DNA of 64,000 nucleotides from Rhodospirillales bacterium 24-66-33 (lineage in GTDB: Bacteria > Pseudomonadota > Alphaproteobacteria > Reyranellales > Reyranellaceae), in contig NCHQ01000004.1 of NCBI GenBank assembly GCA_002281855.1, forward strand, positions 186,001 through 250,000, given 5' to 3'. A program made the position numbers and the translations under genes. Positions 1-64,000 of the stretch are shown here, in pieces. The notes under the pieces are model-generated. The model did no database searches, had not been told where the DNA came from, and saw only the letters and a list, made by a program, of their open reading frames with translations. How positions within the stretch are numbered: position 1 is the first letter of the stretch; every line of letters starts with the position of its first letter.

Positions 1-394
1 GTCCGAATTCGACCGCCATGGCGAAGGTCGGCGCATCGTCGCGCATGCCGGGCGCGAGCAGGGCCATCACCCAGGGCATCGCGAGGATCAGCAGCGCGGT
101 GAACGGGACCAGCACCAGCAGCAGCGCGGCCTGGGCCTGGCGCGCGAAGGCCATCGCCTCGTCGCGGCCGCCGCCCGTCAGTTCGCGCGCGAACAGCGGC
201 ACGAAGGCGGCCGAGAAGGCGCCCTCGGCGAACAGGCGGCGGAAGAAGTTGGGGAGTTTGAAGGCGACGAAGAAGGCATCCGCCACGGCGCCAGAGCCCA
301 GCACTGCCGACAGCACGATGTCGCGCACGAATCCCACGATCCGGCTCAGCAACGTGAAGCCGCCGACCGTCGCGATGGCCCGGACGAGACTCAT
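1..394 (-). CDS. murJ: Lipid II flippase MurJ (MviN), N-terminal part, truncated by the window edge
   Basis: The reverse strand reads MSLVRAIATVGGFTLLSRIV from an ATG at 394 and stays open to the window edge, giving about 131 residues. The opening GGFTLLSRIVGFVRDIV, followed by an AFFVAFKLPNFFRRLFAEGAF segment, is the conserved start of MurJ, the inner-membrane flippase that moves lipid II outward for peptidoglycan synthesis. Two hydrophobic stretches are visible (about residues 5-45 and 90-115). The rest of the gene lies to the left of the window. The family call is secure; nothing can be said about the C-terminal half. Confidence 0.93.
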   Translation of the reverse strand, partial: MSLVRAIATVGGFTLLSRIVGFVRDIVLSAVLGSGAVADAFFVAFKLPNFFRRLFAEGAFSAAFVPLFARELTGGGRDEAMAFARQAQAALLLVLVPFTALLILAMPWVMALLAPGMRDDAPTFAMAVEFG

Positions 395-472
395 GAAAGC
401 ACTCCGGGTGATCGGATGAGGTACGCGGTCACAGCCATAATTCTGTCATCGCCTTCTGGCACATTCTCTCTC

Positions 473-546
473 GGTGGTGGCCGGCGATGTGATGGCCGGT
501 CTAAACCACCACCACGGCCGGTCCCGAGAGGGGCCGGTTTTCTTTT
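473..546 (+). terminator. Stacked hairpins ending in an intrinsic terminator on the plus strand
   Basis: GGTGGTGG (473-480) can pair with CCACCACC (506-513), with a CCGG/CCGG inner stem. It is followed by CCGGTCCC-gaga-GGGGCCGG (518-537) and TTTTCTTTT (538-546). The U-tract is on the plus strand, although both neighbouring genes are on the minus strand. On the minus strand the same hairpins lie just after the monooxygenase stop but lack a U-tract. Confidence 0.6.
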
Positions 547-553
547 GGGCCGG

Positions 554-1807
554 TCACATGGACGCGGCGGCGAGCTTCAGCAGCGTCTCGCGGTCCTGCG
601 TGACGAGTTTCTTGTAGTCGCCGACGATCTTCTCTAGCTCGTCCGACGGCAGCACGCTTTCGAGATCGGTGAAGCCCTGCGGTGCGCGCTGTTCGACGAT
701 GTCGAGCATCACGTCGATTCCCTTGCGCCGGTTGCTCTCGACGATGCGCGCGGTGGGCGGCAGGCGCCGCTCCTCGTAGCGCCGCAGCGCGACCTCGGGA
801 TCGTCGCCCACGGCCAGTTCCTGCGTGATCGCCTCGCCGTCGAGGATCGCCTGCGAGGCGCCGTTGGAGCCGATCGGATACATGGGATGGGCGGCATCGC
901 CCAGCAGCGTGATGCGGCCGTGGCTCCAGCGCGGCAGCGGATCTCGATCGACCATGGGGAATTCCAGGATCGTATGCGCGTTGCGGATGACGTCCGGGAC
1001 GTCGAGCCAGCCGAAATTCCAGTCGGCGAAGCGCGGCAGGAAGTCCTCGAGCCGGCCCCGCTTGTTCCAGTCCTCGCGCGAGGGCAGGGCGCCATCGCCC
1101 ATGTGGAGGTCGCAGATCCAGTTGATGAGCGCTTCGCCGCGTTCGGCGTGGGCGCGGCTGATCGGATAGCAGACGAATTTCTGGTTGTGATGGCCCGCCT
1201 GCACCATGGTGTTGCCGCCGAGATAGGGCTTGCCCACGGTGACGCCGCGCCACATCAGGATGCCCTGCCACTTGGGCGGACCCTCGTTCGGGTAGTAGCG
1301 CGCGCGTACCGCCGAGTGGATGCCGTCGGCCGCGATCAGCAGGTCGGCCGTGGCTTCCTCGACGATCGCCCCGTCGCGGTCGGCGAAGCGGGCCGTCACC
1401 GTGGCGCCGTGCTGCGCGAAATCGGCGATGCGCCGTCCCATCCGGATGCGATCCGCGCCCAGCATTTCCCGCGCCGCATGGACCAGGATCATCTGCAGCT
1501 CGCCGCGATGGATCGAGAATTGCGGCCAGGGCAGGCCGGCATGGCGGCCGCGCGGGTCGGCCCAGATCGTCTGGCCGTGGCGGTTGGCGTAGCGCAGCTC
1601 GCGCGTCTCGATGGCGGTGGCGGCGAGGGCGGGTTCGAGTCCCAGGCCGCACAGGATTCGCACCGCGCCGGCCTGGATGTTGATGCCGACGCCCAGCGGT
1701 CGCATTTCCGATACGGCCTCGTACACCGTCACGTCGTGCCCTGCGCGATGCAGGCACATGGCTGCGGTCAATCCGCCGATTCCGGCGCCGGCAATGATGA
1801 TCTTCAT
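554..1807 (-). CDS. FAD-dependent monooxygenase (UbiH / salicylate hydroxylase-like)
   Basis: This 417-residue group A flavoprotein monooxygenase should hydroxylate an aromatic or similar small substrate using NAD(P)H and O2. It has the N-terminal dinucleotide fold GAGIGG (residues 7-12), a central DG motif (AADGIHSAVR), and the second FAD motif GDAAHPMYPIGSNGASQAI near residue 300. The GSNG variant and overall length resemble proteins annotated as flavin-dependent oxidoreductases rather than UbiH itself. It lies 23 nt downstream of the DUF971 gene on the same strand and may be the last gene of that unit. No clear ribosome-binding site precedes the ATG. The substrate is unknown. Confidence 0.85.
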   Translation of the reverse strand: MKIIIAGAGIGGLTAAMCLHRAGHDVTVYEAVSEMRPLGVGINIQAGAVRILCGLGLEPALAATAIETRELRYANRHGQTIWADPRGRHAGLPWPQFSIHRGELQMILVHAAREMLGADRIRMGRRIADFAQHGATVTARFADRDGAIVEEATADLLIAADGIHSAVRARYYPNEGPPKWQGILMWRGVTVGKPYLGGNTMVQAGHHNQKFVCYPISRAHAERGEALINWICDLHMGDGALPSREDWNKRGRLEDFLPRFADWNFGWLDVPDVIRNAHTILEFPMVDRDPLPRWSHGRITLLGDAAHPMYPIGSNGASQAILDGEAITQELAVGDDPEVALRRYEERRLPPTARIVESNRRKGIDVMLDIVEQRAPQGFTDLESVLPSDELEKIVGDYKKLVTQDRETLLKLAAASM

Positions 1808-1830
1808 GGGGGGGCTCGTTTTTGGTCTCT

Positions 1831-2241
1831 TCAGGTGTCCCGGCTCAGGCCGCGCTGGGCCAGAGCGGCCTCGTAGGTAGCCCAGCGCTCGGCCCGCGTT
1901 TCGCTAAGCTCGCGCAGGTAGGCCCAGCTGTAGATGCCGCTGTCGTGGCGGTCGTCGAATACGATGCGGATCGCGTAGTGGCCGACGGGTTCGACCGAGG
2001 CGATCTTCACATGACGGCGGCCGCCGACGATCTTCTTCTGGTTCGGCCCGTGGCCCTGCACTTCGGCGGAGGGGCTCTCGACCCGCAGATATTCTGCGGG
2101 GAGCGCGCAGGCATGGCCGTCGGAGAAATCGATCTCGAGCCGGCCTTCTTCCTTGAAGACCCGCAGCTCGGTCGGCCACGGCGCAGTGCTGGATTCGTAG
2201 CTGCCGCCGTCGGGCACGGCCTTGGGAAATTCGCCGGTCAT
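1831..2241 (-). CDS. DUF971 / gamma-butyrobetaine hydroxylase-like N-terminal domain protein
   Basis: This 136-residue single-domain protein matches the DUF971 fold ([19 protein letters not shown], then [20 protein letters not shown], and [18 protein letters not shown]). The domain occurs alone in bacteria near Fe-S and ApbC/Mrp genes, and as the N-terminal domain of gamma-butyrobetaine hydroxylases; its stand-alone role is unclear. The ATG at 2241 overlaps the stop of the Trm112-like gene (ATGA), so the two are translationally coupled. A longer in-frame reading upstream is only the shadow of that gene. Confidence 0.85.
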
Positions 2242-2456
2242 GGCACGTCGCGGATCTGGCGCGCCTCGCTCACCAGCATGATCGGGATGCCGTCGCGGAT
2301 CGGGTAGGCGAGCCCCGCCTTGCGGCTGATCAGTTCGCCGGCCGCCGCGTCGTATTCCAGCAGGCCATGCGTGGCGGGGCAAACGAGGATTTCGAGCAGC
2401 TTCGGATCCACGCCGGCACGGCGCGGGGCTGCGGGGTCGTCCGATGGAGGGCTCAT
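2238..2456 (-). CDS. Trm112 / UPF0434 (YcaR-like) family protein
   Basis: This 72-residue protein has the Trm112-like core [19 protein letters not shown], then [21 protein letters not shown]. In eukaryotes Trm112 activates several methyltransferases; bacterial UPF0434 members are small proteins of uncertain role. The family's usual zinc cysteines are mostly absent (only one CP motif is seen), as in many bacterial members. The start at 2456 places the first residues as [11 protein letters not shown]. It is the first gene of a minus-strand unit with DUF971 and probably the monooxygenase. Confidence 0.85.
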
Positions 2457-2561
2457 CGTGCGGTGTTTCCCTAAATTTTGTGCCGCTCTTATAGCACGGC
2501 GGCCGATGCCCACCCTAGTGGGGGCGGTGCGGTCCGAGGCGGGCTTCCTTGCTGCGAGAAA

Positions 2562-2583
2562 ATAGTATAGGGGGGTATACTAT
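2562..2583 (+). promoter_or_regulatory. DmeR/FrmR-class operator fused to the dmeR start site
   Basis: Two perfect 8-bp inverted arms, ATAGTATA (2562-2569) and TATACTAT (2576-2583), flank a run of six G (2570-2575). This is the operator layout known for CsoR/RcnR/FrmR (DUF156) repressors. The right arm includes the A and T of the dmeR ATG at 2582, and the G-run lies where the Shine-Dalgarno sequence would be, so bound repressor would also mask initiation. Confidence 0.85.
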
Positions 2584-2857
2584 GGCTCACCTTCAGAAGA
2601 ACAAGGCCCGGCTGATGGCGCGGGTCCGCCGGATCGCCGGACAGATGGCGGCCATCGAGAAGGCGATCGATCAGGACGCCGACTGCTCCTTGGTCCTGCA
2701 GCAGGTCGCGGGCGCACGCGGCGCGCTCAACGGGCTGATGGGCGAGCTGATCGAGGATCACGTCCGAGAGCATGTCGCGCGGCCGGGGCTCGATGCCACG
2801 GCGCGCGCGGCCGGTGCCGAGGAACTCATCGCCGTCGTTCGCCGCTACGCGAAGTGA
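2582..2857 (+). CDS. dmeR: Ni/Co-sensing transcriptional repressor DmeR (RcnR/CsoR family)
   Basis: This 91-residue all-helical DUF156 repressor has His3, Cys35, His60 and His64 exactly where E. coli RcnR has its nickel/cobalt ligands, which argues against the formaldehyde sensor FrmR and the copper sensor CsoR. It should bind the operator overlapping its own start and release it when Ni(II) or Co(II) binds. I chose the ATG at 2582 because MAHLQKNKARL matches the family start and puts His3 in register; a longer reading from 2549 would bury the operator in coding sequence. It is followed 11 nt later by dmeF, as in rhizobial dmeRF operons. Confidence 0.92.
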   Translation: MAHLQKNKARLMARVRRIAGQMAAIEKAIDQDADCSLVLQQVAGARGALNGLMGELIEDHVREHVARPGLDATARAAGAEELIAVVRRYAK

Positions 2858-2868
2858 AAGGGGTCGAC

Positions 2869-3786
2869 ATGACCACCCGGAACATCGAGCAGCCTTCGCA
2901 CGATCACGTGTTCCTCGGCGAGCGGCACGATGAAAATGCGCGGCGCACGCTCTGGGTCGTCGGGCTGACCGCGCTGATGATGGTGGGCGAGATCGCCGCC
3001 GGCATCGTCTTCAATTCGATGGCCCTGCTGGCCGACGGCTTCCACATGGCGACCCATGCCGGCGCGCTCGCCGTGGCGGCGGGTGCCTATGCCTTCGCCC
3101 GGCGGCATGCGGCCGATCGCCGGTTCAGCTTCGGCACGGGAAAGGTCGGCGACCTCTCGGGGTTCGCGTCGGCGCTGGTCCTGGCTCTGGTCGCTCTGGG
3201 AATCGCCGTCGAGTCGATCGGGCGCCTCTTCGATCCCTCGCCGGTCGCCTTCGGCGAGGCGACCCTCGTCGCCATCGTGGGTCTGGTCGTCAACGTGGCC
3301 AGCGTATTCCTGTTGTCGGGCGGGCACAGCCATGGAAACCACGCCGACGATCATCACGACCATGGACATGACCACGGTCATCACGACAACAATCTCCGCT
3401 CGGCATTTGCGCACGTCGTGGCCGATGCGCTGACCTCCGTCCTGGCGATCGTGGCCCTGGTGGCCGGCCGCTATCTCGGCTGGGTCTGGCTCGATCCCGT
3501 CATGGGCATCGTCGGCGGCATCGTGATCGCCGTCTGGGCATGGAACCTCCTGCGCGACACGGCCGCCGTGCTGCTCGACACGAGCGATCCCCATCTCGAG
3601 GCGGAGGTGCGGGAGCAGGTCGAGGGGCCGGGCGATGCGCGCATAACGGATCTCCACATCTGGCGGATCGGTCCCGGCGCCCATGCCGCGATCGTCAGCG
3701 TCGCCGGCACGGCGAACCGCGCGGCCATTCGCGAACGCCTCGTGCCGGTCCACAAACTCGCGCATGTGACGATCGAAACGCGATGA
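2869..3786 (+). CDS. dmeF: Cation diffusion facilitator DmeF, Co/Ni efflux
   Basis: This 305-residue CDF (SLC30-type) exporter should use the proton gradient to expel cobalt and nickel across the inner membrane. About six membrane segments are visible. The transport-site motifs LLADGFHMATHAG and AFAHVVADALTS carry the Asp/His pairs, and a histidine-rich loop (about residues 152-172, HSHGNHADDHHDHG...) lies between segments 4 and 5. A short cytoplasmic C-terminal domain ends in HVTIETR. The ATG at 2869 follows a GAAAGGGG ribosome-binding site. It forms an operon with dmeR. Confidence 0.92.
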   Translation: MTTRNIEQPSHDHVFLGERHDENARRTLWVVGLTALMMVGEIAAGIVFNSMALLADGFHMATHAGALAVAAGAYAFARRHAADRRFSFGTGKVGDLSGFASALVLALVALGIAVESIGRLFDPSPVAFGEATLVAIVGLVVNVASVFLLSGGHSHGNHADDHHDHGHDHGHHDNNLRSAFAHVVADALTSVLAIVALVAGRYLGWVWLDPVMGIVGGIVIAVWAWNLLRDTAAVLLDTSDPHLEAEVREQVEGPGDARITDLHIWRIGPGAHAAIVSVAGTANRAAIRERLVPVHKLAHVTIETR

Positions 3787-3831
3787 GTCATGGTCGAGTC
3801 CGGAAGGCCGAAATCGATCGAGGATCTGGCA

Positions 3832-4746
3832 ATGGACCGTGACAGCGAGACCGCCGCCCTCAAGGGTGTGGCCTACATGGACGGCCGCTGGATGCAGCTG
3901 TCGGAGGCTGCGGTCCCGATTCTCGACCGCGGTTTCGTCCGCTCCGATGCGACCTACGATGTGGCCCATGTCTGGAAGGGACGCTTCTTCCGGCTGATGG
4001 ACCATGTCGAGCGCTTCCAGGCGTCGATGGCCGCCCTGCGCATGTCGTTGCCGCTGACGGCGCAGCAGATCGCCGACATCATGATCGAATGTGCCAGCCG
4101 GTCGGGCCTGCGCGATGCCTACGTGCAGGTGACCTGTACCCGCGGATTGCCGCCGACGGGCACGCGCGATCCGCGCCTGTGCCGTAATCGCCTCTATGCC
4201 TTCGCGCAGCCCTTCGTCTGGATTGCCGACGAGGCCCAGCGGCAAGACGGCCTGCGCATGATCCTGTCGCATACCCAGCGCATCCCGCCGGAGTCGCTCG
4301 ACCAGAGGATCAAGAACTTCCACTGGCTCGACCTGACGATGGGAGTCTTCGAGGCCTATGACCGCGATGCGACCATCGCGCTGCTGCCGGCCGCCGACGG
4401 CACGGTGACGGAGGGGCCGGGCTTCAACGTCTTCGTCGTCCGGAACGGCGCGCTCGCCACGCCGGCGCGCGGCCTGTTCGAGGGCATGACGCGCCGCACG
4501 GTGATGGAGATCGCCGAGGCGCTCCAGCTGCGGGTCGAGGTGCGATCCGTTGAAGCGCGCGAGGTGGCCGAGGCGGAGGAGATCTTCATCAGCAGCACGG
4601 CCGGCGGCATCATGCCGGTCGTGAACTACGAGGGCCGTCCCGTCGGTGACGGCCGGCCCGGCGCGCTGACGCGCCGCATCGAGGAACTCTATTGGGCACG
4701 ACACGAGGAGCCGGCGCTGTCCACGCCGGTGCCCTACGGCGACTGA
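3832..4746 (+). CDS. Class IV PLP aminotransferase (D-amino-acid or branched-chain type)
   Basis: This 304-residue fold-type IV aminotransferase has the likely pyridoxal-phosphate lysine at Lys161 (QRIKNFHWLD). It also has the class signature VTEGPGFNVFVVRNG and the C-terminal ISSTAGGIMPV segment. Length and motifs fit D-amino-acid or branched-chain aminotransferase-like enzymes; substrate cannot be decided. The ATG at 3832 is preferred because GAGGA lies 7 nt upstream, whereas the ATG at 3790 has none. It follows dmeF by 45 nt on the same strand and may share its transcript, though a functional link to metal efflux is not obvious. Confidence 0.82.
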   Translation: MDRDSETAALKGVAYMDGRWMQLSEAAVPILDRGFVRSDATYDVAHVWKGRFFRLMDHVERFQASMAALRMSLPLTAQQIADIMIECASRSGLRDAYVQVTCTRGLPPTGTRDPRLCRNRLYAFAQPFVWIADEAQRQDGLRMILSHTQRIPPESLDQRIKNFHWLDLTMGVFEAYDRDATIALLPAADGTVTEGPGFNVFVVRNGALATPARGLFEGMTRRTVMEIAEALQLRVEVRSVEAREVAEAEEIFISSTAGGIMPVVNYEGRPVGDGRPGALTRRIEELYWARHEEPALSTPVPYGD

Positions 4747-4749
4747 CGA

Positions 4750-5478
4750 TCAGTTCGTGCGGCCGGGCGGTGTGTCGGACGGGTCGCCGAAGGCGCTCAT
4801 TTCGAGGAAGGCGATCAGCAGCTTGGCGCGCGCCGTGGAGTCGGCAGCCTCCAGCAGCGCCTGCTTCTCGGCCGGACCGAAGGGCAGCACCATCGACAGC
4901 GAGGTGACGAGGTTGGCGTCGGCCGCCTTGTTCACGGCATCCCAGTCGGTCGAGAGCTGGCGGCCGCGGAAGAAGGCGGCAAGGGCCGCCATCAGCCGGT
5001 CGCGGTCGAGTTCGACGACGTCGTCGGCATGGTCGAGATCGGCCCGATAGGGCGAGAACACCGAGGAGACGCGGCGGTAGCCGCCCTGCGCGGGGTCGAG
5101 CTCGCGCACGATGTCGAAGCGGCAGACGCCGCTCAGCACCAGCATCAGCCGACCGTCCTCGGTCTCGTTGAAGTTGGTGATGCGTCCGGCGCAGCCAACC
5201 TTGTGCACCTTGGGGCGACCGTCGTCCGACGGCATGCCGTCGCCGGCGAACCCGCCCGGTTGAACCGGCTGCACCATGCCGATCATGCGCGAGCCGGCCA
5301 GCGCGTCGGAAATCATGGCGAGGTAACGCGGCTCGAAGATATTGAGCGGCAGCTTGCCGCCGGGCAGCAGCAACACGCCCGACAGCGGGAAGATCGGCAG
5401 CGTCTCGGGAAGCTGCTCGAAGGTCGGCTCGAACGGATTGCGCGCCGGACTTTGCGAGGAGCGCGCCGAATCACTCAT
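4750..5478 (-). CDS. LON N-terminal (substrate-binding) domain protein
   Basis: This 242-residue stand-alone version of the Lon protease N-domain has no ATPase or peptidase. The core LPIFPLSGVLLLPGGKLPLNIFEPRY is diagnostic, followed by GCAGRITNFNETEDGRLML and a helical C-terminus. The family probably binds unfolded clients, but its partner is unknown. It lies 10 nt downstream of the thioredoxin-like chaperone gene, a pairing common in alphaproteobacteria. A full-length Lon is present at 54-56 kb. Confidence 0.88.
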   Translation of the reverse strand: MSDSARSSQSPARNPFEPTFEQLPETLPIFPLSGVLLLPGGKLPLNIFEPRYLAMISDALAGSRMIGMVQPVQPGGFAGDGMPSDDGRPKVHKVGCAGRITNFNETEDGRLMLVLSGVCRFDIVRELDPAQGGYRRVSSVFSPYRADLDHADDVVELDRDRLMAALAAFFRGRQLSTDWDAVNKAADANLVTSLSMVLPFGPAEKQALLEAADSTARAKLLIAFLEMSAFGDPSDTPPGRTN

Positions 5479-5488
5479 GAAGAGGGGC

Positions 5489-6421
5489 TCACGAGAACAG
5501 GATCGTCGAAAGCCGCTTGCGGCCGTCGACGGAAATGGGATCGGTGAAGCCCAGCGCCTCGAAGAACTTCAGCAGCTGCTGGCGCGCGGCGGCCTCGTTC
5601 CAGTTGCGGTCGGCCTTGATCATGGCAAGCAGCTCGTCGACGGCTTCCTGCTTCTGGTTGCCGGCCCAATAGGCCATGGCGAGGTCGAGACGGGTCTGGA
5701 AGTCCTTCGGATCGGCCTCGGCCTTCGCCTTGAGGTCAGGGATCGGGCCCGCATCCTTGGCCTTCTCGGCGAGATCGATCGCGGCCTGGGCGGCCAAGAC
5801 GTCGGCGCCGGTGCGCTCCTTGACCGGGATCTGCTCGAGCAGCTCCTTGGCCTGTTCGACGTCGCCGAGAGAGACCTGGTAGCGCGCGAGTCCCGCCAGG
5901 GCGACGACGTTGGTCGGCTCGAGGCCCAACACCTCGCTGTAGATCTGTGCGGCAGTATCCATGTCGTTCTGCGCGACCGCGGCCTTGGCCTGCTCGAGCA
6001 GTTCGGCCAGCTCCGCGGCGGCGGGATCGCCGGTGGCGCCGCCGGAGGCCTGGATGAGGCGGGCGACGAATTCCTTCAGCTGGCTCTCGGGTACCGCCCC
6101 CATGAAACCATCGACCGGACGGCCGCCGAAGAAGGCATAGACGGCCGGAATCGACTGGATGCGCAGCTGCTGGGCCAGCATCTGGTTCTTGTCGATGTCG
6201 ATCTTGACCAGCTTGACCGCGCCCTTGGCCTCCTTGACGACCTTTTCGATCATCGGCTGGAGCGTCTTGCACGGCCCGCACCACGGCGCCCAGAAATCGA
6301 CGATCACCGGGACGGTGCGCGAGGCTTCGAGCACGTCCTTGGCGAACTTCGTCTGGTCGCTGTCCTTGATCAGGTCGGCGGGGGCAGCCTGCGGCGCGGC
6401 GCCCTGCAGCATCGTTTCCAT
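5489..6421 (-). CDS. ybbN: Thioredoxin-fold co-chaperone CnoX/YbbN
   Basis: This 310-residue protein has a thioredoxin domain (residues about 20-125) with the active site WAPWCGPCK (Cys48, Cys51), followed by tetratricopeptide-type helices to the C-terminus (for example ELLEQAKAAVAQNDMDTAAQ). CnoX proteins protect clients from oxidative aggregation and hand them to GroEL/DnaK. Unlike E. coli YbbN, which lacks the first cysteine, this one keeps a redox-competent CGPC. It is followed by the LON substrate-binding gene, so the pair may act together in protein quality control. Confidence 0.9.
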   Translation of the reverse strand: METMLQGAAPQAAPADLIKDSDQTKFAKDVLEASRTVPVIVDFWAPWCGPCKTLQPMIEKVVKEAKGAVKLVKIDIDKNQMLAQQLRIQSIPAVYAFFGGRPVDGFMGAVPESQLKEFVARLIQASGGATGDPAAAELAELLEQAKAAVAQNDMDTAAQIYSEVLGLEPTNVVALAGLARYQVSLGDVEQAKELLEQIPVKERTGADVLAAQAAIDLAEKAKDAGPIPDLKAKAEADPKDFQTRLDLAMAYWAGNQKQEAVDELLAMIKADRNWNEAAARQQLLKFFEALGFTDPISVDGRKRLSTILFS

Positions 6422-6502
6422 GAGTCCTCGAGCGGAATTGGGATGTTCGCCTGCAATGTGGCGTCGGCCCCCCCGGGAAGCAAGGGGCCACGCCGATCCG
6501 TT

Positions 6503-6838
6503 CTAGGGGGCGCGAACCTGGTGTTTCATCAGCTCGTCACCCAGCCGGCCGGTGAGGAAGAGGCCGCACATCCGGTAATCGCTGATCAGCGACCATAACG
6601 GCGCCTCGAAGGTGGCGGGCTTGTTCTTCTCGATGAAGAAATGACCGAACCAGGCCGGCCCGTAGCCGAACAGGGGGACGCCGAGCAGCCACCACCAATT
6701 CTGCGACGCGATCGCCCAGATCAGTAGGGCGGCGGACGCGACGGTGCCGACGTAATGAACGGCCCGCGTCGATGGCTTCGCGTGCTCGCGCAGATAGAAG
6801 GGCCAGAACTCGGCATAGGTCCGGAAGCGGGAGGCCAT
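6503..6838 (-). CDS. Mpo1-like / DUF962 membrane protein
   Basis: This 111-residue DUF962 protein has the motifs [25 protein letters not shown] and [20 protein letters not shown]; the conserved His residues ([16 protein letters not shown]) resemble the Fe(II) site of yeast Mpo1, a 2-hydroxy fatty acid dioxygenase. Two hydrophobic segments (about 30-60) predict membrane insertion. The bacterial substrate is unknown. It precedes the CnoX gene and follows the CoA-transferase pair by 9 nt on the same strand, which may indicate read-through. Confidence 0.82.
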
Positions 6839-6847
6839 CCGGAGAGC

Positions 6848-8062
6848 CTACCCCAAAGCGCCGGACTTTTTGAGGGCGTCGATCTCGGCCTCGCTGAAGC
6901 CGGTCTCGCGCAGCACCTCGTCATTGTGCTGGCCGACTTCGGGGGGCGGGCCGGCGGTGCGCGGCGTGGCGAAGCCCAGCCGGATCGGCGTGTTCACCGT
7001 GCGCGGGATCGCGGGGTTGGTCGTTTCGGCGAAGATGCCGGCATGGTCGGCCTGCTCGTCGTCGATCACGTCGGCCAGCCGTCCGATGACCCCGAAGGGG
7101 ATGCCGGTGCCCGACAGGCGCTTCTCCCAGTCGGCATAAAGGCGCGCGGCGAACACCGGCGCCAGCAGGTCGTGCAGTTCCTGGGCATGGGCACGCCGTT
7201 CCGGCCGTCCGGCGAATCGCGGGTCGGCCATCAGCTCGGGCCGCTCGATGATGTCGCAGAACGTCGCCCACAGGCGGTCGTCGCGGACCATCAGGAGCTG
7301 CAGCCAGCGATCGTCGAGGGTGCGGTAGAGGTTGGTCAGCGCGTTGCGCGGCCTGTCGGGCGGCGGGCGCACCGGCAGCTGCGCGCCGATCAGCGCGCCG
7401 GCCGCCGTGGTGCCGTTGGCCCAGACACCGTTGGCGTAGAGCGAGGTGCCGACCCAGCCGCCCTTGCCGGTCTGGTCGCGCCGCCGCAGGCCCATCAGGA
7501 TGGCGGCCACCAGCGTCATCGCGGTGGCGCGGTCGCCCTGCGCCGGCAGCGAGACGCCCGGCGGGCCGCCGTCATAGCGCGCCGCATCGAGGATGCCGGA
7601 GCGCCCGAAATAGGCGGTGATGTCGAAGCCCGGCCGGTCGCGGTCGGGGCCGGTCTCGCCGTAGCCGGTGAGCGAGCAGTAGACGAGGCGCGGGTTGATC
7701 GGCTCGATGTCTTCCCAGCGCAGGCGCAGCCGTTCGCGGGCCGGCGGCGGAAAGTTCACGATCATCACGTCGGCCCGCTTCAGCAGCCGCTCGAGGATGG
7801 TGCGGGCGCCCTCGGTCTTGAGGTCGAGTGCCAGCGAGCGCTTGTGGCGGCCGTCGAGCTGCCACGGGAAGTTCCGGTCGCTCTGGGGATAGCTGGCGTT
7901 GCGGAAGCTGTTGCGGTGCGGGTCGCCGTCGACCGGTGGCTCGATCTTGATCACATCGGCGCCGAAATCGCCCAGGGCCGCGGCGGCGGCGGGCGCGGCG
8001 ATGAACGAGCTGATGTCGAGGACGGTGAGGCCGGCCAGCGGCAGCGATTCGTCCGGCGTCAT
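6848..8062 (-). CDS. Family III CoA-transferase (CaiB/BaiF), second of a tandem pair
   Basis: This 404-residue class III CoA-transferase starts LPLAGLTVLDISSFIAAPAAA, and the family catalytic aspartate is likely Asp147 in RPGFDITAYFG. These enzymes move CoA between carboxylic acids, usually to activate a growth substrate. Its closest neighbour in sequence is the adjacent upstream gene (shared VLDISSFIAAPAAA, NFPPP, LTGYGE.GPDRDRPGFD and DDRWLQL segments), so the pair arose by duplication. Start and upstream stop overlap as ATGA. The acceptor acid is unknown; the two subunits could be homodimers with different substrates or a heterodimer. Confidence 0.87.
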   Translation of the reverse strand: MTPDESLPLAGLTVLDISSFIAAPAAAAALGDFGADVIKIEPPVDGDPHRNSFRNASYPQSDRNFPWQLDGRHKRSLALDLKTEGARTILERLLKRADVMIVNFPPPARERLRLRWEDIEPINPRLVYCSLTGYGETGPDRDRPGFDITAYFGRSGILDAARYDGGPPGVSLPAQGDRATAMTLVAAILMGLRRRDQTGKGGWVGTSLYANGVWANGTTAAGALIGAQLPVRPPPDRPRNALTNLYRTLDDRWLQLLMVRDDRLWATFCDIIERPELMADPRFAGRPERRAHAQELHDLLAPVFAARLYADWEKRLSGTGIPFGVIGRLADVIDDEQADHAGIFAETTNPAIPRTVNTPIRLGFATPRTAGPPPEVGQHNDEVLRETGFSEAEIDALKKSGALG

Positions 8063-9270
8063 CGAAGCGCGCCGCTCGCCTTGAGGGCCGCGACTTCCTG
8101 GGCACTCATGCCGGCCTCGCGCAGCACCTGCTCGCTGTGCTCACCGAGCTCGGGCGCGGGATGTGCGATGCGCTGGCTGGCGAAGCCGAGGCGGATCGGA
8201 TCGGCCAGGGTGCGCGGCATGTGGGGAATCGCCGTGTCGACCACCGCCCCGCAGGCCACGGCCTGCTCGTCGTCGGGCACGTCCTGCGGGCGGCTGATGA
8301 CACCGAAGGTGACGGAGTGCGTCGCCAGGGCCTCGCGCCAATGCTCGTAGGGTTTCGTCGCGAAGGTGTCGCTCAGGATGCCGGCCAGTTCGCCGGCGCG
8401 GGCGCGACGCTCGGGCTCGGTCGCGAACCGCGGATCCTCGATCAGGGACTCCAGTCCCATGGCGCGGCAGAGCGGCGCCCAGAGTTTGTCGGTGCGCACG
8501 ATGGTGAGCTGCAGCCAGCGATCGTCGGACGTGCGGTAGATGTTGCCCAGCGCCGAGCGGGGCCGGTCGGGCGGCGGCCGGTGCGGCAGGAAGGCGCCGA
8601 CGAGCGCTGCTTGCGCGATCACACCGCACGACCACAGGCCGTTTCCGAGCAGCGACGTGCCGACCCAGGAGCCTTCGCCGGTCTTGGTGCGATGCATCAG
8701 CGCCATCAGGATTGCCGACACCAGCGCCATCGCCGTGGCGCGATCGCCCTGCGCGGGTCCGGGCACGCCCGGCGGTCCGCCCTCGTAGCGCTGCGCATCG
8801 AGCAGGCCCGAGCGGGCGAAGTAGGCAGTCGCGTCGAAGCCCGGCCGGTCGCGATCGGGGCCGCTCTCGCCGTAACCGGTGAGGGAGGCGTAGATCAGCT
8901 TCGGATTGACCTGCTTCACGTCCTCGTAGGCGAGCTTGAGCTTGTCGCGCACCGGCGGCGGGAAGTTGCAGATCAGGATGTCGGAGACCGCGATCAGCCG
9001 GTCGAGGGCCGCGCGGGCGTCCGCCTGCTTGAGATCGAGCACGATGGAGCGTTTGTTCCGCGAATCCATCTGCCAGGGGTAATTGACCTCGCTCTTCGGG
9101 TAGTTCGCCGAATCCTGCATGATCCGGCGGTTGGGATCGCCGTCCGGTCCTTCGACCTTGATCACGTCGGCGCCCCAGTCGCCCAGCACGACGGCGGCGG
9201 CCGGTGCGGCGATGAATGAGCTGATGTCCAATACGCGCAATCCCGCCAGCGGCAGGGCAGTCTCGGTCAT
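8059..9270 (-). CDS. Family III CoA-transferase (CaiB/BaiF), first of a tandem pair
   Basis: This 403-residue class III CoA-transferase begins MTETALPLAGLRVLDISSF. Its probable catalytic Asp is in RPGFDATAYFARSG. I chose the ATG at 9270 because it aligns with the paralogue's start; the much longer open frame upstream is antisense to the sulfatase. It is divergent from the sulfatase (118-bp spacer), so both may answer to one regulator bound there. A TTGACG hexamer (minus strand, 9321-9316) could be a -35 element, but no convincing -10 is seen. Confidence 0.87.
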   Translation of the reverse strand: MTETALPLAGLRVLDISSFIAAPAAAVVLGDWGADVIKVEGPDGDPNRRIMQDSANYPKSEVNYPWQMDSRNKRSIVLDLKQADARAALDRLIAVSDILICNFPPPVRDKLKLAYEDVKQVNPKLIYASLTGYGESGPDRDRPGFDATAYFARSGLLDAQRYEGGPPGVPGPAQGDRATAMALVSAILMALMHRTKTGEGSWVGTSLLGNGLWSCGVIAQAALVGAFLPHRPPPDRPRSALGNIYRTSDDRWLQLTIVRTDKLWAPLCRAMGLESLIEDPRFATEPERRARAGELAGILSDTFATKPYEHWREALATHSVTFGVISRPQDVPDDEQAVACGAVVDTAIPHMPRTLADPIRLGFASQRIAHPAPELGEHSEQVLREAGMSAQEVAALKASGALR

Positions 9271-9387
9271 GGATTCTCCCTTTCGCGGCCGATATGGGCG
9301 CGACGCTCCGGCCTGCGTCAACACCGCTCGCTCGCTCGATTTCGGCACGCGGTGTGCTTGCCGGAACTCAAGAGTGGGGAACCGATC

Positions 9388-10788
9388 GTGGCAAAGAAGC
9401 GCAAACCGAATTTTCTGATTGTTCTGATCGACGACCTCCGGTTCGACGAGCTGGGGATCTGCGGCCATCCCTACATGAAGACGCCGCACATCGACCGCAT
9501 CGGCCATGAAGGCGCGATGTTCACCTCGGCGTTCCACACCACGCCGCTCTGCTCGCCCAATCGTGCTTCGATCCTGACCGGCCAGTATGCGAGCCGACAC
9601 GGCATCATCGACAACGTGGCGCGCGACGCCCACAGCCATCGCCTGCCGAACTACCACGTCATCCTGCAGCGCCTGGGCTACGAAACCGCGCATATCGGCA
9701 AGTGGCACATGGGCAATTCCGGCGGTCCCCGGCCGGGCTACGACAAGTGGGTGAGTTTCCCCGGCCACGGCTCGATCATCGATCCGGTGCTGAACATCGA
9801 TGGCAAGGAGAAGAAATACGAAGGCTACATCACCGACCTGCTGAACGGTCATGCCCTCGATTTCCTGAAGCAGAAGCGCGACAAGCCCTTTGCGCTGTTC
9901 TTCGCGCACAAGGCCGTGCATCCCGACGCCTTCCAGGCGGCCGACGGTACGATCGATTTCACCGACGGCGGCTACCGTCCCGCGCCGCGCCATGCCGACC
10001 TCTACAAGGGCGAACACTTCCCGCGCCGGCCCAATGCGCTGCCTGCGGCCGATGTGGTGAAGGACAAGCCGGCCTGGACCGAAGCCCACACGCTTCGCGT
10101 CAACGAGGCCTCGCGCAAGGTGCTGGATGGAATCCTCGCCGGAACCGACGAGGAAATCCGCCTGCGCGCCGCCATGATGGCCTCGGTCGACGAGGGCATG
10201 GGCGACATCCTCAAGCTGCTCGAGGAGAAGGGCGAACTCGACAACACCTTCATCCTGTTCTTCGGTGACAACGGCTACTTCTTCGGCGAACACGGGCTCG
10301 GGCCCGAGCGGCGCTTTGCCTACGAAGAAGGCATCAAGTCGCCGTTCCTCATCCGCTACCCCGCCTGGTTCAAGCCGGGCACGGTGAACGACGAGCTGGT
10401 CCTTGCGCTCGACATCGCGCCGACGCTGGTCGATCTGGCAGGCGGCAAGGCCGCGGACTTCAAGACGATGCAGGGCCAGTCGCTGAAGCCCTTGGCGAAG
10501 GGGGCCAAACCCAAGGGCTGGCGCACCTCGTTCATGTGCGAATACTTCAGCGAGAACGCCATGCCGTGGCTGGTGGGCATGAGCTACAAGGCGATCCGCA
10601 CCAAGCGTCACAAGTACATCCACTGGACGCAGAAATCTCTCGACGGCGTCGCGTGCGACGAACTCTACGATCTCAAGAGCGATCCCTACGAAATGCGCAA
10701 CCTGATCGGCAAGCGGTCGGAGAAGGGGCTGGTCGCTCGATTGCGCAAGCAGCTCGCCTCCCTGGTCGCGAAGTCCGTCGGCCTCTAG
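9388..10788 (+). CDS. Sulfatase (formylglycine-dependent, alkaline phosphatase superfamily)
   Basis: This 466-residue sulfatase would hydrolyse an organic sulfate ester. The signature CSPNRASILTG places the cysteine to be converted to formylglycine at Cys55; further hallmarks are the early metal ligands in LIVLIDDLRFDE, GKWHMG near residue 107 and FGDNGYFFGEHGL near 290. The GTG at 9388 gives MAKKRKPNFLIVLIDD and has GGGGA upstream; an earlier GTG at 9352 would add a poor extension. No signal peptide is seen, so it is probably cytoplasmic, acting on imported sulfates. It is followed 13 nt later by a Bug receptor gene. Neither a formylglycine-generating enzyme nor an anaerobic maturase is present in the window. 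Confidence 0.88.
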   Translation: MAKKRKPNFLIVLIDDLRFDELGICGHPYMKTPHIDRIGHEGAMFTSAFHTTPLCSPNRASILTGQYASRHGIIDNVARDAHSHRLPNYHVILQRLGYETAHIGKWHMGNSGGPRPGYDKWVSFPGHGSIIDPVLNIDGKEKKYEGYITDLLNGHALDFLKQKRDKPFALFFAHKAVHPDAFQAADGTIDFTDGGYRPAPRHADLYKGEHFPRRPNALPAADVVKDKPAWTEAHTLRVNEASRKVLDGILAGTDEEIRLRAAMMASVDEGMGDILKLLEEKGELDNTFILFFGDNGYFFGEHGLGPERRFAYEEGIKSPFLIRYPAWFKPGTVNDELVLALDIAPTLVDLAGGKAADFKTMQGQSLKPLAKGAKPKGWRTSFMCEYFSENAMPWLVGMSYKAIRTKRHKYIHWTQKSLDGVACDELYDLKSDPYEMRNLIGKRSEKGLVARLRKQLASLVAKSVGL

Positions 10789-10801
10789 GAGACTGAAAGC
10801 G

Positions 10802-11773
10802 ATGGCCCTGACGAAGAGAACCCTTTTGGCGGCGGCGCTGGCCGCCATCTCGACGAGGTCCATGGCGCAGGCCTGGCCGACCAAGCCGATCCGCATGATC
10901 GTGCCGCTGGCGCCCGGTGGCACGGCCGACATCATCGCGCGCATTTATGCTGACGAGCTCGGCAAGGCGCTCGGCCAGACCGTGGTGGTGGACAACAAGA
11001 CCGGCGCGGGCGGCACCATCGCCTCCGCCGAAGCCGCGCGTGCAGCCCCCGACGGCTACACGATCCTGGTGATCTCCCAGGGCACCATGGTGTTCAACGT
11101 CGGGCTCTACCCCAAGCCGGGCTACGACCCGGTCAAGAACTTTGCCTCGGTGGCGCTCGCGGGTTCGGTCTCCAACGTCCTGATCGTGCATCCCGACAAT
11201 CCGGCGAAGTCGGTGGCCGACCTGATCGCCCAGGCCAAGGCCAAGCCGGGTGAGCTGACCTATTCCTCGGGTGGGACCGGGACGAGCCATCACCTGTCGT
11301 CCGTCCTGTTCGAGCGCGATGCCGGCGTGAAGTTGCAGCATGTTCCGTACCGGACGGCGACGGCTGGAATCATGGGCGTCGCCAACGGCGAGGTCACGAT
11401 GGCCTTCTACAACACGCCGACCGTGGTCGGTCTGATCAAGGGCGGAAAGCTCAAGGCCCTCGCCATCACCAGCGCGCAGCGCTCGGAACTGCTTCCCGAT
11501 GTGCCGACGATGGTCGAGCAGGGGATGAAGGATTACGTGTTCAGCACGTGGATGGGCTACGCCGTGCCGAAGGGCACACCGGCGCCGGTCATCGAGAAGC
11601 TGAACGCGGAGATGATCCGCATCGGGCGGCTACCGGCGGTCGCGGAGAAGATGAAGAGCCAGGGCATCGACATGATGCCGCCCGAGCCGCCCGCCGCCGT
11701 CGACAAGCTCATCCGCGACGAGCTGGCGCTCTGGATTCCCATCCTCAAGGCCTCGGGCGCGTCGGCCGAGTAG
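10802..11773 (+). CDS. Bug/TctC-family periplasmic solute-binding protein
   Basis: This 323-residue tripartite tricarboxylate transporter receptor has a signal peptide (LLAAALAAISTRSMA, cleavage about residue 22), then WPTKPIRMIVPLAPGGTADIIAR and the FxxVPYRG-like KLQHVPYRTATAGIMG loop of the family. Bug proteins bind carboxylates such as citrate, aromatic acids or amino acids in the periplasm. No TctA/TctB membrane subunits lie nearby, as is common for this expanded family. Co-transcription with the sulfatase suggests a sulfated or carboxylated ligand, which is inference only. Confidence 0.88.
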   Translation: MALTKRTLLAAALAAISTRSMAQAWPTKPIRMIVPLAPGGTADIIARIYADELGKALGQTVVVDNKTGAGGTIASAEAARAAPDGYTILVISQGTMVFNVGLYPKPGYDPVKNFASVALAGSVSNVLIVHPDNPAKSVADLIAQAKAKPGELTYSSGGTGTSHHLSSVLFERDAGVKLQHVPYRTATAGIMGVANGEVTMAFYNTPTVVGLIKGGKLKALAITSAQRSELLPDVPTMVEQGMKDYVFSTWMGYAVPKGTPAPVIEKLNAEMIRIGRLPAVAEKMKSQGIDMMPPEPPAAVDKLIRDELALWIPILKASGASAE

Positions 11774-11811
11774 CAGGCCTCAGCGGGCCGTATCCTTGCC
11801 AAAGGAGGGCC

Positions 11812-11854
11812 GTGCGCGTATCTCCCCCTGTCATTCAATCAGGGGTGCGCGCAC
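11812..11854 (+). promoter_or_regulatory. Two-part hairpin in the asd leader
   Basis: GTGCGCG (11812-11818) pairs with CGCGCAC (11848-11854), and inside it CCCCTG (11825-11830) pairs with CAGGGG (11840-11845). The structure ends 17 nt before the asd start codon and has no following U-tract. It could be a 5'-leader element of asd or a weak terminator of the Bug gene. Confidence 0.5.
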
Positions 11855-11871
11855 GCTAGGCGCATATAGTC

Positions 11872-12885
<1,014 letters not shown>

Positions 12886-12914
12886 CCGCATCGCCTCCCC
12901 GGAAGCGAACTTCG

Positions 12915-12946
12915 AATGGCGTGGACCCCTCGGTCCGCGCCATTTT
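12915..12946 (+). terminator. Intrinsic terminator of asd
   Basis: AATGGCG-T-GGACC (12915-12927) pairs with GGTCC-G-CGCCATT (12932-12944) with a short loop, followed by TT-rich sequence (TTTTCGTT). It lies 29 nt after the asd stop. Confidence 0.8.
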
Positions 12947-12987
12947 CGTTCGAGGGCGATGCTTGTGAGAGGCTGCTGAGGTAAAGT

Positions 12988-14427
12988 GTGAGCGTGAACG
13001 ACACGCCCCACATCCATCCGACGAAGCGTGAATCCGCGGCCTCCGGCGCACCGACCCCGTTGTTTGGCAGCGCGGCCGACAGCTTCGTCCAGCAATTGCG
13101 CCTGGCTTCCCAGGCGCACCGCGCCGGGCGTCTCGACGAGGCGATCACTTCTTATCTGCGGCTGCTCGCCGTTCGCCCCGATCATGCCGAGCTGCACAAC
13201 AATCTCGGGGTCGCGCTGCGCCTCGCCGGCAAGCTCGAGGCCTCGGTGTCCCATCATCGACTGGCGCTGGCGGCCGACCCGCAGAATCCGGCCCTGCATT
13301 CCAATCTCGGCAACGCCCTGCGCGCCGTGAATCGGTTCGACGAGGCGGTGAAGCATCACTACCGGTCGATCGCGCTCAGCCGGGACTATGCCGAGGGCTT
13401 CTTCAATCTGGCGCTCTGCCTGCGCGACCTCGGCCGGCTCGACGAGGCGATCGGCTGCTTCAGCCGCGCGCTGACGATCCATCCCGACAACCGGCGCGTC
13501 CGGGTCGAATTCGCAATCGCGCTTCTGATGCAGGGCGAGCTCGAAGCAGGGTTCGCCGCCTACGAGATCCGCAAGCGCCTGCCGGAGACGCCGACGCCCG
13601 ATTTCGCGCAAGCAGCCTGGGAGGGCGGGCCGCTTCAGGGCAAGCGCATCCTGCTTTATCCCGAACAGGGCTTGAGCGACGTGCTGCTCTTCGTGCGCTT
13701 CGCCCGCGAGCTGAAGCGGCGCGGCGCCACCGTCCTGGTGCTGTGCCAGGCGCTGCTCAAGGACCTGTTGCGCTCTGCTGACTACATCGACGAGGTCGTG
13801 GCCGAGGGCGAGAAGGTCCCTGAGTTCGACACACACGCTTCCCTGGTCTCGCTGCCGCACCTCTGCCGCGCCGATTTCGCGACGCTTTCGGCGGAACCGC
13901 CCTACCTCAGGGCGCCCGAGGAAAGCCGCATCAAGCTCGGCCGGCGCGAGCGGGCGAAGCAGCGCATCGGCATCTACTGGGCGGCCATGCCGGGCCAGGC
14001 GCAGGATCGCCAGAGGTCGGTGTCGTTCGAACACTTCCTGGCGCTCTCGGGCGATCCGGAGTTGCTGTTCTTCAGCCTGCAGGGCGGCGTCCACCAGAAA
14101 GACATCCAGGCGTTCGGCGCCGGCGGGCTGGTGCACGATGTCGGTCGTGGCATCTTCGATTTCGCCGAAGCCGCCACCGCGCTCTCGCAGCTCGACCTGC
14201 TGATCTCGATCGACGCACCGGTGGCGCACCTTGCGGCGGCGATGGGCGTGAAGACATGGGTCCTGCTGCCTTCCACGGCCGATTGGCGCTGGCAGCTCGG
14301 GGGCGCCGGGGCGCCCTGGTACCCGTCGGCACGCCTCTTCCAACAGACGAGTCCGGGAAACTGGAACGACGTCTTCACCGCCCTGCGGCGCGAACTCGAC
14401 GTGCTGAAGAAGGCGATTCCGGCCTAG
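12988..14427 (+). CDS. TPR protein with C-terminal heptosyltransferase-like domain
   Basis: This 479-residue protein has an N-terminal half made of tetratricopeptide repeats (about residues 35-205, units such as AELHNNLGVALRLAGKLEASVSHHRLAL). The C-terminal half (215-475) has the nucleotide-sugar-binding pattern of GT9/GT41-type proteins (GIYWAAMPGQ, then DLLISIDAPVAHLAAAMGVKTWVLLP). Such fusions are often called TPR-GT9 proteins and probably glycosylate proteins or surface sugars, but the donor and target are unknown. It starts with GTG at 12988 preceded by GAGG. A perfect 12-bp terminator hairpin follows. No signal peptide is seen. Confidence 0.8.
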   Translation: MSVNDTPHIHPTKRESAASGAPTPLFGSAADSFVQQLRLASQAHRAGRLDEAITSYLRLLAVRPDHAELHNNLGVALRLAGKLEASVSHHRLALAADPQNPALHSNLGNALRAVNRFDEAVKHHYRSIALSRDYAEGFFNLALCLRDLGRLDEAIGCFSRALTIHPDNRRVRVEFAIALLMQGELEAGFAAYEIRKRLPETPTPDFAQAAWEGGPLQGKRILLYPEQGLSDVLLFVRFARELKRRGATVLVLCQALLKDLLRSADYIDEVVAEGEKVPEFDTHASLVSLPHLCRADFATLSAEPPYLRAPEESRIKLGRRERAKQRIGIYWAAMPGQAQDRQRSVSFEHFLALSGDPELLFFSLQGGVHQKDIQAFGAGGLVHDVGRGIFDFAEAATALSQLDLLISIDAPVAHLAAAMGVKTWVLLPSTADWRWQLGGAGAPWYPSARLFQQTSPGNWNDVFTALRRELDVLKKAIPA

Positions 14428-14437
14428 CGGCCTCATT

Positions 14438-14469
14438 GGAGCGCGCAACTCCAGTTGCGCGCTCCTTTG
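14438..14469. terminator. Perfect 12-bp hairpin between convergent genes
   Basis: GGAGCGCGCAAC (14438-14449), loop TCCA, GTTGCGCGCTCC (14454-14465), then TTTG. It separates the plus-strand TPR gene from the minus-strand glycosyltransferase operon and probably terminates both. Confidence 0.75.
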
Positions 14470-14474
14470 ATAGC

Positions 14475-15074
14475 CTATCGCGTCAAACCTAGCCTTCGCA
14501 GCGCCTCGGCATCGTCGACATCGTCGAGCGTATCGGCCAGTGCGATCGTGACGTGTCGTGGCAGGCCGGCCAGTGTGTCGGCGAGCACCGTCGGCGTCGA
14601 CCAGTGCACGCCGTCGAACAGGGAACGAGGCAGGGGCCGCACGCGTCGCGCCCCGACCAGCCAGAAGCCGCCATCGCGCGCCGGGCCGAAGACGAGATCG
14701 TGTCGGCCGAGCAAGGCGAATGCCCGCGCTATGTGAGACACGCGCATTGCCGGAATGTCGCTGCCGACCAGCACGACGGGCCCGGCGGGCAAGGTCAGGA
14801 ACGGCCGCTTCATGCGCCGGCCGAGATCGCCCTGCCGCTGAGGCTTTCTGCGAGAGACAGGCACGAGGCGCCAGGCGAGATGATGGAGCGACGTGTCGGG
14901 CGTCACGAACAACCACACGGTCCAGCGCGGATCGCGAGTCATCCGCTTGATCTGCTCGTCGAGGAGGCGGCGGTAGAAGCGGGCGGCTTTCCACATGCCG
15001 ATCTCACCGCCCAGCCGGCGCTTCACGCGGCCAGTCTGCGGGGCGCGGGCGAAGATGACGAGATGGCGTTTCAT
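14475..15074 (-). CDS. TIGR04282-family glycosyltransferase (DUF2064, arsenosugar type)
   Basis: This 199-residue protein matches TIGR04282/DUF2064 (VIFARAPQTGRVKRRLGGEIG near the start, VLVGSDIPAMRVSHI, and the DGGFWLVGAR motif). These GT-A-like proteins are annotated as glycosyltransferases of arsenosugar biosynthesis, an assignment based mainly on gene neighbourhoods. It overlaps the TIGR04283 gene by 4 nt and is the last gene of a three-gene operon. No arsM methyltransferase or classic ArsS is in view, so an arsenic role is not proven here. Confidence 0.82.
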   Translation of the reverse strand: MKRHLVIFARAPQTGRVKRRLGGEIGMWKAARFYRRLLDEQIKRMTRDPRWTVWLFVTPDTSLHHLAWRLVPVSRRKPQRQGDLGRRMKRPFLTLPAGPVVLVGSDIPAMRVSHIARAFALLGRHDLVFGPARDGGFWLVGARRVRPLPRSLFDGVHWSTPTVLADTLAGLPRHVTIALADTLDDVDDAEALRRLGLTR

Positions 15075-15751
15075 CCGCCGTAGAGACGTCGCAGGGTCTG
15101 CGGCGGGACGCCGGCAAAATAGAGCGAGAGACAGCTGAGGTTGCGCAGCGGGCGCAGCCACCAGCCGTCGCGCCGATAGCGGGCTGGCGAGGTGATCGCA
15201 TCGGTGTCGAGGAGGACCAGATGGTTCGAACCGATGCGGCGCACGAGGTCGACATCCTCCATCAGCGGCAGCGGTCGAAAGCCTCCAAGGCGCTCGTAGT
15301 GCAGGCGGGAAATCAGCAGGCCCTGATCGCCATAGGGAAGGCCGAAGGTGCGGCAACGCCAGGCCGCGAGTCGTTCCACCCGCCGGGCACCGGCCTCGTC
15401 CGCATCGAAGCGCAGCCGGAAGTAGCCGGCCTTGCCATCGATCGATTGGACGAAGCGGGCAATGACGTCGCCGGCGCCGCTCTGCAGTCGCGTATCGGCG
15501 TGCAGGAACAGCAGCCACGGCGCGCCACCCGCAGCGGCGCCGGCCGCAAGCTGGCCGCCCCGTCCGGCGGGAGCCGTCACGACGGCAGCGCCGGCCCGGC
15601 GCGCGATCCCGACCGTGTCGTCGCGGGAACCGCCGTCGCAGAGGATGATCGAGAAAGCGAGGTCGGGGTGGGCGGGAAGGGCCGCAAGGGTACGGGCAAG
15701 CGTCGGGCCCGCGTTCAGCGTCGGGATGACGATGTCGATGGCCGTCGTCAC
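15071..15751 (-). CDS. TIGR04283-family glycosyltransferase (GT2, arsenosugar type)
   Basis: This 226-residue GT2-fold enzyme has IDIVIPTLNAGPTLARTLAAL at the start, IILCDGGSRDDTVGIA, a DxD-like LFLHADTRL, and GLPYGDQGLLISR. It is the usual companion of TIGR04282 proteins. A GTG start at 15751 is chosen because it yields MTTAIDIVIP and forms a GTGA overlap with the stop of the radical SAM gene; the open frame continues upstream only as shadow. The transferred sugar and acceptor are unknown. Confidence 0.84.
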   Translation of the reverse strand: MTTAIDIVIPTLNAGPTLARTLAALPAHPDLAFSIILCDGGSRDDTVGIARRAGAAVVTAPAGRGGQLAAGAAAGGAPWLLFLHADTRLQSGAGDVIARFVQSIDGKAGYFRLRFDADEAGARRVERLAAWRCRTFGLPYGDQGLLISRLHYERLGGFRPLPLMEDVDLVRRIGSNHLVLLDTDAITSPARYRRDGWWLRPLRNLSCLSLYFAGVPPQTLRRLYGG

Positions 15752-16689
15752 GCGCTGCAGGCAGCCCCGCCCAGGACGCAGAACTTGGCGCAGTGCGGAT
15801 GGTTCAGGCGCACCTCGCCGACGCTGTCCGCCAGTGTCCCGCCCAGTTCGAATTGAGAATCGTAGGGCAGCAGGGTGCAGGCCACCACGGCGGGTCGTGA
15901 TGCACCCTTGCGCTTCACTACCATGCGGGACGACGCACACATCACGCTGTCCGGCGACTTCTTCAGGATGCCCCAGCAGGCGGTCGTGATCTCCGGCACG
16001 TCGACCGTCGGATCCATCTCCGGGAACAGGACCAGCACTGCCGGATCGTGCGCGTCGATCGCGACACCCAGCCGGGTGAACAGCTGCGCATAACCGGCGC
16101 GGACTTCGTCATCGGTCTCATTGGAGAAGTGGCGGCCGGCCACATTCACCTGGAAGCCTGCCTGGGCCAGCCAGACCAGCCCGTCGATGGTCGGCTTCCA
16201 GCTTCGCAGGCCTCGCTCCTCCTCGTGCAGTTCTCTCTCGTAGTGATCGACCGAGACGCGGATCGCGAGGTTGTCGCGACCGTGCCGCGCCAGCAGATCG
16301 AGCAGCGGCGCCTTCATCTTGTGCATCGGCTTCATCGCGTTGGTCAGCACGATCGCCTCGAGGCCGCGCGCGAGCACGTCGTCCAGCATCGCCGGCAGGT
16401 CGGGATTCATGAAGGGCTCGCCACCCGTGAAGCCGATCAGCTTCGTGCCGTGGCCGTCGCGCTGGATCTCGTCGAGATAGGCCGCGACCTCGCCGGCCGT
16501 GAGATAGACGAGCCGATCGTTGCGCGGCGAGGATTCGATGTAGCAGTTGCGGCAGGTGAGGTTGCAGAGGGTGCCGGTGTTGAACCACAGCGTCTCGAGC
16601 GCCTTCAGGCCGACATGCGCGCGCGTCTCGCCCTTGGCGGTGATCCAGGCATCCTTGAATTTCGCAGGGTCGAGCAGAACGGGCAGCAT
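15748..16689 (-). CDS. Radical SAM enzyme with extra C-terminal cysteines
   Basis: This 313-residue radical SAM protein has the 4Fe-4S motif CNLTCRNCY (Cys42, Cys46, Cys49), followed by the SAM-binding GFTGGEPFMNPD. The C-terminal third carries further cysteines (TTACWG, VMCASSRM, VVACTLLPYD, HPHCAKFCVLGGAACS), suggesting an auxiliary Fe-S cluster of the SPASM/twitch kind. The ATG at 16689 has AGGA upstream. It heads an overlapping operon with TIGR04283 and TIGR04282 glycosyltransferases. The CxxxCxxC surroundings (YIESSPRNDRL) differ from what I know of ArsS, so the substrate is open. Confidence 0.83.
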   Translation of the reverse strand: MLPVLLDPAKFKDAWITAKGETRAHVGLKALETLWFNTGTLCNLTCRNCYIESSPRNDRLVYLTAGEVAAYLDEIQRDGHGTKLIGFTGGEPFMNPDLPAMLDDVLARGLEAIVLTNAMKPMHKMKAPLLDLLARHGRDNLAIRVSVDHYERELHEEERGLRSWKPTIDGLVWLAQAGFQVNVAGRHFSNETDDEVRAGYAQLFTRLGVAIDAHDPAVLVLFPEMDPTVDVPEITTACWGILKKSPDSVMCASSRMVVKRKGASRPAVVACTLLPYDSQFELGGTLADSVGEVRLNHPHCAKFCVLGGAACSA

Positions 16690-16854
16690 CGGGGAAATCC
16701 TGCGCAAAGGGAGGACGCGAAGGCTAGCACAATTCGTGCAATGCAAAGGTGGCCGCGAAAGGGCGGGTTCCGAAACCGTGACTCGCTCATGCCTCCGCGT
16801 CTCGACCGCGCGACGGCGCTTCGCTACGGTTCGTCAACACCTGAGGGGAATTGA

Positions 16855-17436
16855 ATGCTCGACGACAAGGCGCTTGCCACGATCTTCCGCGACGCCCGCA
16901 CGCACAATGGCTGGCTCGACAAGCCGGTGACCGACGAAAAACTCCACGAGATCTACGACCTCATGAAATGGGGGCCGACCTCGGCCAACTGCCAGCCGGC
17001 GCGGATCGTCTTCGTGCGCACCAAGGAGGGCAAGGAGAAGCTCAAGCCGGCGCTGAGCGCGGGCAACACCGAGAAGACGATGAGCGCGCCGGTGACGGCG
17101 ATTCTCGCCTACGATCCGGAGTTCTTCGAGCATCTGCCGCGGATGTTCCCTCACGACCAGACCGCCATCCACTGGTTCAAGGGCAAGCCGGCGGCCGAGC
17201 CGACCGCCTTCCGCAACGGCACCCTGCAGGGCGCCTACCTGATCGTCGCGGCCCGTGCACTCGGGCTCGATTGCGGCGCCATGAGCGGCTTCGACAATGC
17301 CAAGGTCGACGCGGCCTTCTTCCCTGACGGAAAGTTCAAGACGAACTTCCTGTGCAACATCGGCTACGGCGACCACTCGAAGCTGTTCGCGCGCAGCCCG
17401 CGCTTCGAGTTCGACGAGGTCTGCAAGATCGTCTGA
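16855..17436 (+). CDS. Nitroreductase-family protein, RutE-like (malonic semialdehyde reductase)
   Basis: This 193-residue FMN-dependent nitroreductase-fold protein matches the RutE/HadB subgroup: [19 protein letters not shown] at the flavin site, [26 protein letters not shown], and a C-terminal NIGYGD. RutE reduces malonic semialdehyde to 3-hydroxypropionate in pyrimidine-ring degradation, but no other rut genes are nearby, so it may reduce another aldehyde or nitro compound. It starts at ATG 16855 after GAGGGGAA and is divergent from the radical SAM operon. Confidence 0.82.
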
Positions 17437-17438
17437 GC

Positions 17439-18134
17439 TTAGATCCCGAAGAAGGCGCCGATCTTCTTCCAGGGCAGCGGCAGCAGCGAGATCAGCGCCG
17501 CCAGCCCGAAGCCCAGGATGATGGCGCCGGAACCGCGGTTGAGCCACAGCAGGCCGGCCCCGGTGAACCGGCCCCTGAGCGCCACGGACGCCGTGCAGAT
17601 GATCGTCCACCAGGCCAGCGCGCCGCAGAAGACGGCGGCGACCAGCAGGGTGGCGTCGGGCAGGCTTGCACCGACGCCGGCCAGGTTGCGGCCGGCGAAG
17701 GCCGCGCCGAAGGCCATCACGGTGAGGGGATTGAACACGGTGATGAAGAAGCTCGAACTGGCATAGTGGAAATGCGTCGAGAACTGGTGCTCGCGGTCGT
17801 CGGCGACGGGATCGCCGACATTGCGCGGCCGGTGGCGCATCGTGGTCCAGCCCATGATCACCAGCACGAGACCGCCGATGCCCAGCAGCCAGGCTTCGCG
17901 CTCGATCACGAACTGCTGAACGAAGGACAGGCCGAACGCCGCGACGGCGCCGAACACCGCGTCGCCCAGCGCCGCGCCGATGCCGGTCATGTAGCCCGCC
18001 ATGGCGCCGACGGTGATGGAACGTCGCATGCAGAGCACGGCCGCCGGCCCGACCGGCACGGCGATCAGGAAGCCGATCGCCGCGCCCTCGATGGCGAGGG
18101 CGAGGGGATTGAAGACGAAGCCTGGCACGGTCAT
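17439..18134 (-). CDS. LysE/RhtB-family exporter
   Basis: This 231-residue membrane protein has about six transmembrane segments, the LysE N-terminal signature GFLIAVPVGPAAVLCMRRSITVG and the TVFNPLTVMAFGAAFAG segment. Family members export amino acids or related metabolites. The ATG at 18134 gives MTVPGFVFNPLALAIEG. It is adjacent (7 nt) to pdxY on the same strand and ends 2 nt from the RutE-like gene, which runs towards it. The substrate is not predictable. Confidence 0.86.
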   Translation of the reverse strand: MTVPGFVFNPLALAIEGAAIGFLIAVPVGPAAVLCMRRSITVGAMAGYMTGIGAALGDAVFGAVAAFGLSFVQQFVIEREAWLLGIGGLVLVIMGWTTMRHRPRNVGDPVADDREHQFSTHFHYASSSFFITVFNPLTVMAFGAAFAGRNLAGVGASLPDATLLVAAVFCGALAWWTIICTASVALRGRFTGAGLLWLNRGSGAIILGFGLAALISLLPLPWKKIGAFFGI

Positions 18135-18141
18135 CGCGCGC

Positions 18142-19005
18142 CTACAGCTTCTCGGCCCTGAACGCGCGCGGCGGCGCGACCAGCCGGTCCTGGGCCGCCA
18201 CCAGCTGCAGCTCGCGCTCGCCCATCGCCTCGGTGGCTTCCAGCACCGCGAAGATCGACGAGGCTGCCTTGCCGAGCGCATCGGCGATCTCGTTCCCGGC
18301 GATCCAGTGCGCGGTGAAAAGGGCGGCGACGGCGTCGCCGGTGCCGTTCGGCGCGATCTCGAAGCCGATCATCGGCGTCGCCACCCGCCAGGCGGCCTCC
18401 CGCGTCACCGCCACCATCTCGATCGTGTCCGACGGCGCATCGGCGCGGCGCAGGCTGGTGATGAGGGCGAGCCGCGGGCCCCGGGTCTCGCCCTGGAGCA
18501 GGGTGCGTGCGGCCGCCAGCGCCTCGGCCATGGTCGAGACCGTGCGGCCGGTCAGGTGTTCGAGCTCGAAATGGTTGGGTGTCACCAGGTCTGCAGCGGG
18601 GATCGCGCGGTCGCGGAAGAAGGTGTCGATGCCCGGCTTGACGTAGATGCCGGTGTCGATGTCGCCCAGCACCGGATCGCAGCACCAGACGGCGCGCGGA
18701 TTGGCCGCCCGCACGCGGCGTGCGGTATCCAGAACGACATCGGCCAGCGCGGCATCGCCGACATAGCCGGTCAGCAAGCCATCGCAGCGCGAGAATTGGC
18801 CCAGCGCCTCGATGCCCTGCACGATCTCGGCAACCTGCTCAGCCGAGGCCGCACGACCGCGCCAGGCGCCATAGCCTGTGTGGTTCGAGAACTCGACCGT
18901 GTTCACCGCCCAGACTTCGTGGCCCAATCGTTGCAGGGGAAAGGTCGCTGCACGATTGCCGACGTAGCCGTAGGCGACATGGCTCTGGAGGGACAGGAAG
19001 CGCAT
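18142..19005 (-). CDS. pdxY: Pyridoxal kinase PdxY
   Basis: This 287-residue ribokinase-family enzyme phosphorylates pyridoxal to pyridoxal 5'-phosphate in the salvage route. It has LSLQSHVAYGYVGNRAATFPL at the start, VEFSNHTGYG, VTPNHFELEHLTG, and the catalytic anion hole with Asp in APNGTGDAVAALF. The ATG at 19005 is favoured over a GTG four codons earlier because AAGGTGG is correctly spaced and MRFLSLQSHV matches PdxY starts. It is co-directional with the LysE exporter and divergent from the malyl-CoA lyase gene. Confidence 0.92.
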   Translation of the reverse strand: MRFLSLQSHVAYGYVGNRAATFPLQRLGHEVWAVNTVEFSNHTGYGAWRGRAASAEQVAEIVQGIEALGQFSRCDGLLTGYVGDAALADVVLDTARRVRAANPRAVWCCDPVLGDIDTGIYVKPGIDTFFRDRAIPAADLVTPNHFELEHLTGRTVSTMAEALAAARTLLQGETRGPRLALITSLRRADAPSDTIEMVAVTREAAWRVATPMIGFEIAPNGTGDAVAALFTAHWIAGNEIADALGKAASSIFAVLEATEAMGERELQLVAAQDRLVAPPRAFRAEKL

Positions 19006-19074
19006 GGCCGGCGCCACCTTGCCACAAGGAAGGCCGTCATTATAGTCCGCCGCGTTTTTCGGGGAGGCCTAGAG

Positions 19075-19956
19075 ATGTCGAAGTCCGTCCGTCCGCGCCG
19101 CAGCGTGCTCTACATGCCCGGCGCCAATACGCGAGCGCTGGAGAAAGCGCGCACCCTGCCGGCCGACGCGCTGATCTTCGACCTCGAGGACGCGGTGGCG
19201 CCCGATGCCAAGGAGGCGGCGCGGGCCAACGTGGTGGCCGCCGCCCAGAGCAAGGGCTACGGCAAGCGCGAGATCGCGATCCGCTGCAACGGCCTTGCCA
19301 CGCCGTGGGGGGCGGCCGACATCACCGCGATCGCCAAATCAGGCGCTGACGCGGTCGTGGTGCCGAAGGTCGAGAGCGCGGCCGAGGTGGCGAGCGTGAT
19401 CGGCCTGCTCGACGCGGCCGGTGCGCCCGAATCGATGGCGGTCTGGGCCATGATGGAAACGCCCAAGGGCATCCTGCGGGCCGAAGAGGTGGCGGGCTCG
19501 CATCCGCGGCTCACGCTCTTCATCATGGGCACCAACGATCTGGTGAAGGACATGCGCGCGCGCCACACCCCGATGCGCCTGCCGATGGTCACGGCGCTCG
19601 GCCTCGGTATGCTGGCCGCGCGTGCCCACGGCCTCACCATCCTCGATGGCGTCTATAACGACATCCAGGATGCCGAAGGTTTCCGCGCCGTCTGCCAGCA
19701 GGGGCTGGAGATGGGCTTCGACGGCAAGACCCTGATCCACCCCTCGCAGGTCGAGCCCTGCAACGAGGTGTTCGCGCCCTCCGCGGCCGAACTGGAAATG
19801 GCGGGCAAGATCGTGTCGGCCTTCAAGGCGGCCCAGGCCGAGGGCAAGGGCGTCGTCACCGTCGATGGACGCATGATCGAGAATCTTCACGTCGATCAGG
19901 CCGAGCGTGCGCTGGCGCTGGCCGCCGCGATCAAGGAACTGCAGGCCGCCCCATGA
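19075..19956 (+). CDS. mcl: L-malyl-CoA / beta-methylmalyl-CoA lyase (CitE-like)
   Basis: This 293-residue HpcH/HpaI-CitE family lyase has RRSVLYMPGANTRALEKA, the Mg/CoA site LIFDLEDAVAPDAKEAAR, and GFDGKTLIHPSQV. With the downstream mesaconyl-CoA hydratase it most likely cleaves beta-methylmalyl-CoA to glyoxylate and propionyl-CoA in the ethylmalonyl-CoA pathway. The ATG at 19075 follows GGGGAGG; the frame is open far upstream but antisense to pdxY. It overlaps the next gene by ATGA. A plain citrate-lyase beta subunit is less likely because no citD/citF are present. Confidence 0.85.
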   Translation: MSKSVRPRRSVLYMPGANTRALEKARTLPADALIFDLEDAVAPDAKEAARANVVAAAQSKGYGKREIAIRCNGLATPWGAADITAIAKSGADAVVVPKVESAAEVASVIGLLDAAGAPESMAVWAMMETPKGILRAEEVAGSHPRLTLFIMGTNDLVKDMRARHTPMRLPMVTALGLGMLAARAHGLTILDGVYNDIQDAEGFRAVCQQGLEMGFDGKTLIHPSQVEPCNEVFAPSAAELEMAGKIVSAFKAAQAEGKGVVTVDGRMIENLHVDQAERALALAAAIKELQAAP

Positions 19957-21038
19957 GCCCCCAGACCACGAGCAAGACCACCAGCAAGACCAACAACGGC
20001 AACTTCTTCGAGGATTTCCGTGTCGGGCAGGAGTTCCACCACGCCACGCCGCGGACGCTGACCGAGGCCGATGCGGCCCTGAACGTCGCGCTCTACGGCT
20101 CGCGCTTCGCCATCAACTCGTCGGACGAGTTCGCCCGCGCGATCGGCCTGCCGCGCGCGCCGCTCGACGACATGCTCGTCTTCCATGTCGTCATCGGCAA
20201 GACGGTGCCGGACATCTCGCTGAACGCCGTCGCCAATCTCGGCTATGCCGAGTTCCGCTGGGGCGTGCCGGTCTATCCGGGCGACACGCTGTCGTCGAAG
20301 TCGACCGTGCTGGGCCTGCGCGAGAATTCCAACAAGACCAGCGGTGTCGTCTGGGTGCGCTCGACGGGCGTCAACCAGAAGGGTGAGATGGTGCTCGATT
20401 ATGTGCGCTGGGTGATGGTGCACAAGCGCGACCCGCAGGCGCCGGTGCAGGCGCCGGTCGTGCCGAAGACCGCGCCAGCCGTGAAGCCGGAGGATCTCGT
20501 GGTGCCGGCCGGCCTGTCGCTCGCCGGCTATGACGACGGCGCCGCCGGCTCGTCGCATCGCTGGGAGGATTACACGCCGGGCGAGCGCATCGACCATGTG
20601 AGCGGCATGACGCTCGAGGACTCCGATCACATGTTCTCGACGCGGCTCTACCAGAACACCGCGCGCGTTCATTTCGACGCCTTCGCCGGCAAGCAGACCC
20701 GATTCGGCCGCCGCCTCGCCTATGGCGGTCACGTGATCTCGCTGATGCGGGCGCTGTCGTTCAACGGGCTGGCCAACGGCTTCCGGGTCGCCGCCTTCAA
20801 TGCGGGAAGCCACGTTGCCCCAACCTTTGGTGGCGACACGATCTATGCCTGGTCGGAGGTGCTCGAGACGGCGCCGCTTCCGGGGCGCGACGATGTTGGT
20901 GCCTTGCGAATGCGAAGCATTGCGGCAAAGGATTGCCCGTGCGGCGAGTGGCCGGGCAAGGGCGCGGACGGCAAATATCATCCCGCCGTGGTGCTCGATC
21001 TCGACTATTGGCTGCTGATGCCGAGGCATAAAGCCTAA
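19953..21038 (+). CDS. mch: Mesaconyl-CoA hydratase (double MaoC fold)
   Basis: This 361-residue protein has two hot-dog/MaoC domains (about 15-165 and 190-350), the architecture of 2-methylfumaryl-CoA (mesaconyl-CoA) hydratase, about 340 residues in Rhodobacter. The second domain holds the hydratase motif DHMFSTRLYQNTARVHFDAF and the first FFEDFRVGQEFHHATPRTLTEADA. It hydrates mesaconyl-CoA to beta-methylmalyl-CoA, the substrate of the lyase encoded by the overlapping upstream gene. The N-terminus has a short Thr-Ser-Lys-Thr repeat with no known role. A hairpin lies 17 nt after the stop. Confidence 0.88.
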   Translation: MSPQTTSKTTSKTNNGNFFEDFRVGQEFHHATPRTLTEADAALNVALYGSRFAINSSDEFARAIGLPRAPLDDMLVFHVVIGKTVPDISLNAVANLGYAEFRWGVPVYPGDTLSSKSTVLGLRENSNKTSGVVWVRSTGVNQKGEMVLDYVRWVMVHKRDPQAPVQAPVVPKTAPAVKPEDLVVPAGLSLAGYDDGAAGSSHRWEDYTPGERIDHVSGMTLEDSDHMFSTRLYQNTARVHFDAFAGKQTRFGRRLAYGGHVISLMRALSFNGLANGFRVAAFNAGSHVAPTFGGDTIYAWSEVLETAPLPGRDDVGALRMRSIAAKDCPCGEWPGKGADGKYHPAVVLDLDYWLLMPRHKA

Positions 21039-21055
21039 CCGAACAGCCGGCAGGC

Positions 21056-21075
21056 GGATTTGCGCTTGCAAATCC
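21056..21075 (+). terminator. Hairpin after mch
   Basis: GGATTTGC (21056-21063) and GCAAATCC (21068-21075) form a perfect 8-bp stem with a 4-nt loop 17 nt after the mch stop. There is no strong U-tract (GGGGCTTAA follows), so its termination strength is uncertain. Confidence 0.5.
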
Positions 21076-21107
21076 GGGGCTTAACGCGCGTGCGACGCCG
21101 ACATTCG

Positions 21108-21135
21108 TTGACTTGATGCGGCTGCGCGCTAAAAA
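21108..21135 (+). promoter_or_regulatory. Likely sigma-70 promoter of sdhCDAB
   Basis: TTGACT (21108-21113) and TAAAAA (21130-21135) are separated by 16 bp in the gap before sdhC. Transcription would begin near 21142, giving a leader of about 30 nt. Confidence 0.55.
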
Positions 21136-21172
21136 CAGCGCCAGCCGATATCGGCACTAGAGGTCATCACGG

Positions 21173-21571
21173 ATGAGCGTCGCCAACCGGCCGGTGCATC
21201 GGCCGCTTTCTCCGCATCTGCAAGTCTATCGCCCGCAGCTCACCTCCACGCTGTCGATCCTGCATCGTGCGACGGGCATCGCCCTGTCGGTGGGCGTGCT
21301 CTATCTCGCCGTCTGGGTGATGTGCGCGTCCGCGGGCCCCGAGACCTATGCGAAGTTCCAGGGCTTCAACAGTTCGATCGTCGGGCGCTTCGTGCTGGGC
21401 GGCTGGCTGTTCTGCCTGTTCTACCACCTGTTCAACGGCATCCGGCATCTCTTCTGGGATGCGGGCTACGGCTTCGAGCTCAAGGATGCCTATCGCAGCG
21501 GCTGGCTGGTCGTGGTGGCTTCCCTCGTGGTGACGGCGATCGCCTGGATCGTCGGTCTGCGGCTGATCTGA
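21173..21571 (+). CDS. sdhC: Succinate dehydrogenase cytochrome b556 subunit
   Basis: This 132-residue membrane anchor of complex II has three transmembrane segments, the N-terminal motif RPLSPHLQVYRPQLTSTLSILHRATG, and the haem ligand histidine in FYHLFNGIRHLFWD. It binds haem b and ubiquinone together with SdhD. It is the first gene of the sdhCDAB operon, starting about 30 nt after a good promoter; sdhD follows 10 nt later. Confidence 0.96.
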   Translation: MSVANRPVHRPLSPHLQVYRPQLTSTLSILHRATGIALSVGVLYLAVWVMCASAGPETYAKFQGFNSSIVGRFVLGGWLFCLFYHLFNGIRHLFWDAGYGFELKDAYRSGWLVVVASLVVTAIAWIVGLRLI

Positions 21572-21581
21572 GGAGCGACGG

Positions 21582-21968
21582 ATGAACAGCGATCTCAGAA
21601 GCCCTCTCAATCGCGCCCGCGGTCTTGGCTCGGCCAAGGACGGGCTGCATCACTGGTGGGCGCAGCGTCTCACCGCCCTCGCGCTGATCCCGCTCGTGAT
21701 CTGGTTCGCCATCTCGCTCGTAATGATGAGCGGTGCCGACTACGGCATGGTGCGCGCCTGGATCGGATCGCCGGTCGCGATGGTGCTGCTGATCCTGACC
21801 ATCGTGATCGGACTGCATCATGGCCACCTCGGGTTGCAAGTCGTGATCGAGGACTACGTGCACAATGACGGGGTCAAGCTGGCGCTGATCGTTGCGGTGA
21901 GGTTCGTCGCGGTCTTGTTCGGCCTGGCTGCGGTCGTGGCCATCATGCGTATCGGATTCGGAGGCTAA
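21582..21968 (+). CDS. sdhD: Succinate dehydrogenase membrane anchor subunit
   Basis: This 128-residue second anchor of complex II has three hydrophobic segments, the GSAKDGLHHWWAQRLTALALIPL motif near the N-terminus, and the haem/quinone region IVIGLHHGHLGLQVVIEDYVH. It completes the cytochrome b556 domain with SdhC. It is preceded by GAGGAG and followed by sdhA 3 nt later. Confidence 0.96.
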   Translation: MNSDLRSPLNRARGLGSAKDGLHHWWAQRLTALALIPLVIWFAISLVMMSGADYGMVRAWIGSPVAMVLLILTIVIGLHHGHLGLQVVIEDYVHNDGVKLALIVAVRFVAVLFGLAAVVAIMRIGFGG

Positions 21969-21971
21969 GTC

Positions 21972-23816
21972 ATGGCCGAGGCCAGCAGCGGCAAGAGCAA
22001 CCCGCCCGTCGCGGGTACCGTCAACATCGGCAACACCGCCTACAAGGTGATCGATCACGAATACGACGTGGTCATCGTCGGTGCCGGTGGTGCCGGTCTT
22101 CGCGCGACCTTCGGCATGGCCAACAAGGGCTTCAAGACAGCCTGCATCACCAAGGTGTTCCCGACCCGCAGCCACACCGTGGCGGCGCAGGGCGGCATCT
22201 CCGCGGCGCTGGGCAACATGGGTCCGGACGACTGGCGCTGGCACATGTACGACACGGTCAAGGGCTCCGACTGGCTCGGCGACCAGGACGCGATCGAATA
22301 CATGTGCCGCGACGGCATCGGCGCGATCATCGAGCTCGAGCATTACGGCGTGCCGTTCAGCCGCACGCCCGAGGGCAAGATCTACCAGCGCCCGTTCGGC
22401 GGCATGACGACCGAGTACGGCAAGGGCATCGCCCAGCGCACCTGCGCCGCCGCCGACCGCACCGGCCACGCGATCCTGCACACGCTCTACCAGCAGTCGC
22501 TCAGGAACCACGCCGAGTTCTTCATCGAGTATTTCGCGCTCGACCTGATCATGGACGAAGGCGTCTGCCGCGGCGTCATGGCCTGGAACCTCGACGACGG
22601 CACCATCCATCGTTTCCGCGCCCACAAGGTGGTGCTGGCGACCGGTGGTTACGGCCGCGTCTACCAGACGGCGACCTCGGCCCACACCTGCACGGGTGAC
22701 GGTGGCGCCATGGCGCTGCGCGCCGGCCTGCCGCTGCAGGATCTCGAGTTCGTGCAGTTCCATCCGACCGGCGTGTTCGGGGCGGGCTGTCTCATCACCG
22801 AGGGCGTGCGCGGCGAAGGCGGCTACGTCACCAACTCGAGCGGCGAGCGCTTCATGGAGCGCTATGCGCCGTCGGCCAAGGACCTGGCCTCGCGCGACGT
22901 CGTCAGCCGTTCGATGACCGTCGAGATCCGCGAAGGCCGCGGCTGCGGTCCGAACAAGGATTACATCGAGCTGCACGTCGAGCATCTCGACCCGAAGATC
23001 ATCCACGAGCGCCTGCCGGGCATCGCCGAGACCGCGCGCATCTTCGCCGGCGTCGACGTCACCCGCCAGCCGATCCCGATCCTGCCGACCTGCCACTACA
23101 ATATGGGCGGCATCCCGGCGAACTATCACTGCGAAGTCATGACGGTGAAGGACGGCAATCCCAACACCGTCGTCCCCGGCCTGATGGCGCTGGGCGAGGC
23201 CGCCTCGGTCGGCGTCCATGGCGCCAACCGTCTCGGCTCCAACTCGCTGCTCGAGCTGGTCGTGTTCGGCCGCTCCGCCGCCAATCGCGTGGCCGAGCAG
23301 ATGACGCCGGGCCAGCCGCACAAGGACATGAAGAATGCCGGCGAGGAGGCGATCGCCCGCCTCGACCGCGCCCGTCACGCCAATGGCGGCACGCCGACCT
23401 CCCAGCTGCGCGCCCAGATGCAGAAGACCATGCAGAACGATTGCGCGGTGTTCCGCACGACCAAGACGCTGGATGAAGGCTGCGTGAACATGGACAAGGT
23501 GTTCGCCGGCAAGGACGACGTCCGCGTCAAGGATCGCTCGCTGATCTGGAACTCCGATCTCATGGAGACGCTGGAGTTCGAGAACCTGATCCTCCAGGCG
23601 CAGGGCACGATCCGCTCGGCCGCCAACCGCAAGGAAAGTCGCGGCGCCCACGCGCACGAGGATTTCCCGGACCGCAACGACAAGGACTGGCTGAAGCACA
23701 CGGTCGTCTGGGTCGACGAGAAGACCGGCAAGACCCGTATCGACTACCGTCCGGTCAACCTGCAGCCGATGAGCAACGACGTCCAGTCGTTCCCGCCAAA
23801 AGCCCGCGTGTACTAA
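21972..23816 (+). CDS. sdhA: Succinate dehydrogenase flavoprotein subunit
   Basis: This 614-residue catalytic subunit oxidises succinate to fumarate with covalent FAD. It has [12 protein letters not shown] for the dinucleotide, the FAD-linking histidine in [11 protein letters not shown], and the active-site segments [23 protein letters not shown] and [16 protein letters not shown]. Length and operon position are normal. Its last codons lie inside a 13-bp direct repeat (period 17 bp) that places a second copy of the gene end just after the stop. Confidence 0.97.
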
Positions 23817-23831
23817 TCGCCCGCGTGTACT
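23802..23831. repeat. Short direct duplication across the sdhA stop codon
   Basis: GCCCGCGTGTACT occurs at 23802-23814 and again at 23819-23831, a 17-bp period. The first copy ends the sdhA reading frame (TAA) and the second lies in the sdhA-sdhB gap. Confidence 0.85.
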
Positions 23832-23848
23832 GAGTTCGAGAGGACCAA

Positions 23849-24628
23849 ATGGCCGAGTTCACTCTTCCCGCCAATTCCAAGGTCGGCGTCGGCCAGACCT
23901 ACGCCGCTCCGGCGGGCGCCAAGAACATCCGGAAGTTCAAGGTCTATCGCTGGACTCCGGAAGACGGGAAGAACCCGTCCGTCGACACCTACGAAGTCGA
24001 CATGGACACTTGCGGGCCGATGGTTCTCGACGCGCTGATCAAGATCAAGAACGAGATGGACAGCTCGCTCACCTTCCGGCGCTCCTGCCGCGAGGGCGTG
24101 TGCGGTTCGTGCGCGATGAACATCGACGGCACCAACACGCTGGCCTGCACCAAGTTCATCGACGAGGTGAAGGGCGACATCAAGATCTACCCGCTGCCGC
24201 ACATGCCGGTGGTGCGCGACCTGGTGCCCGATCTCAACGTGCCCTACGCCCAGCTCACCTCGATCGAGCCGTGGCTGAAGTCGACCACCCAGCCGCCGAC
24301 GCGCGAGCGCCTGCAGTCGCCGGAGGAGCGCGCCAAGCTCGACGGGCTGTGGGAGTGCATCCTGTGCTTCTGCTGCTCGACCTCCTGCCCCAGCTACTGG
24401 TGGAACGGCGAGCGCTATCTCGGCCCGGCCATCCTGCTGCAGGCCTATCGCTGGATCGCCGATAGCCGCGACGAAGCCAAGGGCGAGCGCCTCGACAATC
24501 TCGAGGATCCGTTCCGGCTCTATCGCTGCCATACGATCATGAACTGCACCAAGACCTGCCCCAAGAGCTTGAACCCGGCCAAGGCGATCGCCGAGATCAA
24601 GAAGCTGATGGTCGAACGCACGATCTAG
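23849..24628 (+). CDS. sdhB: Succinate dehydrogenase iron-sulfur subunit
   Basis: This 259-residue subunit carries three Fe-S clusters: the 2Fe-2S ligands in [16 protein letters not shown] with a later ACTKF, the 4Fe-4S motif [13 protein letters not shown], and the 3Fe-4S region [17 protein letters not shown]. It passes electrons from SdhA to the quinone site. It closes the sdhCDAB operon. The ATG at 23849 follows GAGAGGA. Confidence 0.97.
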
Positions 24629-24646
24629 TCGGCTCGTCTTTTGCTA

Positions 24647-24683
24647 TGCTGAAGCCACCGGGGACAATCAGGGGGCTTCAGCA
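24647..24683 (+). promoter_or_regulatory. 10-bp inverted repeat abutting the receptor start codon
   Basis: TGCTGAAGCC (24647-24656) and GGCTTCAGCA (24674-24683) are perfect inverted arms; the second ends at the base before the ATG. The AGGGGG ribosome-binding site (24670-24675) is partly inside the right arm, and a TATGCT hexamer (24645-24650) overlaps the left arm. It may be a repressor operator or an RNA hairpin that controls translation. Confidence 0.55.
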
Positions 24684-25712
24684 ATGTCATTCAAATCCAT
24701 CACCATAGCGGCCGCGCTCGCGGGCGCGGCGGCGCTTGCCACGGGTCCGGCTTCGGCCGGCCAGACCTTCGACGCGGTCAAGGCCAAGGGCTTCGTCCAG
24801 TGCGCGGTCAATACCGGGCTGGCGGGCTTCTCGTTCGCCGACAGCCAGGGCAAGTGGACCGGCCTCGACGTCGATCTCTGCAAGGCGATCGCCGCGGCAA
24901 TGTTCGGCGACGCCGAGAAGGTCAAGTTCACGCCGACCACCGCCCAGCAGCGCTTCGTCGCCCTGCAGTCGGGCGAGGTCGACGTCATCACCCGCAATGC
25001 GACGCAGACGCTGCTGCGCGACACCTCGCTCGGCTTCAACATCGCGGGCGTCAATTTCTATGATGGCCAGGGCTTCATCGTGCCGGCCAAGAGCAACATC
25101 AAGAGCTCCAAGGAGCTGAACGGCGCCACGGTCTGCGTGCAACCGGGCACCACGACGGAGCTCAACCTCGCGGACTATTTCCGCAAGCACAAGATGACCT
25201 TCAAGCCGGTGCTGATCGAGAAGCTCGACGAGCTGCTGCAGGCCTATGCTTCCGGCCGATGCGACACCTACACGACCGACGCGTCGGGCCTCGCCGCGGT
25301 GCGTGCCGGCCAGCTCGCCGGCAAGGGTGACCATGTCATCCTGCCCGAGCGCATCTCCAAGGAGCCGCTCGGCCCGATCGTGCGCCACGGCGACGACCAG
25401 TGGTTCGACCTCGTGAAGTGGACCCTGATGGGCATGATCGAGGCCGAGGAGATGGGCATCACTTCGAAGAACGTCGACGAGATGCTGAAGAGCGACGATC
25501 CCGCGGTGAAGCGCTTCCTCGGCGTCACGCCGGGCTTCGGCAAGGCCACCGGTGTCGACGAGAAGTGGATGTACAACGTCATCAAGCAGGTCGGGAATTA
25601 TGGCGAGAGCTACGACCGCCATGTCGGCCCGGCCACGCCGCTCAAGCTCGAGCGTGGCCAGAACGCGCTGTGGACCAACGGCGGCCTGTTGTACGCGATC
25701 CCGTTCCGCTGA
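24684..25712 (+). CDS. Periplasmic general L-amino-acid-binding protein (AapJ-like)
   Basis: This 342-residue ABC solute receptor has a signal peptide (IAAALAGAAALATGPASA). Family 3 motifs include GFVQCAVNTGLAGFSFADSQGKWTGLDVDLCKAIAAA, VDVITRNATQTLLRDTSLGFNIAGVNFYDGQG, and PLGPIVRHGDDQWFDLVKW. AapJ/BztA proteins deliver many L-amino acids to an AapQMP permease. No permease or ATPase gene follows, so this is an orphan receptor or serves a permease encoded elsewhere. The inverted repeat at its start codon suggests its own control, separate from sdh. Confidence 0.88.
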   Translation: MSFKSITIAAALAGAAALATGPASAGQTFDAVKAKGFVQCAVNTGLAGFSFADSQGKWTGLDVDLCKAIAAAMFGDAEKVKFTPTTAQQRFVALQSGEVDVITRNATQTLLRDTSLGFNIAGVNFYDGQGFIVPAKSNIKSSKELNGATVCVQPGTTTELNLADYFRKHKMTFKPVLIEKLDELLQAYASGRCDTYTTDASGLAAVRAGQLAGKGDHVILPERISKEPLGPIVRHGDDQWFDLVKWTLMGMIEAEEMGITSKNVDEMLKSDDPAVKRFLGVTPGFGKATGVDEKWMYNVIKQVGNYGESYDRHVGPATPLKLERGQNALWTNGGLLYAIPFR

Positions 25713-25750
25713 GACCTTACTGGGTTAACGCGCTGCTCCGATCATAGCTT

Positions 25751-25776
25751 TCCTCCCCCGTCAGACGGGGGAGGAG
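25751..25776. repeat. Palindromic repeat element, short copy
   Basis: TTCCTCCCCCGTC followed by ACGGGGGAGGA forms a near-perfect hairpin between the convergent receptor and hydrolase genes. Its CCTCCCC/GGGGAGG core matches the larger paired element at 50.6-50.7 kb, suggesting a dispersed family. Confidence 0.55.
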
Positions 25777-25809
25777 AAGAGAGGAGGGCGAAGTTCAGAT
25801 CATCTCGCG

Positions 25810-27414
25810 CTAAGGCGTGAGATCGAACCGCATCTTCTTGATGCGGCCGGTCGAGACCTCGAGCGCGACGATCTTGCCATCGCGGTCGCGGACGAGATGG
25901 GCGAGCTGGGTGGCCTTGATCCAGCTGCCCGGCGATTCCACTTCCACCGTGTCGGCATCGAGGCCACGCACGATCCACGGCGCACCGCCCGAGATCAGCG
26001 GTCCGCCGACTTCCATCGTCCAGTCCTTGCCGTCGCGGGTGATGCGCCACACGGCGGCACAATCGGACGAGACGTAGGTGCCGGCGAGGTCGGCCGGCAC
26101 GGCCGCGCGCTTGGCGAGCTTGCCGAACGTGACGATGCGGCCGGCGCCGAGATCGACCTTCAGCGTACCCTTGGGGCCGGGCTTCAGGGCGAATTCGTAG
26201 GAGCCGCGCTCGGCCGCCAGCCATTCGCCGGTGCGCCGGCCCAGGGCGAAGGGCATGCCGTTCTGTGTCACGACCGCCTCGCCGTTGCGCCACGCCAGGT
26301 CGAACAGCGACGGTTCTGCCGCGTTGAACCAGGTTCCGGCGAGCGGCTTGATCTCGGCGGCCGTGATCGGCGGCAGCGCCGGCGTCATCCGGCTGTTGCC
26401 TTCGAGCGCCAGCGCGGCGATGGCCCGGGCGCGCCGCCAGGGATCGATGCTGCCCAGGTTGGCGATCACCACGACGGTGAGATCGGCCTTCGGCACGCGC
26501 AGGAATTCCGTGCGGAAGCCCGGCCACAGGCCACCGTGACCGACCGTCGCCAGGCCACGCAACTGCTCGACGGCGACGCCCCGGCGGTAATTGTTGGCCT
26601 TGCCGCCGGTGAGGGGCGCAACGGCCGCGAGCTGCGTCGGCAAGGTCTTGCCGAGCGTCGGTCTGTCGAAATGCCGGCTCCAGATCAGCAGGTCCTCGAC
26701 GGTGGAGGTGAGCCCGCCTTCGCCGCCCTGCGGATAGGCATGGGCGGCGCGACGGAAACCCTGCTCGGCGTCGCCGAGATAGCCGGTGGCGAGGTTCGGG
26801 ATCACCGCGTCGATCTCGGCGACCAGCGAGGTGTGCGCCATGCCGAGCGGCTTGAAGATGCGTTCGGCCAGGACCTCGCCCAGCTTCTTGCTTGCCAGCT
26901 TCTCGACGATCAGGCCCAGCAGCAGGAAGTTTGTGTTGCTGTAGAGAAAGCGGCTGCCCGGTGCGAAGTTGAGATGGCGGTTGCGGGTGCAGGCGTCGAA
27001 CAGGTCCTCCGGCCGTGCCGGCTTGTCCAGCCCGTGCCCGCCCAGGCGAAGCAGTTCCAGGAAATCGGGCAGGCCGCTCGAATTGCGCATCATCTGGTCG
27101 ATCGTCACCGGCAGCGGCGGCAGGTCGGGCAGGTATTTGTGCGGCGGGTCCGAGAGCTTGAGCTTGCCTTCGGCCGCCAGCATCAGGGCGGCCGTCACCG
27201 TGAACTGCTTGCTCACCGAGGCGATGCGGAAGCGCGTGTCGGGCCGGATCGGCACGCCGAGCTCGATGCTGGCCAGGCCGAAGCCCTTGCAGAACTCGAT
27301 CTCGCCGCCGCGCATCACGCCGACGACGGCGCCCGGCGAACCGGGCTTGGTGTAAGGGGCAAACAACGCGTTGACGCGGCGCTCGAAGACGGCGGATTCA
27401 ATGGCTTTCGACAT
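25810..27414 (-). CDS. Serine hydrolase, class C beta-lactamase / D-aminopeptidase-like
   Basis: This 534-residue protein has a penicillin-binding domain (about 1-340) carrying SVSK (Ser66, Lys69) and the YSN motif (FLYSNTNFLLLG). An all-beta C-terminal portion of about 190 residues follows, rich in weakly repeated barrel-type strands. That layout matches the Ochrobactrum D-aminopeptidase more closely than true beta-lactamases or PBPs. It would cleave N-terminal D-residues from small peptides. No signal peptide is visible, so it is probably cytoplasmic. A perfect inverted repeat lies just upstream of the start. Confidence 0.8.
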   Translation of the reverse strand: MSKAIESAVFERRVNALFAPYTKPGSPGAVVGVMRGGEIEFCKGFGLASIELGVPIRPDTRFRIASVSKQFTVTAALMLAAEGKLKLSDPPHKYLPDLPPLPVTIDQMMRNSSGLPDFLELLRLGGHGLDKPARPEDLFDACTRNRHLNFAPGSRFLYSNTNFLLLGLIVEKLASKKLGEVLAERIFKPLGMAHTSLVAEIDAVIPNLATGYLGDAEQGFRRAAHAYPQGGEGGLTSTVEDLLIWSRHFDRPTLGKTLPTQLAAVAPLTGGKANNYRRGVAVEQLRGLATVGHGGLWPGFRTEFLRVPKADLTVVVIANLGSIDPWRRARAIAALALEGNSRMTPALPPITAAEIKPLAGTWFNAAEPSLFDLAWRNGEAVVTQNGMPFALGRRTGEWLAAERGSYEFALKPGPKGTLKVDLGAGRIVTFGKLAKRAAVPADLAGTYVSSDCAAVWRITRDGKDWTMEVGGPLISGGAPWIVRGLDADTVEVESPGSWIKATQLAHLVRDRDGKIVALEVSTGRIKKMRFDLTP

Positions 27415-27431
27415 GCAGGCCAGTCAATCGA

Positions 27432-27461
27432 AGCGGCTCGCCCTTGTAAAGGCGAGCCGTT
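27432..27461. promoter_or_regulatory. Perfect inverted repeat in a divergent intergenic region
   Basis: CGGCTCGCC (27434-27442) and GGCGAGCCG (27451-27459) flank an 8-nt AT-rich loop, extendable at both ends. It sits between the divergent serine hydrolase and enoyl-CoA hydratase starts, 18 nt from the former and 33 nt from the latter, where a shared operator would be. Confidence 0.5.
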
Positions 27462-27493
27462 AGGTTTGCGCAAAGTGCCGGAGGAAACGCGCG

Positions 27494-28303
27494 ATGGATC
27501 GACAGTTCGTGAAGATCGAGAAGGGGCTGGGCCCGCAGGGCCGCATCGCCGTCGTGCGTTTCGACCGCGGCGACAACATCAATGCGCTCAGCCAGCAGGC
27601 GATGCGCGAGCTGCGCGACGTGCCGCGCGAATTCGAGGACGATCTCGAGACCTCGGTCGTGATCCTGACCGGTTCGGCCAAGGCCTTCTCCGCCGGCTTC
27701 GACCTCAAGGACACAGACGGTCGCGCCCGCGACGGTCTGCCGATCGGCGAGCGCATCCATCGCCAGCGGCTGGGCCCGAAGATGTGCAAGGCCTGGCAGG
27801 ACATGGACCAGGTCACGATTGCCGCGATCGAGGGCCATTGCATCGGCGGCGGCGCGGCGCTGGTCGTGTCGCTCGATTTCCGGACCTGCGGCCGCTCGGC
27901 GCATTTCCGCATTCCCGAGATCGAACTCGGCATGAACATGAGCTGGGGCTCGATCCCGCGCATGCTGGCGCTGATGGGCCCGGCGCGCACCAAGCAGGCG
28001 GTGATCCTGGCGTCGGACCGCATCGGCGCGGCGGACGCGCTGGACTGGGGACTCGTCGAGACGGTCGTGGACGACGGCCAGGCGCTCGCCGCGTCGATGG
28101 CATTCGCCGAGCGCATCGCCCGCCAGCCGCCCATTCCGGTGCGCATGACCAAGACCACGGTCAACCGCCTCGCCCACGCGCTCGACGATCTCGGCAGCCA
28201 CATGGATGCCGATCAGAACGTGCTGACCGGCCTGACCGAGGACTACAAGGAAGGCACCGCGGCGTTCCGCGAGAAGCGCAAGCCGTCGTTCAAGGGGCGT
28301 TGA
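27494..28303 (+). CDS. Enoyl-CoA hydratase/isomerase family protein
   Basis: This 269-residue crotonase-fold protein has the oxyanion-hole segments ILTGSAKAFSAGFDLKD and IAAIEGHCIGGGAALVVSLDFR, plus the acid/base region FRIPEIELGMNMSWGSIPRM. It should hydrate or isomerise an acyl-CoA. The ATG at 27494 is preceded by GGAGGAAA. It is flanked by a divergent hydrolase and a cyclase gene 107 nt downstream, so no pathway is implied by neighbours; fatty-acid or aromatic-acid degradation are both possible. Confidence 0.87.
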   Translation: MDRQFVKIEKGLGPQGRIAVVRFDRGDNINALSQQAMRELRDVPREFEDDLETSVVILTGSAKAFSAGFDLKDTDGRARDGLPIGERIHRQRLGPKMCKAWQDMDQVTIAAIEGHCIGGGAALVVSLDFRTCGRSAHFRIPEIELGMNMSWGSIPRMLALMGPARTKQAVILASDRIGAADALDWGLVETVVDDGQALAASMAFAERIARQPPIPVRMTKTTVNRLAHALDDLGSHMDADQNVLTGLTEDYKEGTAAFREKRKPSFKGR

Positions 28304-28409
28304 ACCGGGAGCACGCCGGTCCCGCGGTGCCTATGCTCATTGAGCGACGCGCCGTCGGCGTGGCGCACTCCGTGGCCGAATGGACGGAATACTTGGGAGA
28401 GGTAGCGAC

Positions 28410-30584
28410 ATGAAGCCCGGGCATCTACTTGCTTATCTGCGACCGCGGGGCTGGCGCTTGCAGTTCAGCATCGGCGCCATCTTCGCCATCCTTGTCACGC
28501 CGTCGATCGCCGGGCTGATCTACTGGTCCTATGACTCTTCCCTGGCTCTCATCAGCCAGTACGCGGAGCGCGACTTTAAAAATGCGGCCGAGGACGCGAA
28601 GAACACGATGGCCGCGCCGGTCCGGCGGTTTGCCGATTCCGTCCTGATTGCAGCGCAGGTCGAGGCGGCGATGCCGGGCTTTCTTCGCGGCCCGGGTTCC
28701 GACCGTATGATGATCCAGGAGCTGCGCAACAGTCCCGGCCTGACGAGTTACTATATCGGCTTTGCAGATGGATCCTTCCGGCAGATGCAGCGGGTCGCGC
28801 CGGGAGCCAAGGTGAGCGGCATCACACCGCCGGCCGAGACGCGCTTCGCGTCCCGGATGATTGACCGATCCTCGGGTGATGTTCCCCTCGATCGATATGT
28901 CTTCCTGGATGCCGAGGCGCGGCGTCTCGGCGACGGCTCCGCCGGGCCCACGACCTACGATGCGCGACAGCGTGCCTTCTGGCGCCATGCCGAGCGGCTC
29001 CAGTCCGACCGGACGCAGCCCGCTGTCGCGATCGCCGATCCCTATGTCATCGGCAGTGTCGGCAAGTTTGGCGTGTCGGTGTCGGCGCCAGTCGTGCGCG
29101 ACGGGAAGCTCGTGGCGGCGGTGGCGACGAACTTCACCCTTGATCGGGTGTCCCAGTACCTGCAGGCGCATCCTGCGAGTGCGAACGCCACGACCTTGGT
29201 GGTGTCGCGCGATGGCACGGTCATCGTCCACCCCGACCCAGCCGAGATGGCGGATCGGAGAGGCGGCGAGATCGTGTCGCGGCGTGTCGGCGACATCTCC
29301 AACGCCGCGGTTCGTGCCGCCTTCGCCCGGCGCAGCGAGCTGAAGAGCGACTACTTCACGTTCACGGCGCTCGCGGACGGTGCCGAATATGTGGCGCTGT
29401 TCGTTCCCTTCCTTGGCGAATTCGGGAAGCCTTGGGAAATCGTGATCGTGGCGCCGACCGACGATTTCATCGGGCCGCTGCGCCGGAACAATCGATTGAT
29501 GGCGATAGTCGGTACAGCGGTGATCATCGTCCTGCTGCTTCTCATCAGCGGCTTCGCACGGCTGATCTCGCGCCCCCTGGTCGGCCTAGTCCGCGAGATC
29601 CACGCAATCGAGCGATTCTCACTGGATACGGAGGTCCGGCTTTCGTCGAACATAAGGGAAGTCAAGCAGCTCATCGGCGCCACGCAGATGATGAAGACGG
29701 CGCTGCGGGCCTTCACCGCCTATGTGCCACGCGAGGTCGTCCGAGGCCTGCTGCTTTCCGGTCGGCCGATCGAGCTGGGCGGGCGGAGCAGTCACCTCAC
29801 CATCATGTTCACCGATCTGGAAGCCTTCTCGACGCTGGCCGAGAAGAGTCCGGCGCGAGCTCTTCTGGATCAGGTATCAACCTACCTGGGCATGGTCACG
29901 CGCGCAGTGAACGAGACGTCGGGTTCGGTCGACAAGTTCATCGGCGATTCGGTGATGGCTTTCTGGGGGGCGCCGTTGGCCGACGACGACCACGCCTATC
30001 ATGCCTGCGTTGCCGCCGTGCACAGCAATCGCCGGCTGGCCGCGCAGAACGTGCTTTGGCAAGAGGCGGGCCTTCCCGAGCTGCACATGCGGGTCGGCAT
30101 CCATAGCGACGCGGTGCTGGTCGGCAACGTCGGCTCGATGGAGCGCATGAGCTATACCGTCATGGGAGACGGCGTGAACATCGCCGCGCGATTGGAGGGC
30201 ATCAACAAGCAGTTCGGGACGTCGATCTGCATCAGCCACTCGGTCTTCCGCGAATGCGGCGAGCGGTTATGGCTGCGGCCGATCGACCAGGTGGCGGTCA
30301 AGGGGCGCCGTGGCGGTATTCTCATCTACGAGCTACTAGCGATACGCGGCGGGGAGGCCGATCTTGCGGCGTCACCGGCGGAGCAGGATCTCTGTCGACG
30401 CACCGCCGAGGCCTACGCCCTCATGTCCGGAGGCGACCTGGCGGCGGCGGCCTGCGCCTACGACGATATTGCGAGTACTTTCAACGACCCGCTGGCCGTG
30501 GAGATGGGGCGACGCTGTCGTGAGGGAAAGCCGAGCACTCAGTTGATCGAGATGGCGGAGAACGCGAAAGTCCAGCCCGGCTGA
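28410..30584 (+). CDS. Membrane class III adenylate/guanylate cyclase with Cache sensor domain
   Basis: This 724-residue receptor cyclase has a transmembrane helix at about 20-42, a periplasmic Cache-type sensor (about 45-355), a second helix (about 365-390), a HAMP-like linker, and a C-terminal class III catalytic domain (about 455-640). The catalytic domain has the metal aspartates in MFTDLEAFS (near residue 469) and FIGDSVMAFWGAP, and the VMGDGVNIAARLEG segment. The Lys before the second Asp (KFIGDS) favours ATP. About 70 extra residues follow. The ATG at 28410 has GGGAGAGG upstream. The sensed signal is unknown. Confidence 0.88.
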   Translation: MKPGHLLAYLRPRGWRLQFSIGAIFAILVTPSIAGLIYWSYDSSLALISQYAERDFKNAAEDAKNTMAAPVRRFADSVLIAAQVEAAMPGFLRGPGSDRMMIQELRNSPGLTSYYIGFADGSFRQMQRVAPGAKVSGITPPAETRFASRMIDRSSGDVPLDRYVFLDAEARRLGDGSAGPTTYDARQRAFWRHAERLQSDRTQPAVAIADPYVIGSVGKFGVSVSAPVVRDGKLVAAVATNFTLDRVSQYLQAHPASANATTLVVSRDGTVIVHPDPAEMADRRGGEIVSRRVGDISNAAVRAAFARRSELKSDYFTFTALADGAEYVALFVPFLGEFGKPWEIVIVAPTDDFIGPLRRNNRLMAIVGTAVIIVLLLLISGFARLISRPLVGLVREIHAIERFSLDTEVRLSSNIREVKQLIGATQMMKTALRAFTAYVPREVVRGLLLSGRPIELGGRSSHLTIMFTDLEAFSTLAEKSPARALLDQVSTYLGMVTRAVNETSGSVDKFIGDSVMAFWGAPLADDDHAYHACVAAVHSNRRLAAQNVLWQEAGLPELHMRVGIHSDAVLVGNVGSMERMSYTVMGDGVNIAARLEGINKQFGTSICISHSVFRECGERLWLRPIDQVAVKGRRGGILIYELLAIRGGEADLAASPAEQDLCRRTAEAYALMSGGDLAAAACAYDDIASTFNDPLAVEMGRRCREGKPSTQLIEMAENAKVQPG

Positions 30585-30624
30585 TCTGCCGTTTCCGGCG
30601 CCGACTCCTCCAACGGCCTGTTCG

Positions 30625-30813
30625 CTAGAACTTCCGCGCCGGCAACTGGTCGACGATGGCCTGTCGCGCCGGGTCGTCGAGCATCGCCCAGCGGCCGATC
30701 TCGTCGATCGTGCGCCGGCAGCCGAGGCAGAGGCCGCTCTTCTGATCGAGCTTGCAGATGCCGATGCAGGGCGACATCACGCGACGGACCGCGGACGATG
30801 GCGACGACGTCAT
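30625..30813 (-). CDS. DUF1289 cysteine-rich small protein
   Basis: This 62-residue protein matches DUF1289: SPCIGICKLDQKSGLCLGCRRTIDEIGRW. Four cysteines in a CxxxC...CxxC arrangement suggest a metal or Fe-S site. The family is widespread in proteobacteria and uncharacterised. It ends the phaR unit, 7 nt downstream of phaR. Confidence 0.85.
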   Translation of the reverse strand: MTSSPSSAVRRVMSPCIGICKLDQKSGLCLGCRRTIDEIGRWAMLDDPARQAIVDQLPARKF

Positions 30814-30820
30814 GGAGCGG

Positions 30821-31477
30821 TCAGGGCTTCTTGCCGAGTTCCGCGAGCTGGCTCTGCAACTCGTCGAGCTTGCGCTTCAGGTCGTCTATCGCGGCCTCGC
30901 CGGAGGGCGCCGAGGTCTCTGCCGTGGGCGCTTCGTGGCCGTTGGCCGCCGGCGGGGAGGCCTGTCCACCGGCCTGTCCAACGGGCTGGCCGCCGGGGTT
31001 GGTGCCGAAGGGATTGAACATGCGCATGGCGTTCTCGAACATCGCCATGTTCTGCTTGCCCATCGACTCGAACTGCTGGAACGGATTGAAGCCGAAGGCA
31101 TTCTGCATGTAGCGCCGCATCTGGTCCTGGTTGCGGGCGAACTGCGTCATCGACATTTCGAGATATTGCGGCACCACGCCCTGCAGGCTGTCGCCGTAGA
31201 ACGAGATGAGCTGGCGCAGGAACGGGATCGGCAGCAGCGTCTGGCCGCCCTTGCTCTCTTCCTCGAAGATGATCTGCGTCAGCACCGAGCGCGTGATCTC
31301 GTCGCCGGTCTTGGCGTCGTAGACGACAAAGTCGGTCTTGTCCTTCACCATCTGGGACAGATGATCCAGCGTCACATAGGCCGAGGTCGCGGTATTGTAG
31401 AGCCGTCTGTTCGCGTATTTCTTGATCACCACCGGCGCCGCTTTCGGTCCACCGTCGGGTACTGCCTGGTCGGCCAT
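30821..31477 (-). CDS. phaR: Polyhydroxyalkanoate synthesis regulator PhaR
   Basis: This 218-residue regulator has the PhaR DNA-binding N-domain (VVIKKYANRRLYNTATSAYVTLDHLSQMVKD) and the PHB accumulation regulatory domain (EITRSVLTQIIFEEESKGGQTLLPIPFLRQLISFYGDSLQ). It ends in a Pro/Ala-rich linker and a coiled coil (DDLKRKLDELQSQLAELGKK). PhaR represses phasin and its own gene and leaves DNA to bind nascent PHB granules. It is divergent from the phaC unit, so the 142-bp spacer may hold its operator; I see no clear match to the known TGC-rich PhaR site. Confidence 0.93.
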   Translation of the reverse strand: MADQAVPDGGPKAAPVVIKKYANRRLYNTATSAYVTLDHLSQMVKDKTDFVVYDAKTGDEITRSVLTQIIFEEESKGGQTLLPIPFLRQLISFYGDSLQGVVPQYLEMSMTQFARNQDQMRRYMQNAFGFNPFQQFESMGKQNMAMFENAMRMFNPFGTNPGGQPVGQAGGQASPPAANGHEAPTAETSAPSGEAAIDDLKRKLDELQSQLAELGKKP

Positions 31478-31607
31478 TACGCTTCGCTCCTCTAGCTCCC
31501 GCGCGCCATGAACGCTCGTTTACTCAGGGTCGGCCACCTTAGCGCCGATGCCGCAGTGCGACAACCCAACCTTCACCGATGGAAGCAGCGTTGGCGCGGC
31601 TATGCGT

Positions 31608-31613
31608 TATAAT
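31608..31613 (+). promoter_or_regulatory. Consensus -10 element placed for a leaderless transcript
   Basis: A perfect TATAAT lies 6 nt before the ATG at 31620, so transcription would begin at or next to the start codon. No good -35 hexamer is seen at the normal spacing, so an activator or an alternative recognition mode would be needed. Confidence 0.5.
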
Positions 31614-31619
31614 GCGGAC

Positions 31620-31964
31620 ATGGTCTCCGGAAACGACGACAAGACGGCCGGTACAACCGACTCCGGCGCCGAGTTCGACAGGCTGGCCCGGCGCTATCTC
31701 GATCTGTGGCAGGCCCAGCTGGCGGGCCTCGCGTCGGATCAGGCGGTCACCGAGCAGATTGCCCGCCTGTTCGCGGCCGCGAATTCACAGGTCGCTTCGG
31801 CATTGCAGGTTGCGCAAGGAGCGTCCCATGCAGACACGACTAGGTCCCCGTCCGCTGCCGCTTCACCTCGGAACGGCCCTGATGACGTGGGCGAGCTCCG
31901 AAAGCGCGTGGAGTCTCTTGAAGCAAGGCTCGCCGACCTCGAGGCCCGCCTCCGAGGTTCCTGA
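31620..31964 (+). CDS. Small coiled-coil protein preceding phaC (possible PhaE-like partner)
   Basis: This is a 114-residue acidic protein. Residues 18-60 (FDRLARRYLDLWQAQLAGLA...IARLFAAA) look helical and resemble the start of PHA-synthase partner subunits. A low-complexity linker and a C-terminal coiled coil (GELRKRVESLEARLADLEARL) follow. Class III synthases need a PhaE subunit, but PhaE is usually much longer, so this is inference from position. The last 137 nt overlap the phaC reading frame in another frame. The ATG at 31620 is chosen over the earlier ATG at 31548 because of the TATAAT just upstream and the lack of a ribosome-binding site before 31548. Confidence 0.55.
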   Translation: MVSGNDDKTAGTTDSGAEFDRLARRYLDLWQAQLAGLASDQAVTEQIARLFAAANSQVASALQVAQGASHADTTRSPSAAASPRNGPDDVGELRKRVESLEARLADLEARLRGS

Positions 31965-33102
31965 ATCGCTCGCGGCCCTGCTGCCGGAAATCGCCTCGCT
32001 CGAAGCCGAGGCTGGCGCCGGCCAGTTCGAACAGGCGCTGCAGCGGGAGATTAGACGGCGTCAGATCCGACTGGCCGACGGCGTTCTCGCCTATCAACGC
32101 AACGACTTCCAGCGCGACCTGCAGGATCCGCCCGCCGTCTGGCGCGAAGGCAATACGCGGCTGCTCGATTACGGCGCCACGCATCGCGACGCGCGCAAAC
32201 GCGGCACACGCGCCGTGCTGGTCGTGCCCTCGCTCATCAATCGCTGGGAAGTGCTCGACCTGACCGCCGAGAAGAGTCTGTTGCGTGCCATGGCCGCCCA
32301 GGGACTGCGGCCCTATCTCGTCGATTGGGGAACGCCCGAGGGCGAGGAACGCAGCTTCGATACCACGGCGTACGTGGCGCGCCTCGAACGGGCACTGGGT
32401 TATGTCGCCCGCCGGGCCCGCCGGGCGCCGGCGGTCCTCGGCTACTGCATGGGCGGCACGCTCGCGGTGGCCCTGGCGGCCCGCAGGCCGCGTCGCGTCG
32501 CGGGCCTGGCGCTGATGGCGGCACCGTGGGATTTCCACGCCGACCGCACCGGACAGGCCTTCCTCCTCTCGACCGGGCCGCTGCTCGCGGAGGTGGCGGA
32601 TCGCGTGGGCGAACTGCCGGTCGACATCCTGCAGACCCTGTTCTGGTCGCTTGATCCCTGGCTCTCGGTGAAGAAGTTCGGCCGCTTCGTGGGGCTGGAT
32701 CCCAAGGGCGAGCACGCGAAGGAGTTCGTGCTGCTGGAGGACTGGCTGAACGGTGGCGCGCCGCTCGCCGGCCCGACCGCGCGTGAATGCCTGGTCGGCT
32801 GGTACGGGGAGAATACGCCAGGCGGCGGCCAGTGGGTCGTCGGCGGAAAGCGCATCGTGCCGTCGAAGATCAAGCTGCCGTCCCTGGTCATGATCCCCTC
32901 GGGCGACCGCATCGTACCGCCGCTGTCGGCTGCCGCCCTGGCGGACCCGAAGAAGGGCCTGAAGAACGTCACGCGGCTCGACCTGCCGCTCGGTCACATC
33001 GGCATGGTCGTCAGCGGGCGCGCCCGCGATCTCTGCTGGACGCCTCTGATCGAGTGGCTGGGTAACCTTCCGACCCGGCGATCCCGTGCCGCTGCCGGCT
33101 AG
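31828..33102 (+). CDS. phaC: Short poly(3-hydroxyalkanoate) synthase-like alpha/beta hydrolase
   Basis: This 424-residue PHA synthase-fold protein has the nucleophile elbow GYCMGGTLAVALA (a Gly-x-Cys-x-Gly lipase-like box), the acid in IPSGDRIVPPLSA and the histidine in LPLGHIGMVV. It would polymerise (R)-3-hydroxyacyl-CoA. It lacks most of the long N-domain of class I PhaC (about 560-600 residues) and is closer in size to class III PhaC (about 355), which works with a second subunit. The ATG at 31828 has AAGGA 7 nt upstream and yields RPLPLHLGTALMTWASS. It overlaps the LytTR gene by 17 nt. Confidence 0.8.
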   Translation: MQTRLGPRPLPLHLGTALMTWASSESAWSLLKQGSPTSRPASEVPESLAALLPEIASLEAEAGAGQFEQALQREIRRRQIRLADGVLAYQRNDFQRDLQDPPAVWREGNTRLLDYGATHRDARKRGTRAVLVVPSLINRWEVLDLTAEKSLLRAMAAQGLRPYLVDWGTPEGEERSFDTTAYVARLERALGYVARRARRAPAVLGYCMGGTLAVALAARRPRRVAGLALMAAPWDFHADRTGQAFLLSTGPLLAEVADRVGELPVDILQTLFWSLDPWLSVKKFGRFVGLDPKGEHAKEFVLLEDWLNGGAPLAGPTARECLVGWYGENTPGGGQWVVGGKRIVPSKIKLPSLVMIPSGDRIVPPLSAAALADPKKGLKNVTRLDLPLGHIGMVVSGRARDLCWTPLIEWLGNLPTRRSRAAAG

Positions 33103-33940
33103 ATCCTTCGATTGGCGCGTGCCGGCAATCTGGGCCGCGGCGCTCGCGATCTCGATGGCGGCTCGCGTGCCGGTCGAGATTGCCGACGCCGCCCGGCACG
33201 GTATCGACATGGGCTTGGGTCGCGCCGTGGCTATGGAAGGCGCGAGCCATCTCGTGGTGGCGGTGCTTCTGCCCGGGATCTATTGGCTGCACCGTCGGTG
33301 GCCGCTGGCCGATCGGCCGGGCAATATGGCGATCCATATTGCGGCCGTCGTGCCCTACAGCATTCTCCATTCGCTGGGCATGGCGGCGCTGCGGTTGCTC
33401 TGGTTCAACGCACTCCTGGGCGAAAGCTACAGGTTCCCGGTCACGCTCGACCGGCTGGGCTACGAATTCGCCAAGGACGTCATTTCATACGCGATGCTGA
33501 GCGGTGGTGTCCTGGTGCTCAGCCACTTGCTGGCGCGCAAGCAGGCGACGGCAGCGGTATCTGTCGATGTGCCCGCGGCGGACTCGCCTCCGACAGGCGT
33601 GCCGCTCCCCGAGCGATTCGCCGTTCGGCGCAAGGGCAGGGAGGTCATGGTCGAGGTGGCCGACATCGACTGGATCGAGGCCTCGGGAAATTACGCCGTG
33701 CTCCATGTCGGCGACGAGACGTTCGAGATCCGCTCCTCGCTTACGAAGCTGGAAGGCGAACTCGATCCCAAACGGTTCGTGCGCGTGCACAAATCCCATG
33801 TGGTGAACATCGCCCGCGTGGTCGAGGTAACGCCCTGGGTGAGTGGCGACTGGCGCATCCGGCTGCAGAGCGGGGCCGAGGTCAATCTGAGCCGTCGCTA
33901 TCGGCAGCGCTTCGAGGCGCTGGCGCCGGTCAGGGCCTGA
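33086..33940 (+). CDS. Membrane-anchored LytTR DNA-binding regulator
   Basis: This 284-residue protein has about four transmembrane helices in residues 10-155, a linker, and a LytTR DNA-binding domain (about 183-282: VEVADIDWIEASGNYAVLHVG, then FVRVHKSHVVNIARVVEVTP and a final VNLSRRYRQRF). It lacks a receiver domain, so it is not a classic response regulator; the membrane part presumably senses a signal or partner. The GTG start at 33086 lies inside the end of phaC. Three 21-bp-phased 9-bp repeats begin at the base after its stop and precede the acyltransferase gene, its probable target. Confidence 0.87.
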   Translation: MPLPARSFDWRVPAIWAAALAISMAARVPVEIADAARHGIDMGLGRAVAMEGASHLVVAVLLPGIYWLHRRWPLADRPGNMAIHIAAVVPYSILHSLGMAALRLLWFNALLGESYRFPVTLDRLGYEFAKDVISYAMLSGGVLVLSHLLARKQATAAVSVDVPAADSPPTGVPLPERFAVRRKGREVMVEVADIDWIEASGNYAVLHVGDETFEIRSSLTKLEGELDPKRFVRVHKSHVVNIARVVEVTPWVSGDWRIRLQSGAEVNLSRRYRQRFEALAPVRA

Positions 33941-33991
33941 CCGGACGTCCCGTGGCGCCTGCCGGTCGTCCCACCGGCTGCGCCGGTCGTC
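33941..33991 (+). promoter_or_regulatory. Triple 21-bp-phased direct repeat, probable LytTR operator
   Basis: CCGGACGTC (33941-33949), CCGGTCGTC (33962-33970) and CCGGTCGTC (33983-33991) are spaced exactly 21 bp apart with 12-bp spacers. LytTR-domain regulators bind pairs of 9-bp direct repeats with about 12 bp between them. The array lies just after the LytTR gene and 62 bp before the acyltransferase ATG. Confidence 0.7.
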
Positions 33992-34053
33992 ACAAATCGA
34001 CGCGAAATCAATGGTTTGCAGGATAGGTCGGACGGGTTCCCTGGAGCCCCGAC

Positions 34054-35244
34054 ATGCATTCTGCCGTCCCTGTCCCCGCCCTCCGCCGTGCCGATCTCGA
34101 CTGGTTGCGGGTGCTCGCCTTCGGCCTGCTGATCTTCTATCACGCCGGCATGGCCTGGTCGGGCTGGAGCTGGCACGTCACCAGCCCGGACAGTCTCGAG
34201 GGACTGCGCGAGGCGATGCGGTTCCTGAACCGCTGGCGCATGCCGCTGATCTTCCTGGTCTCGGGCGCGGCCATCATGCTGGCGCTGGGCGATCGCACCC
34301 CGGGAGCCTTCGTCCGCGACCGGCTGAAGCGCCTGCTGTTGCCGCTGGCCTTCGGCATGGTCGTGATCGTGCCGCCGCAGGTCTATCTGGAGCGTCTCTA
34401 TCGTGGCGAGTTCACCGGCTCGTTCCTGCAATGGCTGCCGCATGCGTTCGACGGCGTCTATCCCGCCGGCAATCTGAGTTGGCACCACCTCTGGTTCGTG
34501 GCCTACGTCCTCGTCCTCACCTTGGTACTGTTGCCGGTCTTCCTGTGGGCCCGGTCGCCCTCGGGACGGGCAGCCGTGGGGCATGCCGGCCGGATCGCTG
34601 CCCGTTCAGGGCTGCAGTGGACGATGGTCCTGCCGCTGGCTGCCTCGACCCTGTGGCTGGCGCCGATCTCCTGGAACATCAACGGGCTGGTGGGCGACTG
34701 GCACGGCCTCGTTTCCTACGGCGCACTGTTGCTCTACGGCGCCTTCATCTTCGGCTCTTCGGACGTGCTGGCGTCGCTTGAGCGCCAGCGCTTCTTCTCG
34801 CTGGCCGTCGGTATCCTCGCCTATGCCTGCCTCTATGCCGGATACTTTGCGGGCACGGTCCGGCCGACCATCCCGCCGGAGGCGCGGCCGCTCTTTGCGT
34901 TGCTCTCGGCGGTCAACGTCATGGCCTGGCTGTTTGCGATCATCGGCCTCGCGCACCGCCACCTGACCCGGCGGCCGGCCTTCCTCGCCGAGGCGACCGA
35001 GGCGGTCTATCCGTTCTACCTGATCCACCAGACGGTGACGGTCGTGGCCGTCTACTGGCTCCTGAAGATGGGCGCCCCACCGGTCGCAGGATTCATAATG
35101 GCTGTCGGGGCGACCTTCGCCGGGACCTGGCTGATTTACGCAGGCCTTGTGCGTCCGTGGCCCTGGGTCCGGCCGCTGTTCGGAATGAAGGCGGCCGTTT
35201 CGGGGGAACGGCGGTCCTTGCCCCGCCGCGCGGCAGGCCTATAA
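34054..35244 (+). CDS. Membrane acyltransferase, acyltransferase-3 / OpgC-like
   Basis: This 396-residue integral membrane protein has about ten helices and acyltransferase-3 features: [27 protein letters not shown] with the conserved His, [36 protein letters not shown], and a C-terminal [14 protein letters not shown]. Family members O-acylate surface glycans, glucans or lipids. It lies 113 nt after a membrane LytTR regulator, with a phased-repeat operator in between, so its expression is probably controlled by that regulator. The acyl acceptor is unknown. Confidence 0.85.
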
Positions 35245-35266
35245 ATATCCGCAAGGGCGGCCTGCC
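35218..35266 (+). promoter_or_regulatory. phaA promoter with flanking inverted repeat
   Basis: TTGCCC (35218-35223) and TATAAA (35240-35245) are 16 bp apart. GGCAGGCC (35232-35239) and GGCCTGCC (35259-35266) are perfect inverted arms on either side of the -10, the right arm directly preceding AAGGAGG (35267-35273) of phaA. The arrangement suits a repressor operator. Confidence 0.55.
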
Positions 35267-35278
35267 AAGGAGGATTTC

Positions 35279-36457
<1,179 letters not shown>

Positions 36458-36484
36458 TCTTCCGGTCGACGCTTGCAGATCAAA

Positions 36485-36520
36485 CGCCCGAAGGATCGCT
36501 CCTTCGGGCGTTTTCTTGTT
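36485..36520. terminator. Intrinsic terminator after phaA, probably bidirectional
   Basis: CGCCCGAAGGA (36485-36495), loop TCGC, TCCTTCGGGCG (36500-36510), then TTTTCTTGTT. An A-run before the stem allows use by the convergent lipoprotein gene too. Confidence 0.88.
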
Positions 36521-36957
36521 CAGGGGTTGTAATAGCCGCCGACCTGCGTGCCGGCGCGGACGAGGCGGCGCCCGTCCTCCTGCGACAGCCAGGTGAGTTC
36601 GGCATCGCTGGTGCCCTTGGGCTGCACCAGCAGGAAGCGCGTCTCGCCCGGCACGACGGTGACGATCAGCTCGGTGCTCTCGCTGCTGCCGAAGGCGCGC
36701 AGGTCGTAGGGATTGGGCGGCAGGTCGAGGCGCATCCAGGTCGATCCCGTGAGGCCCCCGACGGGATGGCGGCTCATGGAGATGGGGATGCTGGGTGCAT
36801 CCGGCGGGGCGGTGTCGCGGACGAGGTAGAGCGCCGCCATACCTTCCTTGGCAACCGGGAAGGACGCCGTGCCATAGGCCTGGTACCAGGGCGAAGGCGA
36901 GTTCTGGCAAGCGGACAGGGAAAGCGCCAGCAACGCGGCGCCTAGAAACTTCATCAT
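36520..36957 (-). CDS. Small lipoprotein of unknown function (DUF2846-like)
   Basis: This 145-residue protein has a lipoprotein signal (FLGAALLALSLSAC, modified Cys at residue 17). The body (AALYLVRDTAPPDAPSIPISM, LIVTVVPGETRFLLVQPKGTSDAELTWLSQEDGRRLV) resembles DUF2846 lipoproteins, which have no known role. It follows the MFS gene by 43 nt on the same strand. Probably envelope-anchored; function not predictable. Confidence 0.75.
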   Translation of the reverse strand: MMKFLGAALLALSLSACQNSPSPWYQAYGTASFPVAKEGMAALYLVRDTAPPDAPSIPISMSRHPVGGLTGSTWMRLDLPPNPYDLRAFGSSESTELIVTVVPGETRFLLVQPKGTSDAELTWLSQEDGRRLVRAGTQVGGYYNP

Positions 36958-37000
36958 GCAACGACCTCCGGCGGCAAAGTCCGACGGACCGGCCTGCGGG

Positions 37001-38221
37001 TCAAGCCTGTGCCTCGCCCGTCGCGGACTTCGGCAGGACCCGCATCCGCGCCAGAGGTGACAGGACGATGACGAGGGTCGACAGCGCGAAGGCCGCGGCG
37101 ATCATCAGCAGCGCCGCGTGCAGCCCGGCCTGTGCCGCCACGAAGCCGCCGGCCAGCGCGCCCAGCGGACGGACGCCGTAGATCGCGGTCTGCACCGTGG
37201 CGTTGACCCGGCCCATCAGCGGCGAAGGCGTCACGAGCTGGCGGACCGTCGTCTGGCAGATCAGCCACAGCATCGGTCCGAAGCCCACCAGGAAGTAGCC
37301 GGCGGCCGCAAGGGAGAAGCCGTTGCCCGAGGGGGCCGCCAGGAACAGGGAGGCGGCGAGGACCGACACGGCCGGGCCGAAGATCAGGGTTACGAACGGC
37401 GGCAATCGGCGGGCGCAGAACGGCGCCATCAGCGCACCCAGGATCAGCCCGGCCCCATAGGTCGATTGCGCGAGGCCCATCTGCGCCGGGTCGAGCCCGA
37501 GCGGTCCGAGCGCCAGCGGCGCCCAGATGGCGAGCAGCGCGAAGAAGGCGAAGTTCCAGAAGATCGCGCAAAGGCTGATGCCGCGCAGCAGCTCGTTGCG
37601 CAGCACGAAGGCCGTGCCGACGCGGATGGCGCTGGCGACGGTCGGGCGCTCGGCGCCCGTCGTCGGGGCCGCTCCTTGCGGCAGCGCGAGCACGCAGAGG
37701 AGCGCCAGCGCTGCCCCCAGGGCTGCCAGCGCGTAGCCCCAGGTGGGAGACAGGTGTTGGGCGAGCAGGCCGGCCACGAACGGCGCGGCGAGACTGACGA
37801 CGGCCCGCGCCAGCTCGAGGCGCGCATTGGAGCGGGGCAGGTCGCCGGGTGCCACCAGGCTCGGCAGCAGCGAGACCGAGGTCAGGACATAGACCACGGT
37901 GCCCGATGCGCCGGCGATGGCGGCGAGGCCCAGCAGGACGACATAGCCGGTGGCCGCCGCTGCAACCGCGACGAGCGAGGCGGTGAGGCCGAGCGCCAGC
38001 GCGACGATCAGCATGCGGCGGCGCGGCATACGGTCGATCCAGGTGCCGGCCGGCAGGGAGACCAGCAGCCAGGCGGCACTCTGCGCGGCGACCAGCAGGC
38101 CGAGCAGGTCGGGGCCGGCCCCCAGGACGAGGGTCGCGGTCAGGGGCAGGGTGGCCAACGCCATCTGGTCGGCAGCATGGGTCCCGGCGGCGGCGCCGAG
38201 CAGGGCGGTGAAGGGCTTCAT
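37001..38221 (-). CDS. Major facilitator superfamily transporter
   Basis: This 406-residue protein has about twelve hydrophobic segments. It has the MFS cytoplasmic loop pattern after helix 2 (LPAGTWIDRMPRRRMLIVALALG) and an overall pattern like enterobactin-exporter-type or DHA3 drug exporters (GASGTVVYVLTSVSLLPSLVAPGDLPRSNARLELARAVVSLAAPFVAGLL). Probably a proton-driven exporter; substrate unknown. It lies between phaA and phaB on the opposite strand, splitting the PHB genes. Confidence 0.88.
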   Translation of the reverse strand: MKPFTALLGAAAGTHAADQMALATLPLTATLVLGAGPDLLGLLVAAQSAAWLLVSLPAGTWIDRMPRRRMLIVALALGLTASLVAVAAAATGYVVLLGLAAIAGASGTVVYVLTSVSLLPSLVAPGDLPRSNARLELARAVVSLAAPFVAGLLAQHLSPTWGYALAALGAALALLCVLALPQGAAPTTGAERPTVASAIRVGTAFVLRNELLRGISLCAIFWNFAFFALLAIWAPLALGPLGLDPAQMGLAQSTYGAGLILGALMAPFCARRLPPFVTLIFGPAVSVLAASLFLAAPSGNGFSLAAAGYFLVGFGPMLWLICQTTVRQLVTPSPLMGRVNATVQTAIYGVRPLGALAGGFVAAQAGLHAALLMIAAAFALSTLVIVLSPLARMRVLPKSATGEAQA

Positions 38222-38368
38222 GACGCCGCTTCTAGAGCCGTGACGCCGGCAGACTCTATCCGGCGGCGTCGCCCAATTCGAACTTCTGCGGCGACATCAA
38301 TCTGACGCTTGCCGGAGACGGGGGATAACCGGCTAGACTGTAGGGGCGATATCTCCAGGGAGGAAAAA

Positions 38369-39094
38369 ATGGCCGGACGGATTGCAGTCGTGACGGGCGG
38401 AACGCGTGGCATCGGCGGTGCCATCTCCCGGATGTTGAAGGACAAGGGCTACAAGGTCGCCGCAACCTACGCCGGCAACGATGAAGCGGCGCAGAAGTTC
38501 AAGGCCGAGACGGGCATTGCCGTCTACAAGTTCGACGTGTGCGACTTCGATGCCTGCCAGAAGGCGGTCGCGGAGATCGAAAAGGACCTCGGTCCCGTCG
38601 AGGTCCTGGTGAACAATGCCGGCATCACCCGCGACTCCACGATGCGCCGCCTGACGCGCGACATGTGGGAAGCGGTGATCGACACCAACCTCGGCTCCTG
38701 CTTCAACATGAGCAAGGCGGTGTGGGACGGCATGAACGCGCGCGGCTTTGGCCGCATCGTCAACATCGGCTCGATCAACGGCCAGGGCGGCCAGTACGGG
38801 CAGGTTAACTACGCCGCCGCCAAGTCGGGTATCCATGGCTTCACCAAGGCGCTGGCCCAGGAAGGCGCGCCCAAGGGCATCACCGTGAATGCCATCGCGC
38901 CGGGCTACACCGACACCGACATGGTGTCGGCCGTGCCGGCCAACGTGCTGGAGAAGATCGTGGCCAAGATCCCGGTCGGACGGCTGGGCAAGGCCGAGGA
39001 GATCGGCCGCGGCGTGATGTTCCTGATCGCCGACGATGCCGGTTTCATCACCGGCTCGACCCTGTCGATCAACGGCGGCCAGCACATGTACTGA
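38369..39094 (+). CDS. phaB: Acetoacetyl-CoA reductase
   Basis: This 241-residue short-chain dehydrogenase reduces acetoacetyl-CoA to (R)-3-hydroxybutyryl-CoA with NADPH. It has TGGTRGIGGAIS (residues 8-19), NNAGITRDSTMRRLTRDMWEAVIDTNLGSCFN typical of PhaB, the catalytic Ser and Tyr in GSINGQGGQYGQVNYAAAKSG, and a C-terminal NGGQHMY. The ATG at 38369 follows GGGAGGAAAAA. A strong terminator follows. It supplies monomer for PHB and the substrate that enters the ethylmalonyl-CoA pathway after dehydration. Confidence 0.95.
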   Translation: MAGRIAVVTGGTRGIGGAISRMLKDKGYKVAATYAGNDEAAQKFKAETGIAVYKFDVCDFDACQKAVAEIEKDLGPVEVLVNNAGITRDSTMRRLTRDMWEAVIDTNLGSCFNMSKAVWDGMNARGFGRIVNIGSINGQGGQYGQVNYAAAKSGIHGFTKALAQEGAPKGITVNAIAPGYTDTDMVSAVPANVLEKIVAKIPVGRLGKAEEIGRGVMFLIADDAGFITGSTLSINGGQHMY

Positions 39095-39135
39095 CAACAG
39101 CTTCATACTGACAATCGGCGCGAAAACGCCAAGAT

Positions 39136-39160
39136 GGGCCGGCACACTGCCGGCCCTTTT
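39136..39160 (+). terminator. Intrinsic terminator after phaB
   Basis: GGGCCGGCA (39136-39144), loop CAC, TGCCGGCCC (39148-39156), then TTTT. Confidence 0.88.
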
Positions 39161-39180
39161 CATTCCTGGAGCAACCACGC

Positions 39181-39579
39181 ATGGCCAAGCTGACCGAGTA
39201 CGAGGACATGAACCCGCGGGCCAAGGCCGTCGTCGAGGGCATCGCCAAGGCGCGCGGCATCGATCCCGCGGGCATCAACAACGTGTGGAAGGCGTTGGCC
39301 CGCCATCCCGACACGATGGAGCGCTTCGCCGGCGAGATGAAAGCGGTGATGGCGCCGGGCGCGCTCGACGGACTCACCAAGGAGCTGATCTATCTCGCCG
39401 TGTCGGTCGCCAACCAGTGCGACTACTGCATCAACTCGCACGGCTACATGGCGCGCCAGAAGGGCATGACCGAGGAGATGTTCGACGAATTCATGGCGGT
39501 CGTGCTGGCCGCGCAGAAGGGCAACAAGATCGCGACGGGCTATCGTGTGCCGATCGACGAGGCCTTCGAGGAGAAGTGA
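39181..39579 (+). CDS. AhpD-like carboxymuconolactone decarboxylase family protein
   Basis: This 132-residue helical protein has the AhpD-type redox site QCDYCINSH (Cys80, Cys83, His87). Such proteins act as small thiol peroxidases or disulfide reductases; true carboxymuconolactone decarboxylases lack this CxxC. It is the first gene of a tight plus-strand run with a methyltransferase 1 nt later and gamma-glutamyltransferase beyond, though a shared function is unclear. Confidence 0.85.
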   Translation: MAKLTEYEDMNPRAKAVVEGIAKARGIDPAGINNVWKALARHPDTMERFAGEMKAVMAPGALDGLTKELIYLAVSVANQCDYCINSHGYMARQKGMTEEMFDEFMAVVLAAQKGNKIATGYRVPIDEAFEEK

Positions 39580-39580
39580 C

Positions 39581-40384
39581 GTGAGCGACGCCAAGTCCAC
39601 GGTGTGGGATGCCAACCTCTACCTGAAGTTCGCCGATCACCGCACGCGGCCCGCGCTCGACCTGATGGGCCGCCTCGATCCGGCGAACGGCGCGCGGCCG
39701 GGGCATGCGATCTACGATCTGGGCTGCGGCGCGGGCAACATCTCGCGCATCCTCGCCGAGCGCTTTCCCGAGGCTGCCGTCATCGGCATCGATTCGTCGG
39801 AAGAGATGCTCGCCAAGGCGCGCAGCCAGACGGTCGACGCCCGCGTCACCTTCGCCAAGGGCGACCTCGCGCATTTCGAGCCGAGCCTGCCGCCCGGCAT
39901 TCTCTACAGCAACGCGGCCTACCAATGGCTCGACGGACATATCGACATGTTTCCGGGTCTGCTGAAGCTGCTGCCTTCCGACGGCCAGCTCGCGATCCAG
40001 ATGCCGCGCAATCACGAGGCGCCCTCGCATGCCTCGATGAACGAAGCGGCGCAGGCCGGTCCGTGGCGCGACAAGCTCACGAAAGTGCGTCCGATCGTTC
40101 GCGTCGAGGAGCCGGAGCGCTACTACGACGTGCTGAAGCCGCTCTGTTCGGACCTCGAAGTCTGGGAGACGATCTACCAGCAGCCGCTCACCGGCACGGA
40201 TCCGGTGGCGCAGTACACCTCGTCGACCGGCCTGCGGCCTTATCTCGAACTGCTGCAGGAGCCTGAGCGTACCGAGTTCTACGAGGCCTATGCCGCGCTG
40301 CTGCGCAAGGCCTATCCGACGCGTCCCGACGGCATCACGCTCTTTCCCTTCCGCCGTCTCTTCATCGTGGCGCGCCGCGCATGA
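39581..40384 (+). CDS. tam: Trans-aconitate 2-methyltransferase-like enzyme
   Basis: This 267-residue class I SAM-dependent methyltransferase has SAM motif I as IYDLGCGAGNISRILAERFP, motif II around GIDSSEEMLAKA, and Tam-specific features such as STVWDANLYLKFADHRTRPALDLM at the start and NAAYQWLDGH. Tam methylates trans-aconitate, a spontaneous inhibitor formed from cis-aconitate. The GTG at 39581 is 1 nt after the previous stop; its ribosome-binding site (GAGGAGAAG) lies within that gene. It overlaps the ggt start (ATGA). Confidence 0.87.
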   Translation: MSDAKSTVWDANLYLKFADHRTRPALDLMGRLDPANGARPGHAIYDLGCGAGNISRILAERFPEAAVIGIDSSEEMLAKARSQTVDARVTFAKGDLAHFEPSLPPGILYSNAAYQWLDGHIDMFPGLLKLLPSDGQLAIQMPRNHEAPSHASMNEAAQAGPWRDKLTKVRPIVRVEEPERYYDVLKPLCSDLEVWETIYQQPLTGTDPVAQYTSSTGLRPYLELLQEPERTEFYEAYAALLRKAYPTRPDGITLFPFRRLFIVARRA

Positions 40385-42036
40385 TCGTGCGTCGCCTGCT
40401 GGGTGTCGCGCTGCTGCTGGTCGCGGCGTGCCACGTGCCGTCGGTGCAGGCGGCACCGCAATCGATGGTCGCGGCGGCCCATCCGCTGGCGGTCGAGGCG
40501 GGACTCGAGATCCTGCGTCGCGGCGGCACCGCCGTTGACGCGGCGATCGCCGTCCAGATGGTGCTGGGCGTCGTCGAACCGCACGCTTCGGGAATCGGCG
40601 GCGGTGGCTTCCTGCTGAACTACGACGGCACCAGTCAGGCCATCACGGTCTATGACGGCCGCGAGACGGCACCGGCCGGTGCCAGTCCGACCATGTTCCT
40701 CACACCCGGCGGCAGGCCCCTGGGCTATCGCGAGGCCGTGGCGTCCGGCATCTCGGTCGGCGTTCCCGGCCTGCTGGCCATGCTGGAACTCGCCCACACG
40801 GAGAAGGGCAAGCTCGCCTGGAGCGAGCTGTTCGGACCGGCGATCGCTGCGGCACGCGACGGCTTCGCGGTGTCGCCGCGACTTGCCGCGTGGCTGCAGA
40901 GGATTCCCGCGCTGCGCGAGGAGCAGGCGATTCGCGAGATCTACTTCGCGAGTGATGGGTCTGCGCGCAAGCCGGGCGAGCGCATCGCCAATCCGGCTCT
41001 GGCCGAGACGATGGATCTGATCGCGCGGCAGGGTGCGCGCGCGATGTACGAAGGTCCCGTCGCGGCGGAGATGGTCGACCGCGTGCGCAGCCATCCCCGG
41101 CCGGGCACGCTCGCCGCCGCCGATCTCGCGGGCTACAGGCCGGTGAAGCGCGAGCCCATGTGCGGGCCTTATCGCGTCTGGATCGTCTGCGGCATGCCGC
41201 CGCCCTCCTCAGGCGGCATCGCGATCCTCCAGGTGCTGGGCCTGATCCAACCCTTCGACATCCAGCGCGATCCTCCCAACGATCTTCGCGCCGTCCATCT
41301 GATCGCCGAGGCGAGCCGGCTGGCCTTTGCCGATCGCGATCGTTACGTCGCCGATCCCGCCTTCGTGGACGTGCCGGTGGCCGGCCTTCTGTCGCCCGCC
41401 TATCTCGCGGAGCGCCGCACGCTGATGTCGCCGGATCGCAGCATGGGCAAGGTCGGTCCGGGCGTGCCCCCAGGCTATGTCGAGCGCGGCACCAGCCATG
41501 TCAGCATCGTCGACCGCTGGGGCAATGCCGTCAGCTTCACCACCACGATCGAGGCGCCGTTCGGCGCCCACATCATGGTGCGCGGCTTCCTCCTGAACAA
41601 CGAACTCACCGACTTCTCGCCCCGTCCCGAACTCGACGGCAAGCCGGTCGCCAACCGGGTCCAGCCGGGCAAGCGTCCGCGCTCGTCCATGTCCCCGACT
41701 CTCGTGCTCGACCGGGAGGGCAAGCTGGTCGCCGCCCTGGGCTCGGCGGGCGGGGCCAGGATCATCGGCGACACGCTGCAGGCGCTGATCGGCCTGCTCG
41801 ACTGGGACCTGTCCGCCCAGGCCGCGGTCGACCTGCCGCGGGTGGCCAACCTGAACGGTGCGACCGAGCTGGAGGAAGGCACGCCGATCGCCGACCAGGC
41901 CGCCGCCTTGCGCGCGCTGGGCCATGAAGTACAAGTCCGCCGTCATGAAGGCGGCCTGACCGCCATCCGGCGCAACGGCGACGGGTGGGAAGGCGGCGCC
42001 GATCCGCGGCGCGATGGCGTCGCCCGAGGAGAATAG
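40381..42036 (+). CDS. ggt: Gamma-glutamyltransferase
   Basis: This 551-residue N-terminal-nucleophile hydrolase cleaves gamma-glutamyl bonds of glutathione and related peptides in the periplasm. It has a signal peptide (LLGVALLLVAACHVPSVQA) and HPLAVEAGLEILRRGGTAVDAAIAVQ, the family start. The autoprocessing threonine is in ERGTSHVSIVD (about Thr371), dividing large and small subunits. PPPSSGGIAILQVL binds substrate. A cysteine in the signal (VAAC) could make it a lipoprotein, but the motif is imperfect. Confidence 0.92.
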   Translation: MIVRRLLGVALLLVAACHVPSVQAAPQSMVAAAHPLAVEAGLEILRRGGTAVDAAIAVQMVLGVVEPHASGIGGGGFLLNYDGTSQAITVYDGRETAPAGASPTMFLTPGGRPLGYREAVASGISVGVPGLLAMLELAHTEKGKLAWSELFGPAIAAARDGFAVSPRLAAWLQRIPALREEQAIREIYFASDGSARKPGERIANPALAETMDLIARQGARAMYEGPVAAEMVDRVRSHPRPGTLAAADLAGYRPVKREPMCGPYRVWIVCGMPPPSSGGIAILQVLGLIQPFDIQRDPPNDLRAVHLIAEASRLAFADRDRYVADPAFVDVPVAGLLSPAYLAERRTLMSPDRSMGKVGPGVPPGYVERGTSHVSIVDRWGNAVSFTTTIEAPFGAHIMVRGFLLNNELTDFSPRPELDGKPVANRVQPGKRPRSSMSPTLVLDREGKLVAALGSAGGARIIGDTLQALIGLLDWDLSAQAAVDLPRVANLNGATELEEGTPIADQAAALRALGHEVQVRRHEGGLTAIRRNGDGWEGGADPRRDGVARGE

Positions 42037-42038
42037 AT

Positions 42039-43223
42039 TTGGCCCTGAAGAAGCTCCCCACCGTCATCCTGCGCGCCGGCGAGGATCGCCGCGTCCGCTC
42101 CGGCCATCCCTGGGCCTTCTCCAACGAGATCCTGATGGACGCCGACGCCAAGGCGATTCCCGCCGGCAGCCTGGCCACCCTGCGGGCGCCGGGCGGCGAG
42201 GCGCTGGGTGTCTGCACGTTCAATCCCCATTCGCTGATCGCCGCCCGCCTTCTCACCACGAACCCTGAAGCGCAGATCGACGCGCTGTTCTTCGGCCGCC
42301 GGCTGGCCCAGGCCGCCGCCTTGCGGGATCGGCTGGTGGGCGTTCCCTATTACCGCCTGATCCATGCCGAGGCCGACGGCATGCCGGGCGTGATCGTCGA
42401 CCGGTTCGGCGATTCCTTCGTGGTGCAGGTCAATACCGCCGGCATGGACGCGCTGACGCCGGTCATCCTCGAGGCGCTGGAGGCGGAGTTCTCGCCCCGG
42501 ACGATCATCCTCAAGAACGATTCGCCGGTGCGCGTGCTCGAGGGCCTGCCGCGCGAGGTCGTGGTGGCCAAGGGCGAGGCCGGCAGCATCGAGCTGGTCG
42601 AGAACGACGCCCGTTTCGTGGCCGATCTCTCCGGCGGACAGAAGACCGGCTGGTTCTACGACCAGCGCGACAACCGGCGCTTCATGGCGGGCCTGGCGAA
42701 GGACGCACGTGTCCTCGATGCCTACTGCTACAGCGGCGGCTTCGGTGTCCTGGCGGCGACGCGCGGTGCGAAGTCGGTGCTCTGCCTCGACCGGTCGCAG
42801 CCCGCTCTCGACGCCGCCCAGAAGGCGGTCGAGCTGAACAAGGTCGAGAAGATCGTGTCGCTCCAGAAGGGCGAAGTGTTCGAAACGCTGGAGAAGCAGA
42901 AGCCGCGCAGCTACGAGGTCGTGATCTGCGATCCGCCGGCCTTCGTGAAGAACCGCAAGGACCTCAAGATCGGTGCCCAGGGCTATCGCAAGCTGGTGCG
43001 CCTGGCGGCGCCGCTGGTCACCAAGGGCGGCTTCTTCTTCGTGGCGTCGTGCTCGCATCTCGTCGATGTGCCGCTGTTCGCCGAGCAGGTCCGTCGCGGT
43101 CTGCGCGATGCCGAGCGCAATGGCCGCATCCTGCTGAGCAGCGGCGCCGCGCTCGATCATCCGATCCATCCAGGCCTACCGGAAACGGCCTATCTGAAAG
43201 CCATGGTGCTGCAACTGGACTGA
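42039..43223 (+). CDS. RlmI-like 23S rRNA (cytosine-C5) methyltransferase
   Basis: This 394-residue protein has an N-terminal PUA domain (AGEDRRVRSGHPWAFSNEIL). The Rossmann methyltransferase domain has FYDQRDNRRFM, the SAM motif VLDAYCYSGGFGVLAATRGA, and the motif IV/VI segments CDPPAFVKN and SCSHLVD. These match RlmI, which methylates 23S rRNA C1962. The start is a TTG at 42039, 2 nt after the ggt stop, with GAGGAG just upstream; no ATG or GTG fits the conserved N-terminus. Confidence 0.87.
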   Translation: MALKKLPTVILRAGEDRRVRSGHPWAFSNEILMDADAKAIPAGSLATLRAPGGEALGVCTFNPHSLIAARLLTTNPEAQIDALFFGRRLAQAAALRDRLVGVPYYRLIHAEADGMPGVIVDRFGDSFVVQVNTAGMDALTPVILEALEAEFSPRTIILKNDSPVRVLEGLPREVVVAKGEAGSIELVENDARFVADLSGGQKTGWFYDQRDNRRFMAGLAKDARVLDAYCYSGGFGVLAATRGAKSVLCLDRSQPALDAAQKAVELNKVEKIVSLQKGEVFETLEKQKPRSYEVVICDPPAFVKNRKDLKIGAQGYRKLVRLAAPLVTKGGFFFVASCSHLVDVPLFAEQVRRGLRDAERNGRILLSSGAALDHPIHPGLPETAYLKAMVLQLD

Positions 43224-43248
43224 CCAAGAGAGTCGGGGGGGAGAGGGG

Positions 43249-44463
43249 ATGTCGACAATTACAATGGGCCGCCGTTGCCTGCTGGTGGCAGCGGCGATGC
43301 TGGGCCTCGCCGGGACGGGCTGTTCGATTCCGGCTCGCGACGACGCGGTGCCGCGCGTGCACACGGAGCGGGCGATGCCGCTCGGCATTCCCAATGCGCG
43401 CTTCTACGCCGATGGCGACGCCAGGCTGATGGTCGACGAGGGCGTGCAGTCCGGCATGCGGGAGGCGGCCGCCCTGCGTGCCTCGGGCAGGACGCCGGCG
43501 CAGGCGCCGCCCGCCTACTTCCTTGCCGTATCCGGCGGCGGTGACAACGGTGCCTTCGGCGCCGGGATCATCAATGGATGGACGGCCATCGGGACGCGCC
43601 CGACCTTCAAGATGGTCACCGGCGTGAGCACCGGCGCGCTGATCGCGCCCTTCGCCTACCTGGGGTCGGACTACGATGCGCAGTTGCGCGAGGTCTATAC
43701 GACCATGACGCCCGACAAGGTCTTTCGCCCGCGCGGCATCACCGCCGCCCTGTTCGACGATGCCATGGCCGATACGGGGCCCCTCGCGGAGATCATCGCG
43801 AAGTACGCCGACCAGAAGATGCTGGATGCGATCGCCGCCGAGTACAACAAGGGGCGGTTGCTGATGATCGGCACGACCGATCTCGACGCGCAGCGGCCGG
43901 TGATCTGGAACATCGGCGCCATCGCCGCCAGCGGGCATCCGGGCTCGCTCGATCTGTTCCGCAAGATCCTGCGGGCGTCGGCCGCCATTCCCGGCGCCTT
44001 CCAGCCGGTGCTGATCGACGTCGAACTCGACGGCAAGAAATACCAGGAGCTGCATGTCGACGGCGGGGCCATCGCCCAGCTCTTCCTCTATCCGCCGTCG
44101 ATCGACATTGCGAGCCTCAAGCGCGAGCGGCATGCCTACATCATCCGCAACGCCCGACTCGATCCAGACTATGCGATGGCCGAGCGGCGCACCATCACCA
44201 TCGCGGGGCGCGCGATCGTGGCGATGCTGGCGGCCAGCGGCGTCAACGACGTGCTGCGGACCTACTTCGTCTCGCAGCGCGACAAGGTCGACTACAACCT
44301 CGCCTATATCGGCCGTGACTTCGACGCGCCGAAGAAGGGCGAGTTCGACCAGGCCTACATGAACGCACTCTACGAATACGGCGTCCGGCAGATCGTGGAG
44401 GGTCGTGCCTGGCACAAGCACCCGCCGGGGCTCGCCTCGCCGGCCGCCGTTCCCACGCGCTGA
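43249..44463 (+). CDS. Patatin-like phospholipase, probable lipoprotein
   Basis: This 404-residue protein has a lipoprotein signal (LVAAAMLGLAGTGC, Cys at residue 25). The patatin domain has the oxyanion loop VSGGGDNGAFGAGI, the nucleophile GVSTG (Ser127) and the aspartate of VDGG (Asp271), so the Ser-Asp dyad is intact. Predicted lipid acyl hydrolase anchored in the envelope. It starts with ATG 43249 after a G-rich GGGGGGAGAGGGG sequence and ends 8 nt before the convergent antiporter gene. Confidence 0.88.
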   Translation: MSTITMGRRCLLVAAAMLGLAGTGCSIPARDDAVPRVHTERAMPLGIPNARFYADGDARLMVDEGVQSGMREAAALRASGRTPAQAPPAYFLAVSGGGDNGAFGAGIINGWTAIGTRPTFKMVTGVSTGALIAPFAYLGSDYDAQLREVYTTMTPDKVFRPRGITAALFDDAMADTGPLAEIIAKYADQKMLDAIAAEYNKGRLLMIGTTDLDAQRPVIWNIGAIAASGHPGSLDLFRKILRASAAIPGAFQPVLIDVELDGKKYQELHVDGGAIAQLFLYPPSIDIASLKRERHAYIIRNARLDPDYAMAERRTITIAGRAIVAMLAASGVNDVLRTYFVSQRDKVDYNLAYIGRDFDAPKKGEFDQAYMNALYEYGVRQIVEGRAWHKHPPGLASPAAVPTR

Positions 44464-44470
44464 TCCGAGA

Positions 44471-46627
44471 TCAGCGGGCCACCAGCAGGACGGGCGCCTG
44501 CAGATTGTCTATGAGGGACAGGCTGCGCGAGCTCAGGAATTTCGCATCGCCGTGGCGCAGCGTCGTGCCGATCACGATCAGGTCGTAGCGCCCGCGGCCG
44601 GCGGCCCGGCGTATCTCCGTCTCGGGATGATGGTTCGTCGCGGTGAGTCCCTGGACCGGGACTCCCGCGCTCTTGCCGAGACGATGGACGCCGAGCAGGA
44701 CCGACATGCCAGCCCGTCGCGCGCGGCCCCGCAGCAGCAGCGTGTCGTCGCTGGGATCGAAGACGTGCAGCGCCGTCAGCTTGCCGTGGCTGGCGGCGGC
44801 CAGAGCGACGGCAATCTCGGTCGCGAGCCGGGCATCGGCGCCGCCGCCCGTCGGCACCAGAATGTCGAGGGGGCCGGTCGCGACGTCCGCCCGGTCGCCG
44901 TTCACCATGATCGCGAGCGGGCCGTCGAAGGCGGCGACCAGCCTTTGAAGTCTCTCCTCGAAACGGGCCGCTTCCGGAGAAACCGGTTGATCGACGCCCA
45001 CGAAGGCGATGCTGTAGCCCTTCGCGACTTCCTTCTCGAGGCCGTCCGCCGCCGTTGCAGTCCGCGCCTGCAGCAACTGATCGACCGGCGGTCTCGCCGC
45101 CGGGGCGGTCTGTTGAGCCCCCGCGGGAAGGCCCCGGCCGAGTGCGGTTCGCATGGCGTCGGTGAGCCTGTCCTTCGCGAGAGGCTTCTCCAGGGGCCTG
45201 TCCGGTGCCGGATGGTGCAACACCGTCGTCAACAGCCGGAGACTGCCCGCAAAGAGGCCGGCGAGTGACGTCGTCCACTGGCCGTTGGCGCCGTCGTCGG
45301 CAAGGACGAGGGCGCGCTCCATTCTTGGAACGGCCTGCTGCTGCTCGGCCTCTTCCTTGTCGAGGCGCTTGGACTCTTCCTCGCGCAGCGGGACCCGCGC
45401 CATCATGTACCGCAAGGTTGGCGGCATCATCATGGTGGTGACCACCGCCATGGCGACGATCATCGTGTAGAGCTGGTTGCTCAGCGCTCCCATCGACAGG
45501 CCGATGCTGGCGATGATCACCTCGGTGGATCCGCGGGCATTGAGGCCCGTGGCCAGGGCGAGAGACTCGAGTCCCGTCAGCCCGCCCAGCCTGCCGCCGG
45601 CAAGGGCGCCGAGGAACTTGCCGATGCTGGCAACCACGATGATGGCGAGCGTGAAGAGTGCCAGCGTAGGATCGAAGAGGGTCCGCAGATCCATGCCGAG
45701 ACCGGCGACGGCGAAGAAGACGGGGCTGAAGAAGGCGATGATGAAGCCGCGCAGCTCGTCTTCGATATGCTCGGTCAGGATCGGCGATTGCCCGATCAGC
45801 ATGCCGGCGATGAATGCCCCCAGCGCCGTGTGAACGCCGATCAGCTCGGTCATCAGCGCCATCGAGAGCAGGATCACCAGGATGGCGCTGATGACCGGCA
45901 TCTCGATGGTCATGTTGTCGTTGCACCACAGGATGATGCGCGCCACCAGGCGGCGCCCGACGGTGAGGCTCGCTGCCAGAAAGATCGCGGTCAGCGCGAG
46001 GCTGGTGCCGACATCGGCAAGACTCACCGTTCCATGGGCGGCGATCCCTGAAATGACGGCAATGATGATCCACGCCAGCGTGTCGTCGAGGATGGCCGTT
46101 GCCAGGATGAGCTGTCCGAGGTCGCGCCGGATGGCGCCCACTTCCATCAGCACCATCGCGACGATCTTCACCGAGGAGATCGAGAGGGCCGTGCCGAGGA
46201 ACAAGGCGGTGACCAGCCGCCCCGTGGGCGACGGAATCAGCTCGGCCGGCAGCAGATAGGCCAGCGCCACGCCGCACGCGAAGGGGATGGCGATGCCCAT
46301 CAGCGACGTCGAGACGACCGCCCGTCGCCTGCGGGTCACCAGCGCGAGATTGGTTTCCATGCCGGTGAGCAGGAGGAGGAGCAGGATACCGATCTGCGAG
46401 ACCGCATCGATCATGCTCTTCAGCGCAGGCGTGTTGGGAAAGACGATGGCCCGAAATTCGGGCAGGAGCAGACCGAATATGGAAGGGCCGAGGAGAACGC
46501 CGGCCAGGAGCTGCCCGAAAATGGCCGGTTGACCCATCCGCGTCATGGCCTCGCCGATCAGCCGGCCGAAGAACAGCAGCAGAATCAGCTGGGCGATGAA
46601 GATTGCCGTCGTATGGTCTGCAGCCAA
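44471..46627 (-). CDS. CPA2 cation:proton antiporter with C-terminal UspA-like domains
   Basis: This 718-residue protein has a CPA2/KefB-type Na+/H+ or K+/H+ antiporter membrane domain (about residues 10-400, twelve to thirteen helices; FGQLLAGVLLGPSIFGLLLPEF, ALFLGTALSISSVKIVAMVL, ATAILDDTLAWIIIAVISG with the ion-binding Asp-Asp). A cytoplasmic tail (about 440-718) follows, rather than the RCK domain of Kef. It ends in a universal-stress-protein-like fold (GGGADARLATEIAVALAAAS, YDLIVIGTTLRHG, PVLLVAR). The tail may sense nucleotide or stress state. Confidence 0.87.
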   Translation of the reverse strand: MAADHTTAIFIAQLILLLFFGRLIGEAMTRMGQPAIFGQLLAGVLLGPSIFGLLLPEFRAIVFPNTPALKSMIDAVSQIGILLLLLLTGMETNLALVTRRRRAVVSTSLMGIAIPFACGVALAYLLPAELIPSPTGRLVTALFLGTALSISSVKIVAMVLMEVGAIRRDLGQLILATAILDDTLAWIIIAVISGIAAHGTVSLADVGTSLALTAIFLAASLTVGRRLVARIILWCNDNMTIEMPVISAILVILLSMALMTELIGVHTALGAFIAGMLIGQSPILTEHIEDELRGFIIAFFSPVFFAVAGLGMDLRTLFDPTLALFTLAIIVVASIGKFLGALAGGRLGGLTGLESLALATGLNARGSTEVIIASIGLSMGALSNQLYTMIVAMAVVTTMMMPPTLRYMMARVPLREEESKRLDKEEAEQQQAVPRMERALVLADDGANGQWTTSLAGLFAGSLRLLTTVLHHPAPDRPLEKPLAKDRLTDAMRTALGRGLPAGAQQTAPAARPPVDQLLQARTATAADGLEKEVAKGYSIAFVGVDQPVSPEAARFEERLQRLVAAFDGPLAIMVNGDRADVATGPLDILVPTGGGADARLATEIAVALAAASHGKLTALHVFDPSDDTLLLRGRARRAGMSVLLGVHRLGKSAGVPVQGLTATNHHPETEIRRAAGRGRYDLIVIGTTLRHGDAKFLSSRSLSLIDNLQAPVLLVAR

Positions 46628-46725
46628 GCCGTCCCCCGGTCATCGATACGCAAATTCTCTGCCATGGATGGACGGTCGGCACGACTCATGCTGACCTCCC
46701 TCTGAACCCAAGGAGGTATGATCGC

Positions 46726-46908
46726 GTGGATAAGGAAGCGATTGAAGTGCTTGCGCGCCGCAGCGGCCTCGCCCGCGCACTGGCGGAATTCCCCGAAGAT
46801 GTCATTGCGGCTGCAAAACAGGCGGCGGACGTGGCGCAGAAGATCAAGCGCCCGGCCGATCCGACGGCCGAGCCCTGGCCGCCGATGAAGGCGGGGACGA
46901 CGCTATGA
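46726..46908 (+). CDS. AtzG/GatC-like small amidase partner
   Basis: This 60-residue protein starts with GTG at 46726 after AGGAGG, reading MDKEAIEVLARRSGLARALA, followed by an amphipathic helix (AAAKQAADVAQKIKR) and a Pro-rich tail ending EPWPPMKAGTTL. Size, helix-plus-tail layout and ATGA overlap with an amidase gene resemble AtzG (DUF4089), the small subunit that stabilises AtzE amidase, and GatC. Family assignment rests on layout more than on residues. Confidence 0.65.
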   Translation: MDKEAIEVLARRSGLARALAEFPEDVIAAAKQAADVAQKIKRPADPTAEPWPPMKAGTTL

Positions 46909-48299
46909 GCGACCTGCACTGGATGACGGTGGAGGCGGCCGCTCGCGCCATCGCCGCGAAGGAACTCTCCCCCGTCGATCTGACGAAGGCGCTGCTCGAC
47001 CGTATCGAACAGCTCGATCCCAGGCTCAACGCCTTCATCCGCGTCGACGGTGAGGCCGCAATGGCGGCCGCCCTGGCTGCCGAAACCGAGGCGCAGGCAG
47101 GCCGGCTGCGCGGGCCGCTGCACGGCGTGCCGGTCGGCATCAAGGACATCATCAATGTCGCGGGCCTGCCGACGACCTGCCATTCGAAAGTCCTGCAGGA
47201 CAATATGGCGACCGCCGACGCGGTCTGCGTCGAGAAGCTGCGCGGTGCCGGGGCGATCGTGCTGGGCAAGCTGTCGACGCACGAATTCGCCATCGGCGGG
47301 CCGAGCTTCGACCTGCCCTGGCCGCCGGCGCGCAATCCCTGGAACACCGATCATCATCCCGGGGGCTCCTCGTCCGGCTCCGGCTCTGGTGTCGCGGCCG
47401 GCCTGTTCCCGATGGCGCTGGGCACCGATACCGGCGGCAGCGTGCGCAATCCGGCGAGCTGCTGCGGCATCGTCGGCCTGAAGCCCACCTACGGTCTGGT
47501 CTCGCGCCGCGGCGTCTTCCCGCTGTCCTTCACGCTCGATCATGTCGGGCCGATGACACGCACCGTGGCGGACAATGCGCTGATGCTGCAGGCGATTGCC
47601 GGCCACGATCCGCTCGATCCCGGCAGCGCGGCCGCGGCGCAAGGCCATTACGGCGCGGCGCTCGACCGCGGCATACGGGGCCTGCGTGTGGGCTTCGTTC
47701 GCCATTTCCACGAGATCGATACGCCCGCGAACCCCGAGGTCACGGCGGCGCTGGAACATGTCGCGCGCAGCTTGCAGGTCGAAGGCGCCGAGGTACGCGA
47801 CATCAAGCTTCCGACGCTCGGCGAGTTCGGTGCGGTGAACCGTGTGATCCTGCAAAGCGAGGCCTGGTCGATCCATGGACCGTGGCTCAGCGAGCGACCC
47901 GGCGACTACGGCAAGCTGGGTCGTCAGCGCCTGATGGCCGGCGCCTTCATGAGCGCGGGCGACTACATGCTGGCGAGCCGCCGCCGCCTGCAGATGATTG
48001 CCGAGGTCGAGGCCGCCTTGCGCGAGGTCGACGTGCTGCTCTGCGCCAGCTCGATGGACCCGGCCTGCCGCATCGAGGATACGGCCGAGGTCGAGCGCAC
48101 CTATCCGCGCCAGGCCCGCACGCCGTTCAACGTCACCGGCCATCCGGCACTCGCCATGATGTCCGGCCTCTCGGTCGGCGGCATGCCCGTCTCCGTGCAG
48201 TTCGTCGGCCGCTACTTCGACGAGGCGACGGTCTTCCAGGTGGCGCGCGCCTGGGAGCGCGTGGCGGGGACGGACAAAAAGCACCCACCGATCGTGTGA
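46905..48299 (+). CDS. Amidase-signature hydrolase (AtzE/GatA-like)
   Basis: This 464-residue amidase-signature enzyme has an intact triad: Lys80 in VGIKDIINV, cis-Ser155 in HPGGSSSGSG and nucleophile Ser179 in DTGGSVRNPA. It would hydrolyse an amide or carboxy-urea bond. The coupled AtzG-like gene upstream suggests a two-subunit amidase comparable to AtzEG (1-carboxybiuret hydrolase), though GatA-like paralogues act on many amides. No gatB is adjacent, so a role in tRNA amidation is unlikely. Confidence 0.86.
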   Translation: MSDLHWMTVEAAARAIAAKELSPVDLTKALLDRIEQLDPRLNAFIRVDGEAAMAAALAAETEAQAGRLRGPLHGVPVGIKDIINVAGLPTTCHSKVLQDNMATADAVCVEKLRGAGAIVLGKLSTHEFAIGGPSFDLPWPPARNPWNTDHHPGGSSSGSGSGVAAGLFPMALGTDTGGSVRNPASCCGIVGLKPTYGLVSRRGVFPLSFTLDHVGPMTRTVADNALMLQAIAGHDPLDPGSAAAAQGHYGAALDRGIRGLRVGFVRHFHEIDTPANPEVTAALEHVARSLQVEGAEVRDIKLPTLGEFGAVNRVILQSEAWSIHGPWLSERPGDYGKLGRQRLMAGAFMSAGDYMLASRRRLQMIAEVEAALREVDVLLCASSMDPACRIEDTAEVERTYPRQARTPFNVTGHPALAMMSGLSVGGMPVSVQFVGRYFDEATVFQVARAWERVAGTDKKHPPIV

Positions 48300-48305
48300 T
48301 CTGTC

Positions 48306-48328
48306 GAATTAATTCGTTGAATTAGTTC
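48306..48328. promoter_or_regulatory. AT-rich near-palindromic direct repeat upstream of the flavin monooxygenase
   Basis: GAATTAATTC (48306-48315) and GAATTAGTTC (48319-48328) differ at one base and lie 13 bp apart; each is itself nearly palindromic. The block stands out in GC-rich surroundings, 54 bp before the monooxygenase ATG, as an operator would. Confidence 0.5.
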
Positions 48329-48381
48329 TTGTCGTCCGAGCGGGCCTTGCCGGTCCGCCCGGCGGGCGCAACATACCGCCC

Positions 48382-49728
48382 ATGACCCAGAAGAAGCTTC
48401 GCCTCGGCGCCTTCATGCGCCCCGTCAGCATCCACACCGCGGCGTGGCGCTATCCCGGCGGCACGCCGGACGCCAACTTCAATCTCAAGGCGCTGGTGAA
48501 GTACGCGCAGACCTTGGAGCGCGGCAAGTTCGACGCCTTCTTCATGGCCGATCACCTGGCCGTGCTGAACATGCCGATGGACGCTCTGAAGCGCAGCGCC
48601 ACGGTCACCTCGTTCGATCCGCTGACCTTGCTGCCGGCGCTGGCGATGGCCACCAGCCATCTCGGCCTGATCGCCACTGCCTCGAGCACCTTCGAGCCGG
48701 CTTACACGATCGCCCGGCGCTTCGCCTCGCTCGACCATATCAGCGAGGGCCGGGCCGGCTGGAACCTGGTGACGACGTCCAATCCCGATGCCGCCCTGAA
48801 CTTCGGCCTGGACGACCAGATGCCCCATGCCGAGCGCTACGCCCGCGCCCGTGAGTTCTTCGACGTGGTGACGGGCCTGTGGGATTCGTGGGCCGACGAT
48901 GCCTTCGTGCGCGACGTCGAGAACGGCGTGTATTTCGATCCGTCGCGCCTGCACGTGCTCGATCACAAGGGCAAATACCTGAAGGTGCGCGGGCCGCTGA
49001 ACATCGCCCGGCCGGTGCAGGGCTGGCCCGTCATCGTGCAGGCTGGCGCCTCCGATGCCGGCCGCCAGCTCGCGGCCGAGACCGCCGAGATGGTGTTTGC
49101 CGCCGGCGGCCCGATCGCCGACGCGCGCGCCTTCTATGCCGACGTGAAAGGTCGGGCGGCAAAGATCGGCCGCAATCCCGATCACATCAAGATCCTGCCG
49201 GGCGCCTTCGTGGTGGTGGGCGATTCGCTCGACGAGGCTAAGGAGAAGCGCGCGCGTCTCGACAGTCTGGTGAACTACGACAGCTCGATCGCCGCCGTCT
49301 CGATGGCGCTGGGCGTCGATGCCCGCAGCTTCGATCCCGACAAGCCGCTGCCCGACGACATTCCCGAGACCGAAGCCAGCAAGAGCGGCCGTGACCGCGT
49401 GATCGAACTCGGCAGGCGCGAGAACCTGACCGTGCGCCAGATCGCCGGCCGGCTGGGCGGCTATGGCGGGCTCGGCATCCTGGGCACGCCGGCAATGATT
49501 GCCGACCAGATGGAGGAGTGGCTGGCCACGGAAGCCTGCGACGGCTTCAACGTCATGTTCCCCTACCTGCCGGGCGGACTCGACGACTTCGTCGACAAGG
49601 TGGTGCCGGAACTGCAGCGCCGCGGTCTCTTTCGCACAGAGTATGAAGGCACGACCTTGCGGGAGAATCTCGGCCTGCCGCGACCGGAGAACCGTTTTTT
49701 CGCGGCAACGGCCAAGGCGGCGGAGTAA
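48382..49728 (+). CDS. LLM-class flavin-dependent monooxygenase (NtaA/SnaA/DszA type)
   Basis: This 448-residue bacterial luciferase-fold protein has the family pattern LGAFMRPVSIHTAAWRYPG, FDAFFMADHLA, TASSTFEPAYTIARRFASLDHISEGRAGWNLVTTSNPDAA and VQAGASDAGRQLAAETAEMVF. It uses FMNH2 supplied by a separate reductase to oxidise C-N or C-S bonds (nitrilotriacetate and dibenzothiophene sulfone are known substrates). No flavin reductase lies next to it. It follows the amidase by 82 nt and precedes a GNAT gene by 11 nt. Confidence 0.88.
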   Translation: MTQKKLRLGAFMRPVSIHTAAWRYPGGTPDANFNLKALVKYAQTLERGKFDAFFMADHLAVLNMPMDALKRSATVTSFDPLTLLPALAMATSHLGLIATASSTFEPAYTIARRFASLDHISEGRAGWNLVTTSNPDAALNFGLDDQMPHAERYARAREFFDVVTGLWDSWADDAFVRDVENGVYFDPSRLHVLDHKGKYLKVRGPLNIARPVQGWPVIVQAGASDAGRQLAAETAEMVFAAGGPIADARAFYADVKGRAAKIGRNPDHIKILPGAFVVVGDSLDEAKEKRARLDSLVNYDSSIAAVSMALGVDARSFDPDKPLPDDIPETEASKSGRDRVIELGRRENLTVRQIAGRLGGYGGLGILGTPAMIADQMEEWLATEACDGFNVMFPYLPGGLDDFVDKVVPELQRRGLFRTEYEGTTLRENLGLPRPENRFFAATAKAAE

Positions 49729-49739
49729 GCTCCGCGCCC

Positions 49740-50582
49740 ATGAGCTTCGAGATCACGGTCGGCAGCGCCGACGACGTCCAGCGCATGGCTTCCTGGGCCA
49801 ATGACGAAGGCTGGAACCCCGGCAACACGGATGACCACGCTTTCTTTGCCGCGGACCCGGGTGCGTTCCTGATCGGCCGCCTCGACGGCGAGCCGCAGGC
49901 CTGCATCTCCGTGGTGAAATACGGCGCGGGCTTCGGCTTCCTGGGGTTCTACATCGCCCGCCCGCCGGTGCGCGGGAAGGGCTACGGGATCCAGCTCTGG
50001 CGTGCCGGCATGGCGCGGCTCGCGGGGCGCAATGTCGGGCTCGATGGCGTCGTGGCGCAGCAGGGCAACTACAAGAAGTCGGGCTTCCGGCTGGCTTGGA
50101 ACAACATTCGCCATGAAGGCGCCCCGCCGGCCGGGAAGCCGCCGGCCGGCGTCACCTTCGCCGATGCCCGCAGCATCGGCTTCGACCGGCTCGCCGCCTA
50201 CGACCGCCGCTTCTTCCCGGAGGCGCGGGACTCGTTCCTGGCAACGTGGATCTCATTGCCGGAGAGGGCATCCCTCGTCGCCCTGCGTGACGGCGAGATC
50301 GTGGGCTTTGCCGTGATGCGCGCCTGTGCGGCTGCCTCGCGCGTCGGGCCGCTCTATGGCGCGACGCCGGAGATCGCGTCGGCACTGGTGGGCGCGCTCG
50401 CAACGACGCTGGGCGCAACCGCCGTCGCGATCGACGTGCCCGATCGCAACAAGCCGGCGGTGAAGCTGGCCGAACAGATCGGCCTAAAGCCGTCCTTCGA
50501 GACCGCGCGCATGTACACGGGCGCGGACCCCGACGTCGACTATGCCGGCCTGTTCGGCGTGACCAGCCTGGAACTCGGCTGA
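49740..50582 (+). CDS. GNAT-family N-acetyltransferase with C-terminal acetyltransferase-like domain
   Basis: This 280-residue protein has an N-terminal GNAT domain (FEITVGSADDVQRMASWANDEGWNPG start; acetyl-CoA loop ARPPVRGKGYGIQLWRAGM, with the QxxGxG/A-like RGKGYG). A second, degenerate acetyltransferase-like half (about 145-280) ends in GLKPSFETARMYTG, the arrangement seen in Acetyltransf_18-type proteins. Substrate unknown. It is probably co-transcribed with the flavin monooxygenase; paired inverted repeats follow. Confidence 0.84.
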   Translation: MSFEITVGSADDVQRMASWANDEGWNPGNTDDHAFFAADPGAFLIGRLDGEPQACISVVKYGAGFGFLGFYIARPPVRGKGYGIQLWRAGMARLAGRNVGLDGVVAQQGNYKKSGFRLAWNNIRHEGAPPAGKPPAGVTFADARSIGFDRLAAYDRRFFPEARDSFLATWISLPERASLVALRDGEIVGFAVMRACAAASRVGPLYGATPEIASALVGALATTLGATAVAIDVPDRNKPAVKLAEQIGLKPSFETARMYTGADPDVDYAGLFGVTSLELG

Positions 50583-50604
50583 CGCTTCTGAGCGCGCGAC
50601 ACTT

Positions 50605-50720
50605 GACCCCTCCGTCGGCGTAAGACGCCGCCACCTCCCCATCTGAATGGGGAGGCGATGATGATTCTTCGTTCCTCCCCATTCAAATGGGGAGGTGCCC
50701 CGAAGGGGCGGAGGGGTCAT
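50605..50720. repeat. Paired inverted copies of a palindromic repeat element
   Basis: Two copies face each other. Each reads GACCCCTCCG, a GC hairpin, CACCTCCCCAT, a short loop, ATGGGGAGG (copy 1 about 50605-50655 on plus; copy 2 about 50672-50720 on minus). Together they form a long imperfect palindrome between convergent genes and probably act as a bidirectional terminator. A short relative lies at 25751-25776. Confidence 0.75.
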
Positions 50721-50744
50721 GTCTGCCGGTGTTGCAGGCGAGAC

Positions 50745-52310
50745 TCACTGCGCCTTCTTGATGTTCCAGAAGACCGGCGCCGGTGAGGACAGGCTGCCGG
50801 TGATGTTCTTGCGGATCGCCATCGGGATGTTGAACTGGCCGAGCTGGGCGAAGGTCGGATATTCCGACTCGCGCACCTGAACCGCCGTCGCGAGCTCCTT
50901 GCGCTTGGCGGGATCGGTCGTCTTGGCGAAGGCGTCGCGCAGCTCCTCGATCTTGGCGTCGCACGGCCAGCCGATCGCGGCCTTCTCGCAGGCGGCGCCG
51001 ACGAAGGCCGAAACGATGGGATTGAGCAGGTCGGCCGACACCCAGGAGGTCATGAACGCGCTCCAGCCGCCGGCGTTCAGCGGCTCCTTGCGGGCGCGGC
51101 GCGACAGCACGGTCTGCCAATCCATCGCCTGCATGTCGACGGTGAAGCCGCCGCGTTCCAGCAGCGACTTCGCGATCGGCGTCAGGCGGCCGGTGTTGGT
51201 GTCGGTCGCAAACAGCAGCACGACCGGCGTGCCGTCATAGCCTTCCTGCTTCAGGATCTCCTTCGACTTGGCGAAGTTGGATTCGAGCTTGTCCTCGAAG
51301 CCCGCGTCGGTCGCGTAGGGCGTGCCGCAGATGAAGAGCGCCTTGCACTCCTTGAAGTATTTCGGGTCGTTGATGGCGGCCAGCAGGAAGTCCTTCTGGT
51401 TCAGCGCATAGAGCGCCGCCTGGCGGATCTTCGCGTTGTCGAACGGCTTGTGCAGCACGTTGAAGCGCAGGCTGTACTGGCTGCCGAGCGGATTGAGGTC
51501 CTTCACCTCGATGTTCTTGTCTTTCTCGAGCAGCGGCAGCATCTCGATCAGGGGCTGCTCGAGAATGTCGATCTCGCCGGTCATCAGCGCATTGGCCGCG
51601 GTCTGGGGATCGGTGATGTTGATCCACTCGACACGGTCGACATAGACGTTCTTGCCGCCCGAGAGGGCCGAGGGCGGCTCGGCGCGCGGCTTGTAGTCCT
51701 TGAACTTGTCGTAGACCGTCTTCTCGCCCGGCCGCCACAGGTCGGCGCGGAACACGAACGGGCCGGAGCCGATGAACTCCTTGATCTGCGTGTTGCCCGG
51801 CGTCTCGGCGATGCGCTTGGGCATGATGAACGGCACGTTCGAGCTGGGCTTGCCGAGCGATTCGATGACCAGGCCGTAGGGTTCCTTGAGGGCGAGGGTG
51901 AAGGTCTTGTCGTCGACCGCGGCCAGGTCCTTGGTGAAGCTCATGAGCTTCTGGCCCATCGCGTCGCGCGACGCCCAGCGCTTGATCGAGGCGATGCAGT
52001 CCTCGGCCTTCACCGGCGCGCCATCGTGGAACTTCAGTCCGTCACGCAGGGTGAACGTATAGGTGAGCTTGTCGTCGCTCACCTTCCAGCTCTCGAGCAT
52101 CTGCGGCTTGACGTCGAGCTTGTCGTCGACCGCCAGCAGCGTGTCGTAGACCATGTAACCGTAGTTGCGGACGATATAGGCGGTGGTCCAGATCGGATCG
52201 ACGATCTTGACGTCCGAATGCATGACGACCTTCAGGGTCTGCGCTTCGGCCGTGGCCGAGAACAGCGCCGTCGTCGCCGCGGCGAGGGCCGCCCATTTCA
52301 TCTTCCGCAT
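50745..52310 (-). CDS. Peptide/nickel-type ABC transporter substrate-binding protein (family 5)
   Basis: This 521-residue periplasmic receptor has a signal peptide (AALAAATTALFSATAEA). Family 5 motifs include LTYTFTLRDGLKFHDGAPVKAEDCIASIKRW, AANALMTGEIDILEQPLIE and KIRQAALYALNQKDFL. Such receptors bind oligopeptides, opines or other compounds. No permease or ATPase genes are adjacent. It is divergent from the amidohydrolase gene, so both may respond to the same compound. Confidence 0.9.
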   Translation of the reverse strand: MRKMKWAALAAATTALFSATAEAQTLKVVMHSDVKIVDPIWTTAYIVRNYGYMVYDTLLAVDDKLDVKPQMLESWKVSDDKLTYTFTLRDGLKFHDGAPVKAEDCIASIKRWASRDAMGQKLMSFTKDLAAVDDKTFTLALKEPYGLVIESLGKPSSNVPFIMPKRIAETPGNTQIKEFIGSGPFVFRADLWRPGEKTVYDKFKDYKPRAEPPSALSGGKNVYVDRVEWINITDPQTAANALMTGEIDILEQPLIEMLPLLEKDKNIEVKDLNPLGSQYSLRFNVLHKPFDNAKIRQAALYALNQKDFLLAAINDPKYFKECKALFICGTPYATDAGFEDKLESNFAKSKEILKQEGYDGTPVVLLFATDTNTGRLTPIAKSLLERGGFTVDMQAMDWQTVLSRRARKEPLNAGGWSAFMTSWVSADLLNPIVSAFVGAACEKAAIGWPCDAKIEELRDAFAKTTDPAKRKELATAVQVRESEYPTFAQLGQFNIPMAIRKNITGSLSSPAPVFWNIKKAQ

Positions 52311-52398
52311 CGTCTGCCTCCTTGTTCTCTGATCGGCCCGAATCTATCGTCCCGTTGCGGTGCCTATGCAACAGGCATGCCTTTACAGGAGCAAATTC

Positions 52399-53847
<1,449 letters not shown>

Positions 53848-53848
53848 T

Positions 53849-53963
53849 CTTGTCATCGCGAGCGGGGTAACCCCCGCTCTGGAGCGAAGCGAAGGATCTA
53901 GCGCTAGCGACGGAGTACTCTGGTCGCTCGGCCAGGTCCTTCGCTGGCGCTCAGGACGACAAG
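53849..53963. repeat. Long imperfect palindromic intergenic element
   Basis: CTTGTC (53849-53854) pairs with GACAAG (53958-53963). Further arms include GAGCG/CGCTC and CGAAGGATCT/AGGTCCTTCG, with a palindromic centre TAGCGCTA. It fills the gap between the convergent amidohydrolase and lon genes. GTCATCGCGAGC-type palindromes are common dispersed repeats in alphaproteobacteria. Confidence 0.75.
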
Positions 53964-53967
53964 AGGT

Positions 53968-56378
<2,411 letters not shown>

Positions 56379-56382
<4 letters not shown>

Positions 56383-56801
56383 GGCTGCCTCCGCATCGCG
56401 GCCTTGGCCAGGGTCACCACCAGGCAACCGTTCGCCTCGAAGCGCCGCACCTCGCCATACACGCCGGGCGGCAGGGCGATGCGTCGCTCGAAGCGGCCCT
56501 GCGGCAGTTCCATGCGATGGATCTTCGCCGTGCGCAGCTCGGCGGGAACCGTGCGCTCGCCTGAAAGAACGAGCGTGCCGTTTTCGATCACGGCCTCGAC
56601 CTGCTGCACGTCGACGCCCGGCAGTGCGGCCAATATCAGCACCTCGCGCTCGGTTTCCAGCACGTCGACCGGCGGCTCCCAGTTGGCGCGCAGGCGGCCC
56701 GCCGTCTGCGGCCGGAATACCTGGCCATGCAGCCGTTCGGCCTGCGCCAGCATCTGCAGCGCTTCCGACCACATCCAGTCTCTGGGATCGCCTCTTTTCA
56801 T
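56379..56801 (-). CDS. Small heat-shock protein, Hsp20/alpha-crystallin family
   Basis: This 140-residue protein has an alpha-crystallin domain at about 40-130 (WEPPVDVLETEREVLILAALPGVDVQQVEAVIENGTLVLSGER, then MELPQGRFERRIALP), with the conserved FERR segment. It holds unfolded proteins. The ATG at 56801 follows GGAGG. Overlap with lon suggests coordinated holding and degradation. No clear sigma-32 promoter was found in the short gap before it. Confidence 0.9.
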
Positions 56802-56855
56802 GAACCCGGGCCTCCAAACCCGCCCCAATGTGGGAATTGAGAGCGGCGGCGGCAA

Positions 56856-57737
56856 CTACCGCGTCCGGCCGGGCACCAATGCGAGCCAGAGAGAGATCAC
56901 GGTCGAGCCGATGGCGATCGCCTGCAGCAGCGAAAGCGGCTCGTGCAGGATCAGGATGCCACTCACGATCGCCACGATGGGAATGGCGATCGACGAGAGC
57001 GCCGCCACCTGGGCCGGCAGCAGCTTCACCAGGGTGAACCAGACCATGGTGCCCAGCGCCATCGGGATGGCACCCGTATAGATCGTGGCGATCAGGACCT
57101 TGGTGGACGGCCAGTGCGTCGGCAAGCCGTCGAAGACCAGCGCGCCCAGCGCGACCGGCGGCAGGGTGATCACGATCTGCCAGAAGGTGAGCGAGGGGCC
57201 CATGCCCGACCAGTTGGTGCGCTTCACCACAAACGTGCCGACCGCCCAGCAGAAGCCGGCCAGCAGGCCCCAGAACAGGCCGAGCGGCGCGGTGGCGTAG
57301 CTCTGGAAGTTGGGGATCATCAGGGCGGCAACCGCGCCGGCGCCGATCGCCAGCGCCGCCAGCAGGCGGCCGGTCAGCTTCTGGCCGAACACCGCGAAGC
57401 CCAGCAGCGCCACCCAGAGCGGCATCGTGTAGGCCAGCACCGAGGCATGACCCGAGGGGACGTGGAGCACGGCCAGCGAGGTCGCGATGTTCCAGATGCC
57501 GATGTTCATCGCCGAGGCGAGGACGAGCGCCGGCCATTTGCCCCGGGGAACGGCGAAGCTCTCCCGGCGCACCAACAGGATCGTCGTCAGCACGATCGCG
57601 GCCGTCGAGAGGACCAGGGTGCGGAACGTCAGGACCGGCAGCTCGTCGAGCGCGATGCGGAACAGCGGCCAGTTGGTGCCCCAGACGAGGGTGAGGGCGC
57701 CGAGCAGGGCCAGCACCTTGGGCGAAACGCGTGTCAT
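56856..57737 (-). CDS. EamA/DMT-family transporter
   Basis: This 293-residue protein has ten predicted transmembrane helices in two EamA repeats (LLGALTLVWGTNWPLFRIALDELPVLTFRTLVL and the second half from GLFWGLLAGFCWAVGTFVVKRTNW). Members export amino acids, nucleobases or other metabolites. It is followed by hsp20-lon on the same strand (54-bp gap) and preceded by the DUF4864 gene by 13 nt. Substrate unknown. Confidence 0.88.
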   Translation of the reverse strand: MTRVSPKVLALLGALTLVWGTNWPLFRIALDELPVLTFRTLVLSTAAIVLTTILLVRRESFAVPRGKWPALVLASAMNIGIWNIATSLAVLHVPSGHASVLAYTMPLWVALLGFAVFGQKLTGRLLAALAIGAGAVAALMIPNFQSYATAPLGLFWGLLAGFCWAVGTFVVKRTNWSGMGPSLTFWQIVITLPPVALGALVFDGLPTHWPSTKVLIATIYTGAIPMALGTMVWFTLVKLLPAQVAALSSIAIPIVAIVSGILILHEPLSLLQAIAIGSTVISLWLALVPGRTR

Positions 57738-57750
57738 CGACGGCGGACGA

Positions 57751-58173
57751 TCAGGCCTGGGGCTCTTCCGGCGCCTGCAGATAGCAGCCTTCGATGCGCC
57801 AGGTGCCGTCGGCCTGCCGCGACATCGGATAGAGGGCGGTGACCGGCCGCCCGTCGGGACCGATTACATGGACCTTCTGCGTCACCATCCCCTGCAGGGT
57901 GACGATCTCGCGGAATTCGACGGCGCGCGGCCGGTAGACCGGCCGATAGCCCTGCCGCACCATGTCCATGAACGTGTCCGGAGAGCCGAACATCCCCTGG
58001 ATGCTGGGCGAGGCGTAGCCGAAGGCCGCCGCGCCATCGTCGCGGCGGAAGGCCTCGATCTGGCGCTCGATCACGTCGCGGATGGCGCTCCGGTCGGGCT
58101 CGGAAACCTGAGCCTGCGCCGGCAGCGCCAGGGCCAGGAGTGCGCCGAGAAGGGCGAGGAAACGCAGAACCAT
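57751..58173 (-). CDS. DUF4864 secreted protein
   Basis: This 140-residue protein has a signal peptide (FLALLGALLALALPAQA). The DUF4864 body reads SAIRDVIERQIEAFRRDDGAAAFGYASPSIQGMFGSPDTFMDMV and ends DGTWRIEGCYL, a cystatin/NTF2-like shape. The role is unknown; the family is common in alphaproteobacteria. Confidence 0.85.
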   Translation of the reverse strand: MVLRFLALLGALLALALPAQAQVSEPDRSAIRDVIERQIEAFRRDDGAAAFGYASPSIQGMFGSPDTFMDMVRQGYRPVYRPRAVEFREIVTLQGMVTQKVHVIGPDGRPVTALYPMSRQADGTWRIEGCYLQAPEEPQA

Positions 58174-58338
58174 GGCGGCAGTCTACGCCCGCGACGGTGG
58201 TGGCGCGACAGAAGGGGCACGGCCGAGATGTGAAATTCGCGCCGTCCGGCCGCCGGGCGAGCCCGATGGTCGTTCCGGGCCCGGAATCGGCTCCGAAGCG
58301 GCGCCCGGTCGCAGTCGCAAAAGTCCCTGCGACTCGGC

Positions 58339-58367
58339 TTGCATCGCCGGGGCAGTTTCACTAGGGT
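58339..58367 (+). promoter_or_regulatory. Promoter of tRNA-Arg
   Basis: TTGCAT (58339-58344) and TAGGGT (58362-58367) are separated by 17 bp, with transcription expected near 58374, about 30 nt before the mature tRNA. Confidence 0.6.
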
Positions 58368-58404
58368 GCGCCCCTCTTCGCCGGACCTCTCGGGGATCGG
58401 CCGT

Positions 58405-58481
58405 GCGCCCGTAGCTCAACTGGATAGAGCATCTGACTACGAATCAGAAGGCTGGAGGTTCGACTCCTTCCGGGCGCGCCA
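58405..58481 (+). tRNA. tRNA-Arg(ACG)
   Basis: This 77-nt tRNA includes an encoded CCA. The acceptor stem GCGCCCG pairs with CGGGCGC, the D-loop is AGCTCAACTGGATAGAGC, the anticodon stem is TCTGA/TCAGA with loop CTACGAA (anticodon ACG, normally read as ICG), and the T-arm is GGAGGTTCGACTCC. Its 3' end is repeated at 60924-60954, marking it as the attachment site of an integrated islet. Confidence 0.97.
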
Positions 58482-58490
58482 TTTCTCCCT
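58460..58490 (+). repeat. Left attachment repeat (attL) inside tRNA-Arg
   Basis: A 31-bp segment from the T-arm through CCA and ATTTCTCCCT matches 60924-60954 at 29 of 31 positions. The mismatches are at the 7th base (C/G) and the 16th base (C/T). Confidence 0.9.
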
Positions 58491-58811
58491 CAGCCATCCG
58501 TTCCAAGCGGGCCAGTGTTTCGACGCTGCGTTCCGGCTGTGGGCAAGGCGGAGAAGACCGAGCGGGTTGTCTAACATCCTAGGCTAACAGGTTGAATTCC
58601 GTTAGACTCTTTCCTCTTTCTGCTGCTCCTCGGCATCGTGGGCGGTGTTCGGGGCTGCAGGAAACAATAAAAACGCGCCCACTCCAGTCGAGTGCAGCCC
58701 CAGGCCGCCGCCACCCGGTTCGCCCCGAACGTCGTTCGGTCCGGTGATATTCGTATTTTCAGATAGTACCCACTATATATGCGGGAATCCCTGTCGTAGA
58801 ATCTGAATACC
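58482..58811 (+). other. Non-coding left end of the islet with three palindromes and a likely promoter
   Basis: No convincing gene is present. GTCTAAC/GTTAGAC arms lie at 58569-58575 and 58601-58607; a perfect GGGGCTGCA/TGCAGCCCC pair at 58651-58659 and 58693-58701; CCGAAC/GTTCGG at 58725-58739. TATATA (58774-58779) and TAGAAT (58797-58802) are possible -10 elements for the operon, without strong -35 hexamers. The palindromes could be integrase arm sites, operators or a structured leader RNA. Confidence 0.5.
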
Positions 58812-59648
58812 GTGTCCGCCGCCAGCCCCTCTGGACTGCCCAGCTTTGAACGTCCGCCTGTTACGGAAGTCGTTCTCTCATTGCAGTTTGATATGCTCAG
58901 TGAGCTGAAGAACGCTCACATCGGATATCTGTGGTCGCGCTTCAGGGATCGCTATCCCAAAGTTCAAGAGCAACCGTCCCTCGAGCCGTCCTTTGAGACC
59001 TTCGGCACGCCGCCCATGGCGCAGCAGCCGTCATTTAGGTTTGAACAGTTCATCGGCGTGCCGGCGACTCGATATTGGTTTGAGACGGCTGACGACACCG
59101 GACTCTGCCAAGTCCAAAACGATCGGATCATTCACAATTGGCGGAAACGTGAGGGCGACTACCCTCGGTATGAATATGTTCGAGCCGAACTTGAGAAAGA
59201 CCTCAACACCTTCGAGGAGTTTCTGGTCGCAGAAGACCTAGGATCGCTTCGATTCAACCAAATCGAAGTTTCCTACATCAATACTATCGACCTGCCGGGT
59301 ACCGACAACCCGCACGGCGCGGTGGAGCAGGTTATCTCGACTTGGACCCGTCTGGATGGGGTGGGTCGCGATCTGGAGGATATTGCGTTTCGAGCAAGAT
59401 TTCTCATGAGCAAGGACGGTGTTCCCAACGCTCGGTTGCATGTTAGCCTAGCGCCAGCCCTCGAGACGACAACACTGAATCGTGTGGTCAGACTGGACAT
59501 GACTTATCGGGGTAAACCCGAATCAAACGACCGGAGTTCTGCAATGAAGATGCTGGACGAAGGCCGGGCCGCCATCGTCGTAGCATTCGCAGATATGACA
59601 ACCCCCGAAATGCATAATCACTGGGGAAGAACCGATGTTCAGAGATAA
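58812..59648 (+). CDS. TIGR04255-like protein of unknown function
   Basis: This 278-residue protein opens with the TIGR04255 pattern LPSFERPPVTEVVLSLQFDML, continues FRDRYPKVQEQPSLEP and RYWFETADDTGLCQVQNDRIIHNWRK, and has FNQIEVSYINTID in the middle. The family is sporadically distributed and has no known function. No signal peptide or membrane helix is seen. The start is a GTG at 58812 without a clear ribosome-binding site. It overlaps the next gene by 14 nt. Codon use is more A/T-tolerant than in flanking genes, consistent with transfer. Confidence 0.8.
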   Translation: MSAASPSGLPSFERPPVTEVVLSLQFDMLSELKNAHIGYLWSRFRDRYPKVQEQPSLEPSFETFGTPPMAQQPSFRFEQFIGVPATRYWFETADDTGLCQVQNDRIIHNWRKREGDYPRYEYVRAELEKDLNTFEEFLVAEDLGSLRFNQIEVSYINTIDLPGTDNPHGAVEQVISTWTRLDGVGRDLEDIAFRARFLMSKDGVPNARLHVSLAPALETTTLNRVVRLDMTYRGKPESNDRSSAMKMLDEGRAAIVVAFADMTTPEMHNHWGRTDVQR

Positions 59649-60090
59649 TGCCGCGAGAAACGCTACAACCGATGGTTCCAGTGATTTCTCGCAGAGCGCT
59701 TTCGCTAAGTTTCGGGAGGCTCACAGTGCCGCTGTCCAGCCGAAGTGGCAGGCGTCGGTGCTGGCTAAGGTGACGGAGTTGCTAAATCTCCGCCAAGGGT
59801 GGGACGGTTACAATGCGCCGGCCCTAAAGCACGACGCCGCGATGTTTGCGATGGTGATTCTGCAAAACGTCATGAAGCAGAGCACGCCTGAGCCGTCGGT
59901 GGTTCCTTCGTCTACGGGCGGAGTACAGCTGGAATGGCATTTGAATCGCATCGATCTGGAAATCCATGTGCTTGCGCCATACCAGGGCGAGATTTGGTGG
60001 ACCGATCATGCCACTGGCGCTGAGAGTACCGTCTCACTTGGGAAGGACCTCTCAGTCTTGGATGAGCCGATCAAGAGAATGTCACTCTAG
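59635..60090 (+). CDS. Islet protein 2: small uncharacterised protein with WDGY and GGVQLEWH motifs
   Basis: This 151-residue soluble protein has three recognisable parts: a helical N-terminus, the segment LLNLRQGWDGYNAPALKHDA, and a beta-rich C-terminus with VVPSSTGGVQLEWHLNRID and LEIHVLAPYQGEIWW. I recall similar small proteins beside TIGR04255 genes but cannot name a family. It overlaps the upstream gene by 14 nt and precedes the third gene by 14 nt, so all three are likely made together. Confidence 0.7.
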   Translation: MFRDNAARNATTDGSSDFSQSAFAKFREAHSAAVQPKWQASVLAKVTELLNLRQGWDGYNAPALKHDAAMFAMVILQNVMKQSTPEPSVVPSSTGGVQLEWHLNRIDLEIHVLAPYQGEIWWTDHATGAESTVSLGKDLSVLDEPIKRMSL

Positions 60091-60104
60091 GCGCGACAGT
60101 ACCC

Positions 60105-60476
60105 ATGAGCGCAGCGGACGATGGATCGATCAACGACGAATGGTCGTTGCTTAGGCGAGTCCATCCAACGCAAATCGTCCCCAGCGAAGGCGGCGGAGAA
60201 CCGAGGGTCTCGTCAGCGGCTTTCAAAGATGTGTCCATGTCGGTTGATGTCGAAGAGAGTTTGGCCGCCCAAGGCAAAGACTGGAAATTTTCTCTTCAAA
60301 GTCATCCTAGCCACTCGCTTGTAAAGCTGATTGCTGCAATACCGCGTTCACTCAATCAGGCCGTTGTTGCAGTGCCGATTGTTGACAACCCGGCACATGC
60401 TGAGGTGCGGGGCGACAAACCCGGGTCAGTTGCGCGCGCTCTGAGTAAGGCGGCTGCGTGGGTCCATCGCCGGTGA
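60105..60476 (+). CDS. Islet protein 3: small uncharacterised protein
   Basis: This 123-residue protein has INDEWSLLRRVHPTQIVP near the start, SSAAFKDVSMSVDVEESLAAQGKDW in the middle, and IVDNPAHAEVRGDKPGSVARALSKAAAWV at the end. No catalytic motif, signal peptide or membrane helix is obvious. It is the third gene of the islet operon. The conserved-looking blocks suggest a real family, but I do not recognise its function. Confidence 0.68.
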   Translation: MSAADDGSINDEWSLLRRVHPTQIVPSEGGGEPRVSSAAFKDVSMSVDVEESLAAQGKDWKFSLQSHPSHSLVKLIAAIPRSLNQAVVAVPIVDNPAHAEVRGDKPGSVARALSKAAAWVHRR

Positions 60477-60480
60477 CGAA

Positions 60481-60597
60481 GTGACAGAGCGCCTGCCGCA
60501 AAGGGTGCAGGCCAAGCTCGGGCTTGTAGATGGCGGTGCCTGCAAGCTACGCGTCATCATAGAAGCGACCCGCCATCAAAGCCGATGGGGCGGCTGA
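60481..60597 (+). CDS. Possible small ORF at the end of the islet operon
   Basis: A GTG 4 nt after the third gene opens 38 codons (MTERLPQRVQAKLGLVDGGA...). There is no clear ribosome-binding site or family match; it may be a remnant of a longer gene or chance. Confidence 0.2.
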   Translation: MTERLPQRVQAKLGLVDGGACKLRVIIEATRHQSRWGG

Positions 60598-60735
60598 GGA
60601 CTTCGAACACCCCTGCGTTGGAACCCATTCGGTGCGCTTAGGGAGTCTGTGGGTCGATCGTTGCATGCGGTAACTTTACATGGGGCAACCAAGTAGGAGG
60701 CCTAACAGGCCGCCGAAACGTCGAAGGCCTGGCGA

Positions 60736-60771
60736 ACAAACGAAATAAACAAAATAAACGAAACAAACGAA
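60736..60771 (+). repeat. Four tandem 9-bp repeats near attR
   Basis: ACAAACGAA, ATAAACAAA, ATAAACGAA and ACAAACGAA follow one another without spacers. The run is A-rich on the plus strand and lies 153 bp inside the right attachment repeat. Confidence 0.8.
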
Positions 60772-60867
60772 GTAGAGGTCGCACCCCCTGAAACGGGATG
60801 TCCTGCCACTCGATATTGTGCCGCTTCCGATCCGCGCCTCAGGATCTGGTTGATTTCCGGGGTCTTG

Positions 60868-60890
60868 CCTCCCCGAACGGGAGGGTTTTT
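60868..60890 (+). terminator. Intrinsic terminator at the right end of the islet
   Basis: CCTCCC (60868-60873), loop CGAAC-type, GGGAGG (60879-60884), then GTTTTT. It probably closes the islet transcript before attR. Confidence 0.7.
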
Positions 60891-60923
60891 GGGCCTTCCG
60901 GCGCGGCCGCGTTCCCGGGCGGG

Positions 60924-60954
60924 TCGACTGCTTCCGGGTGCGCCATTTCTCCCT
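60924..60954 (+). repeat. Right attachment repeat (attR)
   Basis: This is a 31-bp copy of the tRNA-Arg 3' end and following bases, with two mismatches from 58460-58490. Upstream of it the tRNA is not preserved, so this copy is not a functional gene. Confidence 0.88.
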
Positions 60955-61013
60955 TGTCGAATGGGTGAAGCGGAATACGTTCGATCGCGCGCCGGCGGAG
61001 AGGGCGCTGATCG

Positions 61014-62138
61014 ATGCAAAGGACTTTCGTCAACCTGATGCGCGGAGATCCCGCGCCCCGCTTCACGGCCGCGACGGCGAGCAATCCACGCTACATCTTC
61101 GACACGGTGGCGGGGCGCTACGTCGTGCTCTGCTTCTTCGTGTCGGGCAGCACGCCGGGCGGTGCCGCGGCGCTCGGGGTGGTGGCGGCCAACCGGCACC
61201 GGTTCGACGACGAGCGCCTGTGCTTCTTCGGCGTAACCGTCGACCCGAAGGATCGTGAGAGCGGCCGCGTTCAGCAGAGCCTGCCGGGCGTGCGCCACTT
61301 CTGGGACTTCGACGGCAGCGTCTGCCGTCTCTATGGCGCGGTGCCGCGCGAGACCGGGCCGGACGGGCAGGTTGGTGCGCGGCAGTTCTGGGTGATGCTC
61401 GACCCGACCCTGCGGGTGCTCGAGGTCATTCCGTTCAAGCCGGGCGGGGCGGAGCATGCCGAGCTGTTCGCCCGTCTCGACGCGCTGCCGCCGCCGCACC
61501 TGCATGCCGGCCAGCCCGTGCAGGCGCCGGTGCTGGTGCTGCCCCACGTCTTCGAGCCCGACTTCTGCCGCAGCCTGATCGGCCTGCACGAGGCGGATGG
61601 CGGCCGCGACACCGGCTTCATGAGCGACGTCAGCGGCAAGACCGTCGAGCTGAAAGATCCCGCGCGCAAGCGTCGGCGCGACTTCATCGTCGAGGACGAG
61701 AGCGTCATCCTGGCGGCGCAGCAGCGCATCAGGCGACGGATCGTGCCGGAAATCGCCCGCCTGTACTTCTTCGATGCCACGCGCATCGAGCGCTATCTCG
61801 TCGGCTGCTACACGGCGGAGGAGGGCGGCCACTTCGCGCCCCATCGCGACAACACGACCAGGGGCACCGCGCATCGGCGCTTCGCGGTGTCGATCAACCT
61901 CAACGACGCGTTCGACGGTGGCGAGGTGAGCTTCCCCGAATACGGGCCGCGCGGTTTCAAGCCGCCGGTGGGCGGTGCGGTGGTCTTCTCCTGCTCGCTG
62001 ATGCATGCGGTCTCGGCCGTGTCGCGCGGCCGGCGCTATGCCTTCCTGCCGTTCCTCTACGACGAGGCGGCGGCGAAGATCAGGGTGGCCAACAACCAGT
62101 TCCTCGATCCCTCGGTCGGCGCGTACGAGGGCGGCTGA
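61014..62138 (+). CDS. Redoxin-like domain fused to a 2OG-Fe(II) oxygenase
   Basis: This is a 374-residue two-domain protein. Residues 1-155 have an AhpC/TSA-type thioredoxin fold ([52 protein letters not shown]). The segment [14 protein letters not shown] has no cysteine where a peroxidatic Cys is expected, so it is unlikely to be an active peroxiredoxin. Residues 170-374 form a prolyl-4-hydroxylase-like oxygenase with Fe ligands His277 and Asp279 (APHRDN) and His331, and Arg341 for 2-oxoglutarate. The target is unknown. It begins 60 nt after the islet's right repeat. Confidence 0.83.
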
Positions 62139-62233
62139 CTTCGGACTCGTCGGGACCGGGTCGAGGCTTCTTCGCTGGTGGCATTCGCCGCGCGAGGCTT
62201 GCCGCTGGGCGTGCGGGATTCTACTCCTCTCCC

Positions 62234-62995
62234 ATGGCTTCCCCATCCCGCGTCATCCTCATCACCGGCGCCTCCTCGGGCATCGGCGCCGCAGCCGCCC
62301 GCGCCCTGGCGGCGCCCGATACGGCGATCGCCCTGCATGCTCGGCGCAACCGGGCCGGCCTGGAACGGGTCGCGGGATTCGTCACCGGTGCGGGCGCGCA
62401 GACGCTCCTCCTCGAAGGCGACCTCGGCGAGTCCGGCACGGCGGCGCGCCTCGTCGAGGAGACTGTGACGGCCTTCGGCCATCTCGACGTCATCGTCAGC
62501 AATGCCGGCTTCGCGAACCGCGCGCAGGTGGGCGAGCTCGATCGTGCGGCCTGGGATGCCAGCCAGAATGCGATGACGGCTGCCTTCTTCGAACTGGCGA
62601 CTGCCGCCAAGCCGTGGCTCGTCAAGGCCGGGGCGGCCGGGCGGCTGGTCGGCGTCTCCTCCTTCGTGGCGCATGCCTTCGCCCGCGGTCTCATCACCTT
62701 CCCGGCGTCGGCCGCGGCCAAGGCGGGCATGGAGGCTTTCTCCAAGGCCTTTGCGGTCGATATCGCCGGCTCGGGCGCCACGGTGAACTGTGTGGCGCCG
62801 GGTTTCATCGAAAAGGACCCGGATGCCCATGTCGCCGTGCCGCGTGCCGGGATGGAGAAGGTGGCCCAGTCGATTCCGATGGGCCGTTACGGCAAGCCGG
62901 CGGAAGTGGCGGCCCTGATCGCCTTCCTCTGCTCCCCGGCGGCAAGCTACATCACCGGCCAGACGCTGCACGTGAACGGCGGCGTCACCCTCTAG
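62234..62995 (+). CDS. Short-chain dehydrogenase/reductase
   Basis: This 253-residue SDR has the cofactor motif [15 protein letters not shown] (residues 10-24), NAG in [16 protein letters not shown], and a C-terminal GQTLHVNGG. The usual catalytic YxxxK is replaced: the segment [21 protein letters not shown] keeps the lysine but shows Phe-Pro-Ala-Ser where Tyr is expected, and [10 protein letters not shown] holds the serine. Activity may therefore be altered. Substrate unknown. Confidence 0.82.
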
Positions 62996-63101
62996 CAAGC
63001 CAGCAACTGCCGCGACGAAAACTTCAATATTCGGCAACCATCGCGGTCGACGGCCGTTCTCGTAACGGCGGAAAAGATCGCCGCGGGAGGTCGCTGCCGG
63101 A

Positions 63102-63908
63102 ATGAAAGAGTCGGATCGCGGTAGGCTATTCGAACTCTTCGTCGACGGGCTGGGTGACTACGCCATCTGTCTCCTCGACATCGATGGGAAAATCGTGAGC
63201 TGGAACGCCGGGGCCAGCAGGCTCATGGGGTACACCTCCCAGGAAGTCGTTGGCCGGAATGTGTCGCTTCTTTATGCGGCGGAGGAAGCCGCGACCAAGC
63301 CGGCGATGGGGCGGAAAGAAGCGGTAGCCCACGGTCGCTACGAGCAGACCGGTCGACGGGTCCGCCGAGACGGAACCGAGATCGTAGCCCAAACCGTGCT
63401 GATCCCGCTTCATGCGGTCGACAACACTCTCCTGGGCTACGGCATGCTGATTTGCGAACCCACCAGCCTCGCTCGCACGGCACCGACGTTGGCTGCATCG
63501 GGAAAGCTGATCACTCTGCCGCGTGCAAAGAGGATCCTGGTGGTCGACGACAATGCACAGGTCCTGGATGCGATCGGCGCTCAACTCACCAGCCTTGGCT
63601 ACAGGGTCACCGCCGCACCCGACGCTGCTGCGGCTCTGGATATTCTGACCGGACCCGGCGACATGGACCTGCTGCTGACGGACGTGGTCATGCCCGGCGG
63701 CATGAACGGAAGCCAGCTTGCGGTGGAAGCACGGCGGCTCCGTCCCGGGATCAAGGTGTTGTTTACGTCTGGCTATTTCGAAGTCGCCCTGGTGCGGGAC
63801 GGCACGCTCGACGCAGGCACACAGATCCTCGCAAAGCCCTATCGCAAACACCAGCTCGCGCAGAGCGTGAGCGAAGCGCTGTCGAACGAGTCCGACCCGA
63901 CGCGATAA
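63102..63908 (+). CDS. PAS-receiver domain protein without output domain
   Basis: This 268-residue protein has a PAS domain (about 10-120: YAICLLDIDGKIVSWNAGASRLMGYTSQEVVGRNVSLLY, with the PAC-like RRDGTEIVAQTVLIPLH), a linker, and a C-terminal receiver domain (about 143-260: RILVVDDNAQVLDAIGAQL, phosphoacceptor in LLLTDVVMPGG, conserved Lys in ILAKPYRKHQL). It lacks histidine-kinase and DNA-binding domains, so it may be a single-domain-type phosphorelay modulator or a remnant of a hybrid kinase. No cognate kinase is in the window. Confidence 0.86.
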   Translation: MKESDRGRLFELFVDGLGDYAICLLDIDGKIVSWNAGASRLMGYTSQEVVGRNVSLLYAAEEAATKPAMGRKEAVAHGRYEQTGRRVRRDGTEIVAQTVLIPLHAVDNTLLGYGMLICEPTSLARTAPTLAASGKLITLPRAKRILVVDDNAQVLDAIGAQLTSLGYRVTAAPDAAAALDILTGPGDMDLLLTDVVMPGGMNGSQLAVEARRLRPGIKVLFTSGYFEVALVRDGTLDAGTQILAKPYRKHQLAQSVSEALSNESDPTR

Positions 63909-64000
63909 TCGCTCCGGGCATCCCGAGGGCCTGCAGGCAATACGGTGGCAACAAGCATTCAGCGGGCCCTTTCGGCGCTGGGCCGCGCCCTTTCGTTCCG

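Follow-up and report, generated by a model that had tools for sequence, protein, structure and literature searches.

A 2.5-kb stretch of DNA lying directly behind the tRNA-Arg(ACG) gene of Rhodospirillales bacterium 24-66-33 raised two questions, namely, how it came to be there and what it carries. The window, i.e., the whole stretch of DNA analyzed here, comprised 64,000 nucleotides of contig NCHQ01000004.1 (positions 186,001 to 250,000), and all coordinates refer to it unless a genome is named. The first reading of this DNA, made from the letters alone (hereafter, the sequence-only reading), had described the locus as an islet without an integrase, inserted at the tRNA gene, and had left its cargo without a name; it is the cargo that proved to be the more interesting part of the islet.

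Boundaries of the Islet

The following features delimit the islet and its surroundings.

58405..58481, + strand: tRNA-Arg(ACG), the insertion target, rebuilt by the left junction (ARAGORN; Rfam RF00005)
58454..58490, + strand: attL, the tRNA 3' end and 9 further bases (33/37 relative to attR, its sole other genomic copy)
60702..60805, + strand: dispersed repeat built around a 9-bp tandem core and belonging to the islet right end
60806..60917, + strand: islet-specific right end, also found in six congeners, in islets whose cargo differs (terminator-like hairpin at 60868-60884)
60918..60954, + strand: attR, the displaced tRNA 3' end (33/37 relative to attL; junction and downstream gene as in congeners G034 and G028)
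61014..62138, + strand: flanking gene outside the islet, a fusion of AhpC/TSA and 2OG-Fe(II) oxygenase (Pfam; present in some congeners only)
62234..62995, + strand: SDR-like gene marking the conserved right border of the hotspot (preceded by variable DNA in 11 congeners)

The last 22 nt of the tRNA gene and 9 flanking bases (58460-58490) had been said to recur at 60924-60954, which proved correct with 29 of 31 positions identical, and the repeat could be extended without gaps to 58454-58490 and 60918-60954 (33 of 37), with attR carrying mismatches in the tRNA part. The scattering of this repeat over many unrelated places in the genome, named in the sequence-only reading as an observation that would speak against insertion, was also looked for: the 23-base att core, with up to three mismatches allowed, was found at two places only in the whole 6.12-Mb assembly, attL and attR, and the reversed control gave 0 matches. 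The lower G+C content noticed between the repeats was likewise real, amounting to 56.5% for the islet overall (53-58% inside) versus approximately 69-70% in the flanks on both sides.

The right end of the islet consists of two parts. The repeat at 60702-60805 is a unit of about 95 bp with the core ACGAAAYAA, of which the window genome contains several dozen copies (e.g., C1:14891, C39:56174, and C2:125779) and which also occurs in several congeners; the core pattern gave 93 matches on both strands of the window genome, often two to three per copy, and 0 in the reversed control. The adjoining segment 60806-60917 was confined to the tRNA-Arg(ACG) locus among the matches listed, whereas 60702-60805 was dispersed genome-wide. 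It should be noted that a structured RNA at the right end was rejected, as folding was no better than that of shuffled sequences (z 0.18) and the tRNA was the sole Rfam match.

Empty and Filled Sites in Congeners

A match to tRNA-Arg(ACG), mostly over the whole gene, was obtained in each of the 65 same-genus assemblies, and the locus was compared in 18 other congener assemblies. In 11 of these 18 loci, the tRNA was followed by 1.3 to 12 kb of DNA that was largely dissimilar and then by the conserved SDR-like gene (window 62190 on); in others, the stretch taken did not extend as far as this gene. A second, partial tRNA copy was present downstream in several loci. The tRNA of G017 adjoined DNA that in G008 is separated from the tRNA by a 2.4-kb islet plus a partial tRNA copy (5.1 kb of matching sequence, 94.5%), and the tRNA of G033 adjoined DNA that in G061 is likewise set apart from it, by an islet of 5.1 kb plus a partial tRNA copy (matching over 1.2 kb, 96%). 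These are attB versus attL/attR pairs at tRNA-Arg(ACG), and they reveal nested accretion. As for the empty site that the sequence-only reading had proposed to look for in relatives, the exact junction of 58490 with 60955 was absent from all congener assemblies examined, and what was recovered were the empty and filled states of sister islets at the same tRNA.

The segment 60806-60917 together with the partial tRNA was conserved in G034, G028, G026, and G008, and also occurred in G030 and G065, where the att sequence was decayed or missing. The cargo to the left of this shared right end varied among the congener islets, with G026 and G034 having a part in common. Since the right end is missing from the empty site of G017, it belongs to the inserted DNA in G008, and its origin as host DNA was thereby ruled out for that genome. 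Directly to the left of the shared right end in G034, G026, and G028 (L073, L067, and L068), a C-terminal fragment of the AhpC/TSA and 2OG-Fe(II) oxygenase fusion was found, which is the trace of an earlier rearrangement.

The sister islet of G008 (L078 14200-15733) encoded an HTH protein, an M78/IrrE-like peptidase, and a DUF4411 protein, some of them with weak PADLOC matches (RmrA, capP). Other islets at the same tRNA carried an S8 peptidase (G035; L079 3333-5090) and an AMP-binding/thioesterase protein (G061; L069 10794-13562); consequently, the cargo of this hotspot is not solely related to defense.

Partial tRNA copies can also arise by routes other than site-specific insertion, and the 31-bp repeat could in principle be a chance match or a plain partial duplication of the tRNA. 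This explanation is very improbable, given that the repeat is unique genome-wide, that the G+C content drops between its two copies, and that an integrase-bearing island occupies the same tRNA in a congener (see below); the two empty/filled pairs in effect refute chance.

Integrases and the Mobility of the Islets

In the complete genome G016, tRNA-Arg(ACG) and a partial copy of 50 bp enclosed a 17.7-kb island (G016:C1:1421479-1439291; L170, L171). Just inside its attR, the island encodes a P4-type integrase (Arm-DNA-bind_3, 2e-14; Phage_integrase, 1e-6), and it also carries a serine recombinase, type I restriction-modification genes, SIR2, and HerA. An arm-domain fragment of a P4-type integrase was found in the 0.87-kb islet of G030, and a decayed integrase of this type in G021, beside a copy of the tRNA-Arg 3' end. 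Thus, the G016 island and the integrase remnants of G030 and G021 identify tRNA-Arg(ACG) as an integrase target and a defense hotspot; in this genus, it is a recurrent landing site for P4-type islands and for small islets accreting next to one another. Site-specific insertion of islets takes place at this tRNA in congeners, as supported by the two empty/filled pairs, the right end common to different cargoes, and the integrase-bearing island of G016. The islet of the window resembles the P4-type (Arm-DNA-bind_3/Phage_integrase) defense islands in its target, which is used by such an island in G016 and retains the remnant of one in G030, but it differs in having no integrase, and the right end of the G016 island differs from the approximately 112-bp right end of the window-type islets.

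In accordance with the sequence-only reading, a search of the islet and its vicinity for PF00589, the catalytic domain of tyrosine integrases, and for the P4-type arm domain gave no match. Integrases of the P4 type occur commonly in this genus, with three in the window genome. The search for a resident integrase with a matching att core, suggested in that reading, gave a negative result: no tRNA and no att-like copy was found within approximately 7 kb of any of the three, and no third att core was present in the whole assembly, so that there is no sign of a resident helper acting on this core, and this candidate was rejected. These data bear on the view that the islet is a satellite for which another element still supplies a P4-type integrase in trans. 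The intact att repeats, the conservation of the right end (about 112 bp) despite different cargo, and the abundance of such integrases in the genus and in this genome agree with it; however, besides the absence of a further att core, the mismatches in the tRNA part of attR and the restriction of the cassette to a single one of the same-genus genomes searched make it rather improbable.

Elements that are flanked by att sites, lack an integrase, and lie in tandem with others that have one have been described under the terms CIME (cis-mobilizable element) and accretion (PMC5704250), and tandem accretion has a precedent in the ssrA islands of Dehalococcoides (PMC3146451). The islet of the window is similar to CIMEs and to tRNA/tmRNA accretion in that it has attL and attR as direct repeats that take in the tRNA 3' end, lacks genes for integration or transfer, lies beside other elements in the same target, and belongs to a group with variable cargo; it differs in its very small size (2.5 kb), and its mobility is putative. 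Of the two possibilities raised initially, a satellite or a decayed island, neither was singled out, as the data fit movement in trans and loss of the integrase alike, and an integrase-less CIME-like element is favored.

Genes of the Islet

The three-gene operon reported between the repeats is indeed there. Its genes, the only ones of the islet, are co-oriented and intact and span 58812-60476, with A and B overlapping by 14 nt; no convincing gene was found at 60477-60701.

58812..59648, + strand: gene A, TIGR04255 protein of 278 aa with a predicted tandem TBP-like fold (NCBIfam 4e-24, full length)
59635..60090, + strand: gene B, "WDG" protein of 151 aa (C-terminal third of PADLOC PDC-M32A, E 1e-10; profile-profile P 3e-13)
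60105..60476, + strand: gene C, protein of 123 aa with a weakly ART-like predicted fold, probable relative of PDC-M32B (profile-profile 94.9%, P 4e-8)

The product of gene A is a full-length member of its family, matching positions 2-252 of the 252 positions of the NCBIfam profile TIGR04255.1 with 85.8 bits (curated cut-off 30). The family is designated "sporadic" in NCBIfam, and no mention, function, operon, or structure was found for it in the literature searched. Homologues of gene A were rare (7 of 385 genomes of the class), and neither the gene nor the cassette was found in the 36 other same-genus genomes searched. The structural model (pLDDT 84) showed a strand-helix-strands-helix arrangement present in two copies. 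In the Foldseek comparison, the top 20 PDB matches were all TATA-binding proteins (best E 7e-5, probability 0.96-1.00), 18 of them at E < 0.001, with a low global TM score of 0.24-0.31 of the query. Gene A is therefore predicted to have a tandem TBP-like fold, a statement made at the level of the fold that does not imply DNA binding. The PYL- and START-type matches further down the list represent the same broad fold class.

Relationship to PDC-M32

PDC-M32 is a candidate system, the occurrence of which in a prophage has been reported (PMC12429752). The PADLOC HMM of PDC-M32A matched gene B with its C-terminal third, and the complete protein was not found in the islet, where gene B corresponds to its C-terminal part only. 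Across 142 genomes of the class, the same HMM detected no complete M32A, and its sole match was gene B of the window cassette. The M32A/M32B pairs recognized by HMM were plasmid-borne and came from Rhizobium, Rhodococcus, and Sinomonas. Profile-profile comparison related gene B to the M32A C-terminus with 98% and gene C to M32B, whereas the M32B HMM itself gave no match to gene C; gene A was unrelated to the M32A N-terminus (0.4%). Consequently, the cassette appears as a split relative of PDC-M32 in which the first module has been exchanged: gene B is homologous to the M32A C-terminal domain and gene C probably to M32B, and the order is the same, but there are three genes instead of two, and the unrelated TIGR04255 protein takes the place of the N-terminal part of M32A of approximately 250 aa. 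The cassette thus looks like a split, module-swapped relative of a system that is itself a candidate only.

The model of gene C (pLDDT 95) gave weak PDB matches led by ART-type proteins (AvrPphF ORF2 and KptA; E 0.14 or worse), and a putative RNA 2'-phosphotransferase was among its viral matches. The fold of gene C is therefore described as weakly ART-like, these matches being not significant. In the alignment of gene C, R17 and H98 were invariant and would suit an active site, which is offered as a lead; the alignments made for structure prediction leave out the locus from the plasmid collection. A match of gene C to AbiEi was weak (E 0.005, 29 aa) and was taken as chance. On a Streptomyces europaeiscabiei plasmid (L138 3986-6010), a stand-alone WDG-domain protein was found, followed by a weakly PDC-M64B-like protein and one with a nuclease-related domain. 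Several candidate systems may have the WDG domain in common.

Distribution of the Operon

Collections were searched for gene A with an alignment of three homologues. Two smaller co-oriented genes followed gene A in all loci examined, which belonged to other Alphaproteobacteria, Phycisphaerae, Acidimicrobiia, Solibacteraceae, Bryobacterales, Gammaproteobacteria, Planctomycetaceae, and Kribbella. The cassette was also found on a plasmid of Mycobacterium paragordonae, adjoining mobF, and on one contig of a viral catalogue; genes A and B had no match in the phage collection. By BLAST, B was recognizable in 12 and C in 11 of the 17 distinct loci, the remaining places being occupied by genes of similar size that were too divergent. 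The neighbors of the cassette elsewhere were mostly housekeeping genes, and only four PADLOC families, with one ORF each, were recorded among 89 neighboring ORFs; a defense-island context outside the window genome was thus unsupported.

The mostly housekeeping neighbors count in favor of another explanation, in which the islet would be what is left of a larger island, now fixed, whose integrase was deleted, and the cassette would be an ordinary cargo without a role in defense. The integrase fragments and decayed integrases of G030 and G021 at the same tRNA and the segment 60477-60701 devoid of a convincing gene point in the same direction. We nevertheless regard this explanation as unlikely, although the strongest of the competing ones, because the operon is intact and keeps its order across phyla, shares modules with the defense candidate PDC-M32, and lies in a hotspot that holds known defense systems.

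Origin and Possible Role of the Islet

The explanation that best accounts for the data, to which we assign a probability of roughly 0.6, is that 58482-60954 is an integrase-less, CIME-like islet in a defense hotspot and that its cargo is a split, module-swapped relative of PDC-M32, putatively a defense or toxin-antitoxin-like unit. The islet would have entered the 3' end of tRNA-Arg(ACG) via site-specific recombination, by the same route as the congener islets; such an insertion would rebuild the tRNA on the left and leave the displaced tRNA 3' end on the right as attR. The right end of about 112 bp common to the sister islets would then have been kept, with the integrase either lost or acting in trans. 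Insertion is favored by the unique repeat, the G+C step, the absence of the right end from the empty site of G017, and the integrase remnant of G030. The exact empty site that was not found, the different right end of G016, and the ART matches of gene C below significance speak against the explanation as a whole.

As for the cargo, several observations argue for a role in defense: the hotspot houses genes for type I restriction-modification, SIR2, and HerA in G016 and the HTH, M78-peptidase, and DUF4411 genes in G008; the order A-B-C holds in different phyla and also on a plasmid; gene B and probably gene C are homologues of the PDC-M32A/B modules; and the distribution is sporadic. The mostly housekeeping neighbors and the lack of a phage record with the cassette argue against it. 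Judging from these comparisons, A-B-C would be a phage- or plasmid-defense unit or a toxin-antitoxin-like one, in which A may sense or target, B may link or regulate, and C may act as an enzyme-like effector. More tentatively, and with less than an even chance in our estimation, A-B-C may be a phylum-spanning immune system composed of a tandem TBP-like protein, a WDG adaptor, and an ART-like effector, which together with PDC-M32 would form a superfamily with a swapped first, probably target-recognizing, module and with B and C kept; the TBP-like gene A would possibly serve as a DNA-binding saddle.

The tRNA-Arg(ACG) hotspot offers a tractable case in which islets with a common short right end exchange small cargoes, and the position of these islets beside islands with restriction-modification and SIR2/HerA genes illustrates how defense genes can travel without an integrase of their own. 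The cassette, in turn, makes the "sporadic" TIGR04255 family a testable three-gene system, tied to a PADLOC candidate by two shared modules.

Follow-up and report, generated by a model that had tools for sequence, protein, structure and literature searches.

Cis-mobilisable elements (CIMEs) are a class of decayed ICEs and IMEs that accrete at att sites (PMC5704250). P4-integrase-type tRNA islands and defence hotspots (e.g. PMC9122126, PMC10121019) hold a small cargo of possible defence genes at a recurrent site. Two described families bear on such cargo. PDC-M32 (PADLOC-DB 2.0.0) is one of the PDC systems, which by status are candidate defence systems, and TIGR04255 is an NCBIfam family of unknown function whose model covers one protein; no mention of TIGR04255 was found in the literature searched. 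The locus compared with these systems lies in the window (the whole stretch of 64,000 nucleotides that was analysed) from Rhodospirillales bacterium 24-66-33, where a 2.5-kb islet stands behind a tRNA-Arg(ACG) gene. The most plausible reading of the islet is a decayed, CIME-like remnant and not a working satellite.

The target gene, tRNA-Arg(ACG) (58405-58481, plus strand; ARAGORN, Rfam tRNA 69.2 bits), is intact. Its last 22 nt and the following 9 bp make up the left, attL-like core copy of a 31-bp repeat (58460-58490, plus strand), and the recurrence of these bases at 60924-60954 (plus strand), reported in the preliminary description, is confirmed with 29 of 31 positions identical; the runner-up ungapped match in the 64-kb window reaches 21 of 31. 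Occurrence of the repeat at many unrelated places had been named as a finding that would speak against an insertion, and a search of the 6.1-Mb genome with 3 mismatches allowed returned exactly two copies. The DNA between the copies (58491-60923) is richer in A/T, as had been claimed, with a GC content of 0.565 (56.5%) vs 0.668 (66.8%) for the whole window, a value as low being reached in just 2 of 308 windows of the same size. Low GC begins at the left arm, where the arm-type sites described below stand. Also borne out by ORF calls and domain searches is the presence of three same-strand genes and no integrase; Pfam, NCBIfam and genome integrase searches placed neither an integrase nor a relaxase or transfer gene within 58491-60923, and the 16 tyrosine integrases of the genome all lie elsewhere than in the islet. 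The flank that follows the tRNA (58482-58515, plus strand) holds the left half of a terminator-like hairpin and resembles, by alignment and BLAST, the flank in the related genomes G028 and G017; the likeness ends near 58515.

The locus was compared across about 25 congeners, which share a gene order of a small gene (57751-58173 in the window), tRNA-Arg(ACG), a variable zone and an SDR gene (62234-62995, plus strand), the latter identified as the conserved right flank of the hotspot by tBLASTn synteny in relatives. The SDR gene begins less than 100 bp beyond the tRNA in G023, an ancestral-looking empty locus, and up to 30 kb separate the two genes in other congeners. The variable zone of the window contains an oxygenase gene (61014-62138, plus strand; AhpC/TSA and 2OG-Fe(II) oxygenase by Pfam and synteny), for which no counterpart was detected between the tRNA and SDR genes of G023 or G010. 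Comparison with relatives places a deletion joint between the oxygenase and SDR genes (62142-62190, plus strand), where, of two genes present in the relatives, all but the 3' end of the second (from about 62190) is gone. In G034, G028, G026, G008, G030 and G035 the variable zone contains partial copies of the tRNA 3' end. tRNA-Arg(ACG) is a hotspot with layered integrations.

The right copy of the repeat is an old scar of the tRNA 3' end. It is continuous with the oxygenase gene in G034, where window positions 60704-62141 (segment, scar and oxygenase gene) are matched throughout at 85.4% identity, and in G028 (60738-62138, 86.3% identity); G026 carries segment and scar. In all three genomes the DNA between tRNA and scar differs from that of the window, and the scar therefore predates the species split; being shared with relatives that hold other DNA, it also shows that the two repeats do not bound a single, one-time insertion. 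A single discrete insertion from 58490 to 60955 was rejected, scar and flank being common to G034, G028 and G026. The attL/attR footprint proposed earlier thus stands as the trace of integration at a tRNA site now lacking an integrase, but its two repeats are not the ends of one 2.5-kb unit. The anticipated empty site, joining 58490 directly to 60955, occurs as an exact junction in no relative compared; G023 does offer an empty locus, but one from which the oxygenase gene is absent too.

To the left of the scar lies a segment (60655-60923, plus strand) that is conserved beside tRNA-end scars in G034, G028, G026 and G008 and is found in G030 without a scar directly after it. Part of it (60700-60792) is an intergenic repeat some 90 bp long, dispersed and with AAACGAA-like runs, for which a short-pattern search gave 5 sites, the pattern being too strict to count copies; many copies are present in the window's own genome (G000) and in G008, G026, G028, G030 and G034. 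With a dispersed repeat inside it, the segment found no support as an independently mobile right end. In G028 (locus L055, 6753-6924) and G034 (L054, 1574-1652; both tRNA-oriented), a truncated duplicate of the oxygenase 3' end stands immediately to the left of the conserved segment with its scar, which suggests recombination between direct repeats.

Between the tRNA and ORF1, alignment to G028 locates three putative arm-type integrase sites in direct-direct-inverted order (58569-58607, all on the plus strand), namely GTCTAACA (58569-58576), GGCTAACA (58582-58589) and the inverted CGTTAGAC (58600-58607), separated by 5 and 10 bp. The corresponding arrangement in G028 is GTCTAACG-3-GTCTAACG-10-CGTTAGAC, and it adjoins the 3' end of a 459-aa gene that faces the tRNA. 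The two sets of sites agree at 21 of 24 positions. Over 60 simulations of 64-kb sequences the maximum was 19 of 24, and among 2000 simulated left arms no higher score was seen; the simulation is not fully independent of the discovery, since the motif was first spotted in the window-G028 alignment. Most of 18 control loci score worse than the window on arm sites; the best of them, a terminator hairpin in G023, equals the score of 4 that the window obtains from its second site with the inverted site, and is outscored, by hand count, by the first site with the inverted site. The arm-like sites would bind the integrase, and could also act as a hairpin terminator.

The 459-aa protein of G028 matches the integrase family phrog_1 (E 3.1e-10, over residues 114-445), has no Pfam integrase match and is encoded 130 bp from tRNA-Arg(ACG). 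A broken copy, 64% identical, stands beside the same tRNA in G012, and relatives of this integrase adjoin tRNA-Arg(ACG) or tRNA-Leu(CAA). The left arms beside these integrases carry analogous sites in other letters, direct-direct-inverted in G012, G025 and G011 and as an inverted pair in G027. An inverted pair of arm-like sites without an integrase is found in G014 and G020, the latter with an ORF that by eye resembles the xis-like ORF behind the G012 integrase, and degenerate arm sites accompany a different cargo gene in G035. The G035 islet (L098, 1557-4130) is itself 2.5 kb long and integrase-less; it stands at tRNA-Arg(ACG) and has a 42-46-bp copy of the tRNA end and one large minus-strand ORF that looks protease-like. 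By sequence comparison, the loci of the genus would form a decay series running from an intact integrase (G028) through a broken one (G012) to arms without integrase (G014 and G020), with arms and cargo only in G035 and the window. Such a series at one tRNA suggests that arm sites can outlive their integrase and could serve to match orphan islets with one.

Further islets occupy the same tRNA. In G030, perfect 52-bp tRNA repeats enclose an 870-bp islet (L096, tRNA-oriented 1224-2146) with GGGACCCAC pairs at both ends and a 118-aa Arm-DNA-bind_3 fragment (PF13356, 6.5e-16), the N-terminus of a P4-type integrase. G008 contains an integrase-less islet of 2.4 kb (L095, tRNA-oriented 1025-3446) with HTH, IrrE-type peptidase and DUF4411 genes, and carries a GGGACCCAC pair of the G030 type, 11 bp apart, at its left end only. 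A 5-kb block of three large genes, transporter-like by eye, stands directly behind the tRNA in G017 and, at 94.5% identity, behind the 2.4-kb islet in G008; from this order, G017 resembles an empty site for the G008 islet, or the product of its precise excision. Two integrase types have thus acted at tRNA-Arg(ACG), both leaving islets with a left arm and without an integrase.

The cargo of the window islet is a three-gene operon. ORF1 (58812-59648, plus strand, 278 aa) is a TIGR04255 protein (NCBIfam E 4.1e-24, 85.8 bits against a cut-off of 30) that covers model positions 2-252 of 252, i.e. a full-length member. ORF2 (59635-60090, plus strand, 151 aa) overlaps ORF1 and is similar to the C-terminal domain of the PADLOC candidate PDC-M32A: residues 40-113 match positions 256-329 of the 375-position profile PDLC04575 (E 1.3e-10), and the protein reaches only profile positions 256-350 of 375, short of a full-length M32A. 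ORF3 (60105-60476, plus strand, 123 aa) belongs by family alignment to a PDC-M32B-like family. Taken alone it has no M32B match; members of its family give weak HMM matches to M32B (E 0.01-0.02), and the family aligns with one M32B-like protein at hhalign probability 77 and E 2e-5. An A3-A4 alignment comparison was set aside as circular, L174 being in both. TIGR04255 as the missing N-terminus of PDC-M32A was rejected, as it has no similarity to the N-terminal part of PDC-M32A. A peptide-pattern search of the genome contigs found no relatives of ORF1, no PDB relatives of ORF1 or ORF2 were found, and a single-sequence structure prediction for ORF1 reached a pLDDT of 36 and was set aside.

TIGR04255 is present in 30 of 398 genomes of the phylum, and an ORF2-type gene follows it in about 16 of 33 loci. 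The same three-gene order is found in G046, in G096, on a Mycobacterium paragordonae plasmid and in others. On a Mycobacterium plasmid (L143, NZ_CP025547.1) the operon lies directly behind mobF, near conjugation genes. At 6 of about 35 loci the TIGR04255 gene begins no more than 400 bp downstream of a same-strand tRNA, namely Arg(ACG), Arg(CCG), Arg(CCT), Glu(CTC), Met(CAT) and Ala(GGC), vs 1 of 230 control genes; the chance of 6 in 35 at a rate of 1% is 1.3e-6, a strong but rough figure, as the control is small, one of the six is the window itself and the loci cannot be counted as independent samples. Two intact islands with an integrase carry the operon: a 6.3-kb island at tRNA-Arg(CCT) in G396, with 46-bp tRNA repeats and a tyrosine integrase (PF00589, 1.8e-17), and a 7.5-kb island at the tmRNA in G154 (L248, 752-8631), with a 28-bp repeat and an integrase (9.5e-20). 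The G154 island also holds a 430-aa gene of unknown family and an HTH_17 protein. The operon is perhaps an anti-phage or toxin-antitoxin-type candidate, carried by tRNA-integrating elements and outliving them. A bolder proposal is that TIGR04255 and its two partners form an unrecognised anti-phage system, a tRNA-anchored cassette that was cargo of integrase-bearing elements as in G396 and G154, then persisted as integrase-less copies behind many tRNAs and can be re-mobilised by incoming integrases through the att features it kept; this proposal is, in our judgement, unlikely. The three-gene operon, which occurs in several classes, on a Mycobacterium plasmid and time and again downstream of tRNA genes, offers a specific candidate for defence assays.

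The islet is probably what decay has left of an integrative element that inserted into the layered hotspot, at the 3' end of tRNA-Arg(ACG). Several unrelated elements would have inserted successively at this 3' end, the newest through a divergent tyrosine integrase whose family persists beside this tRNA in G028 and, as a broken copy, in G012. This newest element would have kept its attL core and left arm sites and lost its integrase and its own right arm. What is left would now be joined to the scar that an earlier insertion made (60655-60954), with the operon of TIGR04255, PDC-M32A-C-terminal-like and PDC-M32B-like proteins as surviving cargo. No piece of an integrase gene was found in the islet, which tells against this account, in which the integrase would have been lost in the lineage of the window. 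Nor could the right-hand junction of the newest insertion be pinpointed, 58500-60917 being free of tRNA-end copies. A chance match or a common intergenic repeat, as another account of the 31-bp repeat, was rejected and carries practically no weight: part of the adjoining segment (60700-60792) is indeed a dispersed repeat, but the core has only its two copies genome-wide, and equivalent tRNA-end scars stand at the same locus in six relatives.

It is also conceivable, though unlikely, that the operon entered the variable zone by homologous or illegitimate recombination and that the arm-like sites and the repeat are unrelated leftovers. A scar older than the species split would be compatible with such an origin, as would G070, where the operon lies amid housekeeping genes with no tRNA nearby. 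The arm sites nevertheless stand between tRNA and operon as they do in the G028 element, the low GC starts there, and the operon is enriched directly behind tRNAs and is present in intact integrase-bearing islands. The two options of the preliminary description, a satellite moving on another element's integrase or a decayed island, were the correct pair, and decay is the better supported of them. Active mobilisation in trans is less likely than decay, because the arm sites are on the left only, the genome has no homologue of the G028 integrase and there is no third copy of the core; the helper integrase with a matching core that had been expected in the genome was accordingly not found. At the right end, neither matching arm sites nor an exact GTCTAAC was detected, whereas a small integrase-bearing element in G027 has arm sites at both ends. 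A satellite-like or cis-mobilisable hitch-hiker, with usable att sites and moving when a related integrase enters the cell, is therefore quite improbable. Such a hitch-hiker would account for a core still identical at 29 of 31 positions next to intact left arm sites, for the left arm sites of the G030 P4-type integrase remnant kept by the integrase-less G008 islet, and for TIGR04255 operons behind tRNA-Glu, tRNA-Met, tRNA-Arg(CCG) and tRNA-Ala with no integrase nearby, but these other copies have no detectable second tRNA end, and the right core in the window is the old shared scar.

Against P4-integrase-type islands, the islet differs in that its matching integrase is a divergent tyrosine recombinase without a Pfam match; a P4-type fragment lies at the same tRNA in G030. 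Its operon resembles PDC-M32 in that ORF2 is like the C-terminal domain of PDC-M32A and, more tentatively, the third-gene family like PDC-M32B, in the same order; it differs in being without the N-terminal part of M32A and in having TIGR04255, which PDC-M32 lacks, as a separate first gene. Compared with the one-protein TIGR04255 model, of which ORF1 is a full-length member well above the cut-off, the protein here heads a conserved three-gene operon enriched behind tRNAs. The likeness to CIMEs lies in tRNA-end repeats, retained att features, absence of integration and transfer genes, and tandem layering at one site. On the left, the islet retains an attL in its core repeat and three arm-type sites, and between the repeats the integration and transfer genes are gone. 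On the right, a core is present at 60924-60954, but this core is an older shared scar and a right arm was not found, a point in which the islet would differ from a CIME; no transfer genes were seen. Origin from an ICE or IME and the capacity to be mobilised in cis once accreted are part of the CIME definition, and the islet is likened to the class by its sequence features. Read in this way, the islet itself would be a decayed element of a known sort, and its importance lies in the decay series and in the operon to which it points.
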